Shown piece after piece: positions 1 to 64,000 of a stretch of DNA of 64,000 nt. Position numbers and translations under genes: made by a program. Source of the stretch: Comamonas granuli NBRC 101663 (GTDB taxonomy: Bacteria; Pseudomonadota; Gammaproteobacteria; Burkholderiales; Burkholderiaceae_C); assembly GCF_000739995.1 (NCBI RefSeq), contig NZ_BBJX01000004.1, positions 124,001 through 188,000 of the forward strand, written 5' to 3'. Positions within the stretch are counted from its first letter, which is position 1, and each line of letters opens with the position of its first letter. The notes below the pieces were generated by a model. It was not told where the DNA came from. It did no database searches and saw only the letters and a list, made by a program, of their open reading frames with translations.

Positions 1-1268
<1,268 letters not shown>

Positions 1269-1275
1269 CGGAGCA

Positions 1276-1566
1276 TTACAGGCCTTCGACGCACACCAGA
1301 CGCATGATGGCCGCGCCCTCGCGCGCCGCGCGGGCCTTGCCGTACTCGGGCGAATGGTAGAAGGCCCTGGCTGCCTCGAAGCTGGGAAACTTGGCGATCA
1401 CCACGCGCTCGGGCGTCCAGTCGCCCTCCATCACCTCCACCTGGCCGCCGCGCACGCAGATTTCTGCACCGTGCGCGGCAAACGCCGCGGTGGACCATTT
1501 CTTGTATTCCTCGTACTGCGCGGGGTTGGTGACGCGCACGTTGGCGATGATGTAGCCGCTGGGCAT
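1276..1566 (-). CDS. DUF1330 family small protein
   Basis: This 96-residue protein (MPSGYIIANVRVTNPAQYEE..., with later RVVIAKFPSFEAARAFYHSPEY) matches the DUF1330 pattern of small dimeric ferredoxin-like-fold proteins, whose biochemical role is unknown. The ATG at 1564-1566 was chosen because GGAG lies 9 bases upstream and it begins 4 bases after the kdsA stop. An ATG 15 bases further upstream would overlap kdsA and is less likely. Its position between kdsA and eno suggests co-transcription but says little about function. Confidence 0.8.
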   Translation of the reverse strand: MPSGYIIANVRVTNPAQYEEYKKWSTAAFAAHGAEICVRGGQVEVMEGDWTPERVVIAKFPSFEAARAFYHSPEYGKARAAREGAAIMRLVCVEGL

Positions 1567-1570
1567 GGTG

Positions 1571-2428
1571 TCAGGCTCCAAAGTTGTTTTCGAGAAAACC
1601 GTTCTTCTTGGTGACGTCGTCGAGCGCCACCAGGGTTTCGAGCAGCGCGCGCATGTGCTTGAGCGGCACGGCGTTGGGCCCGTCCGACCAGGCTTCGGCG
1701 GGCTTGGGGTGCGTTTCCATGAACAGGCCCGCCACGCCCACGGCCACGCCGGCGCGGGCCAGCACCGGTACCATCTCGCGCGCGCCGCCGCTCACGGCCC
1801 CCAGGCCGCCGGGCTTTTGCACCGAGTGGGTCACGTCGAACACCACGGGCGCGCCGGAGTTGCGCATCTCGGCCAGGCTGGTCATGTCGGCCACGAGGTT
1901 GTTGTAGCCGAAGCTCACGCCGCGCTCGCAGGCGAGGAAGCGGTCTTCCGACAGGCCCACCTCGCGCGCGGCGGCGCGGGCCTTGTCGATGACGTTCTTC
2001 ATGTCCCAGGGCGCGAGGAACTGGCCCTTCTTGATGTTCACCGGCTTGCCGGACTGCGCCACGGCGCGGATGAAGTCGGTCTGGCGGCACAGGAAGGCCG
2101 GCGTCTGCAGCACGTCCACCACGCTGGCCACCTCGGCCACCTGCGAGGCGTCGTGCACGTCGGTCAGGATGGGCAGCTGCAGCTGGCGGCGCACTTCATC
2201 GAGGATCTTCAGGCCCGCGTCCAGGCCCACGCCGCGCGGGCTCGTGCCCGACGAGCGGTTCGCCTTGTCGAACGAGCCCTTGTAGATCAGGGGAACGCCC
2301 AGGGCCGCGCAGGCTTCCTTGAGCTGGCCCGCCACATCGAGCGACATCTCCAGCCCTTCGATGGAGCAGGTGCCGGCGATCAGGAAGAAGCGCTGGTCCA
2401 GGCCGACATTGAATCCGCACAGTTGCAT
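1571..2428 (-). CDS. kdsA: 3-deoxy-8-phosphooctulonate synthase (KDO-8-P synthase)
   Basis: KdsA condenses phosphoenolpyruvate with arabinose 5-phosphate to form KDO-8-phosphate, the precursor of the lipopolysaccharide inner-core sugar KDO. The 285 residues are full length. Recognisable parts are [11 protein letters not shown] at the N-terminus, [12 protein letters not shown] near 50, the [10 protein letters not shown] segment and [10 protein letters not shown] near the end. The N-terminal motif carries a cysteine (C21) where metal-independent enzymes such as that of E. coli have asparagine, so a metal-dependent enzyme is inferred. It starts 15 bases after the pyrG stop and is almost certainly in the same operon. 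It consumes the PEP that the downstream enolase makes. Confidence 0.95.
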
Positions 2429-2443
2429 GGACTCTCCTTCCGA

Positions 2444-4177
<1,734 letters not shown>

Positions 4178-5404
4178 ATGAATGCACTCGCTGGCAAACA
4201 CATCGTCCTGGGCCTCAGTGGAGGCGTCGCCTGCTACAAATCCGCCGAACTGGCGCGCCTGCTGGTCAAGGCCGGCGCCACCGTGCAGGTGGTGATGACC
4301 GAGGCGGCCGCGCAATTCATCACCCCCGTGACCATGCAGGCGCTCACCGGGCGCAGCGTCTACACCTCGCAGTGGGACGCGCGCGAGGGCAACAACATGG
4401 CGCACATCAACCTGAGCCGCGCGGCCGACGCCATCCTCATCGCCCCCTGCAGCGCCGACTTCATCGCGCGCCTGGTGCAGGGGCGCGCGGACGAGCTGCT
4501 GAGCCTGCTGTGCCTGGCGCGCCCCCTGCAGCAGGTGCCCCTGCTGCTCGCCCCGGCCATGAACCGCGAGATGTGGGCCCACCCCGCCACGCAGCGCAAC
4601 CTGGCGCAGGTGGCGCAGGATGGCGCCCGGGTGCTGGGCGTGGGCTGCGGCGAGCAGGCCTGCGGCGAGACGGGCGATGGCCGCATGCTCGAGCCCGGCG
4701 AAATCATGGAGGAGCTGGCCGCCTTCTTCACCCCGCAGCGCCTGGCGGGCCAGCGCGTGCTCATCACCGCCGGGCCCACCTTCGAGGCCATCGACCCGGT
4801 GCGCGGCATCACCAACCTCTCCAGCGGCAAGATGGGCTTTGCCATTGCGCGCGCGGCGCGCGCGGCCGGGGCCGAGGTCACGCTGGTGGCCGGTCCCGTG
4901 CACCTGCCCACGCCGCGCGGCGTGCGCCGCATCGACGTGCGTTCAGCACGAAATATGCTTGCAGCCGTTGAAGGGCAAGCGCCGGAAGCTACTATTTTTA
5001 TAGCGACGGCTGCCGTCGCCGACTGGCGGCCCGCGCACAGCGCGGAGCACAAGATCAAGAAGGACGGCTCGGGCATGCCGCCGCCGCTGGCCTTCGTCGA
5101 GAACCCGGACATCCTCGCGCAGGTGGCGGCCTCGGAGCGCGCGCGCGCCGGCGCGCTCTACTGCGTGGGCTTTGCCGCCGAGAGCGAGCACCTGCTCGCC
5201 CATGCCAGCGCCAAGCGCGTGCGCAAGGGCGTGCCGCTGCTGGTGGGCAACATCGGCCCGGCCACCTTCGGCCAGGACGACAACGCCCTGCTGCTCATCG
5301 ACGACCAGGGCCACCGCGAGCTCCCGCGCGCCAGCAAGGACGAGCTGGCACGCCAGCTCGTCGCCGAGATCGCGGCGCGCTGCCCCCCGGCGCCCCCGCG
5401 CTGA
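4178..5404 (+). CDS. coaBC: Bifunctional phosphopantothenoylcysteine decarboxylase / phosphopantothenate-cysteine ligase
   Basis: CoaBC performs two consecutive steps of coenzyme A synthesis: joining cysteine to 4'-phosphopantothenate and decarboxylating the product with FMN. The 408 residues show the CoaC flavoprotein domain first (GLSGGVACYKSAELARLL, active-site H76 in NNMAHINLS, substrate-clamp C162 in GEQACGETGDGRM). The CoaB ligase domain follows (LITAGPTFEAIDPVRGITN, AAVADWRP, then the KIKKDGSG lysine motif). The ATG at 4178 is preferred to an upstream TTG at 4169. Bases 4950-5009, inside the CoaB domain, resemble the dispersed palindrome yet keep the conserved frame. Confidence 0.96.
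   Translation: MNALAGKHIVLGLSGGVACYKSAELARLLVKAGATVQVVMTEAAAQFITPVTMQALTGRSVYTSQWDAREGNNMAHINLSRAADAILIAPCSADFIARLVQGRADELLSLLCLARPLQQVPLLLAPAMNREMWAHPATQRNLAQVAQDGARVLGVGCGEQACGETGDGRMLEPGEIMEELAAFFTPQRLAGQRVLITAGPTFEAIDPVRGITNLSSGKMGFAIARAARAAGAEVTLVAGPVHLPTPRGVRRIDVRSARNMLAAVEGQAPEATIFIATAAVADWRPAHSAEHKIKKDGSGMPPPLAFVENPDILAQVAASERARAGALYCVGFAAESEHLLAHASAKRVRKGVPLLVGNIGPATFGQDDNALLLIDDQGHRELPRASKDELARQLVAEIAARCPPAPPR
4950..5009. repeat. Palindrome-family copy inside coaBC, frame preserved
   Basis: The segment begins GAAATATGC, continues CAGC...GCGC, then AGCTA and ATAGC, and ends near CGG. These blocks align almost without gaps to the intergenic copy at 37420-37479 over about 60 bases. 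It encodes roughly residues 258-278, just before and into the conserved AAVADWRP region. The local composition is AT-richer than the rest of coaBC. The homology was judged by eye. Confidence 0.55.
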
Positions 5405-5425
5405 TCTTCCTGCAGGAGCTGCACC

Positions 5426-5914
5426 ATGCCCCCCGTGCCCCGACCCGACTGGGATACCCCGCCCCAGGGCGACTTCGCCCGCTACGTGGAGCGCCTGAGC
5501 GCCGGCACGCCGGTGGCGCCCGGTGCCCGCTCTGCGGAGCCGCACAGCGCGCATACGCGCCTGCAGGGCCCCGTGGGCGCGCCCGGCAAAACCGCGCCTG
5601 CCGCGGCGCCGGCGCCGGGCGCAGCGCCGGACCTGGGCGCGCTCCCCGGCCGGTTTGTGCAGGGCGTGCGCGTGGTGCGCGGCCTGCTGCTGCTGTGGGC
5701 CGTGCTGCAGGCGCTGGCGCTCTGGCGCGGCCAGGGCTCGTGGGCCATGCTGGCGCTGGCCGCGGGGCTGTGGTGGGTGCTCGGTCGCGTGGTGCAGCGC
5801 GCCGCCCGGCTGCTGGCTCCGCCAGCGGCGGCGCAGGCCGCGCAAGGCATCGCGGCCTTGCAGCAGCGGCTGCAGCAAATGGCAAAACAAAGTAACAAGG
5901 GAAAACGCCCGTGA
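5426..5914 (+). CDS. Conserved membrane protein of unknown function
   Basis: I do not recognise this 162-residue protein. Residues 1-80 are a proline- and alanine-rich, probably disordered cytoplasmic stretch. Two hydrophobic helices follow at about 84-100 ([17 protein letters not shown]) and 104-121 ([16 protein letters not shown]). The C-terminus is an amphipathic Ala/Gln-rich helix with a basic end (KQSNKGKRP). An AGGAG site precedes the ATG. Its stop overlaps the dut GTG start by four bases (GTGA), which implies translational coupling. Nothing in the sequence assigns a role. Confidence 0.7.
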
Positions 5915-6360
5915 AGATAGACGTCAAGATCCTGGACCCGCGCATGGCCGCGCAACTGCCCGCCTATGCCACGCCCGGCAGTGCCGGCCTGGACCTGCGC
6001 GCCTGCCTGGATGCGCCGCTCACGCTCGCGCCCAATGCCTGGGAGCTCGTGCCCACGGGCATTGCCATCCACCTGCGCGACCCGGGCTACGCGGCACTCA
6101 TCCTGCCGCGCTCGGGCCTGGGGCACAAGCACGGCATCGTGCTGGGCAATCTCGTGGGGCTGATCGACAGCGACTACCAGGGCCAGCTCATGGTGAGCGC
6201 CTGGAACCGCAGCGGCCAGGCCTTCACCATCGACCCCATGGAGCGGCTGGCGCAAATGGTCATCGTGCCCGTGGTGCAGGCGCAATTCAACGTGGTGGAC
6301 GATTTTTCTGTTACAAGCGCACGCGGCGAAGGGGGGTATGGTTCCACCGGCCAGGGCTGA
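5911..6360 (+). CDS. dut: Deoxyuridine 5'-triphosphate nucleotidohydrolase
   Basis: dUTPase hydrolyses dUTP to dUMP and pyrophosphate, keeping uracil out of DNA and feeding dTMP synthesis. All five motifs of the trimeric family are visible in 149 residues: [48 protein letters not shown] and the C-terminal [10 protein letters not shown] arm. The start is a GTG at 5911, set by an AAGG site 10 bases upstream and by the conserved [11 protein letters not shown] beginning. The four-base overlap with the membrane-protein gene and the short distance to coaBC repeat the frequent coaBC-dut neighbourhood. Confidence 0.96.
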
Positions 6361-6457
6361 TGCGCCTGGCCCGCGGGCCCGCCCGTCACGGAACCTCCCG
6401 TGCTCCGGCGGCCCCAACCGTACATCCGCATTGTTGGCCACCTTCAAGGAGAACATC

Positions 6458-6961
6458 GTGACCCCACTGCCATCCCGCCTGCCTGCGCGCACTGCCGCGG
6501 TGCTTGCCACTGCCTGCGCGGCCAGTCTGCTGGCGGCCTGTGCCTACCAGCGCCCGGCACCGCAGTCCTATCCACCCCCCGCCGTCTACCAGGGCAGCAC
6601 CGCGCCGCAGGCTCCCGCCACCGCCGAATATGGCCGCGTGAGCCAGATCGAATGGCTGCCGGGCAGCCCGCGCGCGCAGACCACGGGCGGCGGTGCGATT
6701 CTCGGCGCCGTGGTCGGCGGCCTGATCGGCAACCAGATCGGCAGGGGCAGCGGCCGGGCAGCGGCCACCGCCGTGGGGGCGGTGGGTGGCGCAGTGGCGG
6801 GCAATGCGATCGAGGAGCGCAACCAGTCGGCCCAGGGCGCCTACCGCCTGTCGATCCAGCTGGACCGCGGCGGCTACCGCCTGTATGACGTGCCCTCGGT
6901 GGGTGACCTGCGCGTCGGCGACCGGGTGCGCGTGGTCAACGGGCAGATCTCGCGCTACTGA
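6458..6961 (+). CDS. Glycine-zipper 2TM outer-membrane lipoprotein
   Basis: This 167-residue protein has a lipoprotein signal peptide (basic MTPLPSRLPAR, then a hydrophobic segment ending SLLAAC) with the lipidated cysteine near residue 27. It carries a long glycine-zipper segment (GGGAILGAVVGGLIGNQIG and VGAVGGAVAGNAIEERN) typical of the SlyB / 17-kDa surface antigen type of envelope proteins. The C-terminus is a small beta-rich domain ending GDRVRVVNGQISRY. The start is the GTG at 6458, 6 bases after AAGGAG; upstream in-frame extensions lack a signal peptide. The family is linked to outer-membrane integrity, and the specific role here is unknown. Confidence 0.85.
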   Translation: MTPLPSRLPARTAAVLATACAASLLAACAYQRPAPQSYPPPAVYQGSTAPQAPATAEYGRVSQIEWLPGSPRAQTTGGGAILGAVVGGLIGNQIGRGSGRAAATAVGAVGGAVAGNAIEERNQSAQGAYRLSIQLDRGGYRLYDVPSVGDLRVGDRVRVVNGQISRY

Positions 6962-6977
6962 GCAGGCGCTGGCGCGC

Positions 6978-7502
6978 TCAGTGCAAGGCCGGCGTGCCGC
7001 CCGCGGGCGGCTGGATGCGGAAGAATCCGGTGCCGGCCGAGCCGCAGCCGACCTCATCGGCCGTGGCCGCGCGCACGGCGCAGACCTTGATGTGCAGGCG
7101 CAGCGCGATGCCTGCGAGCGGGTGGTTGCCATCGAGCACCACATGCTCGGGGTAGATCTCGGTCACGGTGTAGAACAGGTCGCGCGGGGCTTCGGGGTTG
7201 CAGCCTGCGGGCAGCGCCGAGCCTTCGATGATCATGCCTTCCTCCAGGCTGTCGGGAAACAGCGTGCGCGCTTCCAGGAAGAGCAGGTTCTCGCGGTAGT
7301 CGCCAAAAGCGTCCTCGGGCTCCAGGTGCAGCGACAGCGTGTCGCCGGCGCTGCGCCCGAGCAGCGCCTCGTCGATGCGGGCCAGCAAATCGTCGCCGCC
7401 CACGAGAAACTCCACCGGCTCGTCCAGCACATCCAGCGTTTCGCCGAGCGTATCGGTCAAGGTCCAGGTCAGGGCCGCCACGGTATGTTGTTTGATTTCC
7501 AT
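6978..7502 (-). CDS. SlyD-like FKBP-type peptidyl-prolyl cis-trans isomerase
   Basis: This 174-residue protein looks like the SlyD branch of FKBP isomerases, which catalyse prolyl isomerisation and act as chaperones. It begins MEIKQHTVAALTWTL, has the GDTLSLHLEPEDAFGDY segment where the IF chaperone domain is inserted, and ends the FKBP fold with VLDGNHPLAGIALRLHIKV, the diagnostic D-x-NHPLAG motif. It lacks the long His/Cys-rich metal-binding tail of E. coli SlyD. The ATG at 7500-7502 was chosen because residues before it in the open frame look non-coding. It is convergent with the lipoprotein gene and divergent from the 7544 gene. Confidence 0.88.
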   Translation of the reverse strand: MEIKQHTVAALTWTLTDTLGETLDVLDEPVEFLVGGDDLLARIDEALLGRSAGDTLSLHLEPEDAFGDYRENLLFLEARTLFPDSLEEGMIIEGSALPAGCNPEAPRDLFYTVTEIYPEHVVLDGNHPLAGIALRLHIKVCAVRAATADEVGCGSAGTGFFRIQPPAGGTPALH

Positions 7503-7543
7503 ACGAGAATTGTCGCAGTTTGTCCCATCCACGGAGGGTTTTC

Positions 7544-8068
7544 ATGACCGATGCCACCGCCGGGCCCGCAGGCGAAGCCGCGCCCCCTTTGCCCCAGGGG
7601 CGCTTCAGCGGCCGGGAGGCCTTTCAGCAGTTGGTGCGCGACGCCCTGGCCACGGCTGCGCGCGAAGGCTGGCGCGAGCTGGTGCTCAGTGATGCCGATT
7701 TCCATGACTGGCCCCTGGGCGAGCGCGCCGTGGTGGAGTCGTTGCAGGCCTGGGCGCGCAGCGGCAGGCGCATGACGCTGCTGGCGCGTAGCTATGGGGA
7801 GGTGCAGCGGCGCCACGCCCGCCTGGTGCGCTGGCGCACGACCTGGGACCACATCCTCACCTGCCGCGTGGCTCCCGGGGCCGATCCGCTGGACATTCCC
7901 AGCGCCATCTGGTCGCCGCAATGGGTGCTGCAGCGCGTGGACCCGGAGCGCAGCGTGGGCGTGACGGGCACCGAACCCGAAAGGCGCGTGCTGCTGCAGG
8001 AGTTGCTGGCCGAGTGGGTGCGCAGCAAAAGCGCGCCCGGATTCCCGGCCACGACCCTGGGTTTGTGA
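7544..8068 (+). CDS. Conserved protein of unknown function
   Basis: I cannot assign a function to this 174-residue cytoplasmic protein. Visible features are the stretch ELVLSDADFHDWPLGERAVVESLQAWARSG, reported here in two parts for reading: an acidic strand (LVLSDADFHDWPLGE) and a helix (RAVVESLQAWARSG). A second block, TLLARSYGEVQRRHARLVRW, follows. There are no cysteine clusters, signal peptide or membrane helices. A GGAGG ribosome binding site 7 bases before the ATG at 7544 sets the start; an upstream TTG at 7520 is unlikely. It is divergent from the SlyD-like gene across 41 bases. Confidence 0.7.
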   Translation: MTDATAGPAGEAAPPLPQGRFSGREAFQQLVRDALATAAREGWRELVLSDADFHDWPLGERAVVESLQAWARSGRRMTLLARSYGEVQRRHARLVRWRTTWDHILTCRVAPGADPLDIPSAIWSPQWVLQRVDPERSVGVTGTEPERRVLLQELLAEWVRSKSAPGFPATTLGL

Positions 8069-8291
8069 AATTCCTGTCAACCATGTCAGCCTTCCGTCAG
8101 TTATAGGCAACGCGGCCGGCAAGTTGTGCACTTGGTAATAGCCACTATTGACAAATCGCAATACAATCGTCGGCTGATTGAAAAAACGCGCTGCTGTTCT
8201 GGGGCGCGCTCTGCCAGAGCGTGGCCCGGCCTGAAAAAGCCGGACCTGATGGCTGATTGTTTTTTGACCCTCTGTCCAAGGAAAACCTGAA
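8069..8291. promoter_or_regulatory. Structured leader and promoter region of the small lipoprotein gene
   Basis: This 223-base gap is AT-rich at 8100-8180 and should hold the promoter of the 8292 gene. TTGACA occurs at 8148-8153 and TACAAT at 8162-8167, but they are only 8 bases apart and cannot form one promoter. Two small hairpins follow: CGCTCT/AGAGCG at 8207-8221 and CCGGC/GCCGG at 8226-8243 with a TGAAAAA-containing loop. A T-run comes about 15 bases later. It could be a structured 5' leader; no riboswitch class was recognised. Confidence 0.35.
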
Positions 8292-8528
8292 ATGAACAAG
8301 ACCCTCGTCATCGCTTCGCTGATCGCTGCTGCTGCCCTGGCTGCCTGCGGCAAGAAGGAAGAGCCGGCTCCTGCCCCCGCTCCCGCACCCGCCGCCGCTC
8401 CTGCCCCCGAAGCTCCCGCATCCGCCGCTGTCGAGGCTGCCTCCGCTCCTGCCGAAGCCGCTCCTGCCGCCGCTTCCGAGGCTGCTCCAGCCGCCGAAGC
8501 CGCTCCCGCCGCTTCCGAAGCCAAGTAA
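8292..8528 (+). CDS. Small Ala/Pro/Glu-rich lipoprotein
   Basis: This 78-residue protein begins with a classic lipoprotein signal (MNKTLVIASLIAAAALAACG), with the lipobox cysteine at residue 19, then the charged sequence KKEE. The remaining 55 residues are low complexity: Pro/Ala repeats followed by degenerate AAPAA-SEAAPA repeats with regular glutamates. It ends in SEAK. Such a protein would be an extended, acidic, membrane-tethered peptide. The repeat pattern is visible in the DNA as runs of gct-cct-gcc-gaa. An AAGGA site precedes the ATG and a strong terminator follows, so it is probably monocistronic. The function is unknown. Confidence 0.85.
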   Translation: MNKTLVIASLIAAAALAACGKKEEPAPAPAPAPAAAPAPEAPASAAVEAASAPAEAAPAAASEAAPAAEAAPAASEAK

Positions 8529-8576
8529 TCCTCTGCGCCCAGGCGCTGGCCCGCAGGGCAGCGCCTACGGCTCTCA

Positions 8577-8605
8577 AGCCCCGTCCGTTCGGCCGGGGCT
8601 TTTTT
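8577..8605 (+). terminator. Rho-independent terminator of the small lipoprotein gene
   Basis: The stem AGCCCCG/CGGGGCT (8577-8583 and 8594-8600) encloses a 10-base loop and is followed directly by a run of six T, about 50 bases after the stop codon at 8528. Confidence 0.88.
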
Positions 8606-8647
8606 GCGTGGTGCAGCCACCGCGGGGCGCCTGTCGGCACCCCTCGT

Positions 8648-9538
8648 TCAGGGCAGGCTGTGCAAGGGGATGTCGCGCGCGCGCGCCAGGGCGTCGAGCG
8701 CGGCGCGGTCCTGGCCCTGCAGAAAGGCGGCGATGGCGGCATGCGTCTCGGGCTGGCGCAGGGTGGCGGCGTCTCCACGCGCCGGCAGGCCTGCGGCCTC
8801 GCACAGGCGGGCGGCAAAGTGCGGTTCCAGCGCCGCCACCGCCACGCGCCCGTCGGCGCACGGGTAGATGCGGTAGCCTGCGTGGGCGCCGCCCACATCG
8901 CCCTGGGGCGTGGTCAGTCCCCAGTGCAGGGGCAGGGCAAGCCAGTCGGCCGCTTCGGCCAGGCCCACTTCGATGCAGGTGCCTGCGCCGCTGTGCGCGC
9001 GCGCCTGCAGTGCCTGGAGCACCGCCTCGCTGGCCATGAGGGCGCCGGCCATGTCGGCGAACAGCGAGGGCGGTGTCTGCAGGCCCGACAGCAGGCCGGC
9101 TTCGGCCTGGTAGGTCAGGTCGTGACCCGGCTCTTCGGCACGCGCGCCCAGCGCGCCCACGATGCGTACCAGCGACAGCCGCGGATAGCGTGCGTGCAGC
9201 CCTTCCCAGTCCAGGCCCAGCTTGGCCAGCGCCGAGGGGCGGAAGGACGTGATCAGCACGTCGGTCTGTGCCAGCTCCGCGTGCAGCAGCGCCTGGCCTT
9301 CCTCGGTCTTGAGGTGGGCGCGCAGCACGCGCACGCCTTCGTGCAGCGTGTCGTAGGCGGCGGGGCTGTAGATGCCCATGGGGTCGGCGCTGTCCATGCC
9401 GGGCGCTGCGGGCGGCTCCAGCTTGGTGCACAACGCCCCCATGCGCGCGCAGCGCAGCAGGGCGGCCGGTCCGGGCAGGTTCAGCGCCAGGCTCAGGATG
9501 CGGGTGGCCGACAGGGCTTGAGTGGGAACTGTGGTCAT
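8648..9538 (-). CDS. Class III (CaiB/BaiF) CoA-transferase-like protein, short form
   Basis: The 296-residue sequence shows the CaiB/BaiF fold: RILSLALNLPGPAALLRCARMGA at the N-terminus (in parts RILSLALNLPG and AALLRCARMGA), DVLITSFRPSALAKLGLDW, then GHDLTYQAEAGLLSG with the usual catalytic-aspartate neighbourhood, and YRIYPCADGRVAVAALEPHF. Full-length members have about 340-410 residues, so this is a shortened form that lacks part of the C-terminal region, like alpha-methylacyl-CoA racemase relatives. The substrate cannot be told. The ATG at 9536-9538 is divergent from the dioxygenase gene. A longer paralogue of the same family lies at 27420. Confidence 0.82.
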   Translation of the reverse strand: MTTVPTQALSATRILSLALNLPGPAALLRCARMGALCTKLEPPAAPGMDSADPMGIYSPAAYDTLHEGVRVLRAHLKTEEGQALLHAELAQTDVLITSFRPSALAKLGLDWEGLHARYPRLSLVRIVGALGARAEEPGHDLTYQAEAGLLSGLQTPPSLFADMAGALMASEAVLQALQARAHSGAGTCIEVGLAEAADWLALPLHWGLTTPQGDVGGAHAGYRIYPCADGRVAVAALEPHFAARLCEAAGLPARGDAATLRQPETHAAIAAFLQGQDRAALDALARARDIPLHSLP

Positions 9539-9620
9539 GGGGGCGATACGGGTGTCGAGGACATGATGGAGCCGACAATGTACTGGTGTTTGCCCCGCCA
9601 TCCTGCCGGAGTCCCCGTCC

Positions 9621-10487
9621 ATGACCACGCCACCTGCCGCTCTGCTGCCAGCGCTCCAGGAGCTGCGCCCTTCGCGCCGCATGCCGGTGCTGTTCGTCGG
9701 CCATGGCAGCCCCATGAATGCGGTGGAGGACAACGTCTGGCGGCGCGCCTGGCAGGATCTGGGCCGCGAGCTGCTGGGCCACGCGCAGCGCCCGCAGCTC
9801 ATTCTGTGCATTTCGGCCCACTGGCTCACGCCCGGCGGCTGGTACCTCACGGGCATGGCGCAGCCGCGCACCCTTCATGACTTTGGCGGCTTTCCGCCCG
9901 TGCTGTATGCGCAGCAGTACCCCGCGCCTGGAGCCCCGCAGGCGGCGCAGGCCCTGGCGGCGGCGCTGCGCTCTCCGGCCACGGGCAAGCCCCTGGGCGT
10001 GGACGAGGCGCACTGGGGCCTGGACCATGGGGCCTGGTCCATCCTGATGCCCATGTTCCCGGCGGCGGACATTCCGGTGGTGCAGCTGAGCATGGACTTC
10101 GCCCGGCCGCCGGCCGAGCACTATGCGCTGGGCCGGCAACTGCGTGCCTGGCGCGAGCGCGGCGTGCTCATCGTGGGCAGCGGCAACGTGGTGCACCACC
10201 TGGGCGCCATGCGTGCGGGCTCGGGCATCAATGCCACCTACACCTGGGCCGCGGAGTTCGACGCGCGCGTGACCGATCTGGTGAGGCGGGGCGAGCTGGA
10301 CGCCCTGGCCGGGTTTGCGCAATGGGGCGAGAGCGCGCGCCAGGCGCACCCCACGCACGAGCATTTCCTGCCGCTGCTCTATGCCGCGGGCGCCGTGCAC
10401 CCCGGCGAGGCGCCGCGCTTCTTCAACACCGGCTTCCAGGCGGCGTCGATTTCCATGCGCTCCATGGCCTGGGGCATGGAGCTATGA
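9621..10487 (+). CDS. ygiD: LigB-family extradiol dioxygenase (4,5-DOPA dioxygenase type)
   Basis: Members of this class III extradiol family cleave catechol-type rings using non-haem iron or zinc; the best-studied relatives are plant DOPA dioxygenase and E. coli YgiD. The 288 residues include the metal ligands H28 (VLFVGHGSPMNA) and H67 (CISAHWL), the GLDHGAWSIL motif near 142, the GSGNVVHHLG motif near 190 and the C-terminal THEHFLPLLYA histidines. It is full length. It is divergent from the short CoA-transferase gene. Its stop codon falls at the edge of a dispersed palindrome. The natural substrate is unknown. Confidence 0.9.
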   Translation: MTTPPAALLPALQELRPSRRMPVLFVGHGSPMNAVEDNVWRRAWQDLGRELLGHAQRPQLILCISAHWLTPGGWYLTGMAQPRTLHDFGGFPPVLYAQQYPAPGAPQAAQALAAALRSPATGKPLGVDEAHWGLDHGAWSILMPMFPAADIPVVQLSMDFARPPAEHYALGRQLRAWRERGVLIVGSGNVVHHLGAMRAGSGINATYTWAAEFDARVTDLVRRGELDALAGFAQWGESARQAHPTHEHFLPLLYAAGAVHPGEAPRFFNTGFQAASISMRSMAWGMEL

Positions 10488-10534
10488 ATTTGATAGCTGC
10501 TGGCGCTTGCCCAGAAAGCGCTGGAAGCAAAAAA
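10488..10534. repeat. Dispersed palindromic element, reverse orientation
   Basis: The element reads TTTGATAGCTGCTGGCGCTT, a short loop, then AAGCGCTGGAAGC and an A-run. It is the reverse complement of the copies at 1221 and 53428. It lies between the converging dioxygenase and aminotransferase genes. The preceding GAGCTATGA, which gives the dioxygenase stop codon, also looks element-derived (compare GCTATGA at 37458-37462). Confidence 0.85.
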
Positions 10535-10550
10535 CCGCCCGAAGGCGGTT
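10529..10550 (-). terminator. Rho-independent terminator of the aminotransferase gene
   Basis: The stem AACCGCC/GGCGGTT (10533-10539 and 10544-10550) has a CGAA tetraloop. Read on the minus strand it is followed by a T-run (the A-run at 10529-10534), 26 bases after the aminotransferase stop. It abuts the dispersed palindrome. Confidence 0.85.
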
Positions 10551-10575
10551 GGGCGGGCAGGCCGGGGGAGGGCGC

Positions 10576-11772
10576 TTACATCACCTTGGCGATGGCGGCG
10601 CAGACGTAGCCGATGTTCTTGCTGTTGAGCGCCGCCACACACATGCGGCCGGTGTCGGTGCCGTACACGCCGAACTCGCTGCGCAGGCGCACCATCTGCT
10701 CCTTGCTCAGGCCCGAGTAGCTGAACATGCCGATCTGCGTGGTGATGAAGGACATGTCCTGCTGCACGCCGGCGGCCTTGAGGCCATCGACCAGCGCCTG
10801 GCGCATGGCCTTGATGCGCACGCGCATGGCGCCCAGCTCCTTCTCCCACAGGGCGCGCAGTTCCGGGTTGCCCAGCACCGCGGCCACCACGGCGCCGCCG
10901 TGCGTGGGCGGGTTGGAGTAGTTGGTGCGGATCACGATCTTGAGCTGCGAGAGCACGCGGGCGGCCTCGTCCTTGTCGCTGGCCACCACCGAGAGGGCAC
11001 CCACGCGCTCGCCGTACAGCGAAAAGCTCTTGGAGAAGCTGGTGGACACGAAGATGTTGAGGCCGGCGGCGACGAACTTGCCGATCACGGCGCCGTCTTC
11101 CTGGATGCCGTGGCCGAAGCCCTGGTAGGCCATGTCGAGGAAGGCCGTCAGGCCACGGGCCTGGACGGCGGCAATGACCTGGTCCCACTGCGCGGCCGTG
11201 AGGTCGTAGCCCGTGGGGTTGTGGCAGCAGGCGTGCAGCACCACGATGGTGCCGGGCGCAGCGGCGTTCAGGTCGGCCAGCATGCCGTCGAAGTCCACCT
11301 TGCGGTGGGTCGCGTCGTAGTAGCGGTAGCTGCCGACCTCGAAGCCGGCGTTCTGGAAGATGGCGCGGTGGTTTTCCCAGCTCGGGTCGGAGATCAGCAC
11401 CTTGGCATTCGGACTCACCTTCTTGAGGAAGTCGGCGCCGATCTTCAGGCCGCCCGTGCCGCCGATGGCCTGCACGGTGGCCACGCGGCCCGACTGGACC
11501 ACGTCGGAGTCGGCGCCGAACACCAGCGCCTTGACGGCGTTGTCATAGGCGGCAATGCCGTCGATGGGCAGGTAGCCGCGCGGGCTGGGCTTGTCCATGA
11601 GCGCCTTCTCGGCTGCCTGCACGCACTCCAGCAGCGGCAGCTTGCCGTTGTCGTCGAAGTACACGCCCACGCCCAGGTTCACCTTGTTCGGGTTGGGGTC
11701 GGCATTGAATTGCTCGTTGAGTCCCAGAATCGGGTCGCGGGGGGCCATCTCGACGGCGGAGAACAGAGACAT
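10576..11772 (-). CDS. Aspartate/aromatic amino acid aminotransferase (AspC/TyrB type)
   Basis: This class I PLP enzyme moves amino groups between aspartate, tyrosine or phenylalanine and 2-oxoglutarate. The 398-residue protein opens MSLFSAVEMAPRDPILGLNE like E. coli AspC and TyrB. The Schiff-base lysine is K248 in STSFSKSFSLYGERVG, with HACCHNPTGYDLT near 180 and the substrate arginine near the C-terminus in DTGRMCVA. AspC and TyrB cannot be separated by eye, so no symbol is given. It is transcribed towards a terminator and a repeat element and is divergent from uvrB. Confidence 0.93.
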   Translation of the reverse strand: MSLFSAVEMAPRDPILGLNEQFNADPNPNKVNLGVGVYFDDNGKLPLLECVQAAEKALMDKPSPRGYLPIDGIAAYDNAVKALVFGADSDVVQSGRVATVQAIGGTGGLKIGADFLKKVSPNAKVLISDPSWENHRAIFQNAGFEVGSYRYYDATHRKVDFDGMLADLNAAAPGTIVVLHACCHNPTGYDLTAAQWDQVIAAVQARGLTAFLDMAYQGFGHGIQEDGAVIGKFVAAGLNIFVSTSFSKSFSLYGERVGALSVVASDKDEAARVLSQLKIVIRTNYSNPPTHGGAVVAAVLGNPELRALWEKELGAMRVRIKAMRQALVDGLKAAGVQQDMSFITTQIGMFSYSGLSKEQMVRLRSEFGVYGTDTGRMCVAALNSKNIGYVCAAIAKVM

Positions 11773-11885
11773 GGAAAGTCCTTGGGAGGGTGGAAGTCTG
11801 GTGAGGGGCGCCCGGCTGCGCTAGGCTTGCGGGTCAGCCGCACATTTTAACGAGGCGCCTTCGCGTCCCGTTGACCCCGACCGCC

Positions 11886-13985
11886 ATGCCAGAAGCCTCT
11901 TCCCTGCCGTCCGTCCCGGGCGGGCAGTTCGTCCACTTCCCGGATTCGCCCTTCGAGCTATTCCAGCCCTATCCGCCCGCGGGCGACCAGCCCACGGCCA
12001 TCGCCCAGCTCGTGCAGGGCGTGCAGGACGGCGAGTCCTTCCAGACCCTGCTGGGCGTGACCGGCTCGGGCAAGACCTTCACCATGGCCAATGTGATCGC
12101 CCGCCTGGGGCGGCCGGCCATCGTGTTCGCGCCCAACAAGACGCTGGCGGCGCAGCTCTACAGCGAGTTCCGCGAGTTCTTCCCGAAGAATGCGGTGGAG
12201 TACTTCGTCAGCTACTACGACTACTACCAGCCCGAGGCCTATGTGCCGCAGCGCGACCTGTTCATCGAGAAGGACAGCGCCATCAACGAGCACATCGAGC
12301 AGATGCGCCTGTCGTGCACCAAGAGCCTGCTCGAGCGCCGCGACGTGGTGATCGTGGCCACGGTCTCGGCCATCTACGGCATCGGCAACCCCGAGAGCTA
12401 CCACCGCATGATCATGACGCTGCGCAAGGGCGACCAGCTCGGACAGCGCGAGGCCATCGCCCAGCTCGTGCGCATGCAGTACCAGCGCAACGACATGGAC
12501 TTCGCGCGCGGCAACTTCCGCGTGCGCGGCGACACCATCGACGTCTTTCCGGCCGAGCACTCCGAGCTGGCCCTGCGCATCGAGCTGTTCGACGACGAGA
12601 TCGAGAGCCTGCAGCTCTTCGACCCGCTCACCGGCCAGGTGCGCCAGACGATCGCGCGCTTCACGGTCTACCCGAGCAGCCACTACGTCACGCCGCGCGA
12701 CCAGGTGCTGGCCGCCGTCGAGACCATCAAGGAAGAACTCAAGGAGCGGCTGCAGTATTTTGTGCAGGAGGGCAAGCTCGTGGAGGCGCAGCGCCTGGAG
12801 CAGCGCACGCGCTTCGACCTGGAGATGCTCAGCGAGGTGGGGCACTGCAAGGGCATCGAGAACTACTCGCGCCACCTCTCGGGCGCCGCCCCGGGCGAGC
12901 CGCCCAGCACGCTCACCGACTACCTGCCGCGCGACGCCCTCATGTTCCTGGACGAGAGCCACCAGATGATCGGCCAGCTCAACGCCATGTACAACGGCGA
13001 CCGCTCGCGCAAGACCACGCTGGTCGAGTATGGCTTTCGCCTGCCCAGCGCGCTGGACAACCGGCCGCTCAAGTTCGAGGAATTCGAGCGCCGCATGCGC
13101 CAGGTGGTCTTCGTCTCGGCCACGCCCGCCGACTATGAGCAGCAGCACGCCGGCCAGGTGGTCGAGCAGGTGGTGCGGCCCACGGGCCTGGTGGACCCGG
13201 AAGTCGAGGTGCGCCCCGCCACGCACCAGGTGGACGACGTGCTGCAGGAGATCCGGCTGCGCGTCGAGAAGCACGAGCGCGTGCTCATCACCACGCTGAC
13301 CAAGCGCATGGCCGAGCAGCTCACCGAGTACCTCTCGGACAACGGCGTGAAGGTGCGCTACCTGCATTCGGACGTGGACACGGTCGAGCGCGTGGAGATC
13401 ATCCGCGACCTGCGCCTGGGCAGCTTCGACGTGCTGGTGGGCATCAACCTGCTGCGCGAGGGCCTGGACATCCCCGAAGTCTCGCTCGTCGCCATCCTCG
13501 ACGCCGACAAGGAGGGCTTTCTGCGCTCCGAGCGCAGCCTGATCCAGACCATTGGCCGCGCGGCGCGCAATCTGGCGGGCAAGGCCATTCTGTACGCCGA
13601 CCAGGTGACGGACTCCATGCGCCGCGCCATGGGCGAGACCGAGCGCCGGCGCGCGCGCCAGCTCGCCTTCAACCGCGAGCACGGCATCACGCCGCGCGGC
13701 ATCGTCAAGCAGGTGCGCGATCTGATCGACGGCGTCTACAGCGAAAAGGCGGGCCGGGAAGTCCAGCGCCTGCAGCAGGAGTCCGAACAGCGCGCGCGCA
13801 TCGAGGAGATGTCGGAAAAGGACATGGCGCGCGAGATCAAGCGCCTGGAGAAGCTCATGCTCGAACACGCGCGCAACCTCGAGTTCGAGCAGGCAGCGCG
13901 CGTGCGCGACCAGCTCGCGCGGCTCAAGGACTGGGCTTTTGGCGCCCATGGGGCGGATAATGTCCCTACGCCGGGGAAGAATTAA
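11886..13985 (+). CDS. uvrB: UvrABC excision nuclease subunit B
   Basis: UvrB is the damage-verifying helicase-like subunit of nucleotide excision repair; it receives DNA from UvrA and recruits UvrC. The 699 residues show Walker A ([13 protein letters not shown]), the beta-hairpin that clamps one strand ([17 protein letters not shown]), the FLDESHQM Walker B, helicase motifs V and VI ([23 protein letters not shown]) and the C-terminal UVR domain ([20 protein letters not shown]). The ATG at 11886 is preferred to a TTG at 11871. No LexA-like box was found in the upstream gap. Confidence 0.97.
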
Positions 13986-14031
13986 GGGGACATTGCAACT
14001 TGCACGGCACGAACGCGACCAAGGAGTTCAC

Positions 14032-14066
14032 TTACCCGACAAAAATAATCTGGAATATGGTACAAT
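14032..14066 (+). promoter_or_regulatory. iscR promoter with a type 1 IscR-like binding site
   Basis: A 25-base segment at 14032-14056 (beginning TTACCCGAC and ending CTGGAAT) matches by eye about 20 of 25 positions of the published type 1 IscR consensus. A TACAAT -10 box follows at 14061-14066. The site would cover the -35 region, the arrangement expected for repression by [2Fe-2S]-IscR. It lies about 145 bases upstream of the iscR ATG, leaving a long leader. Confidence 0.65.
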
Positions 14067-14210
14067 GGCCTGCCAGAACCACAAGAACCCCGCGATGAAG
14101 GGCCTGCAGCGGCCGCCCGGCCATGCAGGAAGAGGGCGGAGACGGCGCCTCGCAGCCAGGAGCTGCCGAGGCCATTCATGAACCCACAAGCCAGCAACAA
14201 GGAGCTTGCG

Positions 14211-14747
14211 ATGCGTCTCACCACCAAAGGCCGTTTTGCGGTCACCGCCATGATCGATCTGGCACTGCGCCAAAGCAATGGCCCCGTCACCCTGGCTGCC
14301 ATCAGCCAGCGCCAGCGCATTTCGCTGTCCTACCTCGAGCAGCTCTTCGGCAAGCTGCGCCGCCACGAACTGGTCGAATCCACGCGCGGCCCGGGGGGCG
14401 GCTACACCCTGGCGCGCAAGGCCGCTGAAATCACCGTCGCCGACATCATCGTCTCGGTCGACGAGCCCATCGACGCCACCCAGTGCGGCGGCAAGGAAAA
14501 CTGCGGCGGCGACGGCGGCCGCTGCATGACGCACGAGCTCTGGGCCACGCTGAACCAGCGCGTGGTCGAGTTCCTCGACTCCGTCACCCTGCAAAAGCTG
14601 GTGGACGACCAGATCGAGCGTGGCCTGCAGATCGAGGACAAGCCGGCCGTGCGCCGGGCCATCTCGACCACGCCCGTGGTCAAGCCCATCCGCGTGAACG
14701 CACCCAACTCCGTGTTTGCCCTGGGCAACGTGTTCGCCAAATCCTGA
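14211..14747 (+). CDS. iscR: Fe-S cluster assembly transcriptional regulator
   Basis: IscR is a Rrf2-family winged-helix regulator that binds a [2Fe-2S] cluster and represses the isc operon when clusters are plentiful. The 178 residues start [18 protein letters not shown] and contain the recognition helix region ([20 protein letters not shown]) and the cluster ligands C92, C98 and C105 with H108 in [21 protein letters not shown]. coli uses C92, C98, C104 and H107, so this protein has one extra residue in the loop. The ATG at 14211 is set by AAGGAG and by homology; an in-frame ATG at 14178 is rejected. It heads the ISC operon. Confidence 0.96.
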
Positions 14748-14869
14748 AGCGCAAGCGGCCGGGCCCAAGGCCCCCACGGCCAATAGGGTCGTGTGCCGCT
14801 GTGCCTGCCAGTTGCGCGCGCAGCGCCGACAATCGCCAGCCAGAAACCGCCACCGAGCCAGCCATTGCA

Positions 14870-16084
14870 ATGACACCGCATCTTCCGATCTATCTTGACT
14901 ACGGTGCCACCACGCCCGTCGATCCGCGCGTTGCAGACGCCATGATCCCCTGGTTGCGCGAGCATTTCGGCAACCCGGCCTCGCGCAGCCACGCCTGGGG
15001 CTGGGAGGCCGAGGAGGCCGTGGAGAAGGCCCGCACCCAGGTCGCCGACCTCATTGGCGCCGACCCGCGTGAAATCGTCTGGACCAGCGGCGCCACCGAG
15101 TCCATCAACCTGGCGCTCAAGGGCGCGGCGCATTTCTACCAGGGCAAGGGCAAGCACCTCATCACCCTCAAGACCGAGCACAAGGCCGTGCTCGACACCA
15201 TGCGCGAGCTCGAGCGCCAGGGCTTTGCCGTGACCTACATGGACGTGCAGAGCGACGGTCTGCTCGACCTGGAGGCCCTGAAGGCGGCCATCCGTCCCGA
15301 CACCATCCTGGTCAGCGTGCTGTTCGTGAACAACGAGATCGGCGTGATCCAGGACATCCCGGCCATCGGCGCCCTGTGCCGCGAGCGCGGCATCCTGCTG
15401 CACGTGGACGCCGCCCAGGCCACGGGCCGTGTCGAGATCGACATGCAAAAGCTGCCCATCGACCTCATGAGCATGACGGCGCACAAGACCTACGGCCCCA
15501 AGGGCGTGGGCGCGCTGTACGTGCGCCGCAAGCCCCGCGTGCGCCTGGAGGCGCAGATGCATGGCGGCGGCCACGAGCGCGGCATGCGCTCGGGCACGCT
15601 GCCCACGCACCAGATCGTGGGCATGGGCGAGGCCTTCCGCATCATCAAGGCCGAGATGCACGAGGTCAACGCCAAGGCCAGGGTGCTGCAGCAGCGCCTG
15701 CTCGACGGCCTCAAGGACATCGAGCAGGTGTTCATCAACGGCAGCCTGGAGCACCGCGTGCCGCAGAACCTGAACATGAGCTTCAACTACGTCGAGGGCG
15801 AGTCGCTGATCATGGGCATCAAGGGCCTGGCGGTCTCCAGCGGTTCGGCCTGCACCTCGGCCAGCCTGGAGCCCAGCTACGTGCTGCGCGCCCTGGGCCG
15901 CAGCGACGAACTGGCGCACAGCAGCCTGCGCATGACCATTGGGCGCTTCACCACCGAGGAAGAGATCGACTACGCCATCGCCACCATCCGCGAGAACGTG
16001 GCGCGGCTGCGCGAACTCTCCCCGCTGTGGGAGATGTACAAGGACGGCGTGGATCTGAGCACGATCCAGTGGGCCGCGCACTGA
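14870..16084 (+). CDS. iscS: Cysteine desulfurase
   Basis: IscS removes sulfur from cysteine as an enzyme persulfide and passes it to IscU for Fe-S assembly and to tRNA thiolation enzymes. The 404 residues match the E. coli length. The PLP lysine is K206 in [12 protein letters not shown], the catalytic loop cysteine is C328 in [14 protein letters not shown], and the C-terminus ends in the IscU-binding segment. The ATG at 14870 begins [16 protein letters not shown], matching the family start. The ribosome binding site is weak. It lies 122 bases after iscR in the ISC operon. Confidence 0.97.
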
Positions 16085-16104
16085 CACAGCAAGGAGGACT
16101 TCTC

Positions 16105-16503
16105 ATGGCATATTCCGACAAGGTCATCGACCACTACGAGCACCCCCGCAACGTCGGTTCGTTCGACAAAGGGGACGACAGCGTGGGCACCGGCATGGTG
16201 GGCGCCCCCGCCTGCGGCGACGTGATGAAGCTGCAGATCAAGGTCAACCCGGCCACCGGCGTGATCGAGGACGCGCGCTTCAAGACCTACGGCTGCGGTT
16301 CGGCGATCGCCTCGTCCTCGCTCGTGACCGAATGGGTCAAGGGCAAGACGCTGGACGAGGCCGCGGCGCTCAAGAACAGCCAGATCGCCGAAGAACTGGC
16401 GCTGCCGCCGGTCAAGATCCACTGCTCCATCCTCGCCGAAGACGCCATCAAGGCGGCCGTTTCCGACTACCGCACCAAGCACGCCAGCACCCCGGCGGCA
16501 TGA
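16105..16503 (+). CDS. iscU: Fe-S cluster assembly scaffold
   Basis: IscU is the scaffold on which [2Fe-2S] clusters are built before transfer to targets by the HscA/HscB chaperones. All 132 residues are present, with ligands C37, C64 and C107, the conserved D39 that makes clusters labile, and the HscA recognition motif LPPVK at 100-104. AAGGAGG lies 8 bases before the ATG. It starts 20 bases after iscS and ends 6 bases before iscA. Confidence 0.97.
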   Translation: MAYSDKVIDHYEHPRNVGSFDKGDDSVGTGMVGAPACGDVMKLQIKVNPATGVIEDARFKTYGCGSAIASSSLVTEWVKGKTLDEAAALKNSQIAEELALPPVKIHCSILAEDAIKAAVSDYRTKHASTPAA

Positions 16504-16509
16504 GACACC

Positions 16510-16833
16510 ATGGCCATCACGATGACTGAAGCGGCAGCCCGGCATGTCAGCCGTTACCTGTCGCGCAGGGGCAAGGGGCTGGGCGTGCGCCTGGGCGTCA
16601 AGACCAGCGGCTGCTCGGGCCTGGCCTACAAGCTCGAATACGTGGACGAAGCCGAGCCCGAGGACCTGGTCTTCGAGCAGCACGGCGTCAAGCTGCTGAT
16701 CGACCCCAAGAGCCTGGCCTACATCGACGGCACGGAACTCGACTTCGTGCGCGAGGGCCTGAACGAGGGCTTCCGGTTCAGCAACCCCAACGAGCGCGAC
16801 CGCTGCGGCTGCGGCGAGAGCTTCCGCGTTTGA
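16510..16833 (+). CDS. iscA: A-type Fe-S carrier protein
   Basis: IscA carries iron or Fe-S clusters to client proteins, especially for [4Fe-4S] formation. The 107-residue protein has the three invariant cysteines C35 ([10 protein letters not shown]), C99 and C101 (DRCGCGESF). It is in the ISC operon directly after iscU. The gap to hscB (16834-16988) holds a long copy of the dispersed palindrome. Confidence 0.96.
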
Positions 16834-16869
16834 GCGGTCCGCGCGCCGCTCCCTGCGTGCGGGCGTTGG

Positions 16870-16972
16870 GTTGCTATAAATAAAATAGCTTTTCGCGCTT
16901 GCTGCGAGGTGTTTTCAGATATGAAACATACTGAAAATACCGAAAAACAAGCGCAAGCAGCTCACTTTTTCA
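16870..16972. repeat. Long form of the dispersed palindrome, between iscA and hscB
   Basis: This AT-rich segment of about 100 bases begins TTGCTATAAATAAAATAGCT, continues with CGCGCTTGCTG, and ends with CAAGCGCAAGCAGCTCAC and a T-run. The two ends are inverted copies of each other. The right end is almost identical to the end of the copy at 34357-34453 (GCGCAAGCAGCTCACTTTTT). It lies inside the ISC operon and would form a large hairpin in the message. Confidence 0.75.
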
Positions 16973-16988
16973 GAGCAATTCGCGAGCC

Positions 16989-17507
16989 ATGCACCCTCAA
17001 TCCGACGATTTCGCCCTGTTCGGCCTGCCGCAGCGCTTCGCGCAGGAGCGCAGCGAGATCGACGCGCGCTGGAAGGAGCTGCAGCGCCAGGCCCACCCGG
17101 ACCGCCACGCCCAGCATGGCCCCGCGGCCCAGCGCGTGGCCCTGCAATGGTCGGTGCGCATCAACGAGGCCTACCAGCGCCTGAAAGACCCACTCAAGCG
17201 CGCCGCCTACCTGTGCGAGCTGCAGGGCGCGCCCATTGGCGCGGAGGACAACACCGCCATGCCCGCGGACTTTCTGATGCAGCAGATGCAGTGGCGCGAG
17301 GCCCTGGACGAGGCCCAGGACGGCGCCGCCGTCCAGGCGCTGGACGCCGAGGTGCGCCGCGCGCGCCAGCAGGCCCTGCAGCGCTGCGGCGAGCTCATCG
17401 ACGGTGCGCAGGATTTCGCCGCGGCGGCAGGGCAGGTGCGTGCGCTCATGTTCATCGAGCGCTTCGCCCGCGACATCGACCGGCGCCTGGAACACCTGGG
17501 ACAATAG
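16989..17507 (+). CDS. hscB: Fe-S assembly J-domain co-chaperone
   Basis: HscB delivers IscU to HscA and stimulates its ATPase. The 172 residues have an N-terminal J-domain with HPD at 36-38 ([10 protein letters not shown]) and the C-terminal three-helix domain that binds IscU ([17 protein letters not shown], then [15 protein letters not shown]). No clear ribosome binding site precedes the ATG, which follows the long palindrome copy by 16 bases. It is 73 bases upstream of hscA. Confidence 0.95.
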
Positions 17508-17580
17508 CCCCTCGCGTCTTTTCCCTAGCTTGCCGTGCTGCCCCGGGCCGCGCGGACCCACTCTGAAACATCTCCCTTTC

Positions 17581-19443
17581 ATGGCGCTGCTGCAGATTTC
17601 CGAACCCGGCCAGTCCCCCGACCCGCACCAGCGGCGCATCGCCGTGGGCATAGACCTGGGCACCACCCACTCGCTCGTGGCGGCCGTGCGCCATGGCGTG
17701 GCCGAATGCCTGCCGGACGCACAGGGGCGCCTGCTGCTGCCCTCGGTGGTGCGCTACCTGGCCGACGGCGGCCGGCAGATCGGCGATGCCGCGCTGGCGG
17801 CCCAGCATGCGGATGCGGCCAACACCATCGTCTCGGCCAAGCGGCTCATGGGGCGCGGGCTGGCCGACATTGCCGACGCCGCCAAGCTGCCCTACGCCCT
17901 GGTGGCGGCCCCCCAGGGCGGCATGGTGGGCATTGCCACGGCGGGCGGCACCAAGTCGCCCGTGCAGGTGAGCGCCGAGATCCTGGCCACCTTGCGCCAG
18001 CGCGCCGAAGACAGCTTCAACGACGACCTGTACGGCGCCGTCATCACCGTGCCGGCCTACTTCGACGATGCCCAGCGCCAGGCCACCAAGGACGCGGCCC
18101 AGCTCGCCGGCATCCGGCTGCTGCGCCTGATCAACGAGCCCACGGCAGCCGCCATCGCCTACGGGCTGGACAACGCCAGCGAGGGCGTCTACGCCGTCTA
18201 TGACCTGGGCGGCGGCACCTTCGACATCTCCATCCTGCGGCTCACCCAGGGCGTGTTCGAGGTGCTGGCCACCGGCGGCGACTCGGCCCTGGGCGGCGAC
18301 GACTACGACACCGCCCTGGCCGACTGGGTGCTGGCGCAGGTGGGCGTGCAAGCGCAATCCGCCGCCGACAAGGCGGCCGCGCGCGCCGCAGCCCGGGCCT
18401 GCAAAGAAGCCCTCACTGCTGCGGAAAGCGTAGCTTTCAGCGCTGTACTGGCGGGCGCTGCAGTGCATTTTGATGTCAAGCGCCAGGACTTCGAGGCCGC
18501 CACCGCAGCGCTCACCGCGCGCTCCATGGCCGCCGTGCGCCGCACCCTGCGCGATGCCGGCCTGCAGCCCGAGGAGGTGCAGGGCGTGGTCATGGTCGGC
18601 GGCTCCACGCGCATGCCCCAGGTGCGCCGCGCCGTGGGCGCCCTGTTCGGCCGCGAGCCGCTCACCAACCTCAACCCCGACGAAGTCGTCGCCCTGGGCG
18701 CAGCCATCCAGGCCAACCAGCTTGCGGGCAACAATGCCACGGGCGACCTGCTGCTGCTGGACGTGATCCCGCTGTCGCTGGGCATAGAGACCATGGGTGG
18801 GCTGGTCGAGCGCATCGTCGCGCGCAACGAGACCATTCCCACGGCCAAGGCGCAGGACTTCACCACCTACAAGGACGGGCAGACCGCCATGGCCATCCAC
18901 GTGGTGCAGGGCGAGCGCGATCTGGTGCAGGACTGCCGCAGCCTCGCGCGCTTCGAGCTGCGCGGCATCCCGCCCATGGCGGCGGGGGCGGCGCGCATCC
19001 GCGTGACCTTCACCATCGACGCCGACGGGCTGCTGAGCGTGAGCGCGCGCGAGCAGGCCAGCGGCGTCGAGGCGCACATCGACGTCAAGCCCAGCTACGG
19101 CCTGACCGACGAGCAGATCGCCCGCATGCTGCAGGAGAGCTTTGCCACGGCCGCGCAGGACATCCAGGCGCGCGCCCTGGTCGAGGCCCGGGTCGAGGCC
19201 GAGCGCATGCTCCTGGCCACGCAAAGCGCCCTGGACGCCGACGGCGACCTGCTGGGCGAAGATGAACGCACCCACATCGCCGCGCTCATGCAGGCGCTGC
19301 GCCTGCAAATGACCGCAGCCGACGCCGCCGCCCTGGAGGCGGCCACGCAAACCCTGGCCAAGGGCACCGAGGCCTTTGCGGCCGAACGCATGAACCGCGG
19401 CATCCGCCAGGCGCTGGCGGGCCAGAACGTGCAAAACCTGTAA
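17581..19443 (+). CDS. hscA: Hsp70-family Fe-S chaperone
   Basis: HscA is a specialised Hsp70 that, with HscB, drives cluster release from IscU. The 620 residues include the ATPase signatures [28 protein letters not shown] and [17 protein letters not shown], then the substrate domain starting [18 protein letters not shown] and a helical lid. The length matches HscA, not DnaK. Bases 18430-18474 (about residues 284-298) resemble the dispersed palindrome in reverse orientation, within the second half of the ATPase domain. The frame and the flanking family pattern continue. Confidence 0.96.
18430..18474. repeat. Possible palindrome-family copy inside hscA
   Basis: GTAGCTTTCAGCGC followed by GGCGCTG and GCATTTT aligns with the reverse complement of the 37421 copy (ATAGCTGCCAGCGC ... 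GCGCTGG ... GCATATTT). The segment is open in the hscA frame and encodes [15 protein letters not shown]. The similarity is weaker than for the aceF and lpdA copies and was judged by eye. Confidence 0.4.
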
Positions 19444-19469
19444 GCCTTTCCCTCCCGCTGTGAGTCTCC

Positions 19470-19808
19470 ATGCCTGCCATCAAAGTCCTGCCCCACGCCG
19501 AATACTGCCCTGAGGGCGCGCTCATCAGCGCGCCCGCCGGTACCTCGATCTGCGAGGCGCTGCTCGACAACGGCATCAAGATCGAGCACGCCTGCGACAT
19601 GAGCTGCGCCTGCACGACCTGCCACGTCATCGTGCGCGAGGGCTTTGCCTCGCTGGGCGAGGCCGAAGAGGAAGAGGAGGATCTGCTGGACCGCGCCTGG
19701 GGCCTGGAGCCGCAGTCGCGCCTGAGCTGCCAGGCCATCCTGGCCGCGCAGGATGTGACCATCGAGATCCCCAAGTACACCATCAACCACGCCAAGGAAG
19801 ACCACTGA
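19470..19808 (+). CDS. fdx: ISC-type [2Fe-2S] ferredoxin
   Basis: This adrenodoxin-like ferredoxin supplies electrons for cluster assembly in the ISC system. The 112 residues have cluster ligands C42, C48, C51 and C87 (HACDMSCACTTCHV ... RLSCQAI), plus the additional C46 typical of ISC ferredoxins, and an acidic helix (GEAEEEEEDLLDRAW) for partner docking. It is the last ISC gene; no iscX follows. Its TGA shares one base with the ATG of dnaQ. Confidence 0.95.
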   Translation: MPAIKVLPHAEYCPEGALISAPAGTSICEALLDNGIKIEHACDMSCACTTCHVIVREGFASLGEAEEEEEDLLDRAWGLEPQSRLSCQAILAAQDVTIEIPKYTINHAKEDH

Positions 19809-20521
19809 TGGCGCGGCAAATCGTCTTTGATACGGAAACCACGGGCCTGTCGGCCGAGAACGGCGACCGCATCATCGAGATCGGATGTGTGGAGCTGCTG
19901 CACCGCAAGCTCACGGGCCGGACCCTGCACCTGTACATCAACCCCGAGCGCGACAGCGAAGAGGGCGCGCTGCGCGTGCACGGCCTGACCACCGAATTCC
20001 TCAGCGACAAGCCCAAGTTTGCCGAGGTCGCGGACCAGATCCTCGACTTCATGCGCGATGCGGAAATCATCATCCACAACGCGGCGTTCGACGTGGGCTT
20101 CGTCGACAAGGAACTCGAGCGCGTGGGCTACCCGCCCTTTGCCAGCCATGTGGCGGGCATCGTCGACACCCTGGTCCTGGCCAAGGAGATGTTCCCGGGC
20201 AAGCGCAACTCGCTCGACGCCTTGTGCGACCGCCTGGGCGTGGACAACTCGGGCCGCAAACTGCACGGCGCCCTGCTCGATGCCGAGTTGCTGGCCGACG
20301 TGTACATCTGCCTCACGCGCGGGCAGGACGCGCTGCTCATCGCCGACGAAGCCAGCGACACCGGCCCCGGACTGCTCCGCGCCAGCATCGACCTGAGCAG
20401 CCTGGACCTGCCCGTGCTGCGCGCCAGCGAGCAGGAGCAGGCGGCGCACGAGGCGCTGCTGGCGCAGATCGACAAGGACAGCAAAGGAAAAACTGTCTGG
20501 CGTCTTCAGGAAACTGCCTGA
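19808..20521 (+). CDS. dnaQ: DNA polymerase III epsilon subunit (proofreading 3'-5' exonuclease)
   Basis: DnaQ removes misincorporated nucleotides during replication by the polymerase III core. The 237 residues carry DEDDh exonuclease motifs: ExoI FDTETTG with D8 and E10, ExoII IIHNAAFDVGF with D95, and ExoIII KLHGALLDAE with H153 and D158. The C-terminal tail, which binds the alpha subunit, runs from about 185. The ATG overlaps the ferredoxin TGA by one base, so it is translationally coupled to the ISC operon. Two tRNA-Val genes follow within 38 bases. Confidence 0.95.
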   Translation: MARQIVFDTETTGLSAENGDRIIEIGCVELLHRKLTGRTLHLYINPERDSEEGALRVHGLTTEFLSDKPKFAEVADQILDFMRDAEIIIHNAAFDVGFVDKELERVGYPPFASHVAGIVDTLVLAKEMFPGKRNSLDALCDRLGVDNSGRKLHGALLDAELLADVYICLTRGQDALLIADEASDTGPGLLRASIDLSSLDLPVLRASEQEQAAHEALLAQIDKDSKGKTVWRLQETA

Positions 20522-20558
20522 AACCTGTGCCATAATAGCGGGCTGTCGCAACGACAAC

Positions 20559-20633
20559 GGGTGATTAGCTCAGCGGTAGAGCACTGCCTTCACACGGCAG
20601 GGGTCACATGTTCGATCCATGTATCACCCACCA
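20559..20633 (+). tRNA. tRNA-Val (anticodon CAC), first copy
   Basis: The 75-base sequence folds into a standard cloverleaf: acceptor stem GGGTGAT/ATCACCC, D-arm TAGCTCAGCGGTAGAGCA, anticodon stem CTGCC/GGCAG with loop TTCACAC giving anticodon CAC, and T-arm with GTTCGATCC. The CCA end is encoded. It reads the valine codon GUG. It lies 37 bases after dnaQ and is identical to the copy at 20674. Confidence 0.95.
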
Positions 20634-20673
20634 GTTTTCGTGCCGTTGCCGGGCTTGTTCCGGCATCTGCAGC

Positions 20674-20748
20674 GGGTGATTAGCTCAGCGGTAGAGCACT
20701 GCCTTCACACGGCAGGGGTCACATGTTCGATCCATGTATCACCCACCA
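20674..20748 (+). tRNA. tRNA-Val (anticodon CAC), second identical copy
   Basis: This 75-base gene is an exact repeat of the 20559 tRNA, including the encoded CCA, after a 40-base spacer that contains a CCGG-rich hairpin (TGCCG...CGGCA). The duplication probably raises GUG-decoding capacity. A strong terminator follows at 20756, so both copies are likely processed from one transcript. Confidence 0.95.
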
Positions 20749-20755
20749 CCATCCC

Positions 20756-20786
20756 AAAGCCAGCCTCGCGCTGGCTTTGTTCTTTT
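20756..20786 (+). terminator. Terminator of the tRNA-Val pair
   Basis: The stem AAAGCCAGC/GCTGGCTTT (20756-20764 and 20770-20778) has a five-base loop and is followed by the T-rich stretch GTTCTTTTCC. It starts 8 bases after the second tRNA. Because the stem is A/T-flanked on both sides it may also act for the converging TetR gene. Confidence 0.85.
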
Positions 20787-20801
20787 CCGGCCGCGCGCGT
20801 C

Positions 20802-21437
20802 TCACTCTGCCGACATGGCCCGCCACAGGATGTGGAACAGCGCGTCGAACTGCTCCGTGAGCGGGCTTTTCTCGCCGCGCACGATGTGCATGAGCACCAC
20901 GCGCCCGATGATGCCCATGAACACATCGAGCAGCACCTTGCTCGATACTTGGCCGTTGAGTACGCCGCGCTGCTGGCCGTCCTTGAACACGCCCAGGAAG
21001 GCGCTCATGAGCTCGGGGCTTTCGTAGATGCCGATGTTCTTGTGCCGCGACACGGGCACGGCGGTGAACATCAGCAGCATCACGGCCGGGTGCCGGTCCA
21101 TGTAGTCCAGCGTCACCCAGCAGGTCTTGCGCAGGCGTTCGCGGGCGTCGTCTATGCCTTGCAGGTGGTCGATCATGCGCTCGGCCAGGCGGCCGAGCAT
21201 GATGTCGAGCATGCCGTAGACCAGGGCCTCCTTGCTGCCGAAGTACTTGTAGATCGTCTGCAGCGAGACGTTGGCGCTGCGCGCGACGTCGTGCAGGCTC
21301 ACCTCGTGGAAGTCGCGCTGCGAGAACAGCTCCAGCACCGCCTTCTCCAGCCGCGCCAGGGTGTCGGTGCGCATGCCGTCCAGGCGCGCGCGGGCGTTGG
21401 CGGTCGGCGGGGAGGGGGGAACAGTGCTTTCCAACAT
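20802..21437 (-). CDS. TetR-family transcriptional regulator
   Basis: The 211-residue protein has an N-terminal TetR helix-turn-helix (about 40-75: FHEVSLHDVARSANVSLQTI then YKYFGSKEALVYGM) and a helical ligand domain. It is divergent from the acyl-CoA dehydrogenase operon, so control of fatty-acid degradation, with an acyl-CoA as the probable inducer, is inferred. The start ATG at 21435-21437 is a choice; an internal ATG at 21372-21374 (MRTDTLARLEKAV) is a real alternative because no strong ribosome binding site marks either. A palindrome 15 bases upstream of the start may be its own operator. Confidence 0.85.
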   Translation of the reverse strand: MLESTVPPSPPTANARARLDGMRTDTLARLEKAVLELFSQRDFHEVSLHDVARSANVSLQTIYKYFGSKEALVYGMLDIMLGRLAERMIDHLQGIDDARERLRKTCWVTLDYMDRHPAVMLLMFTAVPVSRHKNIGIYESPELMSAFLGVFKDGQQRGVLNGQVSSKVLLDVFMGIIGRVVLMHIVRGEKSPLTEQFDALFHILWRAMSAE

Positions 21438-21451
21438 GGAAATCCATATTA

Positions 21452-21468
21452 CCAAATGGCCCGTTTGG
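21452..21468. promoter_or_regulatory. Candidate operator of the TetR regulator
   Basis: CCAAATGGCCCGTTTGG is a 17-base near-perfect palindrome with one mismatched pair around a central C. It lies 15 bases upstream of the TetR start in the divergent gap, the usual size and place for a TetR dimer site. A second inverted repeat, CAACGCG/CGCGTTG at 21563-21582, lies closer to the beta-oxidation operon. Confidence 0.5.
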
Positions 21469-21698
21469 CAGTGAAACGGAATTGCGTCACCTTGTCAGAG
21501 GGTGCCGTAAAGGTCAATATCCGGACTGCTGCGGAATATGGTGATTCATAGGGAAAACCATGCAACGCGGCGGATCGCGTTGGCCTTGCAGCGGGTTTGT
21601 CCTCTTCCCATCCCATGGAACACAAAATTACCGTGGTGGGCGCAACCCGGGCACGGCACGGCTTGTTGGAACGACTCTGAACCCCAAGGATTGCACCC

Positions 21699-22853
21699 GT
21701 GGCCATTCACCATTTCGCCCCCGCCTGGATGACCGAAGAGCACCAGATGCTCTACGACACCGCCAGCCGTTTTTTCAAGGAGCAATGGGCTCCCAAGGAT
21801 GAAGCCTGGCGCCAGGCCGGCATGATGGACCGCAGCGCCTGGGAAGAGGCCGGGGCCAATGGCTTTCTGTGCGCCTCCATGCCCGAGGAGTACGGCGGCG
21901 CGGGCGGCGATTTCGGTCATGAGGCCGTGCTGATCCTGGCCCAGGGCGCGGCGGGCATTTCGGGCTTTGGCGGTTCGCTGCACTCGGGCATCGTGGCGCC
22001 CTACATCCTGCACCACGGCACCGAAGAACAGAAAAAGCGCTGGCTGCCGCGCCTGGCCACGGGCGAACTGATTGGCGCCATCGCCATGACCGAGCCCGGC
22101 ACGGGTTCGGACCTGCAGGGCGTGCGCACCACGGCCATCAAGGAGGGTGACAGCTACCGCATCAACGGCAGCAAGACCTTCATCACCAACGGCCAGCTCG
22201 CCAACCTCGTCATCGTGGTCTGCAAGACCAACAAGGACCAGGGCGCGCAGGGCATGTCGCTGATGGTCGTCGAGACCGACCAGGTGCAAGGTTTTCGCCG
22301 AGGCCGCAACCTCGACAAGCTGGGCATGGATGCGCAGGACACCTCGGAGCTGTTCTTCGACGACGTGGTGGTGCCCGCCGCCAACCTGCTGGGTGGGCAG
22401 GAGGGCATGGGTTTCATCCAGCTCATGCAGGAGCTGCCGCAGGAGCGCCTGATCGTCGCCCTGGCGGGCATCGCCGCCATGGAGCTGGCCATGCAGGAAA
22501 CCCTGGCCTACACCAAGGAGCGCCAGGCCTTTGGCAAACCCATCTTCTCCTTCCAGAACACGCGTTTCAAGCTGGCCGAATGCCAGGCGCTGCTGATGGC
22601 CTCGCGCGCGCTGGTCGATGCGGCCATGGTGGCGCACCTCAAGGGCGAGCTGGGCGTGGAGCGCGCCGCGCTCATCAAGTACTGGATCAGCGACAACCAG
22701 TGCAAGCTGATCGACGAATGCCTGCAACTGTTTGGCGGCTACGGCTACATGAAGGAATACGTCATCGCCCGCCTGTATGCCGATGCCCGCGTGCAGCGCA
22801 TCTACGGCGGCACCAACGAAATCATGAAGGAGCTGGCCTCGCGCTTCCTGTGA
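21699..22853 (+). CDS. Acyl-CoA dehydrogenase (long-chain type)
   Basis: This FAD enzyme introduces the first double bond in fatty acyl-CoA beta-oxidation. The 384 residues show IAMTEPGTGSDLQGVRT and NGSKTFITNGQ (FAD and substrate loops), KERQAFGKPI and the C-terminal QLFGGYGYMKEYVIARLYAD. The residue before GGTNEIM is not glutamate, so the catalytic base is probably E249 in ELPQERLIVA, as in long-chain and isovaleryl-CoA dehydrogenases. The GTG start at 21699 is set by AAGGA 8 bases upstream. It is the first gene of a five-gene operon. Confidence 0.92.
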   Translation: MAIHHFAPAWMTEEHQMLYDTASRFFKEQWAPKDEAWRQAGMMDRSAWEEAGANGFLCASMPEEYGGAGGDFGHEAVLILAQGAAGISGFGGSLHSGIVAPYILHHGTEEQKKRWLPRLATGELIGAIAMTEPGTGSDLQGVRTTAIKEGDSYRINGSKTFITNGQLANLVIVVCKTNKDQGAQGMSLMVVETDQVQGFRRGRNLDKLGMDAQDTSELFFDDVVVPAANLLGGQEGMGFIQLMQELPQERLIVALAGIAAMELAMQETLAYTKERQAFGKPIFSFQNTRFKLAECQALLMASRALVDAAMVAHLKGELGVERAALIKYWISDNQCKLIDECLQLFGGYGYMKEYVIARLYADARVQRIYGGTNEIMKELASRFL

Positions 22854-22897
22854 CGCCAGCCCTGTCTCTCCATTCATCCATTCACCAAGGAGCTTCC

Positions 22898-24103
22898 ATG
22901 ACCGAAGCCTATATTTACGACGCCGTGCGCACGCCGCGTGGCAAGGGCAAGAAGGACGGCCGCCTGCACCAGGCCACGCCCGTGTGGCTGCTGCGCACGC
23001 TGCTGCAGGCGCTGCAGACGCGCAACCGGCTCGACACCGCGCTGGTCGATGACCTCGTGCTGGGTTGTGTCACGCCCGTGGGCGAGCAGGGCGCCGACAT
23101 TGCCCGCACCGCCGTGCTGGACGCGGGCTGGGCACAAACTGTGGCGGGTGTGACGCAGTCGCGCTTTTGTGCCTCGGGCCTGGAGTCCGTCAACCTGGCC
23201 ACGGCCAAGATCATGTCGGGCATGGAGGACATGGTGGTCGCGGGCGGCGTGGAGTCCATGAGCCGCTGGGCCATGGGCAGCGACGGCGGCGCCTGGGTCA
23301 TGGACCCGCGTGTCAACAGCGGCACGGCCTTCATTCCGCAGGGCATCAGCGCCGACCTGATCGCCACGCTCGAAGGCTTTGGTCGTGCCGATCTGGACGG
23401 ATTTGCCGCCGAGTCGCACCGCCGCGCCGCGCAGGCCCAGGCCGAAGGGCGCTTCGCGCGCTCCATCGTGCCGGTCAGGGACATCAACGGCATGGTGATG
23501 CTGGACCGCGACGAGACCGTGCGCCCCGGCACCTCGGTCGAATCGCTGGCCAAGCTCAACCCCTCGTTCGAGATGATGGGCAGCATGGGCTTTGATGCCA
23601 CCGCGCTGGACAAGTACACCACCATCGAAAAAATCCACCACCACCACCACGCGGGCAACTCCTCGGGCATCGTCGATGGCGCGGCGCTGATGCTGCTGGG
23701 CAGCAAGGCGGCGGGCGACAAGGCGGGCCTCAAGCCCCGTGCCAAGGTGCGCATGTGCGCCGTCATCGGCTCCGAGCCCACCATCATGCTGACGGGCCCC
23801 ACGCCCGCCGTGCGCAAGGCCCTGGCCAAGGCCGGCATGGCGGTGTCGGACATCGACCTGTGGGAGGTGAACGAAGCCTTTGCCACCGTGCCCATGAAAA
23901 CGGCGCGCGACCTGGGCGTCTCGCTCGACCGCGTGAACGTCAACGGCGGCGCCATTGCCATGGGCCACCCGCTGGGCGCCACGGGCGCCATCATCCTGGG
24001 CACGGCGCTGGACGAGCTGGAGCGCACCGGCCAATCCACGGCCCTGGCCACCCTGTGCGTCGGTGCCGGCATGGGCATCGCCACCATCATCGAACGCGTT
24101 TGA
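22898..24103 (+). CDS. Acetyl-CoA C-acyltransferase (thiolase)
   Basis: Thiolase cleaves 3-ketoacyl-CoA to acetyl-CoA and a shortened acyl-CoA, the last step of beta-oxidation. The 401 residues include the acyl-accepting C91 ([11 protein letters not shown]), WEVNEAFA near 322, H357 in [10 protein letters not shown] and C387 in CVGAGMG. Residues 247-251 are five consecutive histidines ([13 protein letters not shown]), where relatives usually have one to three. AAGGAG precedes the ATG. It lies 44 bases after the dehydrogenase gene and 13 bases before the multifunctional gene. Confidence 0.94.
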
Positions 24104-24116
24104 ACGAGGCGAACCC

Positions 24117-26264
24117 ATGACACAGCAAGATTCCGTCACTTTCGAAGTGGACGCCAGCGGCGTCGGTCTGGTCAGCTTCGACCAGCCGGGCCGCGCCATG
24201 AACGTGCTCACGCCCGAGCTGCTGGGCCGCTTTGCCACGCTGCTCGATCGCCTGGAGCAGGAAGAGGGCCTCAAGGGTCTGGTGCTCACCTCGGGCAAGT
24301 CCAGCTTCATCGCCGGCGCCGACATCGACCAGCTGAGCCAGATCACCACGGTGGAGCAGGCCTTCCAGTTGGGCGAGGAGCTCAAGGCCCTGTTGCGCCG
24401 CATGGAGAAATGCGGCAAGCCCGTGGTGGCCGCCCTCAACGGCACCACGCTGGGCGGTGGTCTGGAGTTGGCACTGGCCTGCCACGCCCGCTTTGCCATC
24501 GACGACCCCAAGGCCAAGATCGGCCTGCCCGAGGTCAAGCTGGGCCTGCTGCCCGGTGCCGGTGGCACGCAGCGCCTGCCGCGCCTGATCGGCATCCAGA
24601 AGAGCTTTGAACTCATCACCCAGGGCACGGAGCTGAGCCCCGCCAAGGCCAAGGGCCTGGGCATCGTCAACGACCTGGCCGCTACGCGCGAGGAGCTGCT
24701 GCAAAAAGCGCGTGACTGGTGCCTGGCCAACCCCAAGCCCGTGCAGCCCTGGGACGCCAAGGGCTTCCGCATCCCCGGCGGCGACAGCAAGAGCCCGTCC
24801 GTGGTGCAGATGCTGGCCATCGCGCCCTCCATGGCCAACGCCAAGGCCCATGGCAACTACCCGGCCATCACGCACATCATGAGCTGCCTGTTCGAGGGCT
24901 GCCTGCTCGACATCGACAACGCGCTGCAGGTCGAGTCGCGCTACTTCGCGGCCTGCATCGTCTCGCAGGTCAGCAAGAACATGATCGGCACGCTGTGGTA
25001 CCAACTCAATGCCATCAAGAAGGGCCAGTCGCGCCCCGCGAACCAGCCGCAGGGCCAGGTGAAAAAGGTCGGCATCCTGGGCGCGGGCATGATGGGCGCG
25101 GGCATTGCCTACGTCTCGGCCAAGGCCGGCATCGACGTGGTGCTGCTCGACACCACGCAAGAGAACGCCGACAAGGGCAAGGCCTACTCGCAGGGCCTGC
25201 TGGACAAGGCCTTGTCGCGCGGCAGGACCACGCAGGACAAGCGCGACGCGCTGCTCGCGCGCATCCAGCCGACCACGCGCTACGAAGACCTGCAGGGTTG
25301 CGATCTGGTGGTCGAGGCCGTGTTCGAGGACCGCGCCATCAAGGCCGACTGCACCAAGCTGGCCGAGGCCGTGATCGGCGAGGACGCGGTGTTCGCCTCC
25401 AACACCTCCACGCTGCCCATCACCGGCCTGGCCCAGGTGAGCCGCCGCCCGGCGCACTTCATCGGCCTGCATTTCTTCTCACCCGTGGACAAGATGCCGC
25501 TGGTCGAGATCATCGTGGGCGAGAAGACGTCGGACGCCACGCTGGCGCGCGGTTTCGACTACGTGCTGCAGATCGGCAAGACGCCCATCGTGGTGAATGA
25601 CAGCCGGGGCTTCTACACCTCACGTGTGTTCGCCACCTATGTGATGGAGGGCATCGCCATGCTGGCCGAGGGCGTGCATCCGCGCTCCATCGAGGTGGCG
25701 GGCGTCAAGGCCGGCATGCCCATGCCGCCGCTGGCCCTGCAGGACGAGGTGTCGCTGAGCCTGTCGCTGCACGTGAGCGACCAGACGCGCCGCGACCTGG
25801 AGGCCGAAGGCAAGAGCTACCCCACGCACCCTGGTGAGGCCGTGCTGCGCAAGCTGTGCGCCGAGATGGGCCGCGTCGGCAAGAAGGCCGGCAAGGGCTT
25901 TTACGACTACCAGGGCAAGGAAAAGAGCCTGTGGCCGGAGCTGACCACGCTGTACCCGCCGCGCGCCGACCAGCCCACGCAGCAGGAGCTGGTGGACCGG
26001 CTGATGTTCATCCAGGCCAACGAGGCGGCGCGCTGCTTCGAGGAAAACGTGGTGCGCTCGGTGGCGGACGCCAACATCGGCTCCATCTTCGGCTGGGGTT
26101 TTGCGCCGCACCAGGGCGGGGCATTGCAGTTCATCAACGCGATGGGCCTGCCGCGCTTCGTAGCGCGCTCGCGCGAACTGGCGCGGCAGCATGGCGCGCG
26201 CTTCGAGCCCGCGGCCATTCTGGTCCAGATGGCGCAGGAAAACCGGAGGTTCGAGGATGCGTGA
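24117..26264 (+). CDS. Multifunctional enoyl-CoA hydratase / 3-hydroxyacyl-CoA dehydrogenase (FadB/FadJ type)
   Basis: The protein carries out the two middle steps of beta-oxidation. The 715 residues start with a crotonase domain ([45 protein letters not shown]). An NAD-binding hydroxyacyl-CoA dehydrogenase domain follows ([50 protein letters not shown]), then two C-terminal helical domains ending [16 protein letters not shown]. FadB and FadJ cannot be separated by eye. Its last eight bases overlap the next acyl-CoA dehydrogenase gene. Confidence 0.94.
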
Positions 26265-27423
26265 TCCGGCTCTGCGCAGTGTGTACGTGGACTACTTCAA
26301 TGAAACCCACGGCATGGTGCGCGACACCATGCGCCGCTTCGTCAACGAGGCCGTCAAGCCGCACATCGACGCGTGGGAAGAGGCGGGCGGTTTCCCGCGC
26401 GAGATCTACCCGCAGGCGGGCGGCCTGGGCTTGCTGGGCATCGGCCATCCGACCGAGTTTGGCGGCTCGGGCGAGCAGGACGTGTTCCTCAAGGTGGCCG
26501 CCAGCGAGGAACTGATGCGCAGCGGCTCGGGCGGCTTTGTCGCCAGCTTGGGTTCGCTGGACATTGGCCTGCCGCCGGTCTGGCGCACGGGTTCGGATGC
26601 GCTGAAGGCACGCATCGTGCCGCAGGTGCTCGCGGGCGAGAAGATCATCGCCCTGGCGATCACCGAGCCCAGCGGCGGCTCGGATGTGGCCAACCTCAAG
26701 ACCCGCGCGGTGCGCGATGGCGATCACTACGTGGTCAACGGCTCCAAGACCTTCATCACCTCGGGCGCGCGCGCCGACTACTACACGGTGGCCGTGCGCA
26801 CGGGCGAGGCGGGCTTTGGCGGCGTGTCGCTGCTGCTCATCGAGAAGGGCACGCCGGGCTTCACCGTGGGGCGCAACCTGAAGAAGATGGGCTGGTGGGC
26901 ATCCGATACGGCCGAGCTGTTCTTCCAGGACTGCCGCGTGCCGGCGGAAAACCTGCTGGGGCCGGAGAACTCGGGCTTCTTCACCATCATGGCCAACTTC
27001 CAGGCCGAGCGCCTGAGCCTGGCCATCATGGCCTACATGACGGCCCAGCTCGCGCTGGAACAATGTCTGGCCTACGTGAAGGAGCGCACCACCTTCGGCA
27101 AGCCGCTGTCCAAGCACCAGGTCATCCGCCACAAGTTGGCCGAGATGGCCACGCAGGTGAACGTGGCGCGCGAATACACCTACCGCTGCGCCGCGCGCAT
27201 GCAGGCGGGTGAGTCGGCGATCGCCGAGGTCTCCATGGCCAAGAACTTCGCCACCTCCGTCTCCACCCTGGTGACCGACGAGGCGGTGCAGATCTTCGGC
27301 GGCATGGGCTACATGCGCGAGTCACTGGTCGAGCGCCTGTACCGCGACAACCGCATCCTCTCGATCGGTGGCGGCACGCACGAGATCATGAACGAGATCA
27401 TCTCGAAGCAGCTTGGGTTGTGA
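26257..27423 (+). CDS. Acyl-CoA dehydrogenase, second paralogue
   Basis: The 388-residue flavoenzyme belongs to the same family as the 21699 protein but is only distantly similar. It contains LAITEPSGGSDVANLKT, NGSKTFITSGARAD, KERTTFGKPLSKHQ and QIFGGMGYMRESLVERLYRD. The likely base glutamate is in FQAERLSLA; the C-terminal GGGTHEIMNEII has glycine at the other possible site. This arrangement suits long- or branched-chain substrates. GGAGG lies 7 bases before the ATG, which is inside the end of the previous gene, so the two are coupled. Confidence 0.92.
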   Translation: MRDPALRSVYVDYFNETHGMVRDTMRRFVNEAVKPHIDAWEEAGGFPREIYPQAGGLGLLGIGHPTEFGGSGEQDVFLKVAASEELMRSGSGGFVASLGSLDIGLPPVWRTGSDALKARIVPQVLAGEKIIALAITEPSGGSDVANLKTRAVRDGDHYVVNGSKTFITSGARADYYTVAVRTGEAGFGGVSLLLIEKGTPGFTVGRNLKKMGWWASDTAELFFQDCRVPAENLLGPENSGFFTIMANFQAERLSLAIMAYMTAQLALEQCLAYVKERTTFGKPLSKHQVIRHKLAEMATQVNVAREYTYRCAARMQAGESAIAEVSMAKNFATSVSTLVTDEAVQIFGGMGYMRESLVERLYRDNRILSIGGGTHEIMNEIISKQLGL

Positions 27424-28454
27424 CGGACATGGATGTACCACCGCTGCTGTCCGGCCTGCGCGTGCTTGACCTCACGCGCAACCTGCCGGGGCCGTTCGCC
27501 ACGCGCCTGCTGGCCGACCTGGGTGCCACCATCGTCAAGGTGGAGCCGCCCGAGGGCGATCCGGCGCGGCCGCTGGCGGCGTTATTCGAGGCGCTCAACC
27601 ATGGCAAGGAATGCCGCAGCATCGACTTCCGCAGCAGCGCCGACCTGGAGCGGCTGCGCGCCTGGGTGCAGGAGGCCGACGTGCTGCTCGACAGCTTCCG
27701 CCCGGGCGTGCTGCAGGGTCTGGGGCTGGATGCGGCCACGCTGCATGCGCTGAACCCGCGCCTGGTGATGGTGTCCATCACCGGCTACGGCCAGCACGGC
27801 CCCTGGGCGCAGAAGGCGGGGCACGACCTCAACTTCATGGCGCTGTCGGGCGTGCTGGACCAGATGCGTGCGCCCACGGGCGAGTTGGCCCTGTCCAATG
27901 TGCAGTGGGGCGATCTGGCGGGCGGCAGCGCCATGGCCTGCATCGCGGTGCTGGCGGCCGTGTTCGAGGTGCAGCGCACGGGCCAGGGCCGGCACCTGGA
28001 CGTGAGCATGGCCCATGGCCTGCACGCCCAACTGGTCATGCCCCGGGCCACGGGCGCCATGCTGGCGCCGCTGCTGGGGCGCCGCCCCGGTGCGGGCGAA
28101 GACCTGCTCAATGGCGTGCTGCCTTGCTACAACCTCTACGCCACGCAGGATGGGCGCCACCTGGCCGTGGGGGCGCTGGAGTTCAAGTTCTGGAAGGCGG
28201 CGTGCGAAGTCTTTGAGCGCCCCGACTGGGTGCAGCGCCACTGGCAGCGCGGCCAGTTGCCCGGCTCCAGCGACTGCGCGGCGCTGCGCGCCGAGGTGGC
28301 GCAGCTCGTGGCCGCGCAGCCGCTGGCCGTGTGGAGCGAACGCTTTGCGCAGAGGGATGCCTGCGTGACCCCGGTGCTCACGCTGGAGGAAGCCCAGGCG
28401 CACCCGCTGTTCGCAGGTGGCGTGCGGCCGCAGCCCTGGGCTGAAATCGTTTAA
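27420..28454 (+). CDS. Class III CoA-transferase / alpha-methylacyl-CoA racemase-like protein
   Basis: The 344-residue CaiB/BaiF protein has the N-terminal RVLDLTRNLPGPFATRLLAD, LLDSFRPGVLQGLGLD, the catalytic-aspartate region QKAGHDLNFMALSG, and DLAGGSAMACIAVLAAVFE. Its size and motifs resemble alpha-methylacyl-CoA racemases, which convert (2R)- to (2S)-methylacyl-CoA so that branched chains can enter beta-oxidation. That fits its place at the end of the operon. The GTG at 27420 overlaps the previous TGA by four bases (GTGA). An ATG nine bases later is an alternative start. Confidence 0.87.
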   Translation: MTDMDVPPLLSGLRVLDLTRNLPGPFATRLLADLGATIVKVEPPEGDPARPLAALFEALNHGKECRSIDFRSSADLERLRAWVQEADVLLDSFRPGVLQGLGLDAATLHALNPRLVMVSITGYGQHGPWAQKAGHDLNFMALSGVLDQMRAPTGELALSNVQWGDLAGGSAMACIAVLAAVFEVQRTGQGRHLDVSMAHGLHAQLVMPRATGAMLAPLLGRRPGAGEDLLNGVLPCYNLYATQDGRHLAVGALEFKFWKAACEVFERPDWVQRHWQRGQLPGSSDCAALRAEVAQLVAAQPLAVWSERFAQRDACVTPVLTLEEAQAHPLFAGGVRPQPWAEIV

Positions 28455-28484
28455 ATGTTCTGCGCCGGCTTTTACACTCGGCGC

Positions 28485-29519
28485 ATGATCACCTTCCACA
28501 ACCCGCTGCACCACCTGCACGCTCCGGTGCATGAGTTCTACCGGGGCGAGCGCGTGCCGTGCTTCGAGAAGCCCGTGCGCGCCGACTACGTCGAGGCCCG
28601 CCTGACCGAACGCGGCCACGCGCTGCTCGCGCCCGACCAGGACAGCAGCGCCGTGCTCGCGCGCATCCATGCGCCGCGCTACCTGCAGTTCCTGCAGACG
28701 GCGTGGGCGCAATGGCTGGCGCTGGACCCTGCCCATGCCCAGGTGCAACCCTTTCCCTCCGTCTGGCCCGTGCGCATGCTGCGCAGCGACATCGAGCCGG
28801 ACAACTTCGTCGCGAAGCTGGGCCTGTATTCCATGGACAACGGCACGCCGCTGGCCGCGGGCAGCTGGCAGGCCGCCAAGGCCGGGGCCGATGCCGCCGC
28901 CAGCGCGGCGGCGCGCGTGGCGGCCGGTGCGCGCGCGGCCTTCTGCTGCACCCGCCCGCCGGGCCACCATGCGGGGCCGGACTTCATGGGCGGCTATTGC
29001 CTGCTCAACAACGCCGCCGTGGCCGCCCAGTGGCTGCGCGACCAGGGCGCGGCCCGCGTGGTCGTGCTGGACGTGGACTACCACCACGGCAACGGCACGC
29101 AAAGCATCTTCTACGACCGCGCGGACGTGCTGTTCGTCAGCATCCACGGCGACCCGCGCACCGAATACCCGTTCTACCTGGGCCATGCCGATGAGACAGG
29201 CGAGGGCGCTGGGGCAGACTGCAACCTGAACCTGCCCCTGCCTGCAGGCAGCAGTGTGCAGGCATGGTTTGCCGCGCTGGAGGCGGCCTGCGCGCGCATG
29301 ACGGCCTATGGCGCGGAGGCCCTGGTGATCTCGCTCGGGCTCGATACCTTCGAGGGCGACCCGATCTCGCGCTTTGCCCTGGCCTCGGCGGATTTCCTGC
29401 GTCTGGGCGAGCGTCTGGAGCGGCTGGGCCTGCCCACGGTGTTCGTGCTCGAAGGCGGCTACGCCGCGGCCGAGCTGGGCACCAACGCGGTCAACGTCCT
29501 CGAGGGCTTCGAAGCCTGA
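28485..29519 (+). CDS. Histone deacetylase family protein, acetylpolyamine amidohydrolase-like
   Basis: This zinc-dependent deacetylase family removes acetyl groups from acetylpolyamines or acetyllysine. The 344 residues show RPPGHHAGPDFMGGYCLLNN with H161 and H162, zinc ligands D198 and H200 in DVDYHHGNGTQ, D287 in LGLDTFEGDP and the EGGYAA tyrosine. The start MITFHNPLHHLHAPVHEFYR and the extended 100-residue segment before the catalytic core resemble acetylpolyamine amidohydrolases rather than acetoin-utilisation AcuC. The ATG at 28485 is preferred to an upstream in-frame ATG at 28455. It is followed after 6 bases by a flavoprotein gene. Confidence 0.88.
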   Translation: MITFHNPLHHLHAPVHEFYRGERVPCFEKPVRADYVEARLTERGHALLAPDQDSSAVLARIHAPRYLQFLQTAWAQWLALDPAHAQVQPFPSVWPVRMLRSDIEPDNFVAKLGLYSMDNGTPLAAGSWQAAKAGADAAASAAARVAAGARAAFCCTRPPGHHAGPDFMGGYCLLNNAAVAAQWLRDQGAARVVVLDVDYHHGNGTQSIFYDRADVLFVSIHGDPRTEYPFYLGHADETGEGAGADCNLNLPLPAGSSVQAWFAALEAACARMTAYGAEALVISLGLDTFEGDPISRFALASADFLRLGERLERLGLPTVFVLEGGYAAAELGTNAVNVLEGFEA

Positions 29520-29525
29520 CGCCGC

Positions 29526-30623
29526 ATGGCCGAGCAGGTCGATGGCGTGGTGGTGGGTGCGGGCGTGGTGGGCCTGGCCGTGGCGCGCGCCCTGGCCCTG
29601 CGCGGGCGCGAGGTGCTGGTGCTGGAAGCCGCCCCCGCCTTTGGCACCGGCACCAGCGCACGCAACAGCGAGGTCATCCACGCCGGGCTGTACTACCCGC
29701 AGGGCTCGCTCAAGGCGCGGCTGTGCGTGCAGGGGCGTGAGCTGCTGTACGCCTACTGCGCCGCGCGGGGCATTGCCCACCGGCGCTGCGGCAAGCTGGT
29801 GGTGGCGACGGCCGAGGCGCAGCGGGGCGCCCTGCGCGCCGTGCAGGCGCATGCCCTGGGCAATGGCGTGCCCCTGCACTGGCTCGAGCGCGACGCGGCG
29901 CGCGCCCTGGAGCCCGCCCTGGAATGCGTGGCCGCCCTGCTGTCGCCCGAGACCGGCCTGGTGGACAGCCACGCGCTCATGCTGAGCCTGCTGGCGGATC
30001 TGGAGCAGGCGGGTGGTGTTTTGGCAGTCAATTCGGCCGTAGAGCGCATGGAGTGTACGCAAGGCGCTATTGAAGTAGTAGCGAAAGACGGCACCTGCCT
30101 GCATGCCCGCACGGTGGTCAACGCCGCGGGCCTGGGCGCTCCCGATCTGGCCCGGCGCACGCGGGGACTGGACGCCGCGCTTGTGCCACAGCCGCGCTAT
30201 GCCAAGGGCAACTACTTCACCCTGAGCGGCCGGGCGCCGTTTTCGCGGCTGATCTACCCCGTGCCCGAGGCGGCGGGCCTGGGCGTGCACCTGACGCTGG
30301 ACCTGGCCGGCCAGGCGCGCTTCGGGCCCGACGTGCAGTGGGTGGACGGGCCGGACGACCTGGCGGTGGACCCGGCGCGGGCCGAGGCCTTTGACGCCGC
30401 CGTGCGCACCTACTGGCCCGGTCTGCCCGGCGGGGCGCTGGCGCCGGGGTATGCGGGCATCCGACCCAAGATCTTCGATGCGCAGGGCGCCGCCATCACC
30501 GACTTCGTCGTCCAGGGGCCTGCGGTGCATGGCGTGCCCGGCCTGGTGAACCTGTTCGGCATCGAGTCGCCGGGGCTCACCAGCGCGCTGGCGCTGGGCG
30601 CGCTGGTGGCTGACATGCTGTAA
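29526..30623 (+). CDS. FAD-dependent oxidoreductase, L-2-hydroxyglutarate oxidase-like
   Basis: The 365-residue DAO-family flavoprotein begins with the dinucleotide fold [20 protein letters not shown], then [20 protein letters not shown] and [15 protein letters not shown], which are characteristic of L-2-hydroxyglutarate oxidase/dehydrogenase (LhgO). The C-terminal part has FIGD-like substrate-domain features ending [18 protein letters not shown] related 2-hydroxyacid or amine substrate is possible. It starts 6 bases after the deacetylase gene. Bases 30030-30083 are AT-richer and resemble a decayed palindrome copy, read through in frame ([18 protein letters not shown]). Confidence 0.83.
30030..30083. 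repeat. Possible decayed palindrome copy inside the flavoprotein gene
   Basis: The segment AATTCGGCCGTAGAGCGC ... CAAGGCGC ... GTAGTAGC can be aligned with the 1221 copy (AAATCAGCCTCCAGCGC ... CAAGCGCC) if small gaps are allowed. It is markedly lower in GC than the rest of the gene and its reading frame is intact. The alignment is by eye and weak. Confidence 0.3.
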
Positions 30624-30748
30624 CCACGCCGAGCCGCGCGCCTGGCTTGCGGCCGGGGGCCTGGGGTCGGTAAGATGGACCCGGAGCGCGCGCAATACTG
30701 CAGGGTGCTGTGCCGCGTGTTCTGCGTTCCCTGTACTGAAAGGCATCT

Positions 30749-31060
30749 ATGACGACTTCGGCAACCGAATCCTCCCCCAGCGCCCAGTTCGAGCTGGAAA
30801 AGCTGGTGTCTGAATTGCGCACCCTCATGGCCAGCAAGGACCTCGACAGCGTGCCCGAGATCAAGCAAATGCGCCAGCGCCTGGAAGACGGCATGCACAG
30901 CGTGCGCGATGCCGCCATCCGCGCTGCCCAGGAGGCGGCCAACCAGGCCAAGGACGCCGCGCGCGCCGCCGACCGCTATGCGCACGACGAGCCTTGGCGC
31001 GTCGCCGGTGCGGCGCTGGCCGTGGGCGCCCTGGTGGGCTTTTTGCTGGCGCGCCGTTGA
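30749..31060 (+). CDS. YqjD/ElaB family (DUF883) membrane-anchored protein
   Basis: This 103-residue protein has an amphipathic, probably coiled-coil N-terminal two thirds (FELEKLVSELRTLMASKDLD, later RAAQEAANQAKDAARAADRY) and a single C-terminal membrane helix (VAGAALAVGALVGFLLARR). This is the architecture of YqjD/ElaB, inner-membrane proteins that in E. coli associate with ribosomes in stationary phase; that role is known only for the family. It opens a three-gene set with a YqjE-like and a YqjK-like gene. Confidence 0.85.
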   Translation: MTTSATESSPSAQFELEKLVSELRTLMASKDLDSVPEIKQMRQRLEDGMHSVRDAAIRAAQEAANQAKDAARAADRYAHDEPWRVAGAALAVGALVGFLLARR

Positions 31061-31114
31061 TGCGTGCCGCCACCGCCCGGGCTGCTGCAGCCCGGGCCTG
31101 CACACAAGGACCGC

Positions 31115-31510
31115 ATGAACTGGACCTCTCTGCTGGGGCTTGAAACCTGGCTGCTGCGCTGGCGCGTGGCCGTGCTGGAGGGCGCGATCGCCATCGAGGA
31201 CCGCGCCGAACTCGCGCGCCTGGAATGGCAGGAGCAGAAGCAGCGCCTGCGCCAACTGCTGCTGCTGGCGCTGGCCGTGGGCAGCCTCACGGTGGTGGCG
31301 CTGATCGTGCTGTCGGTGGCGCTGATCGTGCAGTTCTGGGACAGCCCGCAGCGCGCCCTGGTGGCCTGGCTGCTGGCGGGCGCCTGGCTGCTGGTCTGGG
31401 GCCTGGCGCTGGCCGCGCTGGTGCGCGTGGCGCGCGCGGCCAGCCAGCCCTTTGCCTCGACCCGCGAGGAACTCGCGCGCGACTGGCGCGCCATCAAGGA
31501 GCAACTGTGA
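31115..31510 (+). CDS. YqjE-like (holin-superfamily III) membrane protein
   Basis: The 131-residue protein has a charged N-terminal helix (AIAIEDRAELARLEWQEQKQ) and two membrane helices at about 46-70 and 79-103, typical of the YqjE / phage holin superfamily III group. Despite the family name no phage genes are nearby. The ATG at 31115 follows AAGGA. It is 54 bases after the YqjD-like gene and overlaps the next gene by four bases (GTGA). The yqjD-yqjE order is conserved in many proteobacteria. Confidence 0.82.
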   Translation: MNWTSLLGLETWLLRWRVAVLEGAIAIEDRAELARLEWQEQKQRLRQLLLLALAVGSLTVVALIVLSVALIVQFWDSPQRALVAWLLAGAWLLVWGLALAALVRVARAASQPFASTREELARDWRAIKEQL

Positions 31511-31818
31511 CGACTTCGGGCGAACCCGCAGGGCCGGGCAGGCAGGAGCGCAAGCAGCAGGTGCGTGCACGCATTGCGGCGCAGCGCGAGCGTCTGCAGG
31601 CGCGCGCCCAGGAGCGCCAGCAGGCGCGCGCGCAGGCGCAGGACGCGGCGGCCGCCATGGCCGCCGTGCCGCTGCCGCAGCGCGTGGTGGCTTTTGCCAA
31701 GGAGCATCCGCTGGCCCTGGCCTTGCTGGCGGCCGGTGTGGCGCTGGCCGGGCCGGCGCGGCTGGTGCGCTGGGCGGGCGTGGCCCTGCCCTGGCTGATC
31801 AAGCTGCGCGGGCGCTGA
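31507..31818 (+). CDS. Small basic membrane protein, YqjK-like by position
   Basis: The 103 residues begin at a GTG overlapping the YqjE-like stop. Residues 10-45 are a strongly charged Arg/Gln/Ala-rich helix (ERKQQVRARIAAQRERLQAR), followed by one hydrophobic segment (HPLALALLAAGVALAGPARL) and a basic end (IKLRGR). The link to YqjK rests on gene order and general shape. It is convergent with pyrD. Confidence 0.72.
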   Translation: MTTSGEPAGPGRQERKQQVRARIAAQRERLQARAQERQQARAQAQDAAAAMAAVPLPQRVVAFAKEHPLALALLAAGVALAGPARLVRWAGVALPWLIKLRGR

Positions 31819-31842
31819 GGCGCGGCCTGCGCGGCAGCCGCG

Positions 31843-32910
31843 TCAGGCCTGCGCCTGGAGCGCGCGTGCCACGCGCTCCACCAGCGCCGGGCCTTCATAG
31901 ATCAGGCCGGTGTAGATCTGCACCACGTCGGCGCCAGCGCGGATTTTGCTCAGCGCGTCCTCGGCGCTCAGGATGCCGCCCACGCCGATGATGGGGTAGC
32001 GGCTGCCCAGTGCCGCGCGCAGCAGGCGGATCACGCGGTTGCTGGGTTCGAGCACCGGCGCGCCGCTCAGGCCCCCCGTTTCCTCGGCGTGGCGCAGGCC
32101 CTGCACGGCGCTGCGGCCGATGGTGGTGTTGGTGGCGACCACGCCGTCCATGCCGTGGCGTTGCAGCGTGGCGGCGATCACGGCGACCTGGTCCTCGTCC
32201 AGATCCGGGGCGATCTTCACGAAGAGGGGCACGCGCCGGGCCGTGCCGTCGGCGTGCTGGTACTGGCGTGCGAGCTGCTCGCGCCGTTCGGCGATGGCGC
32301 CGAGCAGGCCGTCGAGCGCGGCGTCGCTCTGCAGGGCGCGCAGGTTCTGGGTGTTGGGCGAGCTGATGTTCACGGTCACGTAGTCCGCGTGCGGGTACAC
32401 GCCGTCCAGGCAGGTGAGGTAGTCGCGCGTGGCCTCCTCGATGGGCGTGCTGGCGTTCTTGCCGATGTTCAGGCCCAGCAGCATGGGGTGCTTCTGCCGG
32501 CGGCGGAACTGGGCCTGCTGCACGTTGTGCAGGAAGGCGTCGAGCCCGTCGTTGTTGAAGCCCAGGCGGTTGATGAGCGCGCGCGCCTCGGGCAGGCGGA
32601 ACATGCGCGGCTTGGGGTTGCCCGGCTGCCCCTTGGGCGTGACCGTGCCCACTTCGACAAAGCCAAAGCCCATGGCGCCCAGTGCGTCGATGCAGCGCGC
32701 GTTCTTGTCCAGCCCCGCGGCCAGGCCCACGCGGTTGGGAAAGCGCAGGCCTGCCAGTTCGATGGGGTCGTGCACCGGGGTGTTGCACCAGGCCCATTGC
32801 AGCGGCGTGCCCTGGCCGCGCGCAAGCATGTCCATGGTCAGGTCGTGGGCGGCTTCGGGGTCCAGGCCGAACAGGAAAGGGCGGGTGAGGGCGTAGGGGA
32901 TCAGTGACAT
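31843..32910 (-). CDS. pyrD: Dihydroorotate dehydrogenase (quinone), class 2
   Basis: PyrD oxidises dihydroorotate to orotate in pyrimidine synthesis, passing electrons through FMN to the membrane quinone pool. The 355 residues have the N-terminal membrane-associating helices of class 2 enzymes ([20 protein letters not shown]), [14 protein letters not shown], the catalytic-serine motif TVNISSPNT and FMN-phosphate loop IIGVGGILS. The ATG at 32908-32910 was chosen by homology; the 15 extra residues in the open frame are not family-like. It is divergent from rpiA across 35 bases. Confidence 0.96.
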
Positions 32911-32945
32911 GGGGATAATTCGCAATTCACCCGCGATTTTCCCCC

Positions 32946-33635
32946 ATGACGACATCCCCCTCCCTGACCCAAGACGAACTCAAGGCCCTGGTCGGCCAGG
33001 CAGCGCTGCGCTACATCGTGCCCGGCGAGATTGTGGGCGTGGGCACCGGCTCCACGGTCAACAAGTTCATCGACGCGCTGGCCACGGTCAAGGACCAGGT
33101 GCGCGGCGCCGTCTCCAGCTCGGTGGCCAGCACCGAGCGCCTGCGTGCCATTGGCATCCCGGTGTTCGATGCCAACGAGGTCGAGCAACTGGGCGTGTAC
33201 ATCGACGGCGCCGACGAGATCGACGGCCAGGGCCATATGGTCAAGGGCGGCGGCGCGGCGCTCACGCGCGAGAAGATCGTGGCCGCGCTGGCGCGCCAGT
33301 TCGTCTGCATTGCCGATGCCTCGAAGCTGGTGGACACGCTGGGCCGCTACCCGCTGCCCGTGGAGGTGATCCCCATGGCCAGCGCCCACATCGTGCGCCG
33401 CTTTGCCGCCCTGGGCGGTACGGCCGCGTTGCGCCTGCAGGCCGGCCAGCCCCTGGTGACCGACAACGGCCAGCACATTCTGGACGTGACGGGCCTGTCC
33501 ATCACCGACCCGCTGGCGCTGGAGTCCGAGATCAACCAGTGGCCCGGCGTGGTGACCGTGGGCATTTTTGCGCGCCAGAAGGCCAGCGTATGCCTGCTGG
33601 GCACGGCGCAGGGCGTGCGCATCCTCACATACTGA
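32946..33635 (+). CDS. rpiA: Ribose-5-phosphate isomerase A
   Basis: RpiA interconverts ribose 5-phosphate and ribulose 5-phosphate in the pentose phosphate pathway. The 229 residues have the family motifs [33 protein letters not shown] (catalytic aspartates and lysine) and REKIVAALA. The C-terminus includes [11 protein letters not shown]. It is divergent from pyrD and convergent with the glutaredoxin-like gene, so it is probably transcribed alone. Confidence 0.96.
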
Positions 33636-33649
33636 ACACGCAGCGCCGC

Positions 33650-33680
33650 GCCCGCCACGGCCCGCGGGCCCGCGGCGGGC
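33650..33680. terminator. GC-rich hairpin between converging genes
   Basis: GCCCGCC (33650-33656) pairs with GGCGGGC (33674-33680) around a CCCGCGGG-containing loop, between the stops of rpiA and the converging gene at 33682. No T-run follows on the plus strand, so it is at best a weak or bidirectional transcription barrier. Confidence 0.4.
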
Positions 33681-33681
33681 G

Positions 33682-34329
33682 TCAAAAAATGATGCCTGCC
33701 GGATTGGTTGGCGTGGGCCCGCCGGGCCGGGCGGCAGGCGCGGGGCGCGCTGCCGCGGGCGGCGCGGCCTGTGCGGCCGGGGCGGCAGGCGTGGCCGTTG
33801 CGGGCGGGGTGGCCACCAGCGGTGCCGGGGCAGGGCGGCGGTAGTTCGCGGGCAGTTGCGACTGCTTGGGATAGCCCGCGGCATCGAGGTACTGCGTCCA
33901 CTCGGTGTCGGAGAAACCGCGCAGTTGCTGGCTGCCTATCGTGCCCACGGGCAGGCTGGTGTCGCCGCTCAGGCGCTTGAGGGCGTCGAGGTCTTCGTTG
34001 CTGTCCACGGTGCGCTCGGTGAACGGGATGCCGCGGGTGATGAGCAGGTTGCGCGCGCTGGTGCAGGGGGCGCAGTCGCTGCCGGTGTACAGGGTGACGG
34101 GAAAGCGCGTGGCGGTCTGGCGCAGGGCGTAGGGCAGGGCGGCGCTGCCGCTGGCCGCGCCGGCGCCGGCGCCGGCTGCGGGCGCGGCGCCGGGGGTCGT
34201 GGCGTCCGGGGCGCGGTCGGAGAAGGTGACCTTGCCGTCGGGCCCGACGATGCGGTAGACCGGCTGTGCCTGGGTGGCCGTGGCGAGCAGCGCGCAGGCG
34301 GCGAGGGCGGCAAGGCGGGCGACGGGCAT
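33682..34329 (-). CDS. Exported DUF4124-glutaredoxin-like protein
   Basis: This 215-residue protein has a cleavable signal peptide (MPVARLAALAACALLATATQ, cut near AQA-QP). A DUF4124-like beta hairpin follows (VYRIVGPDGKVTFSDRAP), then an Ala/Gly linker, a glutaredoxin fold with C86-x-x-C89 (LYTGSDCAPCTSAR and LPVGTIGSQQLRGFSDTEW), and a Pro/Ala tail. It is therefore predicted to act on disulfides in the periplasm. The ATG at 34327-34329 begins the signal peptide. A long palindrome copy separates it from the upstream prlC gene. Confidence 0.85.
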   Translation of the reverse strand: MPVARLAALAACALLATATQAQPVYRIVGPDGKVTFSDRAPDATTPGAAPAAGAGAGAASGSAALPYALRQTATRFPVTLYTGSDCAPCTSARNLLITRGIPFTERTVDSNEDLDALKRLSGDTSLPVGTIGSQQLRGFSDTEWTQYLDAAGYPKQSQLPANYRRPAPAPLVATPPATATPAAPAAQAAPPAAARPAPAARPGGPTPTNPAGIIF

Positions 34330-34356
34330 GGGGGCCTCCGAGGGGTTGGTTGCTTC

Positions 34357-34453
34357 AATAAGGATAGCTGCTGGCGCTTGCTGCATCAGTGCTTGAGGCA
34401 GAAAACTACCTCAAAACGCCCTGCAGCCTGCGCAAGCAGCTCACTTTTTATCA
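34357..34453. repeat. Long form of the dispersed palindrome, containing the prlC stop
   Basis: The segment begins ATAAGGATAGCTGCTGGCGC and ends GCGCAAGCAGCTCACTTTTT, a right end nearly identical to that of the 16870 copy. An inner inverted repeat, TTGAGGCAG/CTACCTCAA, lies between the arms. The last bases provide the stop codon of prlC (34451-34453). It lies between prlC and the glutaredoxin-like gene. Confidence 0.8.
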
Positions 34454-36481
34454 TGCCATGCCCTGGTGGCGCAGCAGCGCGTCCAGGCTGGGCTCGCGGC
34501 CGCGGAAGGCCTTGAAGGACTCCATGGCCGGGCGGCTGCCGCCGGCCTCGAGGATGGCCTGGCGGTAGCGCCGGCCCGTGGGCAGGTGGTGGCTGCCGTC
34601 GGGCGCGGCGGTTTCCTCGAAGGCGGCGTAGGCGTCGGCCGAGAGCACCTCGGCCCATTTGTAGCTGTAGTAGCCCGCGGCGTAGCCCCCGGCAAAGATG
34701 TGGCTGAAGGTGTGCGCCGTGCGGCTGAAGGCCGGCGGCTGCAGCACGGCGACTTCGGCGCGCACCAGGTCGAGCAGGGGCAGGAAGTCCTGCGCCGGGT
34801 CGTGCTCGGTGTGCAGCAGCATGTCGAACAGGGCGAACTCGATCTGGCGCAGCGTCTGCATGCCGCTCTGGAAGTTCTTGGCCGCGATCATCTTGTCGTA
34901 GAGCGCGCGCGGCAGCGCGGCGCCCGTGTCCACATGCGCCGTCATGCGCTGCAGTGCGCCCCATTCCCAGCAGAAGTTCTCCATGAACTGGCTGGGCAGC
35001 TCCACGGCGTCCCACTCCACGCCGGCTATGCCCGAGACGTCGCGCTCGTTCACCTGCGTGAGCATGTGGTGCAGGCCGTGGCCGAATTCGTGGAACAGGG
35101 TGATGACGTCGTCGTGCGTGAGCAGGGCGGGCTTGCCATCCACGCCGTCGGCGAAGTTGCACACCAGGTGCGCCACGGGCGTCTGCAGCTGCCCTGTGTC
35201 CGGGCGCAGCCAGCGCGTGCGCACGTCGTCCATCCAGGCGCCGCCGCGCTTGCCGGGGCGCGCAGGCTGGTCGAGGTAGAACTGGCCCACGAGTTCGCCG
35301 TCCCGCTCGATGCGGTAGAACTCCACGGCCGGATGCCATACGGGTGCCTGGTCGCGCACGATGCGCACTTCGAACAGGGTCTGCACGATCTCGAACAGGC
35401 CGGCGAGCACGCGCGGCGCCGTGAAGTACTGCTTGACCTCCTGCTCGCTGAAGGCGTAGCGCGCCTCCTTGAGGCGTTCGGAGATGTAGGGCCAGTCCCA
35501 GGCCTGGGGGTCGCGCATGCCCAGGTGGTCGGCGGCGAAGGCGCGCAGGTCGGCCACGTCCTTCTCGGCGTGCGGGCGCGCGCGCCGCGCCAGGTCGCGC
35601 AGGAAGGCGATCACCTGGGCCGGGGATTCGGCCATCTTGGGCACCACGGAGACCTCGCCGAAGTTCAGGTAGCCCAGCAGGTGCGCCTCCTCCTGGCGCA
35701 GCGCCAGGATTTCGCGGATGAAGGCGGTGTTGTCAAAGCGCTGGGCCTCGCCCTCGGCCTGGTCGGAGGCGCGCGTGGTGTAGGCGCGGTACAGGCGCTC
35801 GCGCAGGCGGCTGGAGTGCGCAAACTGCATCACGGGCAGGTAGCAGGGCATCTTGAGCGTGAGCTTGTAGCCGTCCTTGCCGTCGGCCTGGGCCGCGGCG
35901 CGCGCGGCCTGGCGCACGTCCTCGGGCACGCCGTCGAGCTCGGCCTCGCTGGTGTAGTAGGCGAAGGCGTCGGTGGCGTCGAGCGTGTTCTCGCTGAACT
36001 TCTGCTGCAGTTCGGCCAGGCGCTCCTGGATCTGGGCGTAGCGCTCCTTGGCCGCCCCGGTGAGCTCTGCCCCCGAGAGCACGAAGTTGCGGATCGCGTT
36101 CTTGTGCGCCTGGGCCTGCTCGGCATTGAGGCTGGCCGGGGCGATGGCCTTGTACTGGGCGTAGAGGCGCTCGTCGGCGCCCAGGCGCGTCCAGAACTCG
36201 GTGATGCGCGGCAGGGCCTCGTTGTAGGCGGCGCGCAGCTCGGGCGTGTCCATCACGCTGTTGAGGTGGCTCACGGCGCCCCAGGCGCGGCCCAGGTGCT
36301 CGGTGGCCACGTCCAGTTCACGGGCCATGGCGTCCCAGCGCGCAGGAAAGCCGGGGGCGGTGACGGTCTGCAGCGCCTGGTTGGCGCGCTCCAGCAGGGC
36401 GTCCATGGCCGGGGCCACGTGTTCGGGCCGGATGCGGTCGAACAGCGGCAGGCCGGAGAAGTCGAGAAGGGGATTGCTCAT
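34451..36481 (-). CDS. prlC: Oligopeptidase A, M3 family metallopeptidase
   Basis: PrlC (OpdA) is a cytoplasmic zinc oligopeptidase that degrades signal peptides and other short peptides. The 676 residues have the M3 zinc motif HEFGH (first histidine H464, in LFHEFGHGLHHML) and the downstream glutamate region, with VGQFYLDQPARPGKRGGAW before it. MSNPLLDFSGLPLFDRI marks the start. The upstream open-frame residues are rejected. It lies 69 bases after folD on the same strand. Its stop codon is at the edge of a palindrome copy. Confidence 0.94.
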   Translation of the reverse strand: MSNPLLDFSGLPLFDRIRPEHVAPAMDALLERANQALQTVTAPGFPARWDAMARELDVATEHLGRAWGAVSHLNSVMDTPELRAAYNEALPRITEFWTRLGADERLYAQYKAIAPASLNAEQAQAHKNAIRNFVLSGAELTGAAKERYAQIQERLAELQQKFSENTLDATDAFAYYTSEAELDGVPEDVRQAARAAAQADGKDGYKLTLKMPCYLPVMQFAHSSRLRERLYRAYTTRASDQAEGEAQRFDNTAFIREILALRQEEAHLLGYLNFGEVSVVPKMAESPAQVIAFLRDLARRARPHAEKDVADLRAFAADHLGMRDPQAWDWPYISERLKEARYAFSEQEVKQYFTAPRVLAGLFEIVQTLFEVRIVRDQAPVWHPAVEFYRIERDGELVGQFYLDQPARPGKRGGAWMDDVRTRWLRPDTGQLQTPVAHLVCNFADGVDGKPALLTHDDVITLFHEFGHGLHHMLTQVNERDVSGIAGVEWDAVELPSQFMENFCWEWGALQRMTAHVDTGAALPRALYDKMIAAKNFQSGMQTLRQIEFALFDMLLHTEHDPAQDFLPLLDLVRAEVAVLQPPAFSRTAHTFSHIFAGGYAAGYYSYKWAEVLSADAYAAFEETAAPDGSHHLPTGRRYRQAILEAGGSRPAMESFKAFRGREPSLDALLRHQGMA

Positions 36482-36550
36482 GGTCCCGATGGTACGGCCG
36501 GCCGCGCGCCGTTCAAGGCGCCAGGCCATGAATTTTATGGATGGCGGCGA

Positions 36551-37408
36551 TCAGCCGGCGGCGCTGGCGCGCTCGGCCGCCTCGATGGTGTTGACCAGCA
36601 GCATGGCGCGCGTCATGGGGCCCACGCCGCCGGGCACCGGGGTGATCCAGCCGGCCACGGCGCGCACGCCCTCGTAATCCACGTCGCCGCAGAGCTTGCC
36701 GGCGTCGTTGCGGTTCATGCCCACGTCGATGACCACGGCGCCGGGCTTGACCATGTCGGCCGTGAGCACATTGCGCTTGCCCACGGCGGCGACGACGACG
36801 TCGGCCTGCAGCGTCAGCGCCTTGAGGTCGCGTGTGCGCGAGTGGCAGATGGTGACGGTGGCGTCCTTTTGCAGCAGCATCAGCGCCATGGGCTTGCCCA
36901 CGATGTTGGAGCGCCCGATGACCACGGCGTGCTTGCCCTTGAGGTCGTAGCCGATGGATTCGAGCATCTTCATGCAGCCGTGCGGCGTGCAGGGCCAGAA
37001 GCCGGGCAGGCCCGTCATGAGCGCGCCGGCGCTGGCGACGTGGAAGCCGTCCACGTCCTTGGCGGGGTCGATGGCCTCGATGACCTTGTGCGCGTCCATG
37101 TGCGCGGGCAGGGGCAGTTGCACCAGGATGCCGTGCACGGCGCGGTCGCTGTTGAGCGCGGCGATGCGCGCGAGCAGCTCGGCCTCGGGCATGTCAGCCG
37201 GGTAGCGCTCCAGGGTCGCGCCCAGGCCGGTCTCGGTGCTGTCGTTGACCTTGTGGCGCGTGTAGACCTGGCTGGCGGGGTCTTCGCCCACGAGGATGAT
37301 GTGGAGCTGCGGCTGCACGCCGCGCGCCTTGAGCGCGGCGGTGCGGCTGCTGACTTCTTCGCGGATCTGGCGTGCGAGGGCGTTGCCGTCGATGATCTGG
37401 GCAGGCAT
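36551..37408 (-). CDS. folD: Bifunctional methylenetetrahydrofolate dehydrogenase / cyclohydrolase
   Basis: FolD converts 5,10-methylene-THF through methenyl-THF to 10-formyl-THF, supplying one-carbon units. The 285 residues contain [20 protein letters not shown] with the catalytic lysine, [33 protein letters not shown], the NADP loop [17 protein letters not shown] and the C-terminal [14 protein letters not shown]. It is full length. A palindrome copy separates it from the response-regulator gene upstream. Confidence 0.97.
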
Positions 37409-37420
37409 GGCTTGAGGTGA

Positions 37421-37478
37421 AATATGCCGCCAGCGCTTTCTGGGCGTGCGCTGGCAGCTATGAAAAAAATAGCTTCAG
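37421..37478. repeat. Dispersed palindromic element containing the response-regulator stop
   Basis: The copy reads AATATGCCGCCAGCGC, a loop, then GCGCTGGCAGCTATG, an A-run and ATAGCTTCAGG. The arms GCCAGCGC/GCGCTGGC form an eight-base stem. On the minus strand its end (CCTGAAGCTAT) supplies the TGA stop of the response regulator at 37475-37477. It fills nearly the whole gap to folD. Confidence 0.85.
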
Positions 37479-38101
37479 GCCTTGGCGGCGGCCTGGCCCA
37501 GGGCGATCTTGAGCAGGTCGGCCACGGTGTTGGCGCCCAGCTTCTCCATGATGTTGGCGCGGTGCGCCTCCACGGTCTTGATGCTGATGCCCAGGTCGTC
37601 GGCGATCTGCTTGTTCAGGCGCCCGGCGACGATGCGCTCTAGCACCTGGGCCTCGCGGCCCGTGAGCTTGGCGAGCAGGGCCTCGCGGCTGGCGGCCTGC
37701 TGGTGGCCCGCGAAGGACTGGCGCGCCACGTCAAGCATGCGCTCGACGAGGTTGACCAGGGCCTCCTCGTTGAAGGGCTTCTGGATGAAGTCGTGCGCCC
37801 CCTTCTTCATGGTGTTCACGGCCATGGGCACGTCGCCGTGGCCGGTGATGAAGACGATGGGCAGCGGGGACTTGCGCTCGATCAGGCGGTCCTGCAGCTC
37901 CAGGCCGCTCATGCCGGCCATGCGGATGTCCACCACCAGGCAGGCGACTTCGCGCGGGTCGTAGCGCGCAAGGAAGGATTCTGCGGAATCGAAGCACCGC
38001 ACCCGGTAGTCCTTGCCTTCGAGCAGCCATTGCAGCGAGTCGCGGACGGCTTCGTCATCGTCGACCACATAGACGGTGCCTTTTTTGGGAATCAAGCTCA
38101 T
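37475..38101 (-). CDS. FixJ/NarL-type response regulator
   Basis: The 208-residue protein has a receiver domain (VYVVDDDEAVRDSLQWLLEG, phosphoacceptor D58 in CLVVDIRMAG, QKPF lysine near 109) and a LuxR-type helix-turn-helix (LTGREAQVLERIVAGRLNKQ, ISIKTVEAHRANIMEKLG). This is the FixJ/TtrR subgroup. The ATG overlaps the kinase stop by four bases (ATGA), so the two proteins form a coupled two-component pair. The divergently placed aceE operon is an inferred target. Confidence 0.92.
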   Translation of the reverse strand: MSLIPKKGTVYVVDDDEAVRDSLQWLLEGKDYRVRCFDSAESFLARYDPREVACLVVDIRMAGMSGLELQDRLIERKSPLPIVFITGHGDVPMAVNTMKKGAHDFIQKPFNEEALVNLVERMLDVARQSFAGHQQAASREALLAKLTGREAQVLERIVAGRLNKQIADDLGISIKTVEAHRANIMEKLGANTVADLLKIALGQAAAKA

Positions 38102-40653
38102 GCCATTGTCCTTGGGGGATGTGCGTTTGCTACAGAATCTGTAGTGTCTGGATCAGGCGCAGCGAGCGGCAACCAGAAGGAAAACCGGCAGCCGGTGACC
38201 TCGGCGGCATTGTAGAGGTTCTGGGCCTCCATCCGTCCCTGGTGCGACTCGACGATGCTGCGGCACAGGTTCAGGCCCATGCCCATGCCCTCGCTCTTGG
38301 TCGAGAAGAAGGCCTCGAACAGGCGCTCCTGCACCTGCGGCGGCAGGCCCTTGCCGGTGTCCTGCACGGAAAACTCCACGCCCGGCTGCGCGTCCAGGGT
38401 GCGCGGCACCACGCGCAGCTCCACGCTGCGCTGCGCGGGCGGGCGCTGGGCCGAGGCGATGGACTCGGCGCCGTTCTTCATGAGGTTGATGAGCACCTGC
38501 TCGATGAGGATGGAGTCGGCCATGACGGGCGGCAGGCGCGCGGCCACGTAGTGCGTGAGGCGCACGTTGTGGCGGCGCAGCTCGATGTCGGCCAGCACCA
38601 CGGCTTCGCTGACCATGGTGGCCACGTCGGCGAGCTGGCGGTTGGGCTCGCTCTTTTTCACGAAGTCGCGGATGCGCTGGATGATCTGCCCTGCGCGCTG
38701 CGCCTGGTGGGCCGTCTTCTCCAGGGCCGCGAGCAGGGCCTCGTCGGTGATGTTGCCCGAGCGGATGCGCGAGATGATGCCGCTGCTGTAATTGCTGATG
38801 GCCGTGAGCGGCTGGTTGAGCTCGTGCGCCACGCTGGAGGCCATCTCGCCCATGGTGATCAGGCGGCTGACGGACTGCGCGCGCTCCGTCTGGCGCGCGG
38901 CCTGCTCCTCGGCCAGGCGGCGCGGCGTGATGTCCGTGGCAATCACCATCTGCGCCAGGCGCGCGTCCACCCAGGTGAGGTAGCGCGAGCGCACCTCCAG
39001 CCATTTGCCCAGCTCGGGCACGAAGATCTCGGCGTTCTCGGCGTGGGCGTCGGTCAGGCTGTCGGTGGGCAGGCCCATGAGCTCGTCCTCGTCGTGCGCG
39101 CCGCTGGTGCCGCTGCCCGAGGGCACGCCGGCGCGCGCCACCAGTTGCAGGTGGCCCGCGGTGTGCGAGCCGAACCACTGGCGGTAGAGCTTGTTGGCAA
39201 ACAGCAGCTCCTGGCTACCCAGCGGCGCGACGGAGACCGAGGCGTCGAGCGACTCGAGCACCACCTTGAAGCGCTCGTGCGAGGCCGTGAGCTGCTCGCG
39301 GATGCGGTTGGGCTCGGTGATGTCGGTCATCGAGGTCATCCAGCCCGTCTGCTGCCCGTGTGCGTCGATCAGCGGCGAGACGTACAGGCGCGCGTCGAAC
39401 AGCGCCCCGTTCTTGCGCCGCACGCGCACCTGAAAGCCGCCAGGCACGGTCTTGCCGCTGAGTTCGTCCTGCAGGCGCGCGTGCAGCAGTTCGTGCTCGG
39501 ACTCGGGCCAGTACGGGAAGGGCGGCAGCCGGCCCACGAGCTCCTCCTCGCTCCAGCCCGTCATCTGGCAGAAGGCGGCGTTCACGTAGGTGATGCGGCC
39601 CTCCATGTCGAGGGCGCGCATGCCGGTGAGCACGGAGTTCTCCATGGCGCGGCGGAAGTTGGTTTCGGCCACCAGGGCCATCTGCGCCTGCATGCGCCGG
39701 CGCGTGTGGCGCCAGGTGGCGATGAGCATCCAGGCCGTCATGGCGCTGAGCACGCCCACCAGCCAGAAGAAGCCGCTGCCCACCACGCCCAGCGAGGTGC
39801 GGTAGGCCTGCGCGCGCAGCACCAGGGCGTTGCCCACGGGGGAGACGGGCACCTCATATTCGTTGGCGCGCACGCGCCAGGGCACCCACTGCGCGGCGCG
39901 GCTGCGCGGCGGCAGGGGCGTGCCGGCGAGCAGTTGCTGGCTCTGGTCGAGCAGGGTGACGGCGTAGCGCGCCAGCACCTCGGTGGGCGTGGCGTAGCGC
40001 AGCAGGCTGTCGATGGAGAACTCCCCCAGCACCACGCCCGCGAACTTGCCCTGCACGTTGATGGGCACGTGCAACTGCAGCAGCGGCGTGGGCGTGCGCT
40101 CCTGGGCTTCGGGCTGCAGGTACACGGGCTGCTGCAGGTCGCGCGTGAGGCTGAAGGCGTCGGCCGTGGGGCCGCTGCCCTGCAGGGCCTCGCCGGCCAC
40201 GCGCAACTGGCTGCTGGCGATGGTGGGGGCCGCCAGCGTGGCGCGGATGCGGCCGCGCTCGTCGATCCAGGTGATGGCCTGCAGCTCGGGGTACTGGCTC
40301 ACCAGCGTCTCGGCGCGCTGGGTGAACTGGGTGCGCTCCATGTCCTGGTTGGCCAGGTCGCGCGCGATGCGCATGAGCTGCTCCTGGCGCTCGAGCAGGC
40401 GCAGGCGCACGCGCTGCTGCGCGTACTCCAGGTCGCGCCGCAGGGCTTCCTGCTCGCGTTCGCCTTCTTCCACGCGCAGGTACCAGAAAGCGGCCATGAT
40501 GGCCGCCATGAACAGCAGCACGGCCGCCAGCGGCGCCAATGCCGCGAGCCGGTCCTGGCGCATGGGCGAGAGGCTGCGCCACCACCGGCGCCAGCGCTGG
40601 GCGAGGGTGGGCGGCAGGGAAGAGGGCGCCTGCGGCGCCTTGGAAGAAGCCAT
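38098..40653 (-). CDS. PAS-domain sensor histidine kinase
   Basis: The 851-residue membrane kinase has a first membrane helix at about 38-59. A periplasmic sensor region of about 230 residues follows, with a double-Cache/CHASE-like appearance (YPELQAITWIDERGRIRATL). A second helix lies near 295-315 and is followed by two PAS domains (ENSVLTGMRALDMEGRITYV, then SLDASVSVAPLGSQELLFAN). The HisKA domain has H610 in VAHELNQPLTAISNYSS and the ATPase domain has N, G1 and G2 boxes (NLMKNGAES, VQDTGKGLPP, GMGMGLNLCRSI). It resembles DctB/FixL-type kinases. The ligand is unknown, possibly a carboxylate. Confidence 0.9.
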   Translation of the reverse strand: MASSKAPQAPSSLPPTLAQRWRRWWRSLSPMRQDRLAALAPLAAVLLFMAAIMAAFWYLRVEEGEREQEALRRDLEYAQQRVRLRLLERQEQLMRIARDLANQDMERTQFTQRAETLVSQYPELQAITWIDERGRIRATLAAPTIASSQLRVAGEALQGSGPTADAFSLTRDLQQPVYLQPEAQERTPTPLLQLHVPINVQGKFAGVVLGEFSIDSLLRYATPTEVLARYAVTLLDQSQQLLAGTPLPPRSRAAQWVPWRVRANEYEVPVSPVGNALVLRAQAYRTSLGVVGSGFFWLVGVLSAMTAWMLIATWRHTRRRMQAQMALVAETNFRRAMENSVLTGMRALDMEGRITYVNAAFCQMTGWSEEELVGRLPPFPYWPESEHELLHARLQDELSGKTVPGGFQVRVRRKNGALFDARLYVSPLIDAHGQQTGWMTSMTDITEPNRIREQLTASHERFKVVLESLDASVSVAPLGSQELLFANKLYRQWFGSHTAGHLQLVARAGVPSGSGTSGAHDEDELMGLPTDSLTDAHAENAEIFVPELGKWLEVRSRYLTWVDARLAQMVIATDITPRRLAEEQAARQTERAQSVSRLITMGEMASSVAHELNQPLTAISNYSSGIISRIRSGNITDEALLAALEKTAHQAQRAGQIIQRIRDFVKKSEPNRQLADVATMVSEAVVLADIELRRHNVRLTHYVAARLPPVMADSILIEQVLINLMKNGAESIASAQRPPAQRSVELRVVPRTLDAQPGVEFSVQDTGKGLPPQVQERLFEAFFSTKSEGMGMGLNLCRSIVESHQGRMEAQNLYNAAEVTGCRFSFWLPLAAPDPDTTDSVANAHPPRTMA

Positions 40654-40807
40654 GCCGCAAGTGTAGGGGAGGGCTGGCCCACGGCGGTGTTTGGTGTCTT
40701 AAATTTTGTGATATGAAATAACGTCGCATTATTTGAAAAATGGTGATTCTGTGCAAGAATGGAGTACAAGCTTGAAACTGCCATCACCACCACCCGAGGA
40801 GACGTGC
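40654..40807. promoter_or_regulatory. Divergent kinase / aceE control region
   Basis: This 154-base gap is AT-rich at 40695-40760 and must hold the promoters of the two-component operon and of aceE. The inverted repeat AAATAA/TTATTT (40716-40721 and 40729-40734) with a 7-base spacer is the most obvious protein-binding candidate. No convincing -35/-10 pair was found. GAGGAG at 40795-40800 is the aceE ribosome binding site. Confidence 0.4.
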
Positions 40808-43516
40808 ATGACCACCCCGCAAACCACTGCCACTGGGGCCCCTGGCGCGGACGACGCCGATCAGCAAGAAACCCGTGAATGGATGGAGGCGCTCGCCGCC
40901 GTCATCGAAAAAGAGGGCCCCGAGCGCGCCCACTACCTGCTGGAGCAATTGCTGGAGCATGCGCGGCAGAACAGCATCGACCTGCCGTTCTCGGCCAATA
41001 CCGGCTATGTGAACACCATCGAGCCCGAGCAGGAGGCGCGCTGCCCCGGCAATATCCAGATCGAGAAGCGCCTGCGCGCCTACATGCGCTGGAACGCCAT
41101 GGCCATGGTGGTGCGCGCCAACCGCCTCAACCCGCCCGACGGCGGCGACCTGGGCGGGCACATCGGCTCCTTCGCCTCGCTCGCCTCCATGTGGGGTGCG
41201 GGCTTCAACCACTTCTGGCACGCCGAGAGCGAAAACCACGGCGGCGACTGCATCTACTTCCAGGGCCACAGCGCGCCGGGCATCTATGCGCGCGCGTACC
41301 TGGAGGGGCGCATCACCGAGGAGCAGCTCGAGAGCTTCCGCCAGGAGGTCGGTGGCCGCGGCCTGTCGAGCTACCCCCACCCCAAGCTCATGCCGGGCTT
41401 CTGGCAGTTCCCCACGGTGAGCATGGGCCTGGGGCCCATGATGGCCATCTACCAGGCGCGCTTTCTCAAGTACCTGCATGCGCGCGGCATCGCCAAGACG
41501 GACAACCGCAAGGTCTGGGTGTTCCTCGGCGACGGCGAGATGGACGAGCCCGAGAGCAAGGGCGCCATCAGCCTGGCGGCGCGCGAGAACCTGGACAACC
41601 TGATCTTCGTCATCAACTGCAACCTGCAGCGCCTCGATGGCCCGGTGCGCGGCAACGGCAAGATCATCCAGGAGCTCGAAGGCGACTTCCGCGGCGCGGG
41701 CTGGCATGTCATCAAGCTGCTGTGGGGCAAGGGCTGGGACGAGCTGCTGCGCCGCGACAAGAGCGGCAAGCTCAAGCAGCTCATGATGGAGACGCTGGAC
41801 GGCGACTACCAGACCTACCGCGCCATGGACGGCGCCTACATCCGCAAGCATTTCTTCGGCAAGTACCCCGAGACGCTCAAGCTCGTCGAGCACCTCAGCG
41901 ACGATGAAATCTGGGAGCTGCGCCGCGGCGGCCACGAGCCCGAGAAGGTGTACGCCGCCTTCCATGCGGCCAATGCGCACCAGGGCCAGCCCACGGTACT
42001 GCTGGTCAAGACCGTCAAGGGCTACGGCATGGGCAAGGCCGGCGAGGCCAAGAACACCGTGCACCAGACCAAGAAGCTCGACGACGAGGACATCCGCTAC
42101 ATCCGCGACCGCTTCAACATCCCCATCCCCGACAGCGAGCTCGACAAGCTGCCCTACTACAAGCCGGCCGACGACACGCCCGAGATGCGCTACCTGCACG
42201 AGCGCCGCAAGGCCCTGGGCGGCTACCTGCCCCAGCGGCGCACGCATGCCGACGAAAACTTCACCGTGCCCGCGCTGGAGACCTTCAAGGCCATCCTCGA
42301 CCCCACGGCCGAGGGCCGCGAGATCTCCACCACGCAGGCCTACGTGCGCTTTCTCACGCAGCTCCTGCGCGACAAGGCCCTGGGCCCGCGCGTGGTGCCC
42401 ATCCTGGTGGACGAGGCGCGCACCTTCGGCATGGAGGGGCTGTTCCGCCAGATCGGCATCTACAACCCCGCGGGCCAGCAGTACACCCCCGTGGACCGCG
42501 ACCAGGTGATGTACTACAAGGAGGACAAGGCCGGTCAGATCCTGCAGGAGGGCATCAACGAGGCCGGCGGCATGTGCTCGTGGATCGCGGCGGCGACCTC
42601 GTACTCCACGAACAACCGCATCATGATCCCGTTCTTCGTGTACTACTCGATGTTCGGCTTCCAGCGCTTTGGCGACTTTGCCTGGGCCGCGGGCGACATG
42701 CAGGCGCGCGGCTTCATCCTGGGCGGCACCTCGGGGCGCACCACGCTCAATGGCGAGGGCCTGCAGCACGAGGACGGCCACAGCCACATCCTGGCCAGCA
42801 CCATCCCGAACTGCGTGAGCTACGACCCCACCTTCGCGCACGAGGTCGCCGTCATCATGCAGGACGGCTTGAAGCGCATGGTCGAGAAGCAGGAAAACGT
42901 CTTCTACTACATCACCCTGCTGAATGAGAACTACGCCATGCCGGGCCTGCAGCCGGGCACGCAGGAGCAGATCATCCAGGGCATGTACCTGTGCAAGGCC
43001 GGCGCCGAGGGCGACAAGCGCGTGCAACTGCTGGGCTCGGGCTCCATCCTGCGCGAGGCCATCGAGGCGCAGAAGCTGCTCGCCGCCGACTGGGGCGTGC
43101 AGGCCGACGTGTGGAGCTGCACCAGCTTCAACGAGTTGACCCGCGAGGGCCAGGACGTGGCGCGCTGGAACCTGCTGCACCCGCTGGAGACGCCGCGCCA
43201 GCCCTTCGTCACGCGCCAGCTCGCCGGCCATGCAGGCCCGGTGGTGGCCTCCACCGACTACATGAAGAACTACGCCGAGCAGATCCGCGCCTTCATCCCC
43301 GCGGGGCGCTCCTACAGCGTGCTGGGCACGGACGGCTTCGGCCGCAGCGACTTCCGCTACCGCCTGCGCGAGCATTTCGAGATCAACCGCCACTACATCG
43401 CCGTGGCCGCGCTCCACGCCCTGGCCGAAGAAGGCAAGCTGTCCAAGGAGAAGGTGGCCCAGGCTATTGCCCAGTACGGCATCCAGACCGAGAAGATCAA
43501 CCCGCTGCACGCATAA
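40808..43516 (+). CDS. aceE: Pyruvate dehydrogenase E1 component
   Basis: AceE is the homodimeric thiamine-diphosphate E1 that decarboxylates pyruvate and reductively acetylates the E2 lipoyl groups. The 902 residues include NRLNPPDGGDLGGHIGSFAS, the ThDP motif FLGDGEMDEPESKGAI ... NLDNLIFVINCNLQRLDGPV, and the C-terminal transketolase-like regions (GLQHEDGHSHILASTIPNC, GTDGFGRSD). The ATG at 40808 follows GAGGAG; an open frame reaches 75 bases further upstream but lacks support. It starts the PDH operon and is divergent from a two-component system. Confidence 0.97.
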   Translation: MTTPQTTATGAPGADDADQQETREWMEALAAVIEKEGPERAHYLLEQLLEHARQNSIDLPFSANTGYVNTIEPEQEARCPGNIQIEKRLRAYMRWNAMAMVVRANRLNPPDGGDLGGHIGSFASLASMWGAGFNHFWHAESENHGGDCIYFQGHSAPGIYARAYLEGRITEEQLESFRQEVGGRGLSSYPHPKLMPGFWQFPTVSMGLGPMMAIYQARFLKYLHARGIAKTDNRKVWVFLGDGEMDEPESKGAISLAARENLDNLIFVINCNLQRLDGPVRGNGKIIQELEGDFRGAGWHVIKLLWGKGWDELLRRDKSGKLKQLMMETLDGDYQTYRAMDGAYIRKHFFGKYPETLKLVEHLSDDEIWELRRGGHEPEKVYAAFHAANAHQGQPTVLLVKTVKGYGMGKAGEAKNTVHQTKKLDDEDIRYIRDRFNIPIPDSELDKLPYYKPADDTPEMRYLHERRKALGGYLPQRRTHADENFTVPALETFKAILDPTAEGREISTTQAYVRFLTQLLRDKALGPRVVPILVDEARTFGMEGLFRQIGIYNPAGQQYTPVDRDQVMYYKEDKAGQILQEGINEAGGMCSWIAAATSYSTNNRIMIPFFVYYSMFGFQRFGDFAWAAGDMQARGFILGGTSGRTTLNGEGLQHEDGHSHILASTIPNCVSYDPTFAHEVAVIMQDGLKRMVEKQENVFYYITLLNENYAMPGLQPGTQEQIIQGMYLCKAGAEGDKRVQLLGSGSILREAIEAQKLLAADWGVQADVWSCTSFNELTREGQDVARWNLLHPLETPRQPFVTRQLAGHAGPVVASTDYMKNYAEQIRAFIPAGRSYSVLGTDGFGRSDFRYRLREHFEINRHYIAVAALHALAEEGKLSKEKVAQAIAQYGIQTEKINPLHA

Positions 43517-43534
43517 CACCGACCGGAGACAGAC

Positions 43535-44896
43535 ATGGCATTGATGGATATTGTGGTCCCGGACATCGGGGACTTTGACGAAGTGGGCGTGATCGAGCTG
43601 CTGGTGCAGGCCGGCGATACGGTCAAGGCCGAGCAATCGCTCATCACCGTGGAATCGGACAAGGCGTCGATGGAAATTCCTTCGAGCCACGCCGGCGTGG
43701 TCAAGGAAATGCGCGTCAAGCTGGGCGACAAGGTCAAGCAGGGCTCGGTGGTGCTGGTGCTCGAAGCCTCCGACGCACCGGCCGCGGCTTCTGAGCCAAA
43801 AACGGCTCCAGCGCCCGCCAGCCCAGCGCCAGCAGCTCCTGAATCAGGAGTAAATGCGGCCCCGGCGGCCGCGCCCGCTGTCGCCCCGGCAGCGGTGGCG
43901 GCACCGGCCGCTGCCCCGGCGGCGGCGCAGGCCCTGCCCGCCCACCAGCCGGCCAGCCCGGCGCCCGGCCTGCCGCACGCCAGCCCCTCGGTGCGCAAGT
44001 TTGCGCGCGAGCTGGGCGTGCCCCTGGCCGAAGTGCAGGGCACGGGCCCCAAGGGCCGCATCACCGCCGAGGACGTGCAGAACTTCACCCGCCGCGTGAT
44101 GGCGGGCAGCCAGCAGACCCAGGCGCAGGCCGCCAGGGCGCCTGCGGGCGGTGGCGGCGCGGGCCTGGACCTGCTGCCCTGGCCCAAGGTGGACTTCGCC
44201 AAGTTCGGCCCCATCGAGCGCAAGGAGCTCTCGCGCATCAAGAAGATCAGCGGCGCCAACCTGGCGCGCAACTGGGTGATGATCCCGCACGTCACGAACA
44301 ACGACGAGGCCGACATCACCGAGCTCGAAGCCTTCCGCGTGCAGACCAACAAGGAGAACGAGAAGAGCGGCGTCAAGGTGACCATGCTGGCCTTCGTCAT
44401 CAAGGCCGTGGTCGCCGCGCTCAAGAAGTTCCCCGAGTTCAATGCGTCGCTGGACGGCGACGCCCTGGTCTACAAGCAGTACTTCCACATCGGCTTCGCG
44501 GCCGATACACCCAACGGCCTGGTGGTACCCGTGCTCAAGGACGCCGACCAGAAGGGCATCCTGCAGATCAGCGCCGAGATGGCCGAGCTGGCCAAGAAGG
44601 CGCGCGAGGGCAAGCTGGGCGCGGCCGACATGCAGGGCGGCAGCATGTCCATCAGCTCGCTGGGCGGCATTGGCGGCACGCACTTCACGCCCATCATCAA
44701 TGCGCCCGAGGTGGCCATCCTGGGCCTGTCCAAGAGCCAGATGAAGCCCGTGTGGGACGGCCAGCAGTTCGTGCCGCGCCTGCTGCTCCCGCTGTCGCTG
44801 TCCTACGACCACCGCGTGATCGACGGCGCGGCCGCCGCGCGCTTCAACGCCTACCTGGGCGCCGTGCTGGCGGACTACCGCCGCATCCTTTTGTGA
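43535..44896 (+). CDS. aceF: Pyruvate dehydrogenase E2, dihydrolipoyllysine acetyltransferase
   Basis: E2 transfers acetyl groups from lipoyl-lysine to CoA and forms the core of the PDH complex. The 453 residues contain one lipoyl domain (lysine K43 in ESDKASM). An Ala/Pro linker runs from about 79 to 145, followed by the peripheral-subunit-binding domain (HASPSVRKFARELGVPLAEV) and the catalytic domain ending SYDHRVIDGAAAARF with H426. E. coli E2 has three lipoyl domains; this one has a single domain, matching the lipoyl domain on the partner E3. Bases 43796-43855 of the linker are a copy of the dispersed palindrome. Confidence 0.96.
   Translation: MALMDIVVPDIGDFDEVGVIELLVQAGDTVKAEQSLITVESDKASMEIPSSHAGVVKEMRVKLGDKVKQGSVVLVLEASDAPAAASEPKTAPAPASPAPAAPESGVNAAPAAAPAVAPAAVAAPAAAPAAAQALPAHQPASPAPGLPHASPSVRKFARELGVPLAEVQGTGPKGRITAEDVQNFTRRVMAGSQQTQAQAARAPAGGGGAGLDLLPWPKVDFAKFGPIERKELSRIKKISGANLARNWVMIPHVTNNDEADITELEAFRVQTNKENEKSGVKVTMLAFVIKAVVAALKKFPEFNASLDGDALVYKQYFHIGFAADTPNGLVVPVLKDADQKGILQISAEMAELAKKAREGKLGAADMQGGSMSISSLGGIGGTHFTPIINAPEVAILGLSKSQMKPVWDGQQFVPRLLLPLSLSYDHRVIDGAAAARFNAYLGAVLADYRRILL
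43796..43855. repeat. Dispersed palindrome forming part of the AceF linker
   Basis: The DNA reads AAAAACGGCTCCAGCGCC, then AGCGCCAGCAGCTCCTGAAT and CAGGAGTAAATG, the same blocks as intergenic copies (1221, 57896). Read in the aceF frame it gives KTAPAPASPAPAAPES. Base composition is lower in GC than the flanking linker. A nearly identical element is in the same frame in lpdA at 45199. Confidence 0.75.
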
Positions 44897-44910
44897 AGGA
44901 GACCGCACAG

Positions 44911-46758
44911 ATGGCAATCATCGACATCAAGGTGCCCGACATCGGCGACTTCGCCGAAGTGGGCGTGATCGAAGTGCTGGTCCAGCCCGGCGACACCATT
45001 GCGGTCGAGCAATCGCTCATCACCGTGGAGTCCGACAAGGCCTCCATGGAGATTCCGTCCAGCCACGCCGGCGTGGTCCAGGAGCTCAAGGTGAAGCTGG
45101 GCGACAAGGTGGCCGAAGGCTCCGTGCTGCTCACGCTGGCCGTGGCCGAGGACGGCGCGGCAGCCTCCGCCGCCGCACCTGCTGCGCCAGCGGTTTCTGA
45201 GAAAAATACGGCTCCAGCGCCCGCCAGTCAAGCGCCAGCAGCTAGCAATTCTGTAGCATCCGGCTTTGCCGGCACCGCCGACCTGGACTGCGACGTGCTG
45301 GTGCTGGGCGGCGGCCCCGGCGGCTACTCGGCCGCCTTCCGCGCGGCCGATCTGGGCCTCAAGGTGGTGCTGGTCGAGCGCTACGCCCAGCTCGGCGGCG
45401 TGTGCCTGAACGTGGGCTGCATCCCCTCCAAGGCGCTGCTGCACGTGGCGGCGGTTATGGACGAGGTCAGCCACCTCAAGGCGGCCGGGGTGGACTTTGG
45501 CGTGCCCAGCGTGAACGTGGACCAGCTCCGCGGCCACAAGGAAAAGGTCATCGGCAAGCTCACCGGCGGCCTGGCCCAGATGGCCAGGATGCGCAAGGTG
45601 ACCGTGCTGCGCGGCTACGGCCACTTCGTCGGCAGTCACCACCTGGAGGTCGAGGAAACCAGCGGCAGCGGGCAGGAGAAAACCGGCGCCAAGAAGGTCG
45701 TGCAGTTCCAGCGCGCCATCATCGCTGCGGGCAGCCAGGCCGTGCGCCTGCCCTTCATGCCCGAGGACCCGCGTGTGGTGGACTCCACCGGCGCCCTGGC
45801 GCTCCAGGGTGTTCCCAAGCGCATGCTCATCCTGGGCGGCGGCATCATCGGCCTGGAAATGGGCACGGTGTACAGCGCCCTGGGCGCGCGCCTGGACGTG
45901 GTCGAGATGCTGGACGGCCTGATGCAGGGCGCCGACCGCGACCTGGTCAAGGTGTGGCAGAAGATGAACGCCCACCGCTTCGACCACATCCTGCTCAACA
46001 CCAAGACGGTGGCGGCCGAGGCCACGCCCGAAGGCATCAAGGTGACATTCGCGCCCGCCCAGGACGGCGTGACGGTGCCCGAGCCGCAGGTCTACGACCT
46101 GGTGCTGCAGGCCGTGGGGCGCACGCCCAACGGCAAGAAGATCGCCGCCGAGAAGGCCGGCGTGGCCGTGACGGAGCGCGGCTTCATCCACGTGGACATC
46201 CAGATGCGCACCAACGTGCCGCACATCTTCGCCATCGGCGACATCGTGGGCCAGCCCATGCTGGCGCACAAGGCGGTGCACGAGGCGCATGTGGCGGCGC
46301 AAGTCATCGCCGGCGAACTGCAGGGCAACGCGGCACTGGCCTCCAGCGCCTTCAACGCCCGCGTGATCCCCAGCGTGGCCTACACCGACCCCGAGGTCGC
46401 CTGGGTGGGCCTGACCGAAGACCAGGCCAAGGCGCAGGGCATCAAGGTCAAGAAGGGCCTGTTCCCCTGGAGCGCCTCGGGCCGCGCCATTGCCAACGGC
46501 CGCGACGAGGGCTTCACCAAGCTGCTGTTCGACGATTCGCCCGAGGCGCAGGGCCACGGCCGCATCCTGGGCGGCGGCATCGTGGGCACGCACGCGGGCG
46601 ACATGATCGGCGAGATCGCCCTGGCCATCGAGATGGGCGCCGACGCCGTGGACATCGGCAAGACCATCCACCCGCACCCCACGCTGGGCGAGAGCCTGGG
46701 CATGGCGGCAGAGGTGGCGCACGGCAGTTGCACGGACGTGCCGCCGCCCCGGAAGTGA
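44911..46758 (+). CDS. lpdA: Dihydrolipoyl dehydrogenase (E3) with N-terminal lipoyl domain
   Basis: E3 reoxidises dihydrolipoamide using FAD and NAD+. The 615 residues are longer than a standard E3 (about 475) because a lipoyl domain (K43 in ESDKASM) and an Ala/Pro linker (about 82-118) come first. The flavoprotein then has FAD fold VLVLGGGPGGYSAAFRAADL, redox disulfide C165/C170 in GGVCLNVGCIPSK, NAD fold MLILGGGIIGLEMG, IFAIGDIVGQPMLAHKA and the C-terminal HPHPTLGES catalytic histidine. The lipoyl domain is very similar to that of AceF. A terminator follows at 46798. Confidence 0.96.
   Translation: MAIIDIKVPDIGDFAEVGVIEVLVQPGDTIAVEQSLITVESDKASMEIPSSHAGVVQELKVKLGDKVAEGSVLLTLAVAEDGAAASAAAPAAPAVSEKNTAPAPASQAPAASNSVASGFAGTADLDCDVLVLGGGPGGYSAAFRAADLGLKVVLVERYAQLGGVCLNVGCIPSKALLHVAAVMDEVSHLKAAGVDFGVPSVNVDQLRGHKEKVIGKLTGGLAQMARMRKVTVLRGYGHFVGSHHLEVEETSGSGQEKTGAKKVVQFQRAIIAAGSQAVRLPFMPEDPRVVDSTGALALQGVPKRMLILGGGIIGLEMGTVYSALGARLDVVEMLDGLMQGADRDLVKVWQKMNAHRFDHILLNTKTVAAEATPEGIKVTFAPAQDGVTVPEPQVYDLVLQAVGRTPNGKKIAAEKAGVAVTERGFIHVDIQMRTNVPHIFAIGDIVGQPMLAHKAVHEAHVAAQVIAGELQGNAALASSAFNARVIPSVAYTDPEVAWVGLTEDQAKAQGIKVKKGLFPWSASGRAIANGRDEGFTKLLFDDSPEAQGHGRILGGGIVGTHAGDMIGEIALAIEMGADAVDIGKTIHPHPTLGESLGMAAEVAHGSCTDVPPPRK
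45199..45260. repeat. Dispersed palindrome forming part of the LpdA linker
   Basis: The blocks AAAAATACGGCTCCAGCGCC, CAAGCGCCAGCAGCTAGCAA and TTCTGTAGCAT match the family, and also the aceF copy. In frame it encodes NTAPAPASQAPAASNS, almost the same peptide as in AceF, joining the lipoyl domain to the FAD domain. Confidence 0.75.
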
Positions 46759-46797
46759 GCTTCCTGAATCACTGAAGCGCTACTACTTCAGTAGCTG

Positions 46798-46832
46798 GCC
46801 GCGCAGACCCCGCAAGGGCTGCGCGGCTTTTT
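46798..46832 (+). terminator. Terminator of the PDH operon
   Basis: The nine-base stem GCCGCGCAG/CTGCGCGGC (46798-46806 and 46819-46827) is followed by five T. It starts 40 bases after the lpdA stop. A smaller inverted repeat, ACTGAAG/CTTCAGT (46771-46792), lies between and may be a palindrome remnant. Confidence 0.9.
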
Positions 46833-46977
46833 ACTGCATGCGGCGTGCGGGGCCTGGCTGGCAGGTTGCACCCATGCCCCTACTGGCAGCAGCCGCGGGC
46901 GTGCGGCGTATGCTGCGTGCAGCGACCTGGACGGCAGCCTGCGCTGCGGCCGGGGGCGCCACTTCAGGAGCAGCACC

Positions 46978-47436
46978 ATGACACCACGGATCAACTACCC
47001 ACAGGCGGCGCCCGGCGCCTTTGAGGCCATGCTGGGGCTGGAGCGGTACGCGCGCGCTAGCGGCCTGGAGCATGGCCTGCTGGAGCTCGTGAAAACGCGC
47101 GTCTCGCAAATCAACGGCTGCGCCTATTGCCTGGACATGCACACCAAGGACGCGCGGGCGGCGGGCGAAACCGAGCAGCGCCTGTATCTGCTGCCGGCCT
47201 GGCGCGAGACGCATTTTTATACCCCCCGCGAGCGCGCCGCGCTGGCCTGGGCCGAGGCCCTCACCACCCTGGGCGGGCATGGCGTGCCCGACGCGCTGTA
47301 TGCCGAGGCGCGGCGCCATTTCGATGACAAGGCGCTGGTCGACCTGTCCCTGGCCGTGGTCGCCATCAACGGCTGGAACCGCCTCTCGGTGGCCTTTCGC
47401 ACCGAGGCGGGCAGCTACCAGCCCGGCAAGGGCTGA
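46978..47436 (+). CDS. AhpD-like carboxymuconolactone decarboxylase family protein
   Basis: The 152-residue protein has the AhpD-type core with redox pair C48-x-x-C51 and H55 (INGCAYCLDMHTKDAR), a pattern of alkylhydroperoxidase-like proteins that reduce peroxides. The rest is helical (LYLLPAWRETHFYTPRERAA, ALVDLSLAVVAINGWNRLSV). Its partner reductant is not visible nearby. CAGGAG lies 7 bases upstream of the ATG. It is convergent with the short-chain dehydrogenase gene. Confidence 0.88.
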   Translation: MTPRINYPQAAPGAFEAMLGLERYARASGLEHGLLELVKTRVSQINGCAYCLDMHTKDARAAGETEQRLYLLPAWRETHFYTPRERAALAWAEALTTLGGHGVPDALYAEARRHFDDKALVDLSLAVVAINGWNRLSVAFRTEAGSYQPGKG

Positions 47437-47464
47437 ACCTGCCGCCGCACCGGGCGGCAGGCCA

Positions 47465-48223
47465 TCAGCGCGGCGCCAGGCGGATGGCGCCGTCCAGGCG
47501 GATCACCTCGCCGTTGAGCATGTCGTTCTCGAAGATGTGCTGCACCAGCTTGGCGTAGTCCTCGGGCGTGCCCAGACGGCTGGGGAAGGGCACGCCTGCG
47601 GCCAGCGCGTCCTGCACTTCCTTGGGCATGCCGAACAGCATGGGCGTGCCGAAGATGCCGGGGGCGATGGTCATGTTGCGGATGCCGTTGCGCGCCAGGT
47701 CGCGCGCGATGGGCAGCGTCATGCCCACCACGCCGCCCTTGGAGGCGCTGTAGGCCGCCTGGCCGATCTGGCCGTCGTAGGCGGCCACGCTGGCGGTGGA
47801 GATGAGCACGCCGCGCTCGCCGGTGGCCTCGGGTTCGTTCTTGGCCATGGCCTCGGCGGCCAGGCGGATCATGTTGAAGCTGCCCACCAGGTTGACCATG
47901 ATGGTCTTGGAAAACAGGCCCAGCGCGTGCGCGCCGTTCTTGCCCACGGTCTTTTCGGCGGGCGCAATGCCGGCGCAGTTGACCAGGCCCATGAGCTTGC
48001 CCAGGGAGACGGCCTTGGCGACCACGGCCTGCCCGTCCTGCTCGTTGCTGACGTCGCAGCGCACGAAGGCGCCGCCAATCTCCTTGGCCACGGCCTCGCC
48101 CTTGTCGGCCTGCATGTCGGCAATCACCACCGTGCCGCCCAGGGCCGCAAGCCTGCGCGCCGTGCCTTCACCCAAGCCCGAGGCGCCGCCCGTGACGATG
48201 AATACCTTGCCCTTGATCTCCAT
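47465..48223 (-). CDS. Short-chain dehydrogenase, 3-hydroxyacyl-CoA dehydrogenase type 2-like
   Basis: The 252-residue SDR has the cofactor motif [24 protein letters not shown] near 82-88, and the catalytic set S145, Y158 and K162 ([30 protein letters not shown]). The segment [18 protein letters not shown] resembles the HSD17B10 / 3-hydroxyacyl-CoA dehydrogenase type 2 group, which oxidises 2-methyl-3-hydroxybutyryl-CoA in isoleucine breakdown. The substrate is inferred. An ACGT-rich palindrome lies 18 bases upstream of its start. Confidence 0.88.
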
Positions 48224-48240
48224 GTTGTGCTCCAGTTGCG

Positions 48241-48259
48241 TGACGTAACGTAAACGTCA
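48241..48259. promoter_or_regulatory. ACGT-rich operator before the short-chain dehydrogenase
   Basis: TGACGTAACGTAAACGTCA is an inverted repeat with TGACGT/ACGTCA arms around AACGTAA. On the minus strand a CATAAT -10-like box precedes it (48260-48265), so a bound protein would block the start of the gene. From memory it resembles MerR-type LiuR operators of branched-chain amino acid degradation genes; that link was not checked. Confidence 0.5.
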
Positions 48260-48282
48260 ATTATGACCCATGCTCCGGCATG

Positions 48283-48304
48283 AAAAAACCCGGCCAGGCC
48301 GGGT
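48283..48304 (-). terminator. Terminator of the iron-binding protein gene
   Basis: ACCCGGCC/GGCCGGGT (48288-48304) forms a stem on the minus strand followed by a T-run (the A-run at 48283-48288), 25 bases after the stop of the FbpA-like gene. Confidence 0.85.
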
Positions 48305-48328
48305 GTGCGCGGGGCAGCGGGGACGGTA

Positions 48329-49384
48329 TCACTTGAAGCCCACGCGGTCGAGCATTTGCTGCACCTTGACGGTGTTGGCGCCCACGGCGCTGATGGGAAT
48401 GGTCTCGCTCTTGAAGGGCTTGCCGCCTGCCATGGCCTTGAGGGCGGGGTTGTCCGTCGTCACGCCCTGGGCGGCGGGCCACTCGTTGTTGCCGTTGGCG
48501 AAGTAGTTCTGTGCCTGGGCGCTGGCCAGGTATTCGAGGAACTTGATGGCGTTCTCCGGGTGCTTGGCATGGCGCGCCACGGCGCCGCCCGCGATGTTCA
48601 TGTGCGTACCCCAGGACTGCTGGTTGGGGAAGACCACGCCCACCTTGTTGACCACGGCTGTGTCCTCGGGCTTGTTCGAGCGCATCATGCGCGCCAGGTA
48701 GTAGCTGTTGGTCACGGCAATGTCGCATTCGCCCGCGGCCACGGCCTTGATCTGGTCGGTATCGCCGCCCTTGGGGGGGCGCGCCAGGTTGTCCACCATG
48801 CCCTGGAGCCAGGCCTGTGCCTTTTGCTCGCCCAGGTGCTCGGTCACGGCGCCGAACAGGCTCAGGTTGTAGGGGTGCGAGCCCGAGCGGATGCACAGCT
48901 TGCCCTTGTTCTTGGGGTCGCCGAGCTCCTCGTAGGTGTCCACGTCGTCCTTCTGCACCTTGGCCTTGTTGTAGACGATCACACGCGCGCGCGTGGACAG
49001 GCCGTACCAGGCAATGCCCCCATCGGCCGCAGGCTGGCTGCGCAGGTGGGCAGGGATGGCGTCGTTGAGCAGCTTGGACTGGATGGGCTTGAACAGCCCT
49101 TCCATTTCGCCCTTGTAGAGGCGGGCCGCATCGACGAGCAGGATCACGTCGGCCGGCGAGGCCGTGCCCTCGGCCTTGAGCCGGGCGAGGATGCCGGCGT
49201 CGTCGGCGTCCACGCGGTTGATCTTGATGCCCGTGGCCTTGGTGAAATCGTTGTAGAGCGCTTCGTCGGTGGAGTAGTGGCGGGCGGAATAGAGGTTCAC
49301 CACCTGCTCCTGCGCCGTGGCAGCGCCTGCGGCCAGGGCCAGCGCGCAAGTCCCGAGCAGGGCAGGGAGGGAAGTCTTCGACAT
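48329..49384 (-). CDS. Periplasmic Fe(3+)-binding protein of an ABC transporter (FbpA-like)
   Basis: The 351-residue protein has a signal peptide (MSKTSLPALLGTCALALAAG, cleaved near ATA-QE) and the ferric-binding-protein pattern: VVNLYSARHYSTDEALYNDF at the mature N-terminus and the iron-ligand tyrosines Y228-Y229 in VTNSYYLARM. It captures ferric iron in the periplasm for uptake. Its permease and ATPase genes are not in the window, so it is an orphan here. The ATG at 49382-49384 starts the signal peptide. A 13-base palindrome, CAATTCGCAATTG (49440-49452), lies upstream. Confidence 0.92.
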   Translation of the reverse strand: MSKTSLPALLGTCALALAAGAATAQEQVVNLYSARHYSTDEALYNDFTKATGIKINRVDADDAGILARLKAEGTASPADVILLVDAARLYKGEMEGLFKPIQSKLLNDAIPAHLRSQPAADGGIAWYGLSTRARVIVYNKAKVQKDDVDTYEELGDPKNKGKLCIRSGSHPYNLSLFGAVTEHLGEQKAQAWLQGMVDNLARPPKGGDTDQIKAVAAGECDIAVTNSYYLARMMRSNKPEDTAVVNKVGVVFPNQQSWGTHMNIAGGAVARHAKHPENAIKFLEYLASAQAQNYFANGNNEWPAAQGVTTDNPALKAMAGGKPFKSETIPISAVGANTVKVQQMLDRVGFK

Positions 49385-49439
49385 GGCGTGCAGCTTTCGG
49401 GTTTGGGTTGGGAGTCCCGGATCATAAAGCAAACACGAA

Positions 49440-49452
49440 CAATTCGCAATTG
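49440..49452. promoter_or_regulatory. Palindrome upstream of the iron-binding protein gene
   Basis: CAATTCGCAATTG has five-base arms around CGC, 56 bases upstream of the FbpA-like start. A TATGAT -10-like box on the minus strand lies at 49431-49436. It does not match a Fur box well, so the regulator is not named. Confidence 0.35.
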
Positions 49453-49479
49453 AGTTATTGTGATGCAGAAATCCGGCGC

Positions 49480-49507
49480 AAAAAAAAAGCCCGGCAGAAC
49501 CGGGCTT
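49480..49507 (-). terminator. Strong terminator downstream of the phasin gene
   Basis: AAGCCCGG/CCGGGCTT (49487-49494 and 49500-49507) with a five-base loop is followed on the minus strand by nine T. It lies about 130 bases after the phasin stop codon and would end that transcript. The stretch between, 49508-49637, has short inverted repeats (GGATCC twice, CACT/AGTG) but no gene. Confidence 0.88.
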
Positions 49508-49637
49508 GAAAGGATCCAGGAAACGGGGTTTCTGAAGGATCCAAGGAGACAACTGGAGAATCCTGCGGTGCAGAACTCATGGGCGTATTATGAGGGTAAT
49601 CCCTGAATTTTGCCTAGAGCCCACACTCCAAAAAGTG

Positions 49638-50186
49638 TTAACGCTTGCGCGGAGCGGCCGTCTTGGCGGCGTCGGCAGCGCTGGCGGCCACGGCGTTGAA
49701 GTTGGCTTCGGCGGCGTCGGTGGCTTGCTTGACGGCCTTTTGCACGGATTCGAAGGCGTTGTTGGCAGCAGAGACGGCGCTCTTCATCATGGCCACGGCG
49801 GTCTCGGAACCGGCGGGAGCGTTCTTGGCGGCGGCTTCCACGAGGTTGGAGATGTTCTTCTGCACTTCGCTGGCCTTGGCTTCGGCGGCCTTGGTGAATT
49901 CGCTGCTGGTGCCGGTGGCGATGTCGTACAGGTGGCGGCTGTAGGAGGCAGTCTTCTCGGCCATGGGCTGCAGCAGGCCGGCTTGCAGGGCCATGAGTTC
50001 TTGCACGTCCTTGACGCTGAGCACGGCCTGGGTGTGGCTGGCGGCCTCGTTCAGGGCGGCGCGCGAGGCCGTCAGGTTCAGCTCGACGAGCTTTTCCACG
50101 CCTTCAAAGGCCTTGGCCGTCAGGCCAAACAGGGTTTCGATGTTGGCCTTGTGGGCGGCGAGGATTTGTTCGGTGGTCAGGGACAT
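49638..50186 (-). CDS. phaP: Phasin, polyhydroxyalkanoate granule-associated protein
   Basis: Phasins coat polyhydroxyalkanoate granules and control their size. The 182 residues start [20 protein letters not shown] and match the phasin family ([40 protein letters not shown]), a fully helical Ala-rich protein ending in basic AAPRKR. It indicates that the organism stores PHA. The ATG at 50184-50186 was chosen by homology. Two TGCA-centred palindromes flank its predicted promoter, the expected place for the PHA-sensing repressor PhaR. Confidence 0.93.
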
Positions 50187-50258
50187 GTCGTTTCTCCATG
50201 GCAGGGAGGCGGGGTGCCTCGGGTTGCGGAACGTCTGCCCTGTCCTGGCCCTGGTAGC

Positions 50259-50333
50259 CATGTTGCAGTGCAGCATGAACGTATTGTAGGGGCCGATTCC
50301 GGAATTGCAAGCAAAATTGTTGCATTGCAACAA
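50259..50333. promoter_or_regulatory. phaP promoter flanked by two PhaR-like palindromes
   Basis: The perfect palindrome TTGTTGCATTGCAACAA is at 50317-50333 and the near-perfect CATGTTGCAGTGCAGCATG at 50259-50277. Both have a TTGCAnTGCA core. Between them, on the minus strand, are a TTGCAA -35-like box (50305-50310) and TACAAT (50283-50288) with 16 bases spacing. The layout fits repression by PhaR, which is known to bind TGC-rich palindromes at phaP promoters. Confidence 0.6.
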
Positions 50334-50433
50334 ATCGACCTGCGGGCCGGGCTGGCGCACTGCGGCAGGCCCGGTTCACCCAGGTGACTGCCTTGCCTTG
50401 GCCGCCGCACAGGCGGCGCGCACAATGCGGGCC

Positions 50434-50880
50434 ATGAATGCACCGCCCCGCCCCATGCCCCTGGCGCGCAGCGCCTACCGCGCCTTTCGCACCATCACCA
50501 CGCGCTGGATGGACAACGACGTGTACGGCCATGTGAACAACGTCGTCTACTACAGCTGGTTCGATACGGCCGTGAATGCCTGCCTGATCGAGCGCGGGGC
50601 GCTCGACATCCATGCCGGGACGACCATAGGCCTGGTCATCGAGACGCAGTGCAATTACTTTGCGCCGCTGGCCTTCCCCCAGACCATCGAGGCGGGCATC
50701 CGCGTGGCGCACCTGGGGCAATCGAGCGTGCGCTACGAGGTGGGCCTGTTCGCGCAGGGCGCGCCGCAGACGGCGGCGGCGGGGCATTTCGTCCATGTGT
50801 ACGTGGACCGTGCCACGCGGCGCCCGGTGCCCTTGCCCGAGGCCCTGCGCCAGGTGCTCGAAGACCTGCGCGCCGCCTGA
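50434..50880 (+). CDS. 4-hydroxybenzoyl-CoA thioesterase family acyl-CoA thioesterase
   Basis: The 148-residue hotdog-fold protein contains the family active-site signature [20 protein letters not shown] (catalytic aspartate in D-x-x-GHVNN) and the later [20 protein letters not shown] strand. It hydrolyses acyl-CoA thioesters; the chain specificity is not visible. The ATG at 50434 is used; an ATG nine bases earlier is in frame and equally possible. It is divergent from phaP. Confidence 0.87.
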
Positions 50881-51001
50881 CGGCTTGTCCCTGATTCCGG
50901 CGGACTTTTGCGCCTCGCCTACACTTGCCGGTTTGGGCGCGGGACAGGCCTTCGGGCGGGTGCGCGCCCTGGGTCTGTTCACAAGAATCCGGAGACAAGT
51001 C

Positions 51002-52411
51002 ATGTTGCGTTTTCGCGCCCTGCTGCTGGCCATGCTGTGTGTGCTGCCGCAGTGGGCCCATGCCGCCGACATCAATGGCGCGGCCCTGGCCTGGTGGTGG
51101 GGCGTGCCCTTTGTGGGCATTTTGCTGTCCATTGCCGTGATGCCGCTGCTGGCGCCCATTTTCTGGCACCACCATTTCGGCAAGGTGGCCGCGGGCTGGG
51201 CGCTGCTGTTTCTCGTGCCGTTTGCCGTGGCGTTCGGGCCCGGCCTGGCCTTTGCGAGCCTGGTGCATGCGCTGGTGGCGGAGTACATCCCGTTCGTCAT
51301 CCTGCTCACGGCCCTGTTCACGGTGGCGGGGGGCATCTACATCCGGGGCAATCTGCATGGCAGCCCGGGGCTCAACACCGGCCTGCTGGCCATGGGCGCC
51401 GTGCTGGCGAGCTTCATGGGGACCACGGGCGCGTCCATGCTGCTCATCCGTCCCCTGATCCGCGCGAACGACAACCGGCGCCACAAGGCGCACGTGGTGG
51501 TGTTCTTCATCTTCATCGTCTCCAACGCGGGCGGCTCGCTCACCCCGCTGGGCGACCCGCCGCTGTTCCTCGGCTTCCTCAAGGGGGTGGATTTCTTCTG
51601 GACGGTCGCGCACATCCTGCCCGAGACGCTGTTCCTCGTGGGCGCGCTGCTGACGCTGTTCTTTGCGCTGGACTGGTGGCTGTACCGCGGCAGCCAGGAG
51701 GTGCTGCCCCAGGACCCGACGCCCGACACCCCGCGCATCGGCTTTGACGGCGCGCTCAATTTCGCGCTGCTGGGTGCGGTGGTGGTGCTGGTGCTGCTCA
51801 GCGGCCTGTGGAAGTCGGCGGTGGTCTTCGATGTCGCGGGCACCGAGGTCGGCCTGCCGGGGCTGGTGCGCGACATCGGGCTCATCGCCGTCACCGGCCT
51901 GTCGCTGTGGCTCACGCCGCGCGCGGTGCACGAGCGCAACCAGTTCGGCTGGGGGCCCATGCAGGAGGTGGCCAAGCTGTTCGCCGGCATCTTCCTCACC
52001 ATCATTCCCGTCATCGCCATGCTCAAGGCGGGCGTGAACGGGCCGTTCGGCGCCATCGTGAGCGCCGTCACCCGGCCGGATGGCACCCCCGACCCGGCCA
52101 TGTACTTCTGGGCCACGGGGGCGCTCTCGTCCTTCCTGGACAACGCGCCCACCTACCTGGTCTTCTTCAATACCGCCGGGGGGGATGCCGCCGCGCTGAT
52201 GACCCAGCTCGCGCCCACGCTGGCCGCCATCTCGGCCGGGGCCGTGTTCATGGGCGCCAACACCTATATCGGCAATGCGCCCAACCTCATGGTCAAGGCC
52301 ATCGCCGAAGACCGCGGCGTGCCCATGCCCAGCTTCTTCGGCTACATGCTGTGGTCCTGCGGCATCCTGCTGCCGCTGTTCGCGCTCATGACCTTGATCT
52401 GGTTCCGCTGA
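51002..52411 (+). CDS. Sodium/proton antiporter of the ion-transporter superfamily
   Basis: The 469-residue membrane protein has about eleven hydrophobic helices and an N-terminal signal-like segment (MLRFRALLLAMLCVLPQWAH). Conserved loops include SNAGGSLTPLGDPPLFLGFL near 175 and MGANTYIGNAPNLMVKAIAE near the C-terminus. These repeated P-loop-like hairpins are typical of the NhaD/ArsB/CitM type of transporters. Exchange of Na+ for H+ is the usual annotation for this group, but another ion or carboxylate cannot be excluded. GGAG precedes the ATG by 7 bases. Confidence 0.82.
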   Translation: MLRFRALLLAMLCVLPQWAHAADINGAALAWWWGVPFVGILLSIAVMPLLAPIFWHHHFGKVAAGWALLFLVPFAVAFGPGLAFASLVHALVAEYIPFVILLTALFTVAGGIYIRGNLHGSPGLNTGLLAMGAVLASFMGTTGASMLLIRPLIRANDNRRHKAHVVVFFIFIVSNAGGSLTPLGDPPLFLGFLKGVDFFWTVAHILPETLFLVGALLTLFFALDWWLYRGSQEVLPQDPTPDTPRIGFDGALNFALLGAVVVLVLLSGLWKSAVVFDVAGTEVGLPGLVRDIGLIAVTGLSLWLTPRAVHERNQFGWGPMQEVAKLFAGIFLTIIPVIAMLKAGVNGPFGAIVSAVTRPDGTPDPAMYFWATGALSSFLDNAPTYLVFFNTAGGDAAALMTQLAPTLAAISAGAVFMGANTYIGNAPNLMVKAIAEDRGVPMPSFFGYMLWSCGILLPLFALMTLIWFR

Positions 52412-52428
52412 CCTGCCCTGGGGACGCC

Positions 52429-53421
52429 ATGACGCCCGCCCGCATCTTCATCGCCCGCGCGATCTTCCCCGAGGTGGCCCAGCGCCTGGCGCAGCACTGC
52501 GAGGTGCACCAGCACTCGCTGGGCCGCCCCTGGGCCGAAGGCGAGCTGGTGCAGCACCTGCAGGGCATGGACGGCGCCCTCACCACCGGCGCCGAGCGCA
52601 TCGACGCTGCGCTGCTCGCGGCCTGTCCGCGCCTGCGCATCGTGGCCAATATGGCGGTGGGCTACAACAACTTCGACGTGCCGGCCATGACCGCCGCCGG
52701 CGTGCAGGGCACCAACACGCCCGACGTGCTCACCGAAACCACGGCCGACTTCGGCTTTGCGCTGCTGCTGGCGGCGGCGCGGCGCATGGCCGAGGGCGAG
52801 CGCTACCTGCGCGCGGGCCACTGGAAGGAATGGCGCTACGACCTGCTGGCCGGCGCCGAGGTGCACGGCACGCGCCTGGGCATCATCGGCATGGGGCGCA
52901 TCGGCCAGGCGATTGCGCGGCGCGCGGCGCACGGCTTCGGCATGGAGGTGGTCTACCACAACCGTTCGCGCCTGGAGCCTGCGCTGGAGGCCGCCTGCCG
53001 GGCGCGCTACGTGGGCAAGGAGGAGCTGCTGCGCACCGCCGACCACGTGATGCTGGTGCTGCCCTACAGCAGCGCGGTGCACCACACCATAGGTGCGGCC
53101 GAACTGGCCCTCATGAAGACCACGGCCACGCTGGTCAACATCGCGCGCGGCGGCATCGTGGACGACGCCGCACTCGCGCAGGCGCTGCGCGCCGGCCGCA
53201 TCGCGGCGGCGGGGCTGGACGTGTTCGAGGGCGAGCCCGCCGTGCACCCGGACCTGCTCACCGTGCCCAACGTGGTGCTCACGCCGCACATCGCCAGCGC
53301 CACGGTGCGCACGCGCCTGGCCATGGCCCAGTTGGCGGCGGACAACCTCATCGCCTTCTTCGAGGGGCGCGGGCCGCTCACCCCGGTGAACACCCCGCTG
53401 CCGCGCCCGCCCGCCGAGTGA
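52429..53421 (+). CDS. D-2-hydroxyacid dehydrogenase (glyoxylate/hydroxypyruvate reductase-like)
   Basis: The 330-residue enzyme reduces 2-ketoacids such as glyoxylate or hydroxypyruvate using NAD(P)H. It has the dinucleotide motif GIIGMGRIGQAIARR near 151-165 and the catalytic residues R240 (NIARGGIVD), E269 (GLDVFEGEP) and H287 (LTPHIASAT). The order and spacing match the GhrB/glycerate dehydrogenase group. It starts 17 bases after the antiporter stop, so the two may be co-transcribed. A palindrome copy follows. Confidence 0.92.
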   Translation: MTPARIFIARAIFPEVAQRLAQHCEVHQHSLGRPWAEGELVQHLQGMDGALTTGAERIDAALLAACPRLRIVANMAVGYNNFDVPAMTAAGVQGTNTPDVLTETTADFGFALLLAAARRMAEGERYLRAGHWKEWRYDLLAGAEVHGTRLGIIGMGRIGQAIARRAAHGFGMEVVYHNRSRLEPALEAACRARYVGKEELLRTADHVMLVLPYSSAVHHTIGAAELALMKTTATLVNIARGGIVDDAALAQALRAGRIAAAGLDVFEGEPAVHPDLLTVPNVVLTPHIASATVRTRLAMAQLAADNLIAFFEGRGPLTPVNTPLPRPPAE

Positions 53422-53427
53422 TTTGAA

Positions 53428-53483
53428 TGAAAATGGCCTCCAGCGCTTGATGGGAAAGCGCTGGCAGCTATCAAAACTAGAGC
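53428..53483. repeat. Dispersed palindromic element upstream of rmuC
   Basis: This is one of the clearest copies: GAAAATGGCCTCCAGCGCTT, a short loop, AAAGCGCTGGCAGCTATC, then AAAACTAGAGC. The arms CCAGCGCTT/AAAGCGCTGG form a long stem. It fills the whole gap between the dehydrogenase and rmuC, and its 3' end runs into the region where the rmuC ribosome binding site should be. Confidence 0.88.
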
Positions 53484-53495
53484 GTATCTGTGAAC

Positions 53496-55025
53496 ATGGA
53501 AATCCTGGCCGTGCTGGCCGCCCTGCTGTGGAGTGCCCTGGCCCTGGGCCTGGGTTGGCTGTGGGGCGCAGCGCGGGCGCGCACGGCGGCCCTGCGCCTG
53601 CAGGAGCAGGCCGTGGCGCAGGCCCGCGCCCAGGCGCAGATGGAGGTGCAGGCCGCGGCCAACGTCCCGCTGGCCACCGCCCAGGAGCGCGCGCGTGGGC
53701 TGGAGGCCGAACGCGCGGCGCTGCAGTCCGAGCTGCAGCACCTGCGCGCCCAGGCCGAGGGCTGGCGTGAGGCCCTGGATGCCGCGCGCGACGAGCGCGC
53801 CCAGCTGGCCGAGCGCGCCGCCCGCGTGCCGGGGCTTGAAGCCCAGTGCCACGAACAGGCCGCGCTCACGCAGGCCGCGCGCCAGCAGGTGGCCGAGCTG
53901 CAAAGCCAGCTCGCCGCCCAGGCCACGCAGCTCGACGCCGAGCGCCGCGGCGCGCAGGAGAAGCTCCAGCTCCTGAACGAGGCGCGCGAGGCGCTCACGC
54001 ACCAGTTCAAGAGCCTGGCCAACGACATCCTCGAAGAAAAGGGCAAGCGCTTTGCCGAGCAGAACCAGCAGCACCTGGGCCAGATGCTGGACCCGCTGCG
54101 CATGCGCCTGCAGGAGTTCCAGGGCAAGGTCGAGCAGTTCTACGACGCCGAGGGCAAGCAGCGCTCGGCCCTGAGCCAGCAGGTGCACCAGCTCATGGGG
54201 CTGAACCAGGCGCTGAGCCAGGAGGCGCGCAACCTGACGCAGGCGCTCAAGGGTTCGGCCAAGGCGCAGGGCAACTGGGGCGAGCTGATCCTCGAGCGCG
54301 TGCTGGAGCTGGCCGGCCTGCGCCGCGGCGTGGAATACGACGTGCAGGAAAACCACCTGCGCGAGGACGGCACGCGCGCCCAGCCCGACGTGGTGATCCA
54401 CCTGCCCGAGGACCGCCATCTGGTGGTGGACGCCAAGGTCTCGCTGCTCGCCTACGAGGAATACGCCAGCGCCGAGGACGAGCTGCAGCGCGCGGCCGCG
54501 CAGCGCCGCCACCTCGACTCCGTGCGCCAGCACATCAAGGGCCTGGCCGAGCGCAACTACCAGCAGCTCCACGGCCTGCAGTCGCTCGACTTCGTGCTCA
54601 TGTTCGTTCCCATCGAGCCCGCGTTCATGCTGGCCGTCACCGCCGACAGCCAGCTCTACAGCGACGCCTGGAACAAGAACGTGCTGCTCGTGAGCCCATC
54701 CACGCTGCTGTTCGTGGTGCGCACCGTGGCCCACCTGTGGCGCCAGGAGGCGCAAAGCCGCAATGCGCAGGAGATCGCCCGGCGCGGCGCCGAGCTCTAC
54801 GACCGGCTCGTGGGCTTTGTCGAAGACCTCGAGCGCGTGGGCAAGAACCTCGGCCAGGCGCAGGACGCCTACGCCAGCGCCCACAAGAAGCTGAGCCAGA
54901 ACCGCGGCAACGTGATCCGCCAGGCCGAGATGCTGCGCGAACTGGGCGTCAAGCCGGCCAAGGCGCTACCGGCGGCCCTGCTCGACGCGGCGCGCTGCGA
55001 CCCGCAGGACGCGCCCCAGCCCTGA
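53496..55025 (+). CDS. rmuC: DNA recombination protein RmuC
   Basis: RmuC is a membrane-anchored, nuclease-like protein that limits inversions at short inverted repeats. The 509 residues have an N-terminal membrane helix (EILAVLAALLWSALALGLGW), a long coiled coil (about 30-200) and the RmuC core with GNWGELILERVLELAGLRRG, RAQPDVVIHLPEDRHLVVDA and FVPIEPAFMLAV. The ATG at 53496 is used; a GTG six bases earlier is possible. There is no clear ribosome binding site, and the palindrome ends just before the start. Confidence 0.93.
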   Translation: MEILAVLAALLWSALALGLGWLWGAARARTAALRLQEQAVAQARAQAQMEVQAAANVPLATAQERARGLEAERAALQSELQHLRAQAEGWREALDAARDERAQLAERAARVPGLEAQCHEQAALTQAARQQVAELQSQLAAQATQLDAERRGAQEKLQLLNEAREALTHQFKSLANDILEEKGKRFAEQNQQHLGQMLDPLRMRLQEFQGKVEQFYDAEGKQRSALSQQVHQLMGLNQALSQEARNLTQALKGSAKAQGNWGELILERVLELAGLRRGVEYDVQENHLREDGTRAQPDVVIHLPEDRHLVVDAKVSLLAYEEYASAEDELQRAAAQRRHLDSVRQHIKGLAERNYQQLHGLQSLDFVLMFVPIEPAFMLAVTADSQLYSDAWNKNVLLVSPSTLLFVVRTVAHLWRQEAQSRNAQEIARRGAELYDRLVGFVEDLERVGKNLGQAQDAYASAHKKLSQNRGNVIRQAEMLRELGVKPAKALPAALLDAARCDPQDAPQP

Positions 55026-55055
55026 GCCGCGGCGCGCGCGGGCCGGGCGCGCGCC

Positions 55056-55919
55056 TCACAGGCGGTAGAAGCGCCGGATCGTGTCCCAGGCGTCCTGGGG
55101 GTCGTCGGTGCGGTGGAACAGCTCCAGGTCCTTGGGCGAGATCGTGCCTTCCTCGATCAGCAGCTCGAAGTCGATCAGCCGGTTCCAGAAGCGCGTGCCG
55201 AACAGGATGATGGGCGCCGGCTTGGTCTTGCCGGTCTGCACCAGGGTCAGTACCTCGAACAGCTCGTCCAGCGTGCCGAAGCCGCCGGGGAAGACCACCA
55301 GCGCCTTGGCGCGCATCATGAAGTGCATCTTGCGCAGCGCGAAGTAGTGGAACTTGAAGCTCAGCGTGGGCGTGATGTAGCGGTTGCCGGACTGCTCGTG
55401 CGGCAGCGTGATGTTCAGGCCGATGCTGGGCGCGCCCTCGTCGTGGGCGCCGCGGTTGGCCGCTTCCATGATGCCCGGGCCGCCGCCGGTGCAGATGTGG
55501 ATGCGGTTGGTTGGCTCCTGGGCGTTGCTGAAGCGCGCCACCAGGCGGGCAAACTGGCGTGCCTGGTCGTAATAGTGGGCATTGCGCACAGCGCGCTCTG
55601 CCAGGCGCACGCGCTCGGCGTCGCCGCTGCGGCGTGCGGCGTCCAGCGCGGCGGCGGCTTCCTCCGGGGCCTGGAAGCGCGCGCTGCCGTAGACGACGAT
55701 GGTGTTCTCTATGCCCTGCGCGCTTTGGCCCAGGTCGGGTTTGAGCAGTTCGAGCTGGAAGCGGATGCCGCGCGTCTCGCGCCGGAACAGGAACTCCGGA
55801 TCGGCAAAGGCCATGCGGTTGGAATCGGCCAGCAGGGGATTGCCGTTGTTGGCCTGGTGGTGCAATTCTTCCCAGGCATCGGCCAGGTGGCGTTGGTTGA
55901 GTAGGGTGGTGGCTTCCAT
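55056..55919 (-). CDS. LOG family protein (TIGR00730-like phosphoribohydrolase)
   Basis: The 287-residue Rossmann-fold protein carries both LOG motifs, GGGPGIMEA at 145-153 and PGGFGTLDE at 211-219, which in characterised members release cytokinin bases or ribose 5-phosphate from nucleoside 5'-monophosphates. An extra N-terminal region of about 70 residues distinguishes it from the short LOG proteins. It has been confused with lysine decarboxylases in old annotations, but it lacks any PLP site. It is divergent from the P450 gene. Confidence 0.88.
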   Translation of the reverse strand: MEATTLLNQRHLADAWEELHHQANNGNPLLADSNRMAFADPEFLFRRETRGIRFQLELLKPDLGQSAQGIENTIVVYGSARFQAPEEAAAALDAARRSGDAERVRLAERAVRNAHYYDQARQFARLVARFSNAQEPTNRIHICTGGGPGIMEAANRGAHDEGAPSIGLNITLPHEQSGNRYITPTLSFKFHYFALRKMHFMMRAKALVVFPGGFGTLDELFEVLTLVQTGKTKPAPIILFGTRFWNRLIDFELLIEEGTISPKDLELFHRTDDPQDAWDTIRRFYRL

Positions 55920-56135
55920 GGGGGGAGGGTTTGTGCAGGCGGCGCTGGCGGTCCGTGCCGGGTGGCAGGTGCTGCGGCTGCGGCGCGATTCTAGTGGCAG
56001 CGCGCTGTGGCGATGCCCATCGCCGCACCAGGGGTGTCGGCGCCGGGCGCGGGATGGTGCGCGATACTGTTCTGCGGCCCAGCATACGCCCAGGCGCGTG
56101 CCGCCTGCAGCCCCATTCTTCATTGCCCTTGCGCC

Positions 56136-57299
56136 ATGACAGCCATTGCCCCCACCGACTGGGATCCGCGCGCCGATGCCGTGCAGCGCGACCAGATTGC
56201 CGCCTACGACCGCCTGCGCGAGCAGCACGGTGTGGCGTACAGCGACATGCTCCAGTGGTCCGTGTTCGGCCACGCCGAGCTGCGGCGCATCCTGCTGGAC
56301 CCCCAGCGCTTCAGCAGTGCGGTCTCGGCCCATGTGGCCGTGCCCAATGGCATGGACCCGCCCGAGCACACCGCATGGCGCCGCCTGATCGAGCCCTACT
56401 TTGCCGCGCAGCGCGTGGATGCCCTGCGCCCCGCGTGCGAGCGCGTGGCCGCGCAGTTGCTGCAGGGCCTGCAGGGCTGCGCCACGCTGGAGCTGGCGCA
56501 GCGCTTTGCGCTGCCGTTTGCCGTGCGCATCCAGTGCGCCTTCCTCGGCTGGCCCGAGACGCTGGAGGGCGAGCTGAGCGGCTGGATCGCCCAGCACCAC
56601 CGCGCCGTGCTGGCGCAGGACCGCGCGGCCCTGGCGGCCCTGGGCGCGCAGTTCGAGGCCCTGGTCGCGCGCCTGCTCGCAGAGCGGCGCGCGCACGGCG
56701 CGGCCCCGCCGCAGGACGACGTGATGGCCTCGCTCATGCAGGCGCGCGTCGATGGCCAGCCCGTGAGCGAGCAGGCCATCGCCAGCATTGTGCGCAACTG
56801 GACGGTGGGCGAGATCGGCACCATTGCCGCGGCCGTGGGCATCCTGGCCGAATGGCTGGCGCGCCACCCCGGCTGGCAGGCCCGCCTGCGCGCCGAGCCC
56901 GCGCTGCAGGCCGAGGCCATCGAGGAGATCCTGCGCCTGCACGGCCCGCTGGTGGCGAACCGGCGTGTGGCCACCTGCCCGGTGCACCTGGGCGGGCGCG
57001 AAGTCCCGGCCGGCGGGCGCATCACCCTGCACTGGACATCGGCCCTGCGCGACCCGCGCGTGTTCGAGGAGGCCGGTACGTTCCGCCTGGGGCGCGACCC
57101 GCAGGACAACCTGCTCTACGGCGCGGGCATCCACGTATGCCCCGGCGCTCCGCTGGCGCGCATGGAACTGCACGTGGCGCTGCACGCCATGCTGGCGGCC
57201 TGGGCCGACATGGCCCTGGTGGCTGGCGATGCGCCCGTGCCGGCGCATTACCCGGCCATGGGGTTTGCGCGCCTGCCTTTGCAGGTGCGCTGGGCTTGA
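56136..57299 (+). CDS. Cytochrome P450
   Basis: The 387-residue soluble P450 has the haem-binding loop LLYGAGIHVCPGAPLARMEL with C335, the ExxR pair E264/R267 in EEILRL, and the substrate-side NGMDPPEHTAWRRLIEP resembling the H-x-x-x-R C-helix motif. The I-helix reads WTVGEIGTIAAAVG instead of the usual A/G-G-x-D/E-T/S, so the acid/threonine pair is displaced. No ferredoxin or reductase gene is adjacent. The substrate is unknown. The ATG at 56136 starts MTAIAPTDWDPRADAVQRD. Confidence 0.9.
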   Translation: MTAIAPTDWDPRADAVQRDQIAAYDRLREQHGVAYSDMLQWSVFGHAELRRILLDPQRFSSAVSAHVAVPNGMDPPEHTAWRRLIEPYFAAQRVDALRPACERVAAQLLQGLQGCATLELAQRFALPFAVRIQCAFLGWPETLEGELSGWIAQHHRAVLAQDRAALAALGAQFEALVARLLAERRAHGAAPPQDDVMASLMQARVDGQPVSEQAIASIVRNWTVGEIGTIAAAVGILAEWLARHPGWQARLRAEPALQAEAIEEILRLHGPLVANRRVATCPVHLGGREVPAGGRITLHWTSALRDPRVFEEAGTFRLGRDPQDNLLYGAGIHVCPGAPLARMELHVALHAMLAAWADMALVAGDAPVPAHYPAMGFARLPLQVRWA

Positions 57300-57496
57300 G
57301 TTTTTTTGATCGAATTCGGCTCTTGCGCTTGTCTGGCCTGCGTGGAGTGCTCTCTTTTTTGATGGGTTGTCTGGATGGGGCGAGACCCGGCCTCCGCCCT
57401 CAACCCAGGCAAGCTACCAAAAGATAGCCCAACACCTTGACCCAAGAAGCGACACCGCCTATGCCGCGCGCGACCAATGGCACAGGGTCAAGCTGC
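57300..57496. other. Gap between P450 and crcB
   Basis: No gene was found in these 197 bases between converging genes. It contains two T-runs (57302-57308 and 57355-57360), a poorly conserved palindrome-like segment near 57316-57345, and an inverted repeat CTTGACCC/GGGTCAAG (57436-57443 and 57485-57492). Confidence 0.5.
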
Positions 57497-57889
57497 CTAC
57501 CCCGCCGCGCGCAGCATCAGCGCCGCGCTGTGCATGCCCAGGGCGGTGAGCAGCAGCGAGCCGCACAGGTGCACGGCGGCCACGCCCAGGGCCAGGGCGT
57601 AGCGCTGCTCCTGCAGCATGCCCACGACCTCGGCGGAAAAGCTGGAGAAGGTGGTGAGCGCGCCCAGAAAACCCGTGATCAGCGCCAGGCGCCACGCCGG
57701 GTCTAGGTGCGGCAGGGCCTGGAAGACGGCCACGGCCAGGCCCACGAGGTAGCCGCCGATGAGGTTGGCCGCCAGCGTGCCCCAGGGCAGCAGGCTGCCC
57801 GGGGTGCTGAGCCACAGGCCCAGTCCCCAGCGCGCCAGCGCGCCCAGGCTGGCACCGGCGCAGAGGGACAGGATGTGGAGCATGGACAT
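57497..57889 (-). CDS. crcB: Fluoride-specific ion channel
   Basis: CrcB (Fluc) exports fluoride as a dual-topology dimer in the inner membrane. The 130 residues have four hydrophobic helices with the conserved WGTLAANLIGGYLVGLAVAV and GFLGALTTFSSFSAEVVGML motifs, including the phenylalanine pair of the ion path. No fluoride riboswitch was recognised upstream, where a palindrome copy lies instead. Two possible ATG starts (57889 and 57883) are six bases apart. It follows the Mrp operon on the same strand. Confidence 0.93.
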   Translation of the reverse strand: MSMLHILSLCAGASLGALARWGLGLWLSTPGSLLPWGTLAANLIGGYLVGLAVAVFQALPHLDPAWRLALITGFLGALTTFSSFSAEVVGMLQEQRYALALGVAAVHLCGSLLLTALGMHSAALMLRAAG

Positions 57890-57895
57890 CAGGGT

Positions 57896-57951
57896 AAAAA
57901 TGGGCTGTAGGGCTCTTGCAGCAAGCGCGGGCAGCTATCCAATCAGGAGTC
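57896..57951. repeat. Dispersed palindromic element containing the mnhG stop
   Basis: The copy reads AAAAATGGGCTGTAGGGCTC, then AGCAAGCGCGGGCAGCTATC and CAATCAGGAGTC. Its right end (AATCAGGAGT) matches the aceF copy. On the minus strand CCTGATTGG provides the TGA stop of mnhG at 57943-57945. It lies between mnhG and crcB. Confidence 0.75.
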
Positions 57952-58314
57952 GCGGACCTCGGGTGCCGCCTTGCGGCTCAGGTTGGGCGGTACGGCCTGC
58001 CCCGCGCGGCGGGCGCGGAACAAGGCGGCGCGCATGAGGAAGATATTGGTCACGGGCACGGTGATGGCGATGAACAGGGCGATCAGCAGCGGGTGCAGCG
58101 CCAGGCTGCGGCCCAACACCGAGAAATACACGATGCTGGCATGCATGATGCACCACAGCCCCAGCGTGGCGATGATGGCCGGCGCGTGCACGCGCTCGAA
58201 GTAGGTCGGCAGGCGCAGCAGGCCCAGCGAGCCCACCAGCGCAATGCCCGCACCCAGCAGCGCCAGCGCGGCCACGGTGGCCTCGGCCCACAGCGGCAGG
58301 GCGGCGGCGCTCAT
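57943..58314 (-). CDS. mnhG: Mrp/Pha cation:proton antiporter subunit G
   Basis: This 123-residue subunit is the last of the Mrp-type multi-subunit antiporter. It has three membrane helices with the family pattern LGAGIALVGSLGLLRLPTYF, ERVHAPAIIATLGLWCIMHA and IALFIAITVPVTNIFLMRAA. It overlaps mnhF by four bases (ATGA). Its stop codon is inside a dispersed palindrome. Confidence 0.92.
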   Translation of the reverse strand: MSAAALPLWAEATVAALALLGAGIALVGSLGLLRLPTYFERVHAPAIIATLGLWCIMHASIVYFSVLGRSLALHPLLIALFIAITVPVTNIFLMRAALFRARRAGQAVPPNLSRKAAPEVRDS

Positions 58315-58586
58315 TCGATCACCTCGCCGCGCAGCAGGAACTTGGCCATGGCCGTGGAGCCCACGAAGCCGAACAGCGCCACCAGCAGCGCCGCCTCAAA
58401 ATAGTGCGCGCTGGCGAACTGCATGCCCAGTACCAGCATGAGCAGCATGCCGTTGAGGTACATGCAGTCCAGCGCCAGCACGCGGTCCTGCGCCGCGGGG
58501 CCGCGCAGCAGGCGCACCAGGGTCAGCACCATGGCCAGCGCCAGCATGGCCAGGGCCGCGGGCAGGGCCCAGGAGAGGATGCTCAT
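58311..58586 (-). CDS. mnhF: Mrp/Pha cation:proton antiporter subunit F
   Basis: This 91-residue membrane subunit has three helices and the conserved LLRGPAAQDRVLALDCMYLN loop. It is a required small subunit of the Mrp complex. The ATG at 58584-58586 overlaps the mnhE stop by four bases and its own stop overlaps mnhG, so translation is coupled throughout. Confidence 0.92.
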   Translation of the reverse strand: MSILSWALPAALAMLALAMVLTLVRLLRGPAAQDRVLALDCMYLNGMLLMLVLGMQFASAHYFEAALLVALFGFVGSTAMAKFLLRGEVIE

Positions 58587-59071
58587 TCGAAAATCTCCAT
58601 CAAGGGGCGTTCGTAATGCTGCTGCACGTGCGCGGCGATGGCCTGTGCGTCGTCCACTTCCAGCACGTGCAGCAGCAGCATGGAACGGTCGAGCGAGAGT
58701 TCGGCCCACACCGTACCCGGCGTGATGCAGACGATCATGGCGAGCACGGCCAGGCCGTTGGGGTCGCGCAACTGCAGGGGAATGTGCACGAAGTCCGCCG
58801 GATGGCGGCGCAGGCGCGGAAACAGGATGAAGCGCAGCACAGCGAGGTTGGACACCGTGGTGTCCCACATCACGCGCAGGCCCAGGCGCACGATGGTGCC
58901 GGGCCGGCGGATGCGCACGGGCAGCGGGCGCAGTCCGCGCGTGAGCAGGGGCACGCCCAGCGCCAGCACGGCAGCGCCCACCAGGCTGACGGGGCTGGCC
59001 GAGCGGTTGAGCAGCAGCCACAGCACGAACAGCGCGCAGGACAGCAGCGGAGCGGGAAGGAGCTTTTTCAT
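58583..59071 (-). CDS. mnhE: Mrp/Pha cation:proton antiporter subunit E
   Basis: The 162-residue subunit has two N-terminal membrane helices (LLSCALFVLWLLLNRSASPV) and the soluble MnhE domain with VMWDTTVSNLAVLRFILFPR, MIVCITPGTVWAELS and HVLEVDD. The ATG at 59069-59071 was chosen because the residues before it are encoded by a repeat-like segment between mnhD and mnhE. It overlaps mnhF by four bases. Confidence 0.9.
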   Translation of the reverse strand: MKKLLPAPLLSCALFVLWLLLNRSASPVSLVGAAVLALGVPLLTRGLRPLPVRIRRPGTIVRLGLRVMWDTTVSNLAVLRFILFPRLRRHPADFVHIPLQLRDPNGLAVLAMIVCITPGTVWAELSLDRSMLLLHVLEVDDAQAIAAHVQQHYERPLMEIFE

Positions 59072-59085
59072 CGCCGGGCCGTCCC

Positions 59086-59143
59086 AAGATGAAAAGCGGC
59101 CCCCTCGGGGGGCAGCGACCACACGAGGTGGGGAGCGTGGGGG
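59086..59143. repeat. Second repeat-like element between mnhE and mnhD
   Basis: On the minus strand this gap reads CCCCCACGCTCCCCACCTCG, then TGTGGTCGCTG, a strong hairpin CCCCCCGAGGGGG, and CGCTTTTCATCTTGGGACGG. I recall near-identical sequences scattered in other Comamonadaceae genomes, but only one copy is in this window. It is unlike the other palindrome family and breaks an operon whose other junctions overlap. Confidence 0.45.
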
Positions 59144-59150
59144 CGATTTC

Positions 59151-60860
59151 TCATGGCGCCTCCTGCGGTGAGGCGGGCGCAGCAGGTGAGGCCAGGGGCG
59201 CCGCCTCCATGACCGCGCGCACATAGACCTCCGGCGTGTGCAGCGCGCGCGCCGTGGCCTCGGTGAAGGCCAGGACGGGACCGGCCTGCACCGTGAGCCA
59301 CACGCAGGCGGCCAGCAGCGCGGCGATGGGCAGGCCCTCGACCACGCGCAGCCGCAGCGCCGCGCGGTCCTGGGCGGCCCAGAAATGGCGCATGCCGGTG
59401 CGCGTGAGGGCGATCAGCGCCAGCAGCCCGGTGCCCAGCATCAGCGCCAGCAGCGTCCAGCCCGCCGCACCCGGCGGCATGTCGGCCGAGGCGCCCAGGC
59501 CCAGGGGATTGAGCACCGCCCAGAGCATGGCGACCTTGCCCACAAAGCCCGACAGCGGCGGCAGGCCGGCGATGACCAGGGTGCACACCAGGAAGGCCAG
59601 GCCCAGGAAGGCGGCGGCGGCGGGGATGACGCGCCCGATCAGCACCTCCTCGGCGTCGTCCAGGTTCACGCCCGGCGCGGGCAGCAGCTCGGCACTGAGG
59701 AAGGGGGCGTCCTCGTCGTCGGCGTCGGTGCGTGTGCCGTCGTTGCGCCAGCGCTCGATCAGGTCGGCCAGCAGGAACAGCGCCGCCACCGCCAGGGTGG
59801 AGCTGGGCAGGTAGTACAGCAGCGCCGCCGTAAGGCCGGCCTGGCCGAAGCCGGCGGCCGCGAGCAGGGTGCCCGAGGAGAGCACGGCCGCGTAGCCCGC
59901 CTGGTGCGTGGTGCGCTGCGAGCCCAGCATGCCGATGGCACCGAAGGCCATGGTCAGCATGCCGCCCACCATGAGCCAGGTGCCGCCCAGCAGCGCCGAG
60001 TCCCCGGCCCCGCTGCCAAAGAGCAGCGTCCACAGGCGCAGCAGGGCGTAGACGCCGACCTTGGTCATGAGCGCAAACAGCGCGCCCACGGGCGCGGTGG
60101 CGGCGCTGTAGGCGGGCACCAGCCAGAAGTTGAGCGGCCACACGGCGGCCTTGATGAGAAAGGCCGTGCCCAGGATGCCGGCTGCCGCGTGCAGCAGCCC
60201 GCGGTCGCCTTCGGCCACGCCGGGAATGGCGCGTGCCAGGTCGGCCATGTTGAGCGTGCCCGTGATGCCGTAGAGCATGGACACGCCGATCAGGAACAGC
60301 GAAGACGCGGCCAGGTTGATGGCGATGTAGTGCAGCCCCGCCTGCACGCGCGCGCGCCCCGAGCCGTGCAGCAGCAGGCCGTAGGAGGCGGCGAGCAGGA
60401 TCTCGAAGAACACGAACAGGTTGAACAGGTCTGCCGTGAGAAAGGCCCCCGCCAGCCCCATGAGCTGGAACTGGAACAGCACGTGGAAGTGCACGCCCGC
60501 CCGGTGCCAGCGCGAGGCCGCAAAGACGATGGCGGCGAGCGCGACAAAGCTGGTCAGCACCAGCATCAGCGCCGCCAGGCGGTCCAGGGCGAGGACGATG
60601 CCGAACGGCGCCGGCCAGTTGCCCGGCAGGTAGACCCCCAGGGTGCTGGCCTGGCCGGTGCGCGCGCTCCAGGCCAGCAGCGCGAGCGCCACGCCCAGGC
60701 CCGCCAGGGTGGACAGCAGGTTGAGCGCCAGCTTGGTGCGCTGGTGCTCCTCGCGCAGCAGCAGCATGAGCGCGGCGGTGAGCAGGGGCAGCGCAATGGG
60801 CGCGAGCATCAGGTGCGGCATCAGCCGCCCGGCGCTGTCCAGCCAGGCTGCGGCGCTCAT
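59151..60860 (-). CDS. mnhD: Mrp/Pha cation:proton antiporter subunit D
   Basis: The 569-residue protein is homologous to the NuoL/M/N proton-pumping subunits of complex I. It has about 14 membrane helices, the FNLFVFFEILLAASYGLLLH region, IKAAVWPLNFWLVPAYSAA with the ion-path lysine, and ALMTKVGVYALLRL. A hydrophilic insertion (RNDGTRTDADDEDAPFLSAE) splits the C-terminal half. The ATG at 60858-60860 overlaps the mnhC stop by four bases. Confidence 0.94.
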   Translation of the reverse strand: MSAAAWLDSAGRLMPHLMLAPIALPLLTAALMLLLREEHQRTKLALNLLSTLAGLGVALALLAWSARTGQASTLGVYLPGNWPAPFGIVLALDRLAALMLVLTSFVALAAIVFAASRWHRAGVHFHVLFQFQLMGLAGAFLTADLFNLFVFFEILLAASYGLLLHGSGRARVQAGLHYIAINLAASSLFLIGVSMLYGITGTLNMADLARAIPGVAEGDRGLLHAAAGILGTAFLIKAAVWPLNFWLVPAYSAATAPVGALFALMTKVGVYALLRLWTLLFGSGAGDSALLGGTWLMVGGMLTMAFGAIGMLGSQRTTHQAGYAAVLSSGTLLAAAGFGQAGLTAALLYYLPSSTLAVAALFLLADLIERWRNDGTRTDADDEDAPFLSAELLPAPGVNLDDAEEVLIGRVIPAAAAFLGLAFLVCTLVIAGLPPLSGFVGKVAMLWAVLNPLGLGASADMPPGAAGWTLLALMLGTGLLALIALTRTGMRHFWAAQDRAALRLRVVEGLPIAALLAACVWLTVQAGPVLAFTEATARALHTPEVYVRAVMEAAPLASPAAPASPQEAP

Positions 60861-61222
60861 AGCATCTCCTGCCGGTCACGCGAGTGGCTGCCGTCCACAT
60901 GGTCGGTGCCCGACATGCCGCGCGAGGCGAGCAGCACCACGAGGAACAGCGCCGTCATGGCAAAGCCGATGACGATGGCAGTCAGCACCAGGGCCTGGGG
61001 CAGCGGGTCGGCGTAGTGCTGCAGGTCCTGCGGCGCATGGGCTGCGAGCACCGGCACCTTGCCCAGCTGCAGGCCCAGGCGGCCCATGCTGAAGATGAAC
61101 AGGTTGACGGCATAGGACAGCAGCGACAGCCCCATGATGATCTGGAAGGTGCGCGGGCGCAGCAGCAGCCATACGCCGGAGCCGGTGAGCACGCCAATGG
61201 CCAGGGCGAGAACGATTTCCAT
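60857..61222 (-). CDS. mnhC: Mrp/Pha cation:proton antiporter subunit C
   Basis: The 121-residue subunit is homologous to NuoK. It has three helices with GVWLLLRPRTFQIIMGLSLL, SYAVNLFIFSMGRLG and PLPQALVLTAIVIGFAMTAL, the last including the conserved glutamine/alanine pattern of the family. Its ATG shares one base with the stop of mnhA. Confidence 0.93.
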   Translation of the reverse strand: MEIVLALAIGVLTGSGVWLLLRPRTFQIIMGLSLLSYAVNLFIFSMGRLGLQLGKVPVLAAHAPQDLQHYADPLPQALVLTAIVIGFAMTALFLVVLLASRGMSGTDHVDGSHSRDRQEML

Positions 61223-64000
61223 CAGTGCGTCTCCTCTGGTTTGCTCTTGTTTTGATAGCTTCTGGCGCTTTTCGGATAAGGGCTGGAGGCTGTTTTTGCT
61301 TCTTTTTCTTCGGGGGCGTCGAGCAGGCGTGCGTGCCAGCGGTGGCCCCGGATGGACTGGTGGGCAATGGCCGTGAGGATGAGCAGCGTCGAGCCCACCA
61401 CCAGCGTGAACACGCCGATGTCGAAGAACAGCGCGCTGGCCACGTGCACGCTGCCCAGCCAGGGCAGATGCAGGTGGGCGGTGTGCGTGGTCAGGAAGGG
61501 ATAGCCCCAGGCCAGCGCCCCGGCCCCCGTGGCGAGCGCGCAGAGCAGGCCCGTGGCGATCCAGCGCCGGGGCAGCAGCGGCAGGTGCGCCTCCACCCAC
61601 TGCGTACCCGAGATGATGTACTGCAGGATCAGCGCCACTGCCAGCACCAGCCCGGCGACGAAGCCGCCCCCTGGCTCGTTGTGCCCGCGCAGGAAGATGT
61701 AGGCCGACACCATGGTGGCCAGGGGCAGCAGCAGGCGCACCAGCACGGCGGGCACCATGAGGTAGCCCACGGCGGTGTCCTGGGCGTTGCGCGGGTTGAG
61801 CAGGTCGGTCTGCAGGTCGGCGGGCAGGCCGCGCTGCTGGGGCGGCAGATCCATGCTCTCGCGCGCGGGGCGAAAGCGCCGCAGCAGCGCGTAGATGGTG
61901 ATGGCCACGATGCCCAGCACGACGATCTCGCCGAAGGTATCGAAGCCGCGGAAGTCCACCAGCATGACGTTGACCACGTTGCTGCCCCCGCCCTCGGTGA
62001 GCGCGCGCTCCAGGAAGAAGGTGGACGTGCTCTCGGGAAAGTCGCGGCTCATCATGGCAAAGGCCAGCCAGGCCATGCCGCCGCCCGCCAGCACGGACAG
62101 CAGCAGGTCGCGCAGGCGCCGCCGGCGCGTGCCGCGCGGGCGCACATGGGCCTGGGGGCGCAGGCGCTCGTCGCGCTGCGGCAGCCAGCGCAGGCCCAGC
62201 AGGATCAGCACGGTGGTCACGAGCTCCACGGCGATCTGCGTGAGCGCCAGATCGGGCGCCGAGAACCACAGGAAGGTGATGCTGGTGGCCAGGCCCGCGC
62301 CCCCCAGCAGCGTGAGCGCCGCCATGCGGTGGTACTTGGCCTGCCAGGCCGCCGCCACGGCGCACAGCGCCCCCAGCAGCCACAGCAGCATGAAGGCGGC
62401 GGACAGCGGCAACGCCCCGCGGTGGCCCAGTTGCAGCCCGCGCAGCCACAGGGGCAGGGCGCCGGCCAGCAGGGCGGCACCCACCAGCCACAGCATTTGC
62501 CACTGCAGGCGGCGCGTGCCCAGCCACCAGCGCCCCCAGCGCCCCGCCAGCGACAGCCGGGCCAGCAGGGCGGTGAAGGCGCGCTGGCCGTCCAGCCAGC
62601 CGATCAGCGGCGCTGCCGCCCAGGTGCGCCGGCGCAGCAGCCGATACAGCAGCGTGCCGCCTGCCAGCGCCAGCACGCTCATCACCAGGGGGGCGTTCAC
62701 GCCATGCCACAGCGCCAGGCTGAAGGCGGGCATGGTGCCGCCCACCACCGGGCGCGCCGCGGTGTCCAGGAAGGGGCCTATGGTCTGCGCCGGCAGCATG
62801 CCCACCAGCAGGCAGGCCAGCACCAGCAGTTCCACCGGCACGCGCATCCAGCGCGGCGGCTCGTGCGGCGTGTGCGGCAGGTCCTGCGCGCGCGGGCCGA
62901 AGAACACGTCCACCGTGAAGCGCAGCGAATAGGCCACGCTGAACATGCCCGCCACCGTGGCCGCCACGGGCATGCCCCAGCGCACCAGCGGCGTGGCGTC
63001 GATGTACACCGTCTCGGCGAAGAACATTTCCTTGGACAGGAAACCGTTGAGCAGCGGCACGCCCGCCATGGCCGCGCTGGCCACCATGGCCAGCGTGGCG
63101 GTGATGGGCATCATGTGCCGCAGGCCCGACAGGCGGCGGATGTCGCGCGTGCCGCTTTCGTGGTCCACGATGCCCGCGGCCATGAACAGCGAGGCCTTGA
63201 ACGTGGCGTGGTTCATGATGTGGAAAACCGCGGCCACGGCGGCCAGCGGGCTGCCCAGGCCCAGCAGCAGGGTGATCAGCCCCAGGTGCGAGAGCGTGGA
63301 ATAGGCCAGCAGGCCCTTGAGGTCGTTCTGGAACAGCGCGCAGTAGCCGCCCAGCAGCAGCGTGGCCAGGCCGGCGCTGCCCACGATCCAGAACCAGGGT
63401 TCGGTACCGCTGAGCACGGGCCACAGCCGCGCGAGCAGGAACACCCCGGCCTTGACCATGGTGGCCGAGTGCAGGTAGCTCGACACCGGTGTGGGCGCGG
63501 CCATGGCATGCGGCAGCCAGAAGTGGAAGGGGAACTGCGCGCTCTTGGTCAGTGCCCCCAGCAGGATCAGCACCAGGGCCGTGAGGTACAGCGGGTGTGC
63601 CTGCACCTGGTGCGCGGCGGCGAGCACCAGGTCCAGGTCGTAGCTGCCCGCGATGTGACCCAGCACCAGCACGCCTGCCAGCAAGGCCAGGCCGCCCGTG
63701 CCCGTGACCATGAGGGCCATGCGCGCACCGCGGCGCGCATCCTGCCGGTGGTGCCAGTAGCCGATGAGCAGAAACGAGAACAGGCTGGTCAGCTCCCAGA
63801 AGAATGCCAGCTGGATCAGATTGCCCGAGAGCACCAGGCCCACCATGGCGCCCATGAAGGCGAGCAGGAAGGCGAAGAACCGCGGCACCGGGTCGGCGCT
63901 GGACATGTAGTAGCGCGCATACAGCACCACCAGCGCGCCAATGCCCAGCACCAGCACGGTGAACATCCAGGCGAAGCCGTCCATGCGGATGACCAGATTC
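61222..64000 (-). CDS. mnhA: Mrp/Pha cation:proton antiporter fused subunit A/B, 5' end outside the window
   Basis: This large subunit starts outside the window; 926 codons are visible. Its NuoL-like part includes LTKSAQFPFHFWLPHAMAAP, SSYLHSATMVKAGVFLLARL, VFHIMNHATFKASLFMAAG and PLLNGFLSKEMFF. The C-terminal part adds the subunit-B region (MVSAYIFLRGHNEPGGGFVA), so A and B are fused as in PhaAB systems. The ATG at 63984 is internal, since the frame continues upstream with family-like residues. The last 25 residues, starting near KTASSPYPKSARSYQNKSKP, come from a dispersed palindrome. Confidence 0.93.
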   Translation of the reverse strand, partial: NLVIRMDGFAWMFTVLVLGIGALVVLYARYYMSSADPVPRFFAFLLAFMGAMVGLVLSGNLIQLAFFWELTSLFSFLLIGYWHHRQDARRGARMALMVTGTGGLALLAGVLVLGHIAGSYDLDLVLAAAHQVQAHPLYLTALVLILLGALTKSAQFPFHFWLPHAMAAPTPVSSYLHSATMVKAGVFLLARLWPVLSGTEPWFWIVGSAGLATLLLGGYCALFQNDLKGLLAYSTLSHLGLITLLLGLGSPLAAVAAVFHIMNHATFKASLFMAAGIVDHESGTRDIRRLSGLRHMMPITATLAMVASAAMAGVPLLNGFLSKEMFFAETVYIDATPLVRWGMPVAATVAGMFSVAYSLRFTVDVFFGPRAQDLPHTPHEPPRWMRVPVELLVLACLLVGMLPAQTIGPFLDTAARPVVGGTMPAFSLALWHGVNAPLVMSVLALAGGTLLYRLLRRRTWAAAPLIGWLDGQRAFTALLARLSLAGRWGRWWLGTRRLQWQMLWLVGAALLAGALPLWLRGLQLGHRGALPLSAAFMLLWLLGALCAVAAAWQAKYHRMAALTLLGGAGLATSITFLWFSAPDLALTQIAVELVTTVLILLGLRWLPQRDERLRPQAHVRPRGTRRRRLRDLLLSVLAGGGMAWLAFAMMSRDFPESTSTFFLERALTEGGGSNVVNVMLVDFRGFDTFGEIVVLGIVAITIYALLRRFRPARESMDLPPQQRGLPADLQTDLLNPRNAQDTAVGYLMVPAVLVRLLLPLATMVSAYIFLRGHNEPGGGFVAGLVLAVALILQYIISGTQWVEAHLPLLPRRWIATGLLCALATGAGALAWGYPFLTTHTAHLHLPWLGSVHVASALFFDIGVFTLVVGSTLLILTAIAHQSIRGHRWHARLLDAPEEKEAKTASSPYPKSARSYQNKSKPEETH
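61248..61299. repeat. Dispersed palindrome forming the C-terminal tail of MnhA
   Basis: The copy reads TTTTGATAGCTTCTGGCGCT, then GGATAAGGGCTGGAGGCTG and a T-run, clearly the same family as 10488 in the same orientation. It is inside the mnhA frame on the minus strand and encodes a polar tail rich in Ser, Lys and Pro, just before the stop at 61222. Confidence 0.85.

Follow-up and report, generated by a model that had tools for sequence, protein, structure and literature searches.

The closest described counterparts of the locus studied here are found in R. eutropha, Herbaspirillum seropedicae and Sinorhizobium meliloti. In R. eutropha, footprints of the repressor PhaR are reported at two places in the phaP1 promoter, directly upstream of the -35 hexamer and around the transcription start, and the PhaR consensus is given as YTKNTGCRNYGCANMAR (PMC12849132). 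The H. seropedicae regulator PhbF represses phaP1 and phbF in E. coli, and its motif is protected at phbF in a DNase I footprint (PMC3206438). Blocking of the polymerase as the means of repression, with release by PHB, is reported in R. eutropha and has been proposed for Herbaspirillum. The two-operator PhaR mechanism is therefore already known, having been published for R. eutropha. What we add is a promoter-anchored architecture across the Comamonadaceae, together with phaZ and sdhC as candidate targets; in the open-licence PMC literature that we searched, no listed title dealt with PhaR sites in Comamonadaceae or with PhaR at a betaproteobacterial sdhC.

We analysed a window of 64,000 nucleotides from Comamonas granuli NBRC 101663 (contig NZ_BBJX01000004.1), which carries the only Phasin_2 gene, phaP, found in the 3.5 Mb genome (Table 1). 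The nearest named records to this phaP include a Giesbergeria MAG (90% identity), Acidovorax sp. 210-6 (88%) and Simplicispira lacusdiani (87%). An earlier, sequence-only reading had described one perfect and one nearly perfect palindrome upstream of phaP, sharing TTGCAnTGCA and enclosing a plausible -35/-10 pair on the phaP strand, and this description held throughout. The upstream palindrome, TTGTTGCATTGCAACAA (site 2), is perfect around a one-base centre; in the downstream palindrome, CATGTTGCAGTGCAGCATG (site 1 and one flanking base on either side), 8 of 9 arm positions pair; TTGCANTGCA is present in both; and a promoter scan agrees with the enclosed pair, TTGCAA-16-TACAAT, which is of sigma-70 type. 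Site 2 lies 6 bp from the -35 hexamer, the -10 hexamer lies 6 nt from site 1, and the two sites are 57 bp apart, centre to centre. From the position of the hexamers, we infer that phaP transcription starts near 50276, at the edge of the downstream palindrome.

Table 1. Predicted and annotated features at C. granuli phaP (window coordinates) and the sdhC box of the same genome
Feature	Position	Strand	Basis or remark
Site 2, upstream PhaR operator (predicted), TTGTTGCAATGCAACAA	50317..50333	-	17-nt perfect palindrome; consensus match
Site 1, start-side PhaR operator (predicted), ATGCTGCACTGCAACAT	50260..50276	-	core of the 19-nt palindrome at 50259-50277
-35 hexamer TTGCAA	50305..50310	-	promoter scan
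-10 hexamer TACAAT, spacer 16	50283..50288	-	promoter scan
GGAG, likely phaP ribosome-binding site	50194..50197	-	direct sequence reading
phaP, phasin (Phasin_2, 182 aa)	49638..50186	-	Pfam domain and genome search
Terminator-like hairpin and T run, downstream of phaP	49487..49507	-	terminator scan
Divergent acyl-CoA thioesterase-like gene (4HBT_2)	50425..50880	+	Pfam domain; not needed for the operator pair
sdhC box, C. granuli genome	C21:106549-106565 (L063 near 1501)		relatives L273-L294, L352-L360

The locus resembles phaP1 of R. eutropha H16 in its palindromes with one-base centres, in their placement upstream of the -35 hexamer and around the (here inferred) start, and in its sigma-70 promoter. 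It differs from R. eutropha phaP1 in that both C. granuli sites are near-perfect TGCANTGCA palindromes at their 57-bp distance. A third, in-gene site is predicted for R. eutropha phaP1, whereas C. granuli phaP lacks one: we found none within the window phaP at up to three mismatches. Of 80 relatives, 66 had some in-gene phaP match at up to three mismatches and 25 at two, and since so few carried the core (3/80) we regard in-gene matches as background.

Palindromy alone was rejected as evidence, because 11 odd-centred palindromes with arms of 8 bp are present in the window (30 dinucleotide shuffles gave a mean of 2.7 and a maximum of 6). A single palindrome of this size is unremarkable, and the close pairing is the unusual part: two TGCANTGCA cores within 75 bp of each other occurred in none of 30 window shuffles. 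The shared element TTGCANTGCA has three matches at two places in the window, a count of three being reached in 11 of 100 shuffles. A search of all 3.5 Mb of the genome with the extended pattern TGNTGCANTGCA gave 25 matches, against 2 for the reversed-pattern control, and the pattern matched on both strands at five places, two of which are the phaP palindrome pair. Two other patterns proved too loose, namely TGNTGCNNNGCAA alone (156 genome matches compared with 25 for the reversed pattern) and the 17-mer with up to two mismatches (838 genome places compared with 218). Near-perfect TGC/GCA dyads also occur at C34:101260 upstream of ilvA, at C34:254970 near an Lrp-like gene, at C30:201122 at an NMT1-like gene and at C28:160181 upstream of kup (gene names by eye).

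Site 2 agrees with the PhaR consensus of R. eutropha in all 17 positions, an exact match that occurs at six places in the genome in total, and site 1 deviates from the consensus at two positions, both of them outermost bases. Both sites also conform to TG[N]TGC[N]3GCAA, the motif given for Herbaspirillum PhbF in PMC3206438, and the phaP1 probe reported as bound by PhaR from R. eutropha contains TTGGTGCGCCGCAACAA, which by eye is identical to site 2 at 13 of 17 positions (PMC3570403). A single PhaR gene of C. granuli scores above the family cut-off (TIGR01848), and it has the Pfam domains PHB_acc_N (DNA-binding) and PHB_acc. We considered 46 genomes with a completeness of 90% or more and a contamination of 5% or less; 39 of them matched phaP and 40 matched PhaR. 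Because the sites fit the consensus and the PhbF motif, because the layout is that of R. eutropha and because a PhaR gene is present, we consider it very probable that the two palindromes are operators of PhaR, a PHB-responsive repressor, at a sigma-70-type phaP promoter. The two-operator PhaR model advanced by the sequence-only reading thus finds support in sequence comparison, to which the conservation of the sites and of their distance from the promoter, described below, also contributes. By analogy with R. eutropha and Herbaspirillum, we infer binding, repression and granule titration here as well: PhaR on its operators would block the polymerase and repress phaP, the formation of PHB granules would draw PhaR to the granule surface and allow phaP to be transcribed, and phasin covering the granules would send PhaR back to the DNA.

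The same reading had proposed that the motif should recur upstream of phaR and phaC, which proved right for phaR and wrong for phaC. The C. granuli phaR gene carries a well-matched site, ATGCTGCACTGCAAAAC at C31:31626, which directly follows a TAGAAT, has 2 mismatches to the consensus and has the 13-mer TGCTGCACTGCAA in common with site 1. Loci were retrieved for 30 phaR matches; 33 genomes of the family had a match, and 15 of the loci come from these. A core site directly after a TAGAAT/TAAAAT box was found in 10 of the 15 family loci, and no core site near phaR in the other five, one of which is cut by a contig end. This pattern is like that of the H. seropedicae PhbF regulon, with its motif at phaP1 and phbF. 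In R. eutropha, however, the phaR promoter probe was reported to be bound by PhaR about as poorly as control DNA (PMC3570403), so the phaR site in C. granuli may reflect a difference between lineages. Upstream of the phaR -10 box, the alignment (L002 and family phaR loci) shows a conserved AGGGTATTCC-like element between phaR and a divergent gene whose first residues look MaoC/phosphotransacetylase-type. For phaC, none of 21 loci (the C. granuli genome and 20 of the same genus, being those over the family cut-off of 44 matches listed) had a site within 450 nt before the profile start, a stretch that in C. granuli reaches approximately 310 nt before the likely start codon. Allowing two mismatches, the 4 kb upstream of phaC in the C. 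granuli genome also contained no match. We do not count a site at phaC among the defining features of a betaproteobacterial-type PhaR operator. H. seropedicae PhbF, in contrast, also bound promoter regions at phbC and other genes.

Conservation of the phaP pair was assessed in relatives. Of the 159 relatives returned by a phasin scan of genome contigs, we retained the best 80; 79 of these (L153, with 53 nt, was dropped) and the window provided 80 phaP upstream regions of at least 200 nt. Taking as a site any sequence with up to two mismatches to YTKNTGCRNYGCANMAR, we found at least two sites in 72 regions, one in 7 and none in 1, counts that are not independent because the 80 include closely related or duplicate rows, such as L105 and L106. 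Among 1600 dinucleotide shuffles serving as background, two sites appeared in 0.25% and one site in 8.7%. The pair was 55-61 bp apart in 72 of the 80 regions (71 of 79 relatives and the window), with a spacing of 55 bp once, 57 bp four times, 58 bp in 24 regions, 59 bp in 31, 60 bp in 11 and 61 bp once. Hexamers of the form TTGnnn and nAnnnT, 15-19 nt apart, lay between the sites in 72 of 72 regions, the script having sought exactly such a pair. The promoter spacer was 16 nt in 50 regions, 17 nt in 20 and 18 nt in 2, and the distance from the end of the -10 hexamer to site 1 was 7 nt in 60 of the 72 and 6 nt in 10. Eight of the 80 regions were unpaired, and seven of these kept the start-side site alone. 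Outside the family, we took 20 of the 29 more distant phasin matches listed (15 genomes). A pair 56-61 bp apart was present in 11 of the 20 when the limit was two mismatches per site, raised to three where the TGC and GCA core was intact, and in 8 of the 20 when both sites had at most two mismatches. These results indicate that the two-operator design of R. eutropha is an old promoter architecture that has been closely kept throughout the Comamonadaceae, with operator positions set by the hexamers. They also provide a precise PhaR box for the family and a short target list that includes phaZ and sdhC.

The sites might belong to another regulator that recognizes TTGCA-N-TGCAA, given that related TGC/GCA dyads stand elsewhere at genes without a known PHA role, kup and ilvA among them. 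We regard this as very unlikely, since two published PhaR motifs match, the layout is that footprinted at R. eutropha phaP1, a PhaR gene is present and sites occur at phaR and phaZ as well. The divergent thioesterase gene raises a different question, namely whether site 2, or both sites, serve that gene and not phaP. It often lies divergently next to phaP, its match falling within the upstream flank in 58 of 80 relatives. In 19 of these, however, the match begins over 1.1 kb from phaP, and 17 of the 19 keep both phaP sites; the site spacing, moreover, follows the phaP promoter hexamers. Service to the thioesterase in place of phaP is therefore highly improbable; its co-regulation with phaP in the C. 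granuli genome is possible. That the upstream palindrome acts as an RNA hairpin, such as a terminator, is hardly credible, although the scan flags 50333-50317 (-) as terminator-like, with 7 pairs, a 3-nt loop and then TTTTGC. The T run is short, and with the next two genes upstream of phaP on the other strand, a terminator here would have no neighbouring minus-strand gene to act on. In 72 loci, moreover, both the TGC and the GCA triplets are kept as sequence, an argument that is partly circular because those sites were found by motif match.

Within the PhaR model, the two sites could cooperate by looping through a PhaR tetramer, in the manner of LacI, and not mainly by blocking the polymerase. 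PhbF is reported to be a tetramer in solution (PMC3206438) and a LacI-like arrangement has been proposed for R. eutropha (PMC12849132), yet we consider looping doubtful at phaP. The site spacing tends upward with the promoter spacer, from 55-60 bp (mostly 58-59) at a 16-nt spacer through 58-60 bp at 17 nt to 60-61 bp at 18 nt; because it tracks the spacer, the sites look anchored to the hexamers and not to one helical phase. A distance of 57-60 bp is also short for a DNA loop without a bending protein, and retention of the start-side site in most unpaired regions likewise speaks against looping. Together with the near-constant distance from the -10 hexamer to site 1, the spacing trend leans towards steric blocking with site 1 as the main operator. 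We conclude that site 1 is probably the main PhaR operator and site 2 an auxiliary one.

Candidate boxes were also found at phaZ and sdhC. Of 26 genomes of the genus searched for phaZ (PHB_depo_C), the gene of the intracellular depolymerase, 24 matched, and the TGCA-N-TGCA core was present in all 24 same-genus loci, 26-46 nt before the start codon. In 21 of the 24 the 17-mer was identical, ATATTGCACTGCAACAT (own genome C30:271501, L089, L249; L250-L272), at 30-50 nt before the start codon; it has three mismatches to the R. eutropha consensus, all outside the core, and overlaps a TATATT box as read from the alignment. At sdhC (Sdh_cyt), a box like TTGCTGCATTGCAATAG was present in 22 of 22 anchored same-genus loci, that of C. 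granuli included, and in 8 of 9 loci of other genera of the family, with six weaker sdhC-like matches (L295-L300) left out of the counts. Within the genus this box overlaps a conserved TAGAAT. In 22 loci of other families there was no full-core box at the family position and in 21 of them no comparable box there, the exception, L335, having a 1-mismatch match without the TGC triplet; weak core matches stood elsewhere at the sdhC loci L339, L346 and L335. None of five genomes with sdhC but no PhaR match (one of them, G041, 68% complete) had the box, a comparison that does not discriminate because most PhaR-bearing genomes outside the family also lack it.

The sdhC box is possibly an operator of the adjacent GntR/UTRA regulator, a match to which adjoins sdhC in 22 of 22 same-genus loci and 9 of 9 loci of other genera of the family. 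The same neighbour is present in 12 of 22 loci of other families, however, and these families lack a full-core box at the family position. We consider PhaR the likeliest owner of both the phaZ and the sdhC boxes. The arrangement is like the AniA/PhaR regulon of S. meliloti, for which palindromic TGC/GCA-type sites are described at phasin, depolymerase and sdhC promoters (PMC12542648); S. meliloti is an alphaproteobacterium, however, and the Comamonadaceae sdhC box differs in its flanks and overlaps the conserved TAGAAT. The same source reports control of the phaZ promoter by S. meliloti PhaR and weak binding of the sdhC fragment, with the module given as ND, and in a Bradyrhizobium phaR mutant SdhA and SdhB were reported as more abundant (PMC10888616). 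An R. eutropha pull-down recovered PhaR with the phaZ3 and phaZ5 promoters at low intensity, below the authors' cut-off for specific binding (PMC11332829); this result and the weak sdhC binding in S. meliloti count against the phaZ and sdhC reading. We judge the chances to be even that Comamonadaceae PhaR reaches beyond granule proteins through a single conserved box overlapping the -10 region of phaZ and of the succinate dehydrogenase operon, in which sdhC comes first. If it does, granule formation would free phasin, depolymerase and a TCA-cycle/respiratory enzyme together, and respiration would be tied to stored polymer, storage acting on it directly through a granule-bound repressor of sdhC.

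Further sequence features accompany site 2 of the phaP pair in some relatives. A TTAGA-N-TCTAA dyad, absent from the window phaP, lies just upstream of site 2 in L109, L124, L128, L129, L136, L137 and L157. Of the 72 paired regions, 50 carry CTA[AG] within 10 nt at the upstream edge of this site, compared with 2.7% of background windows.
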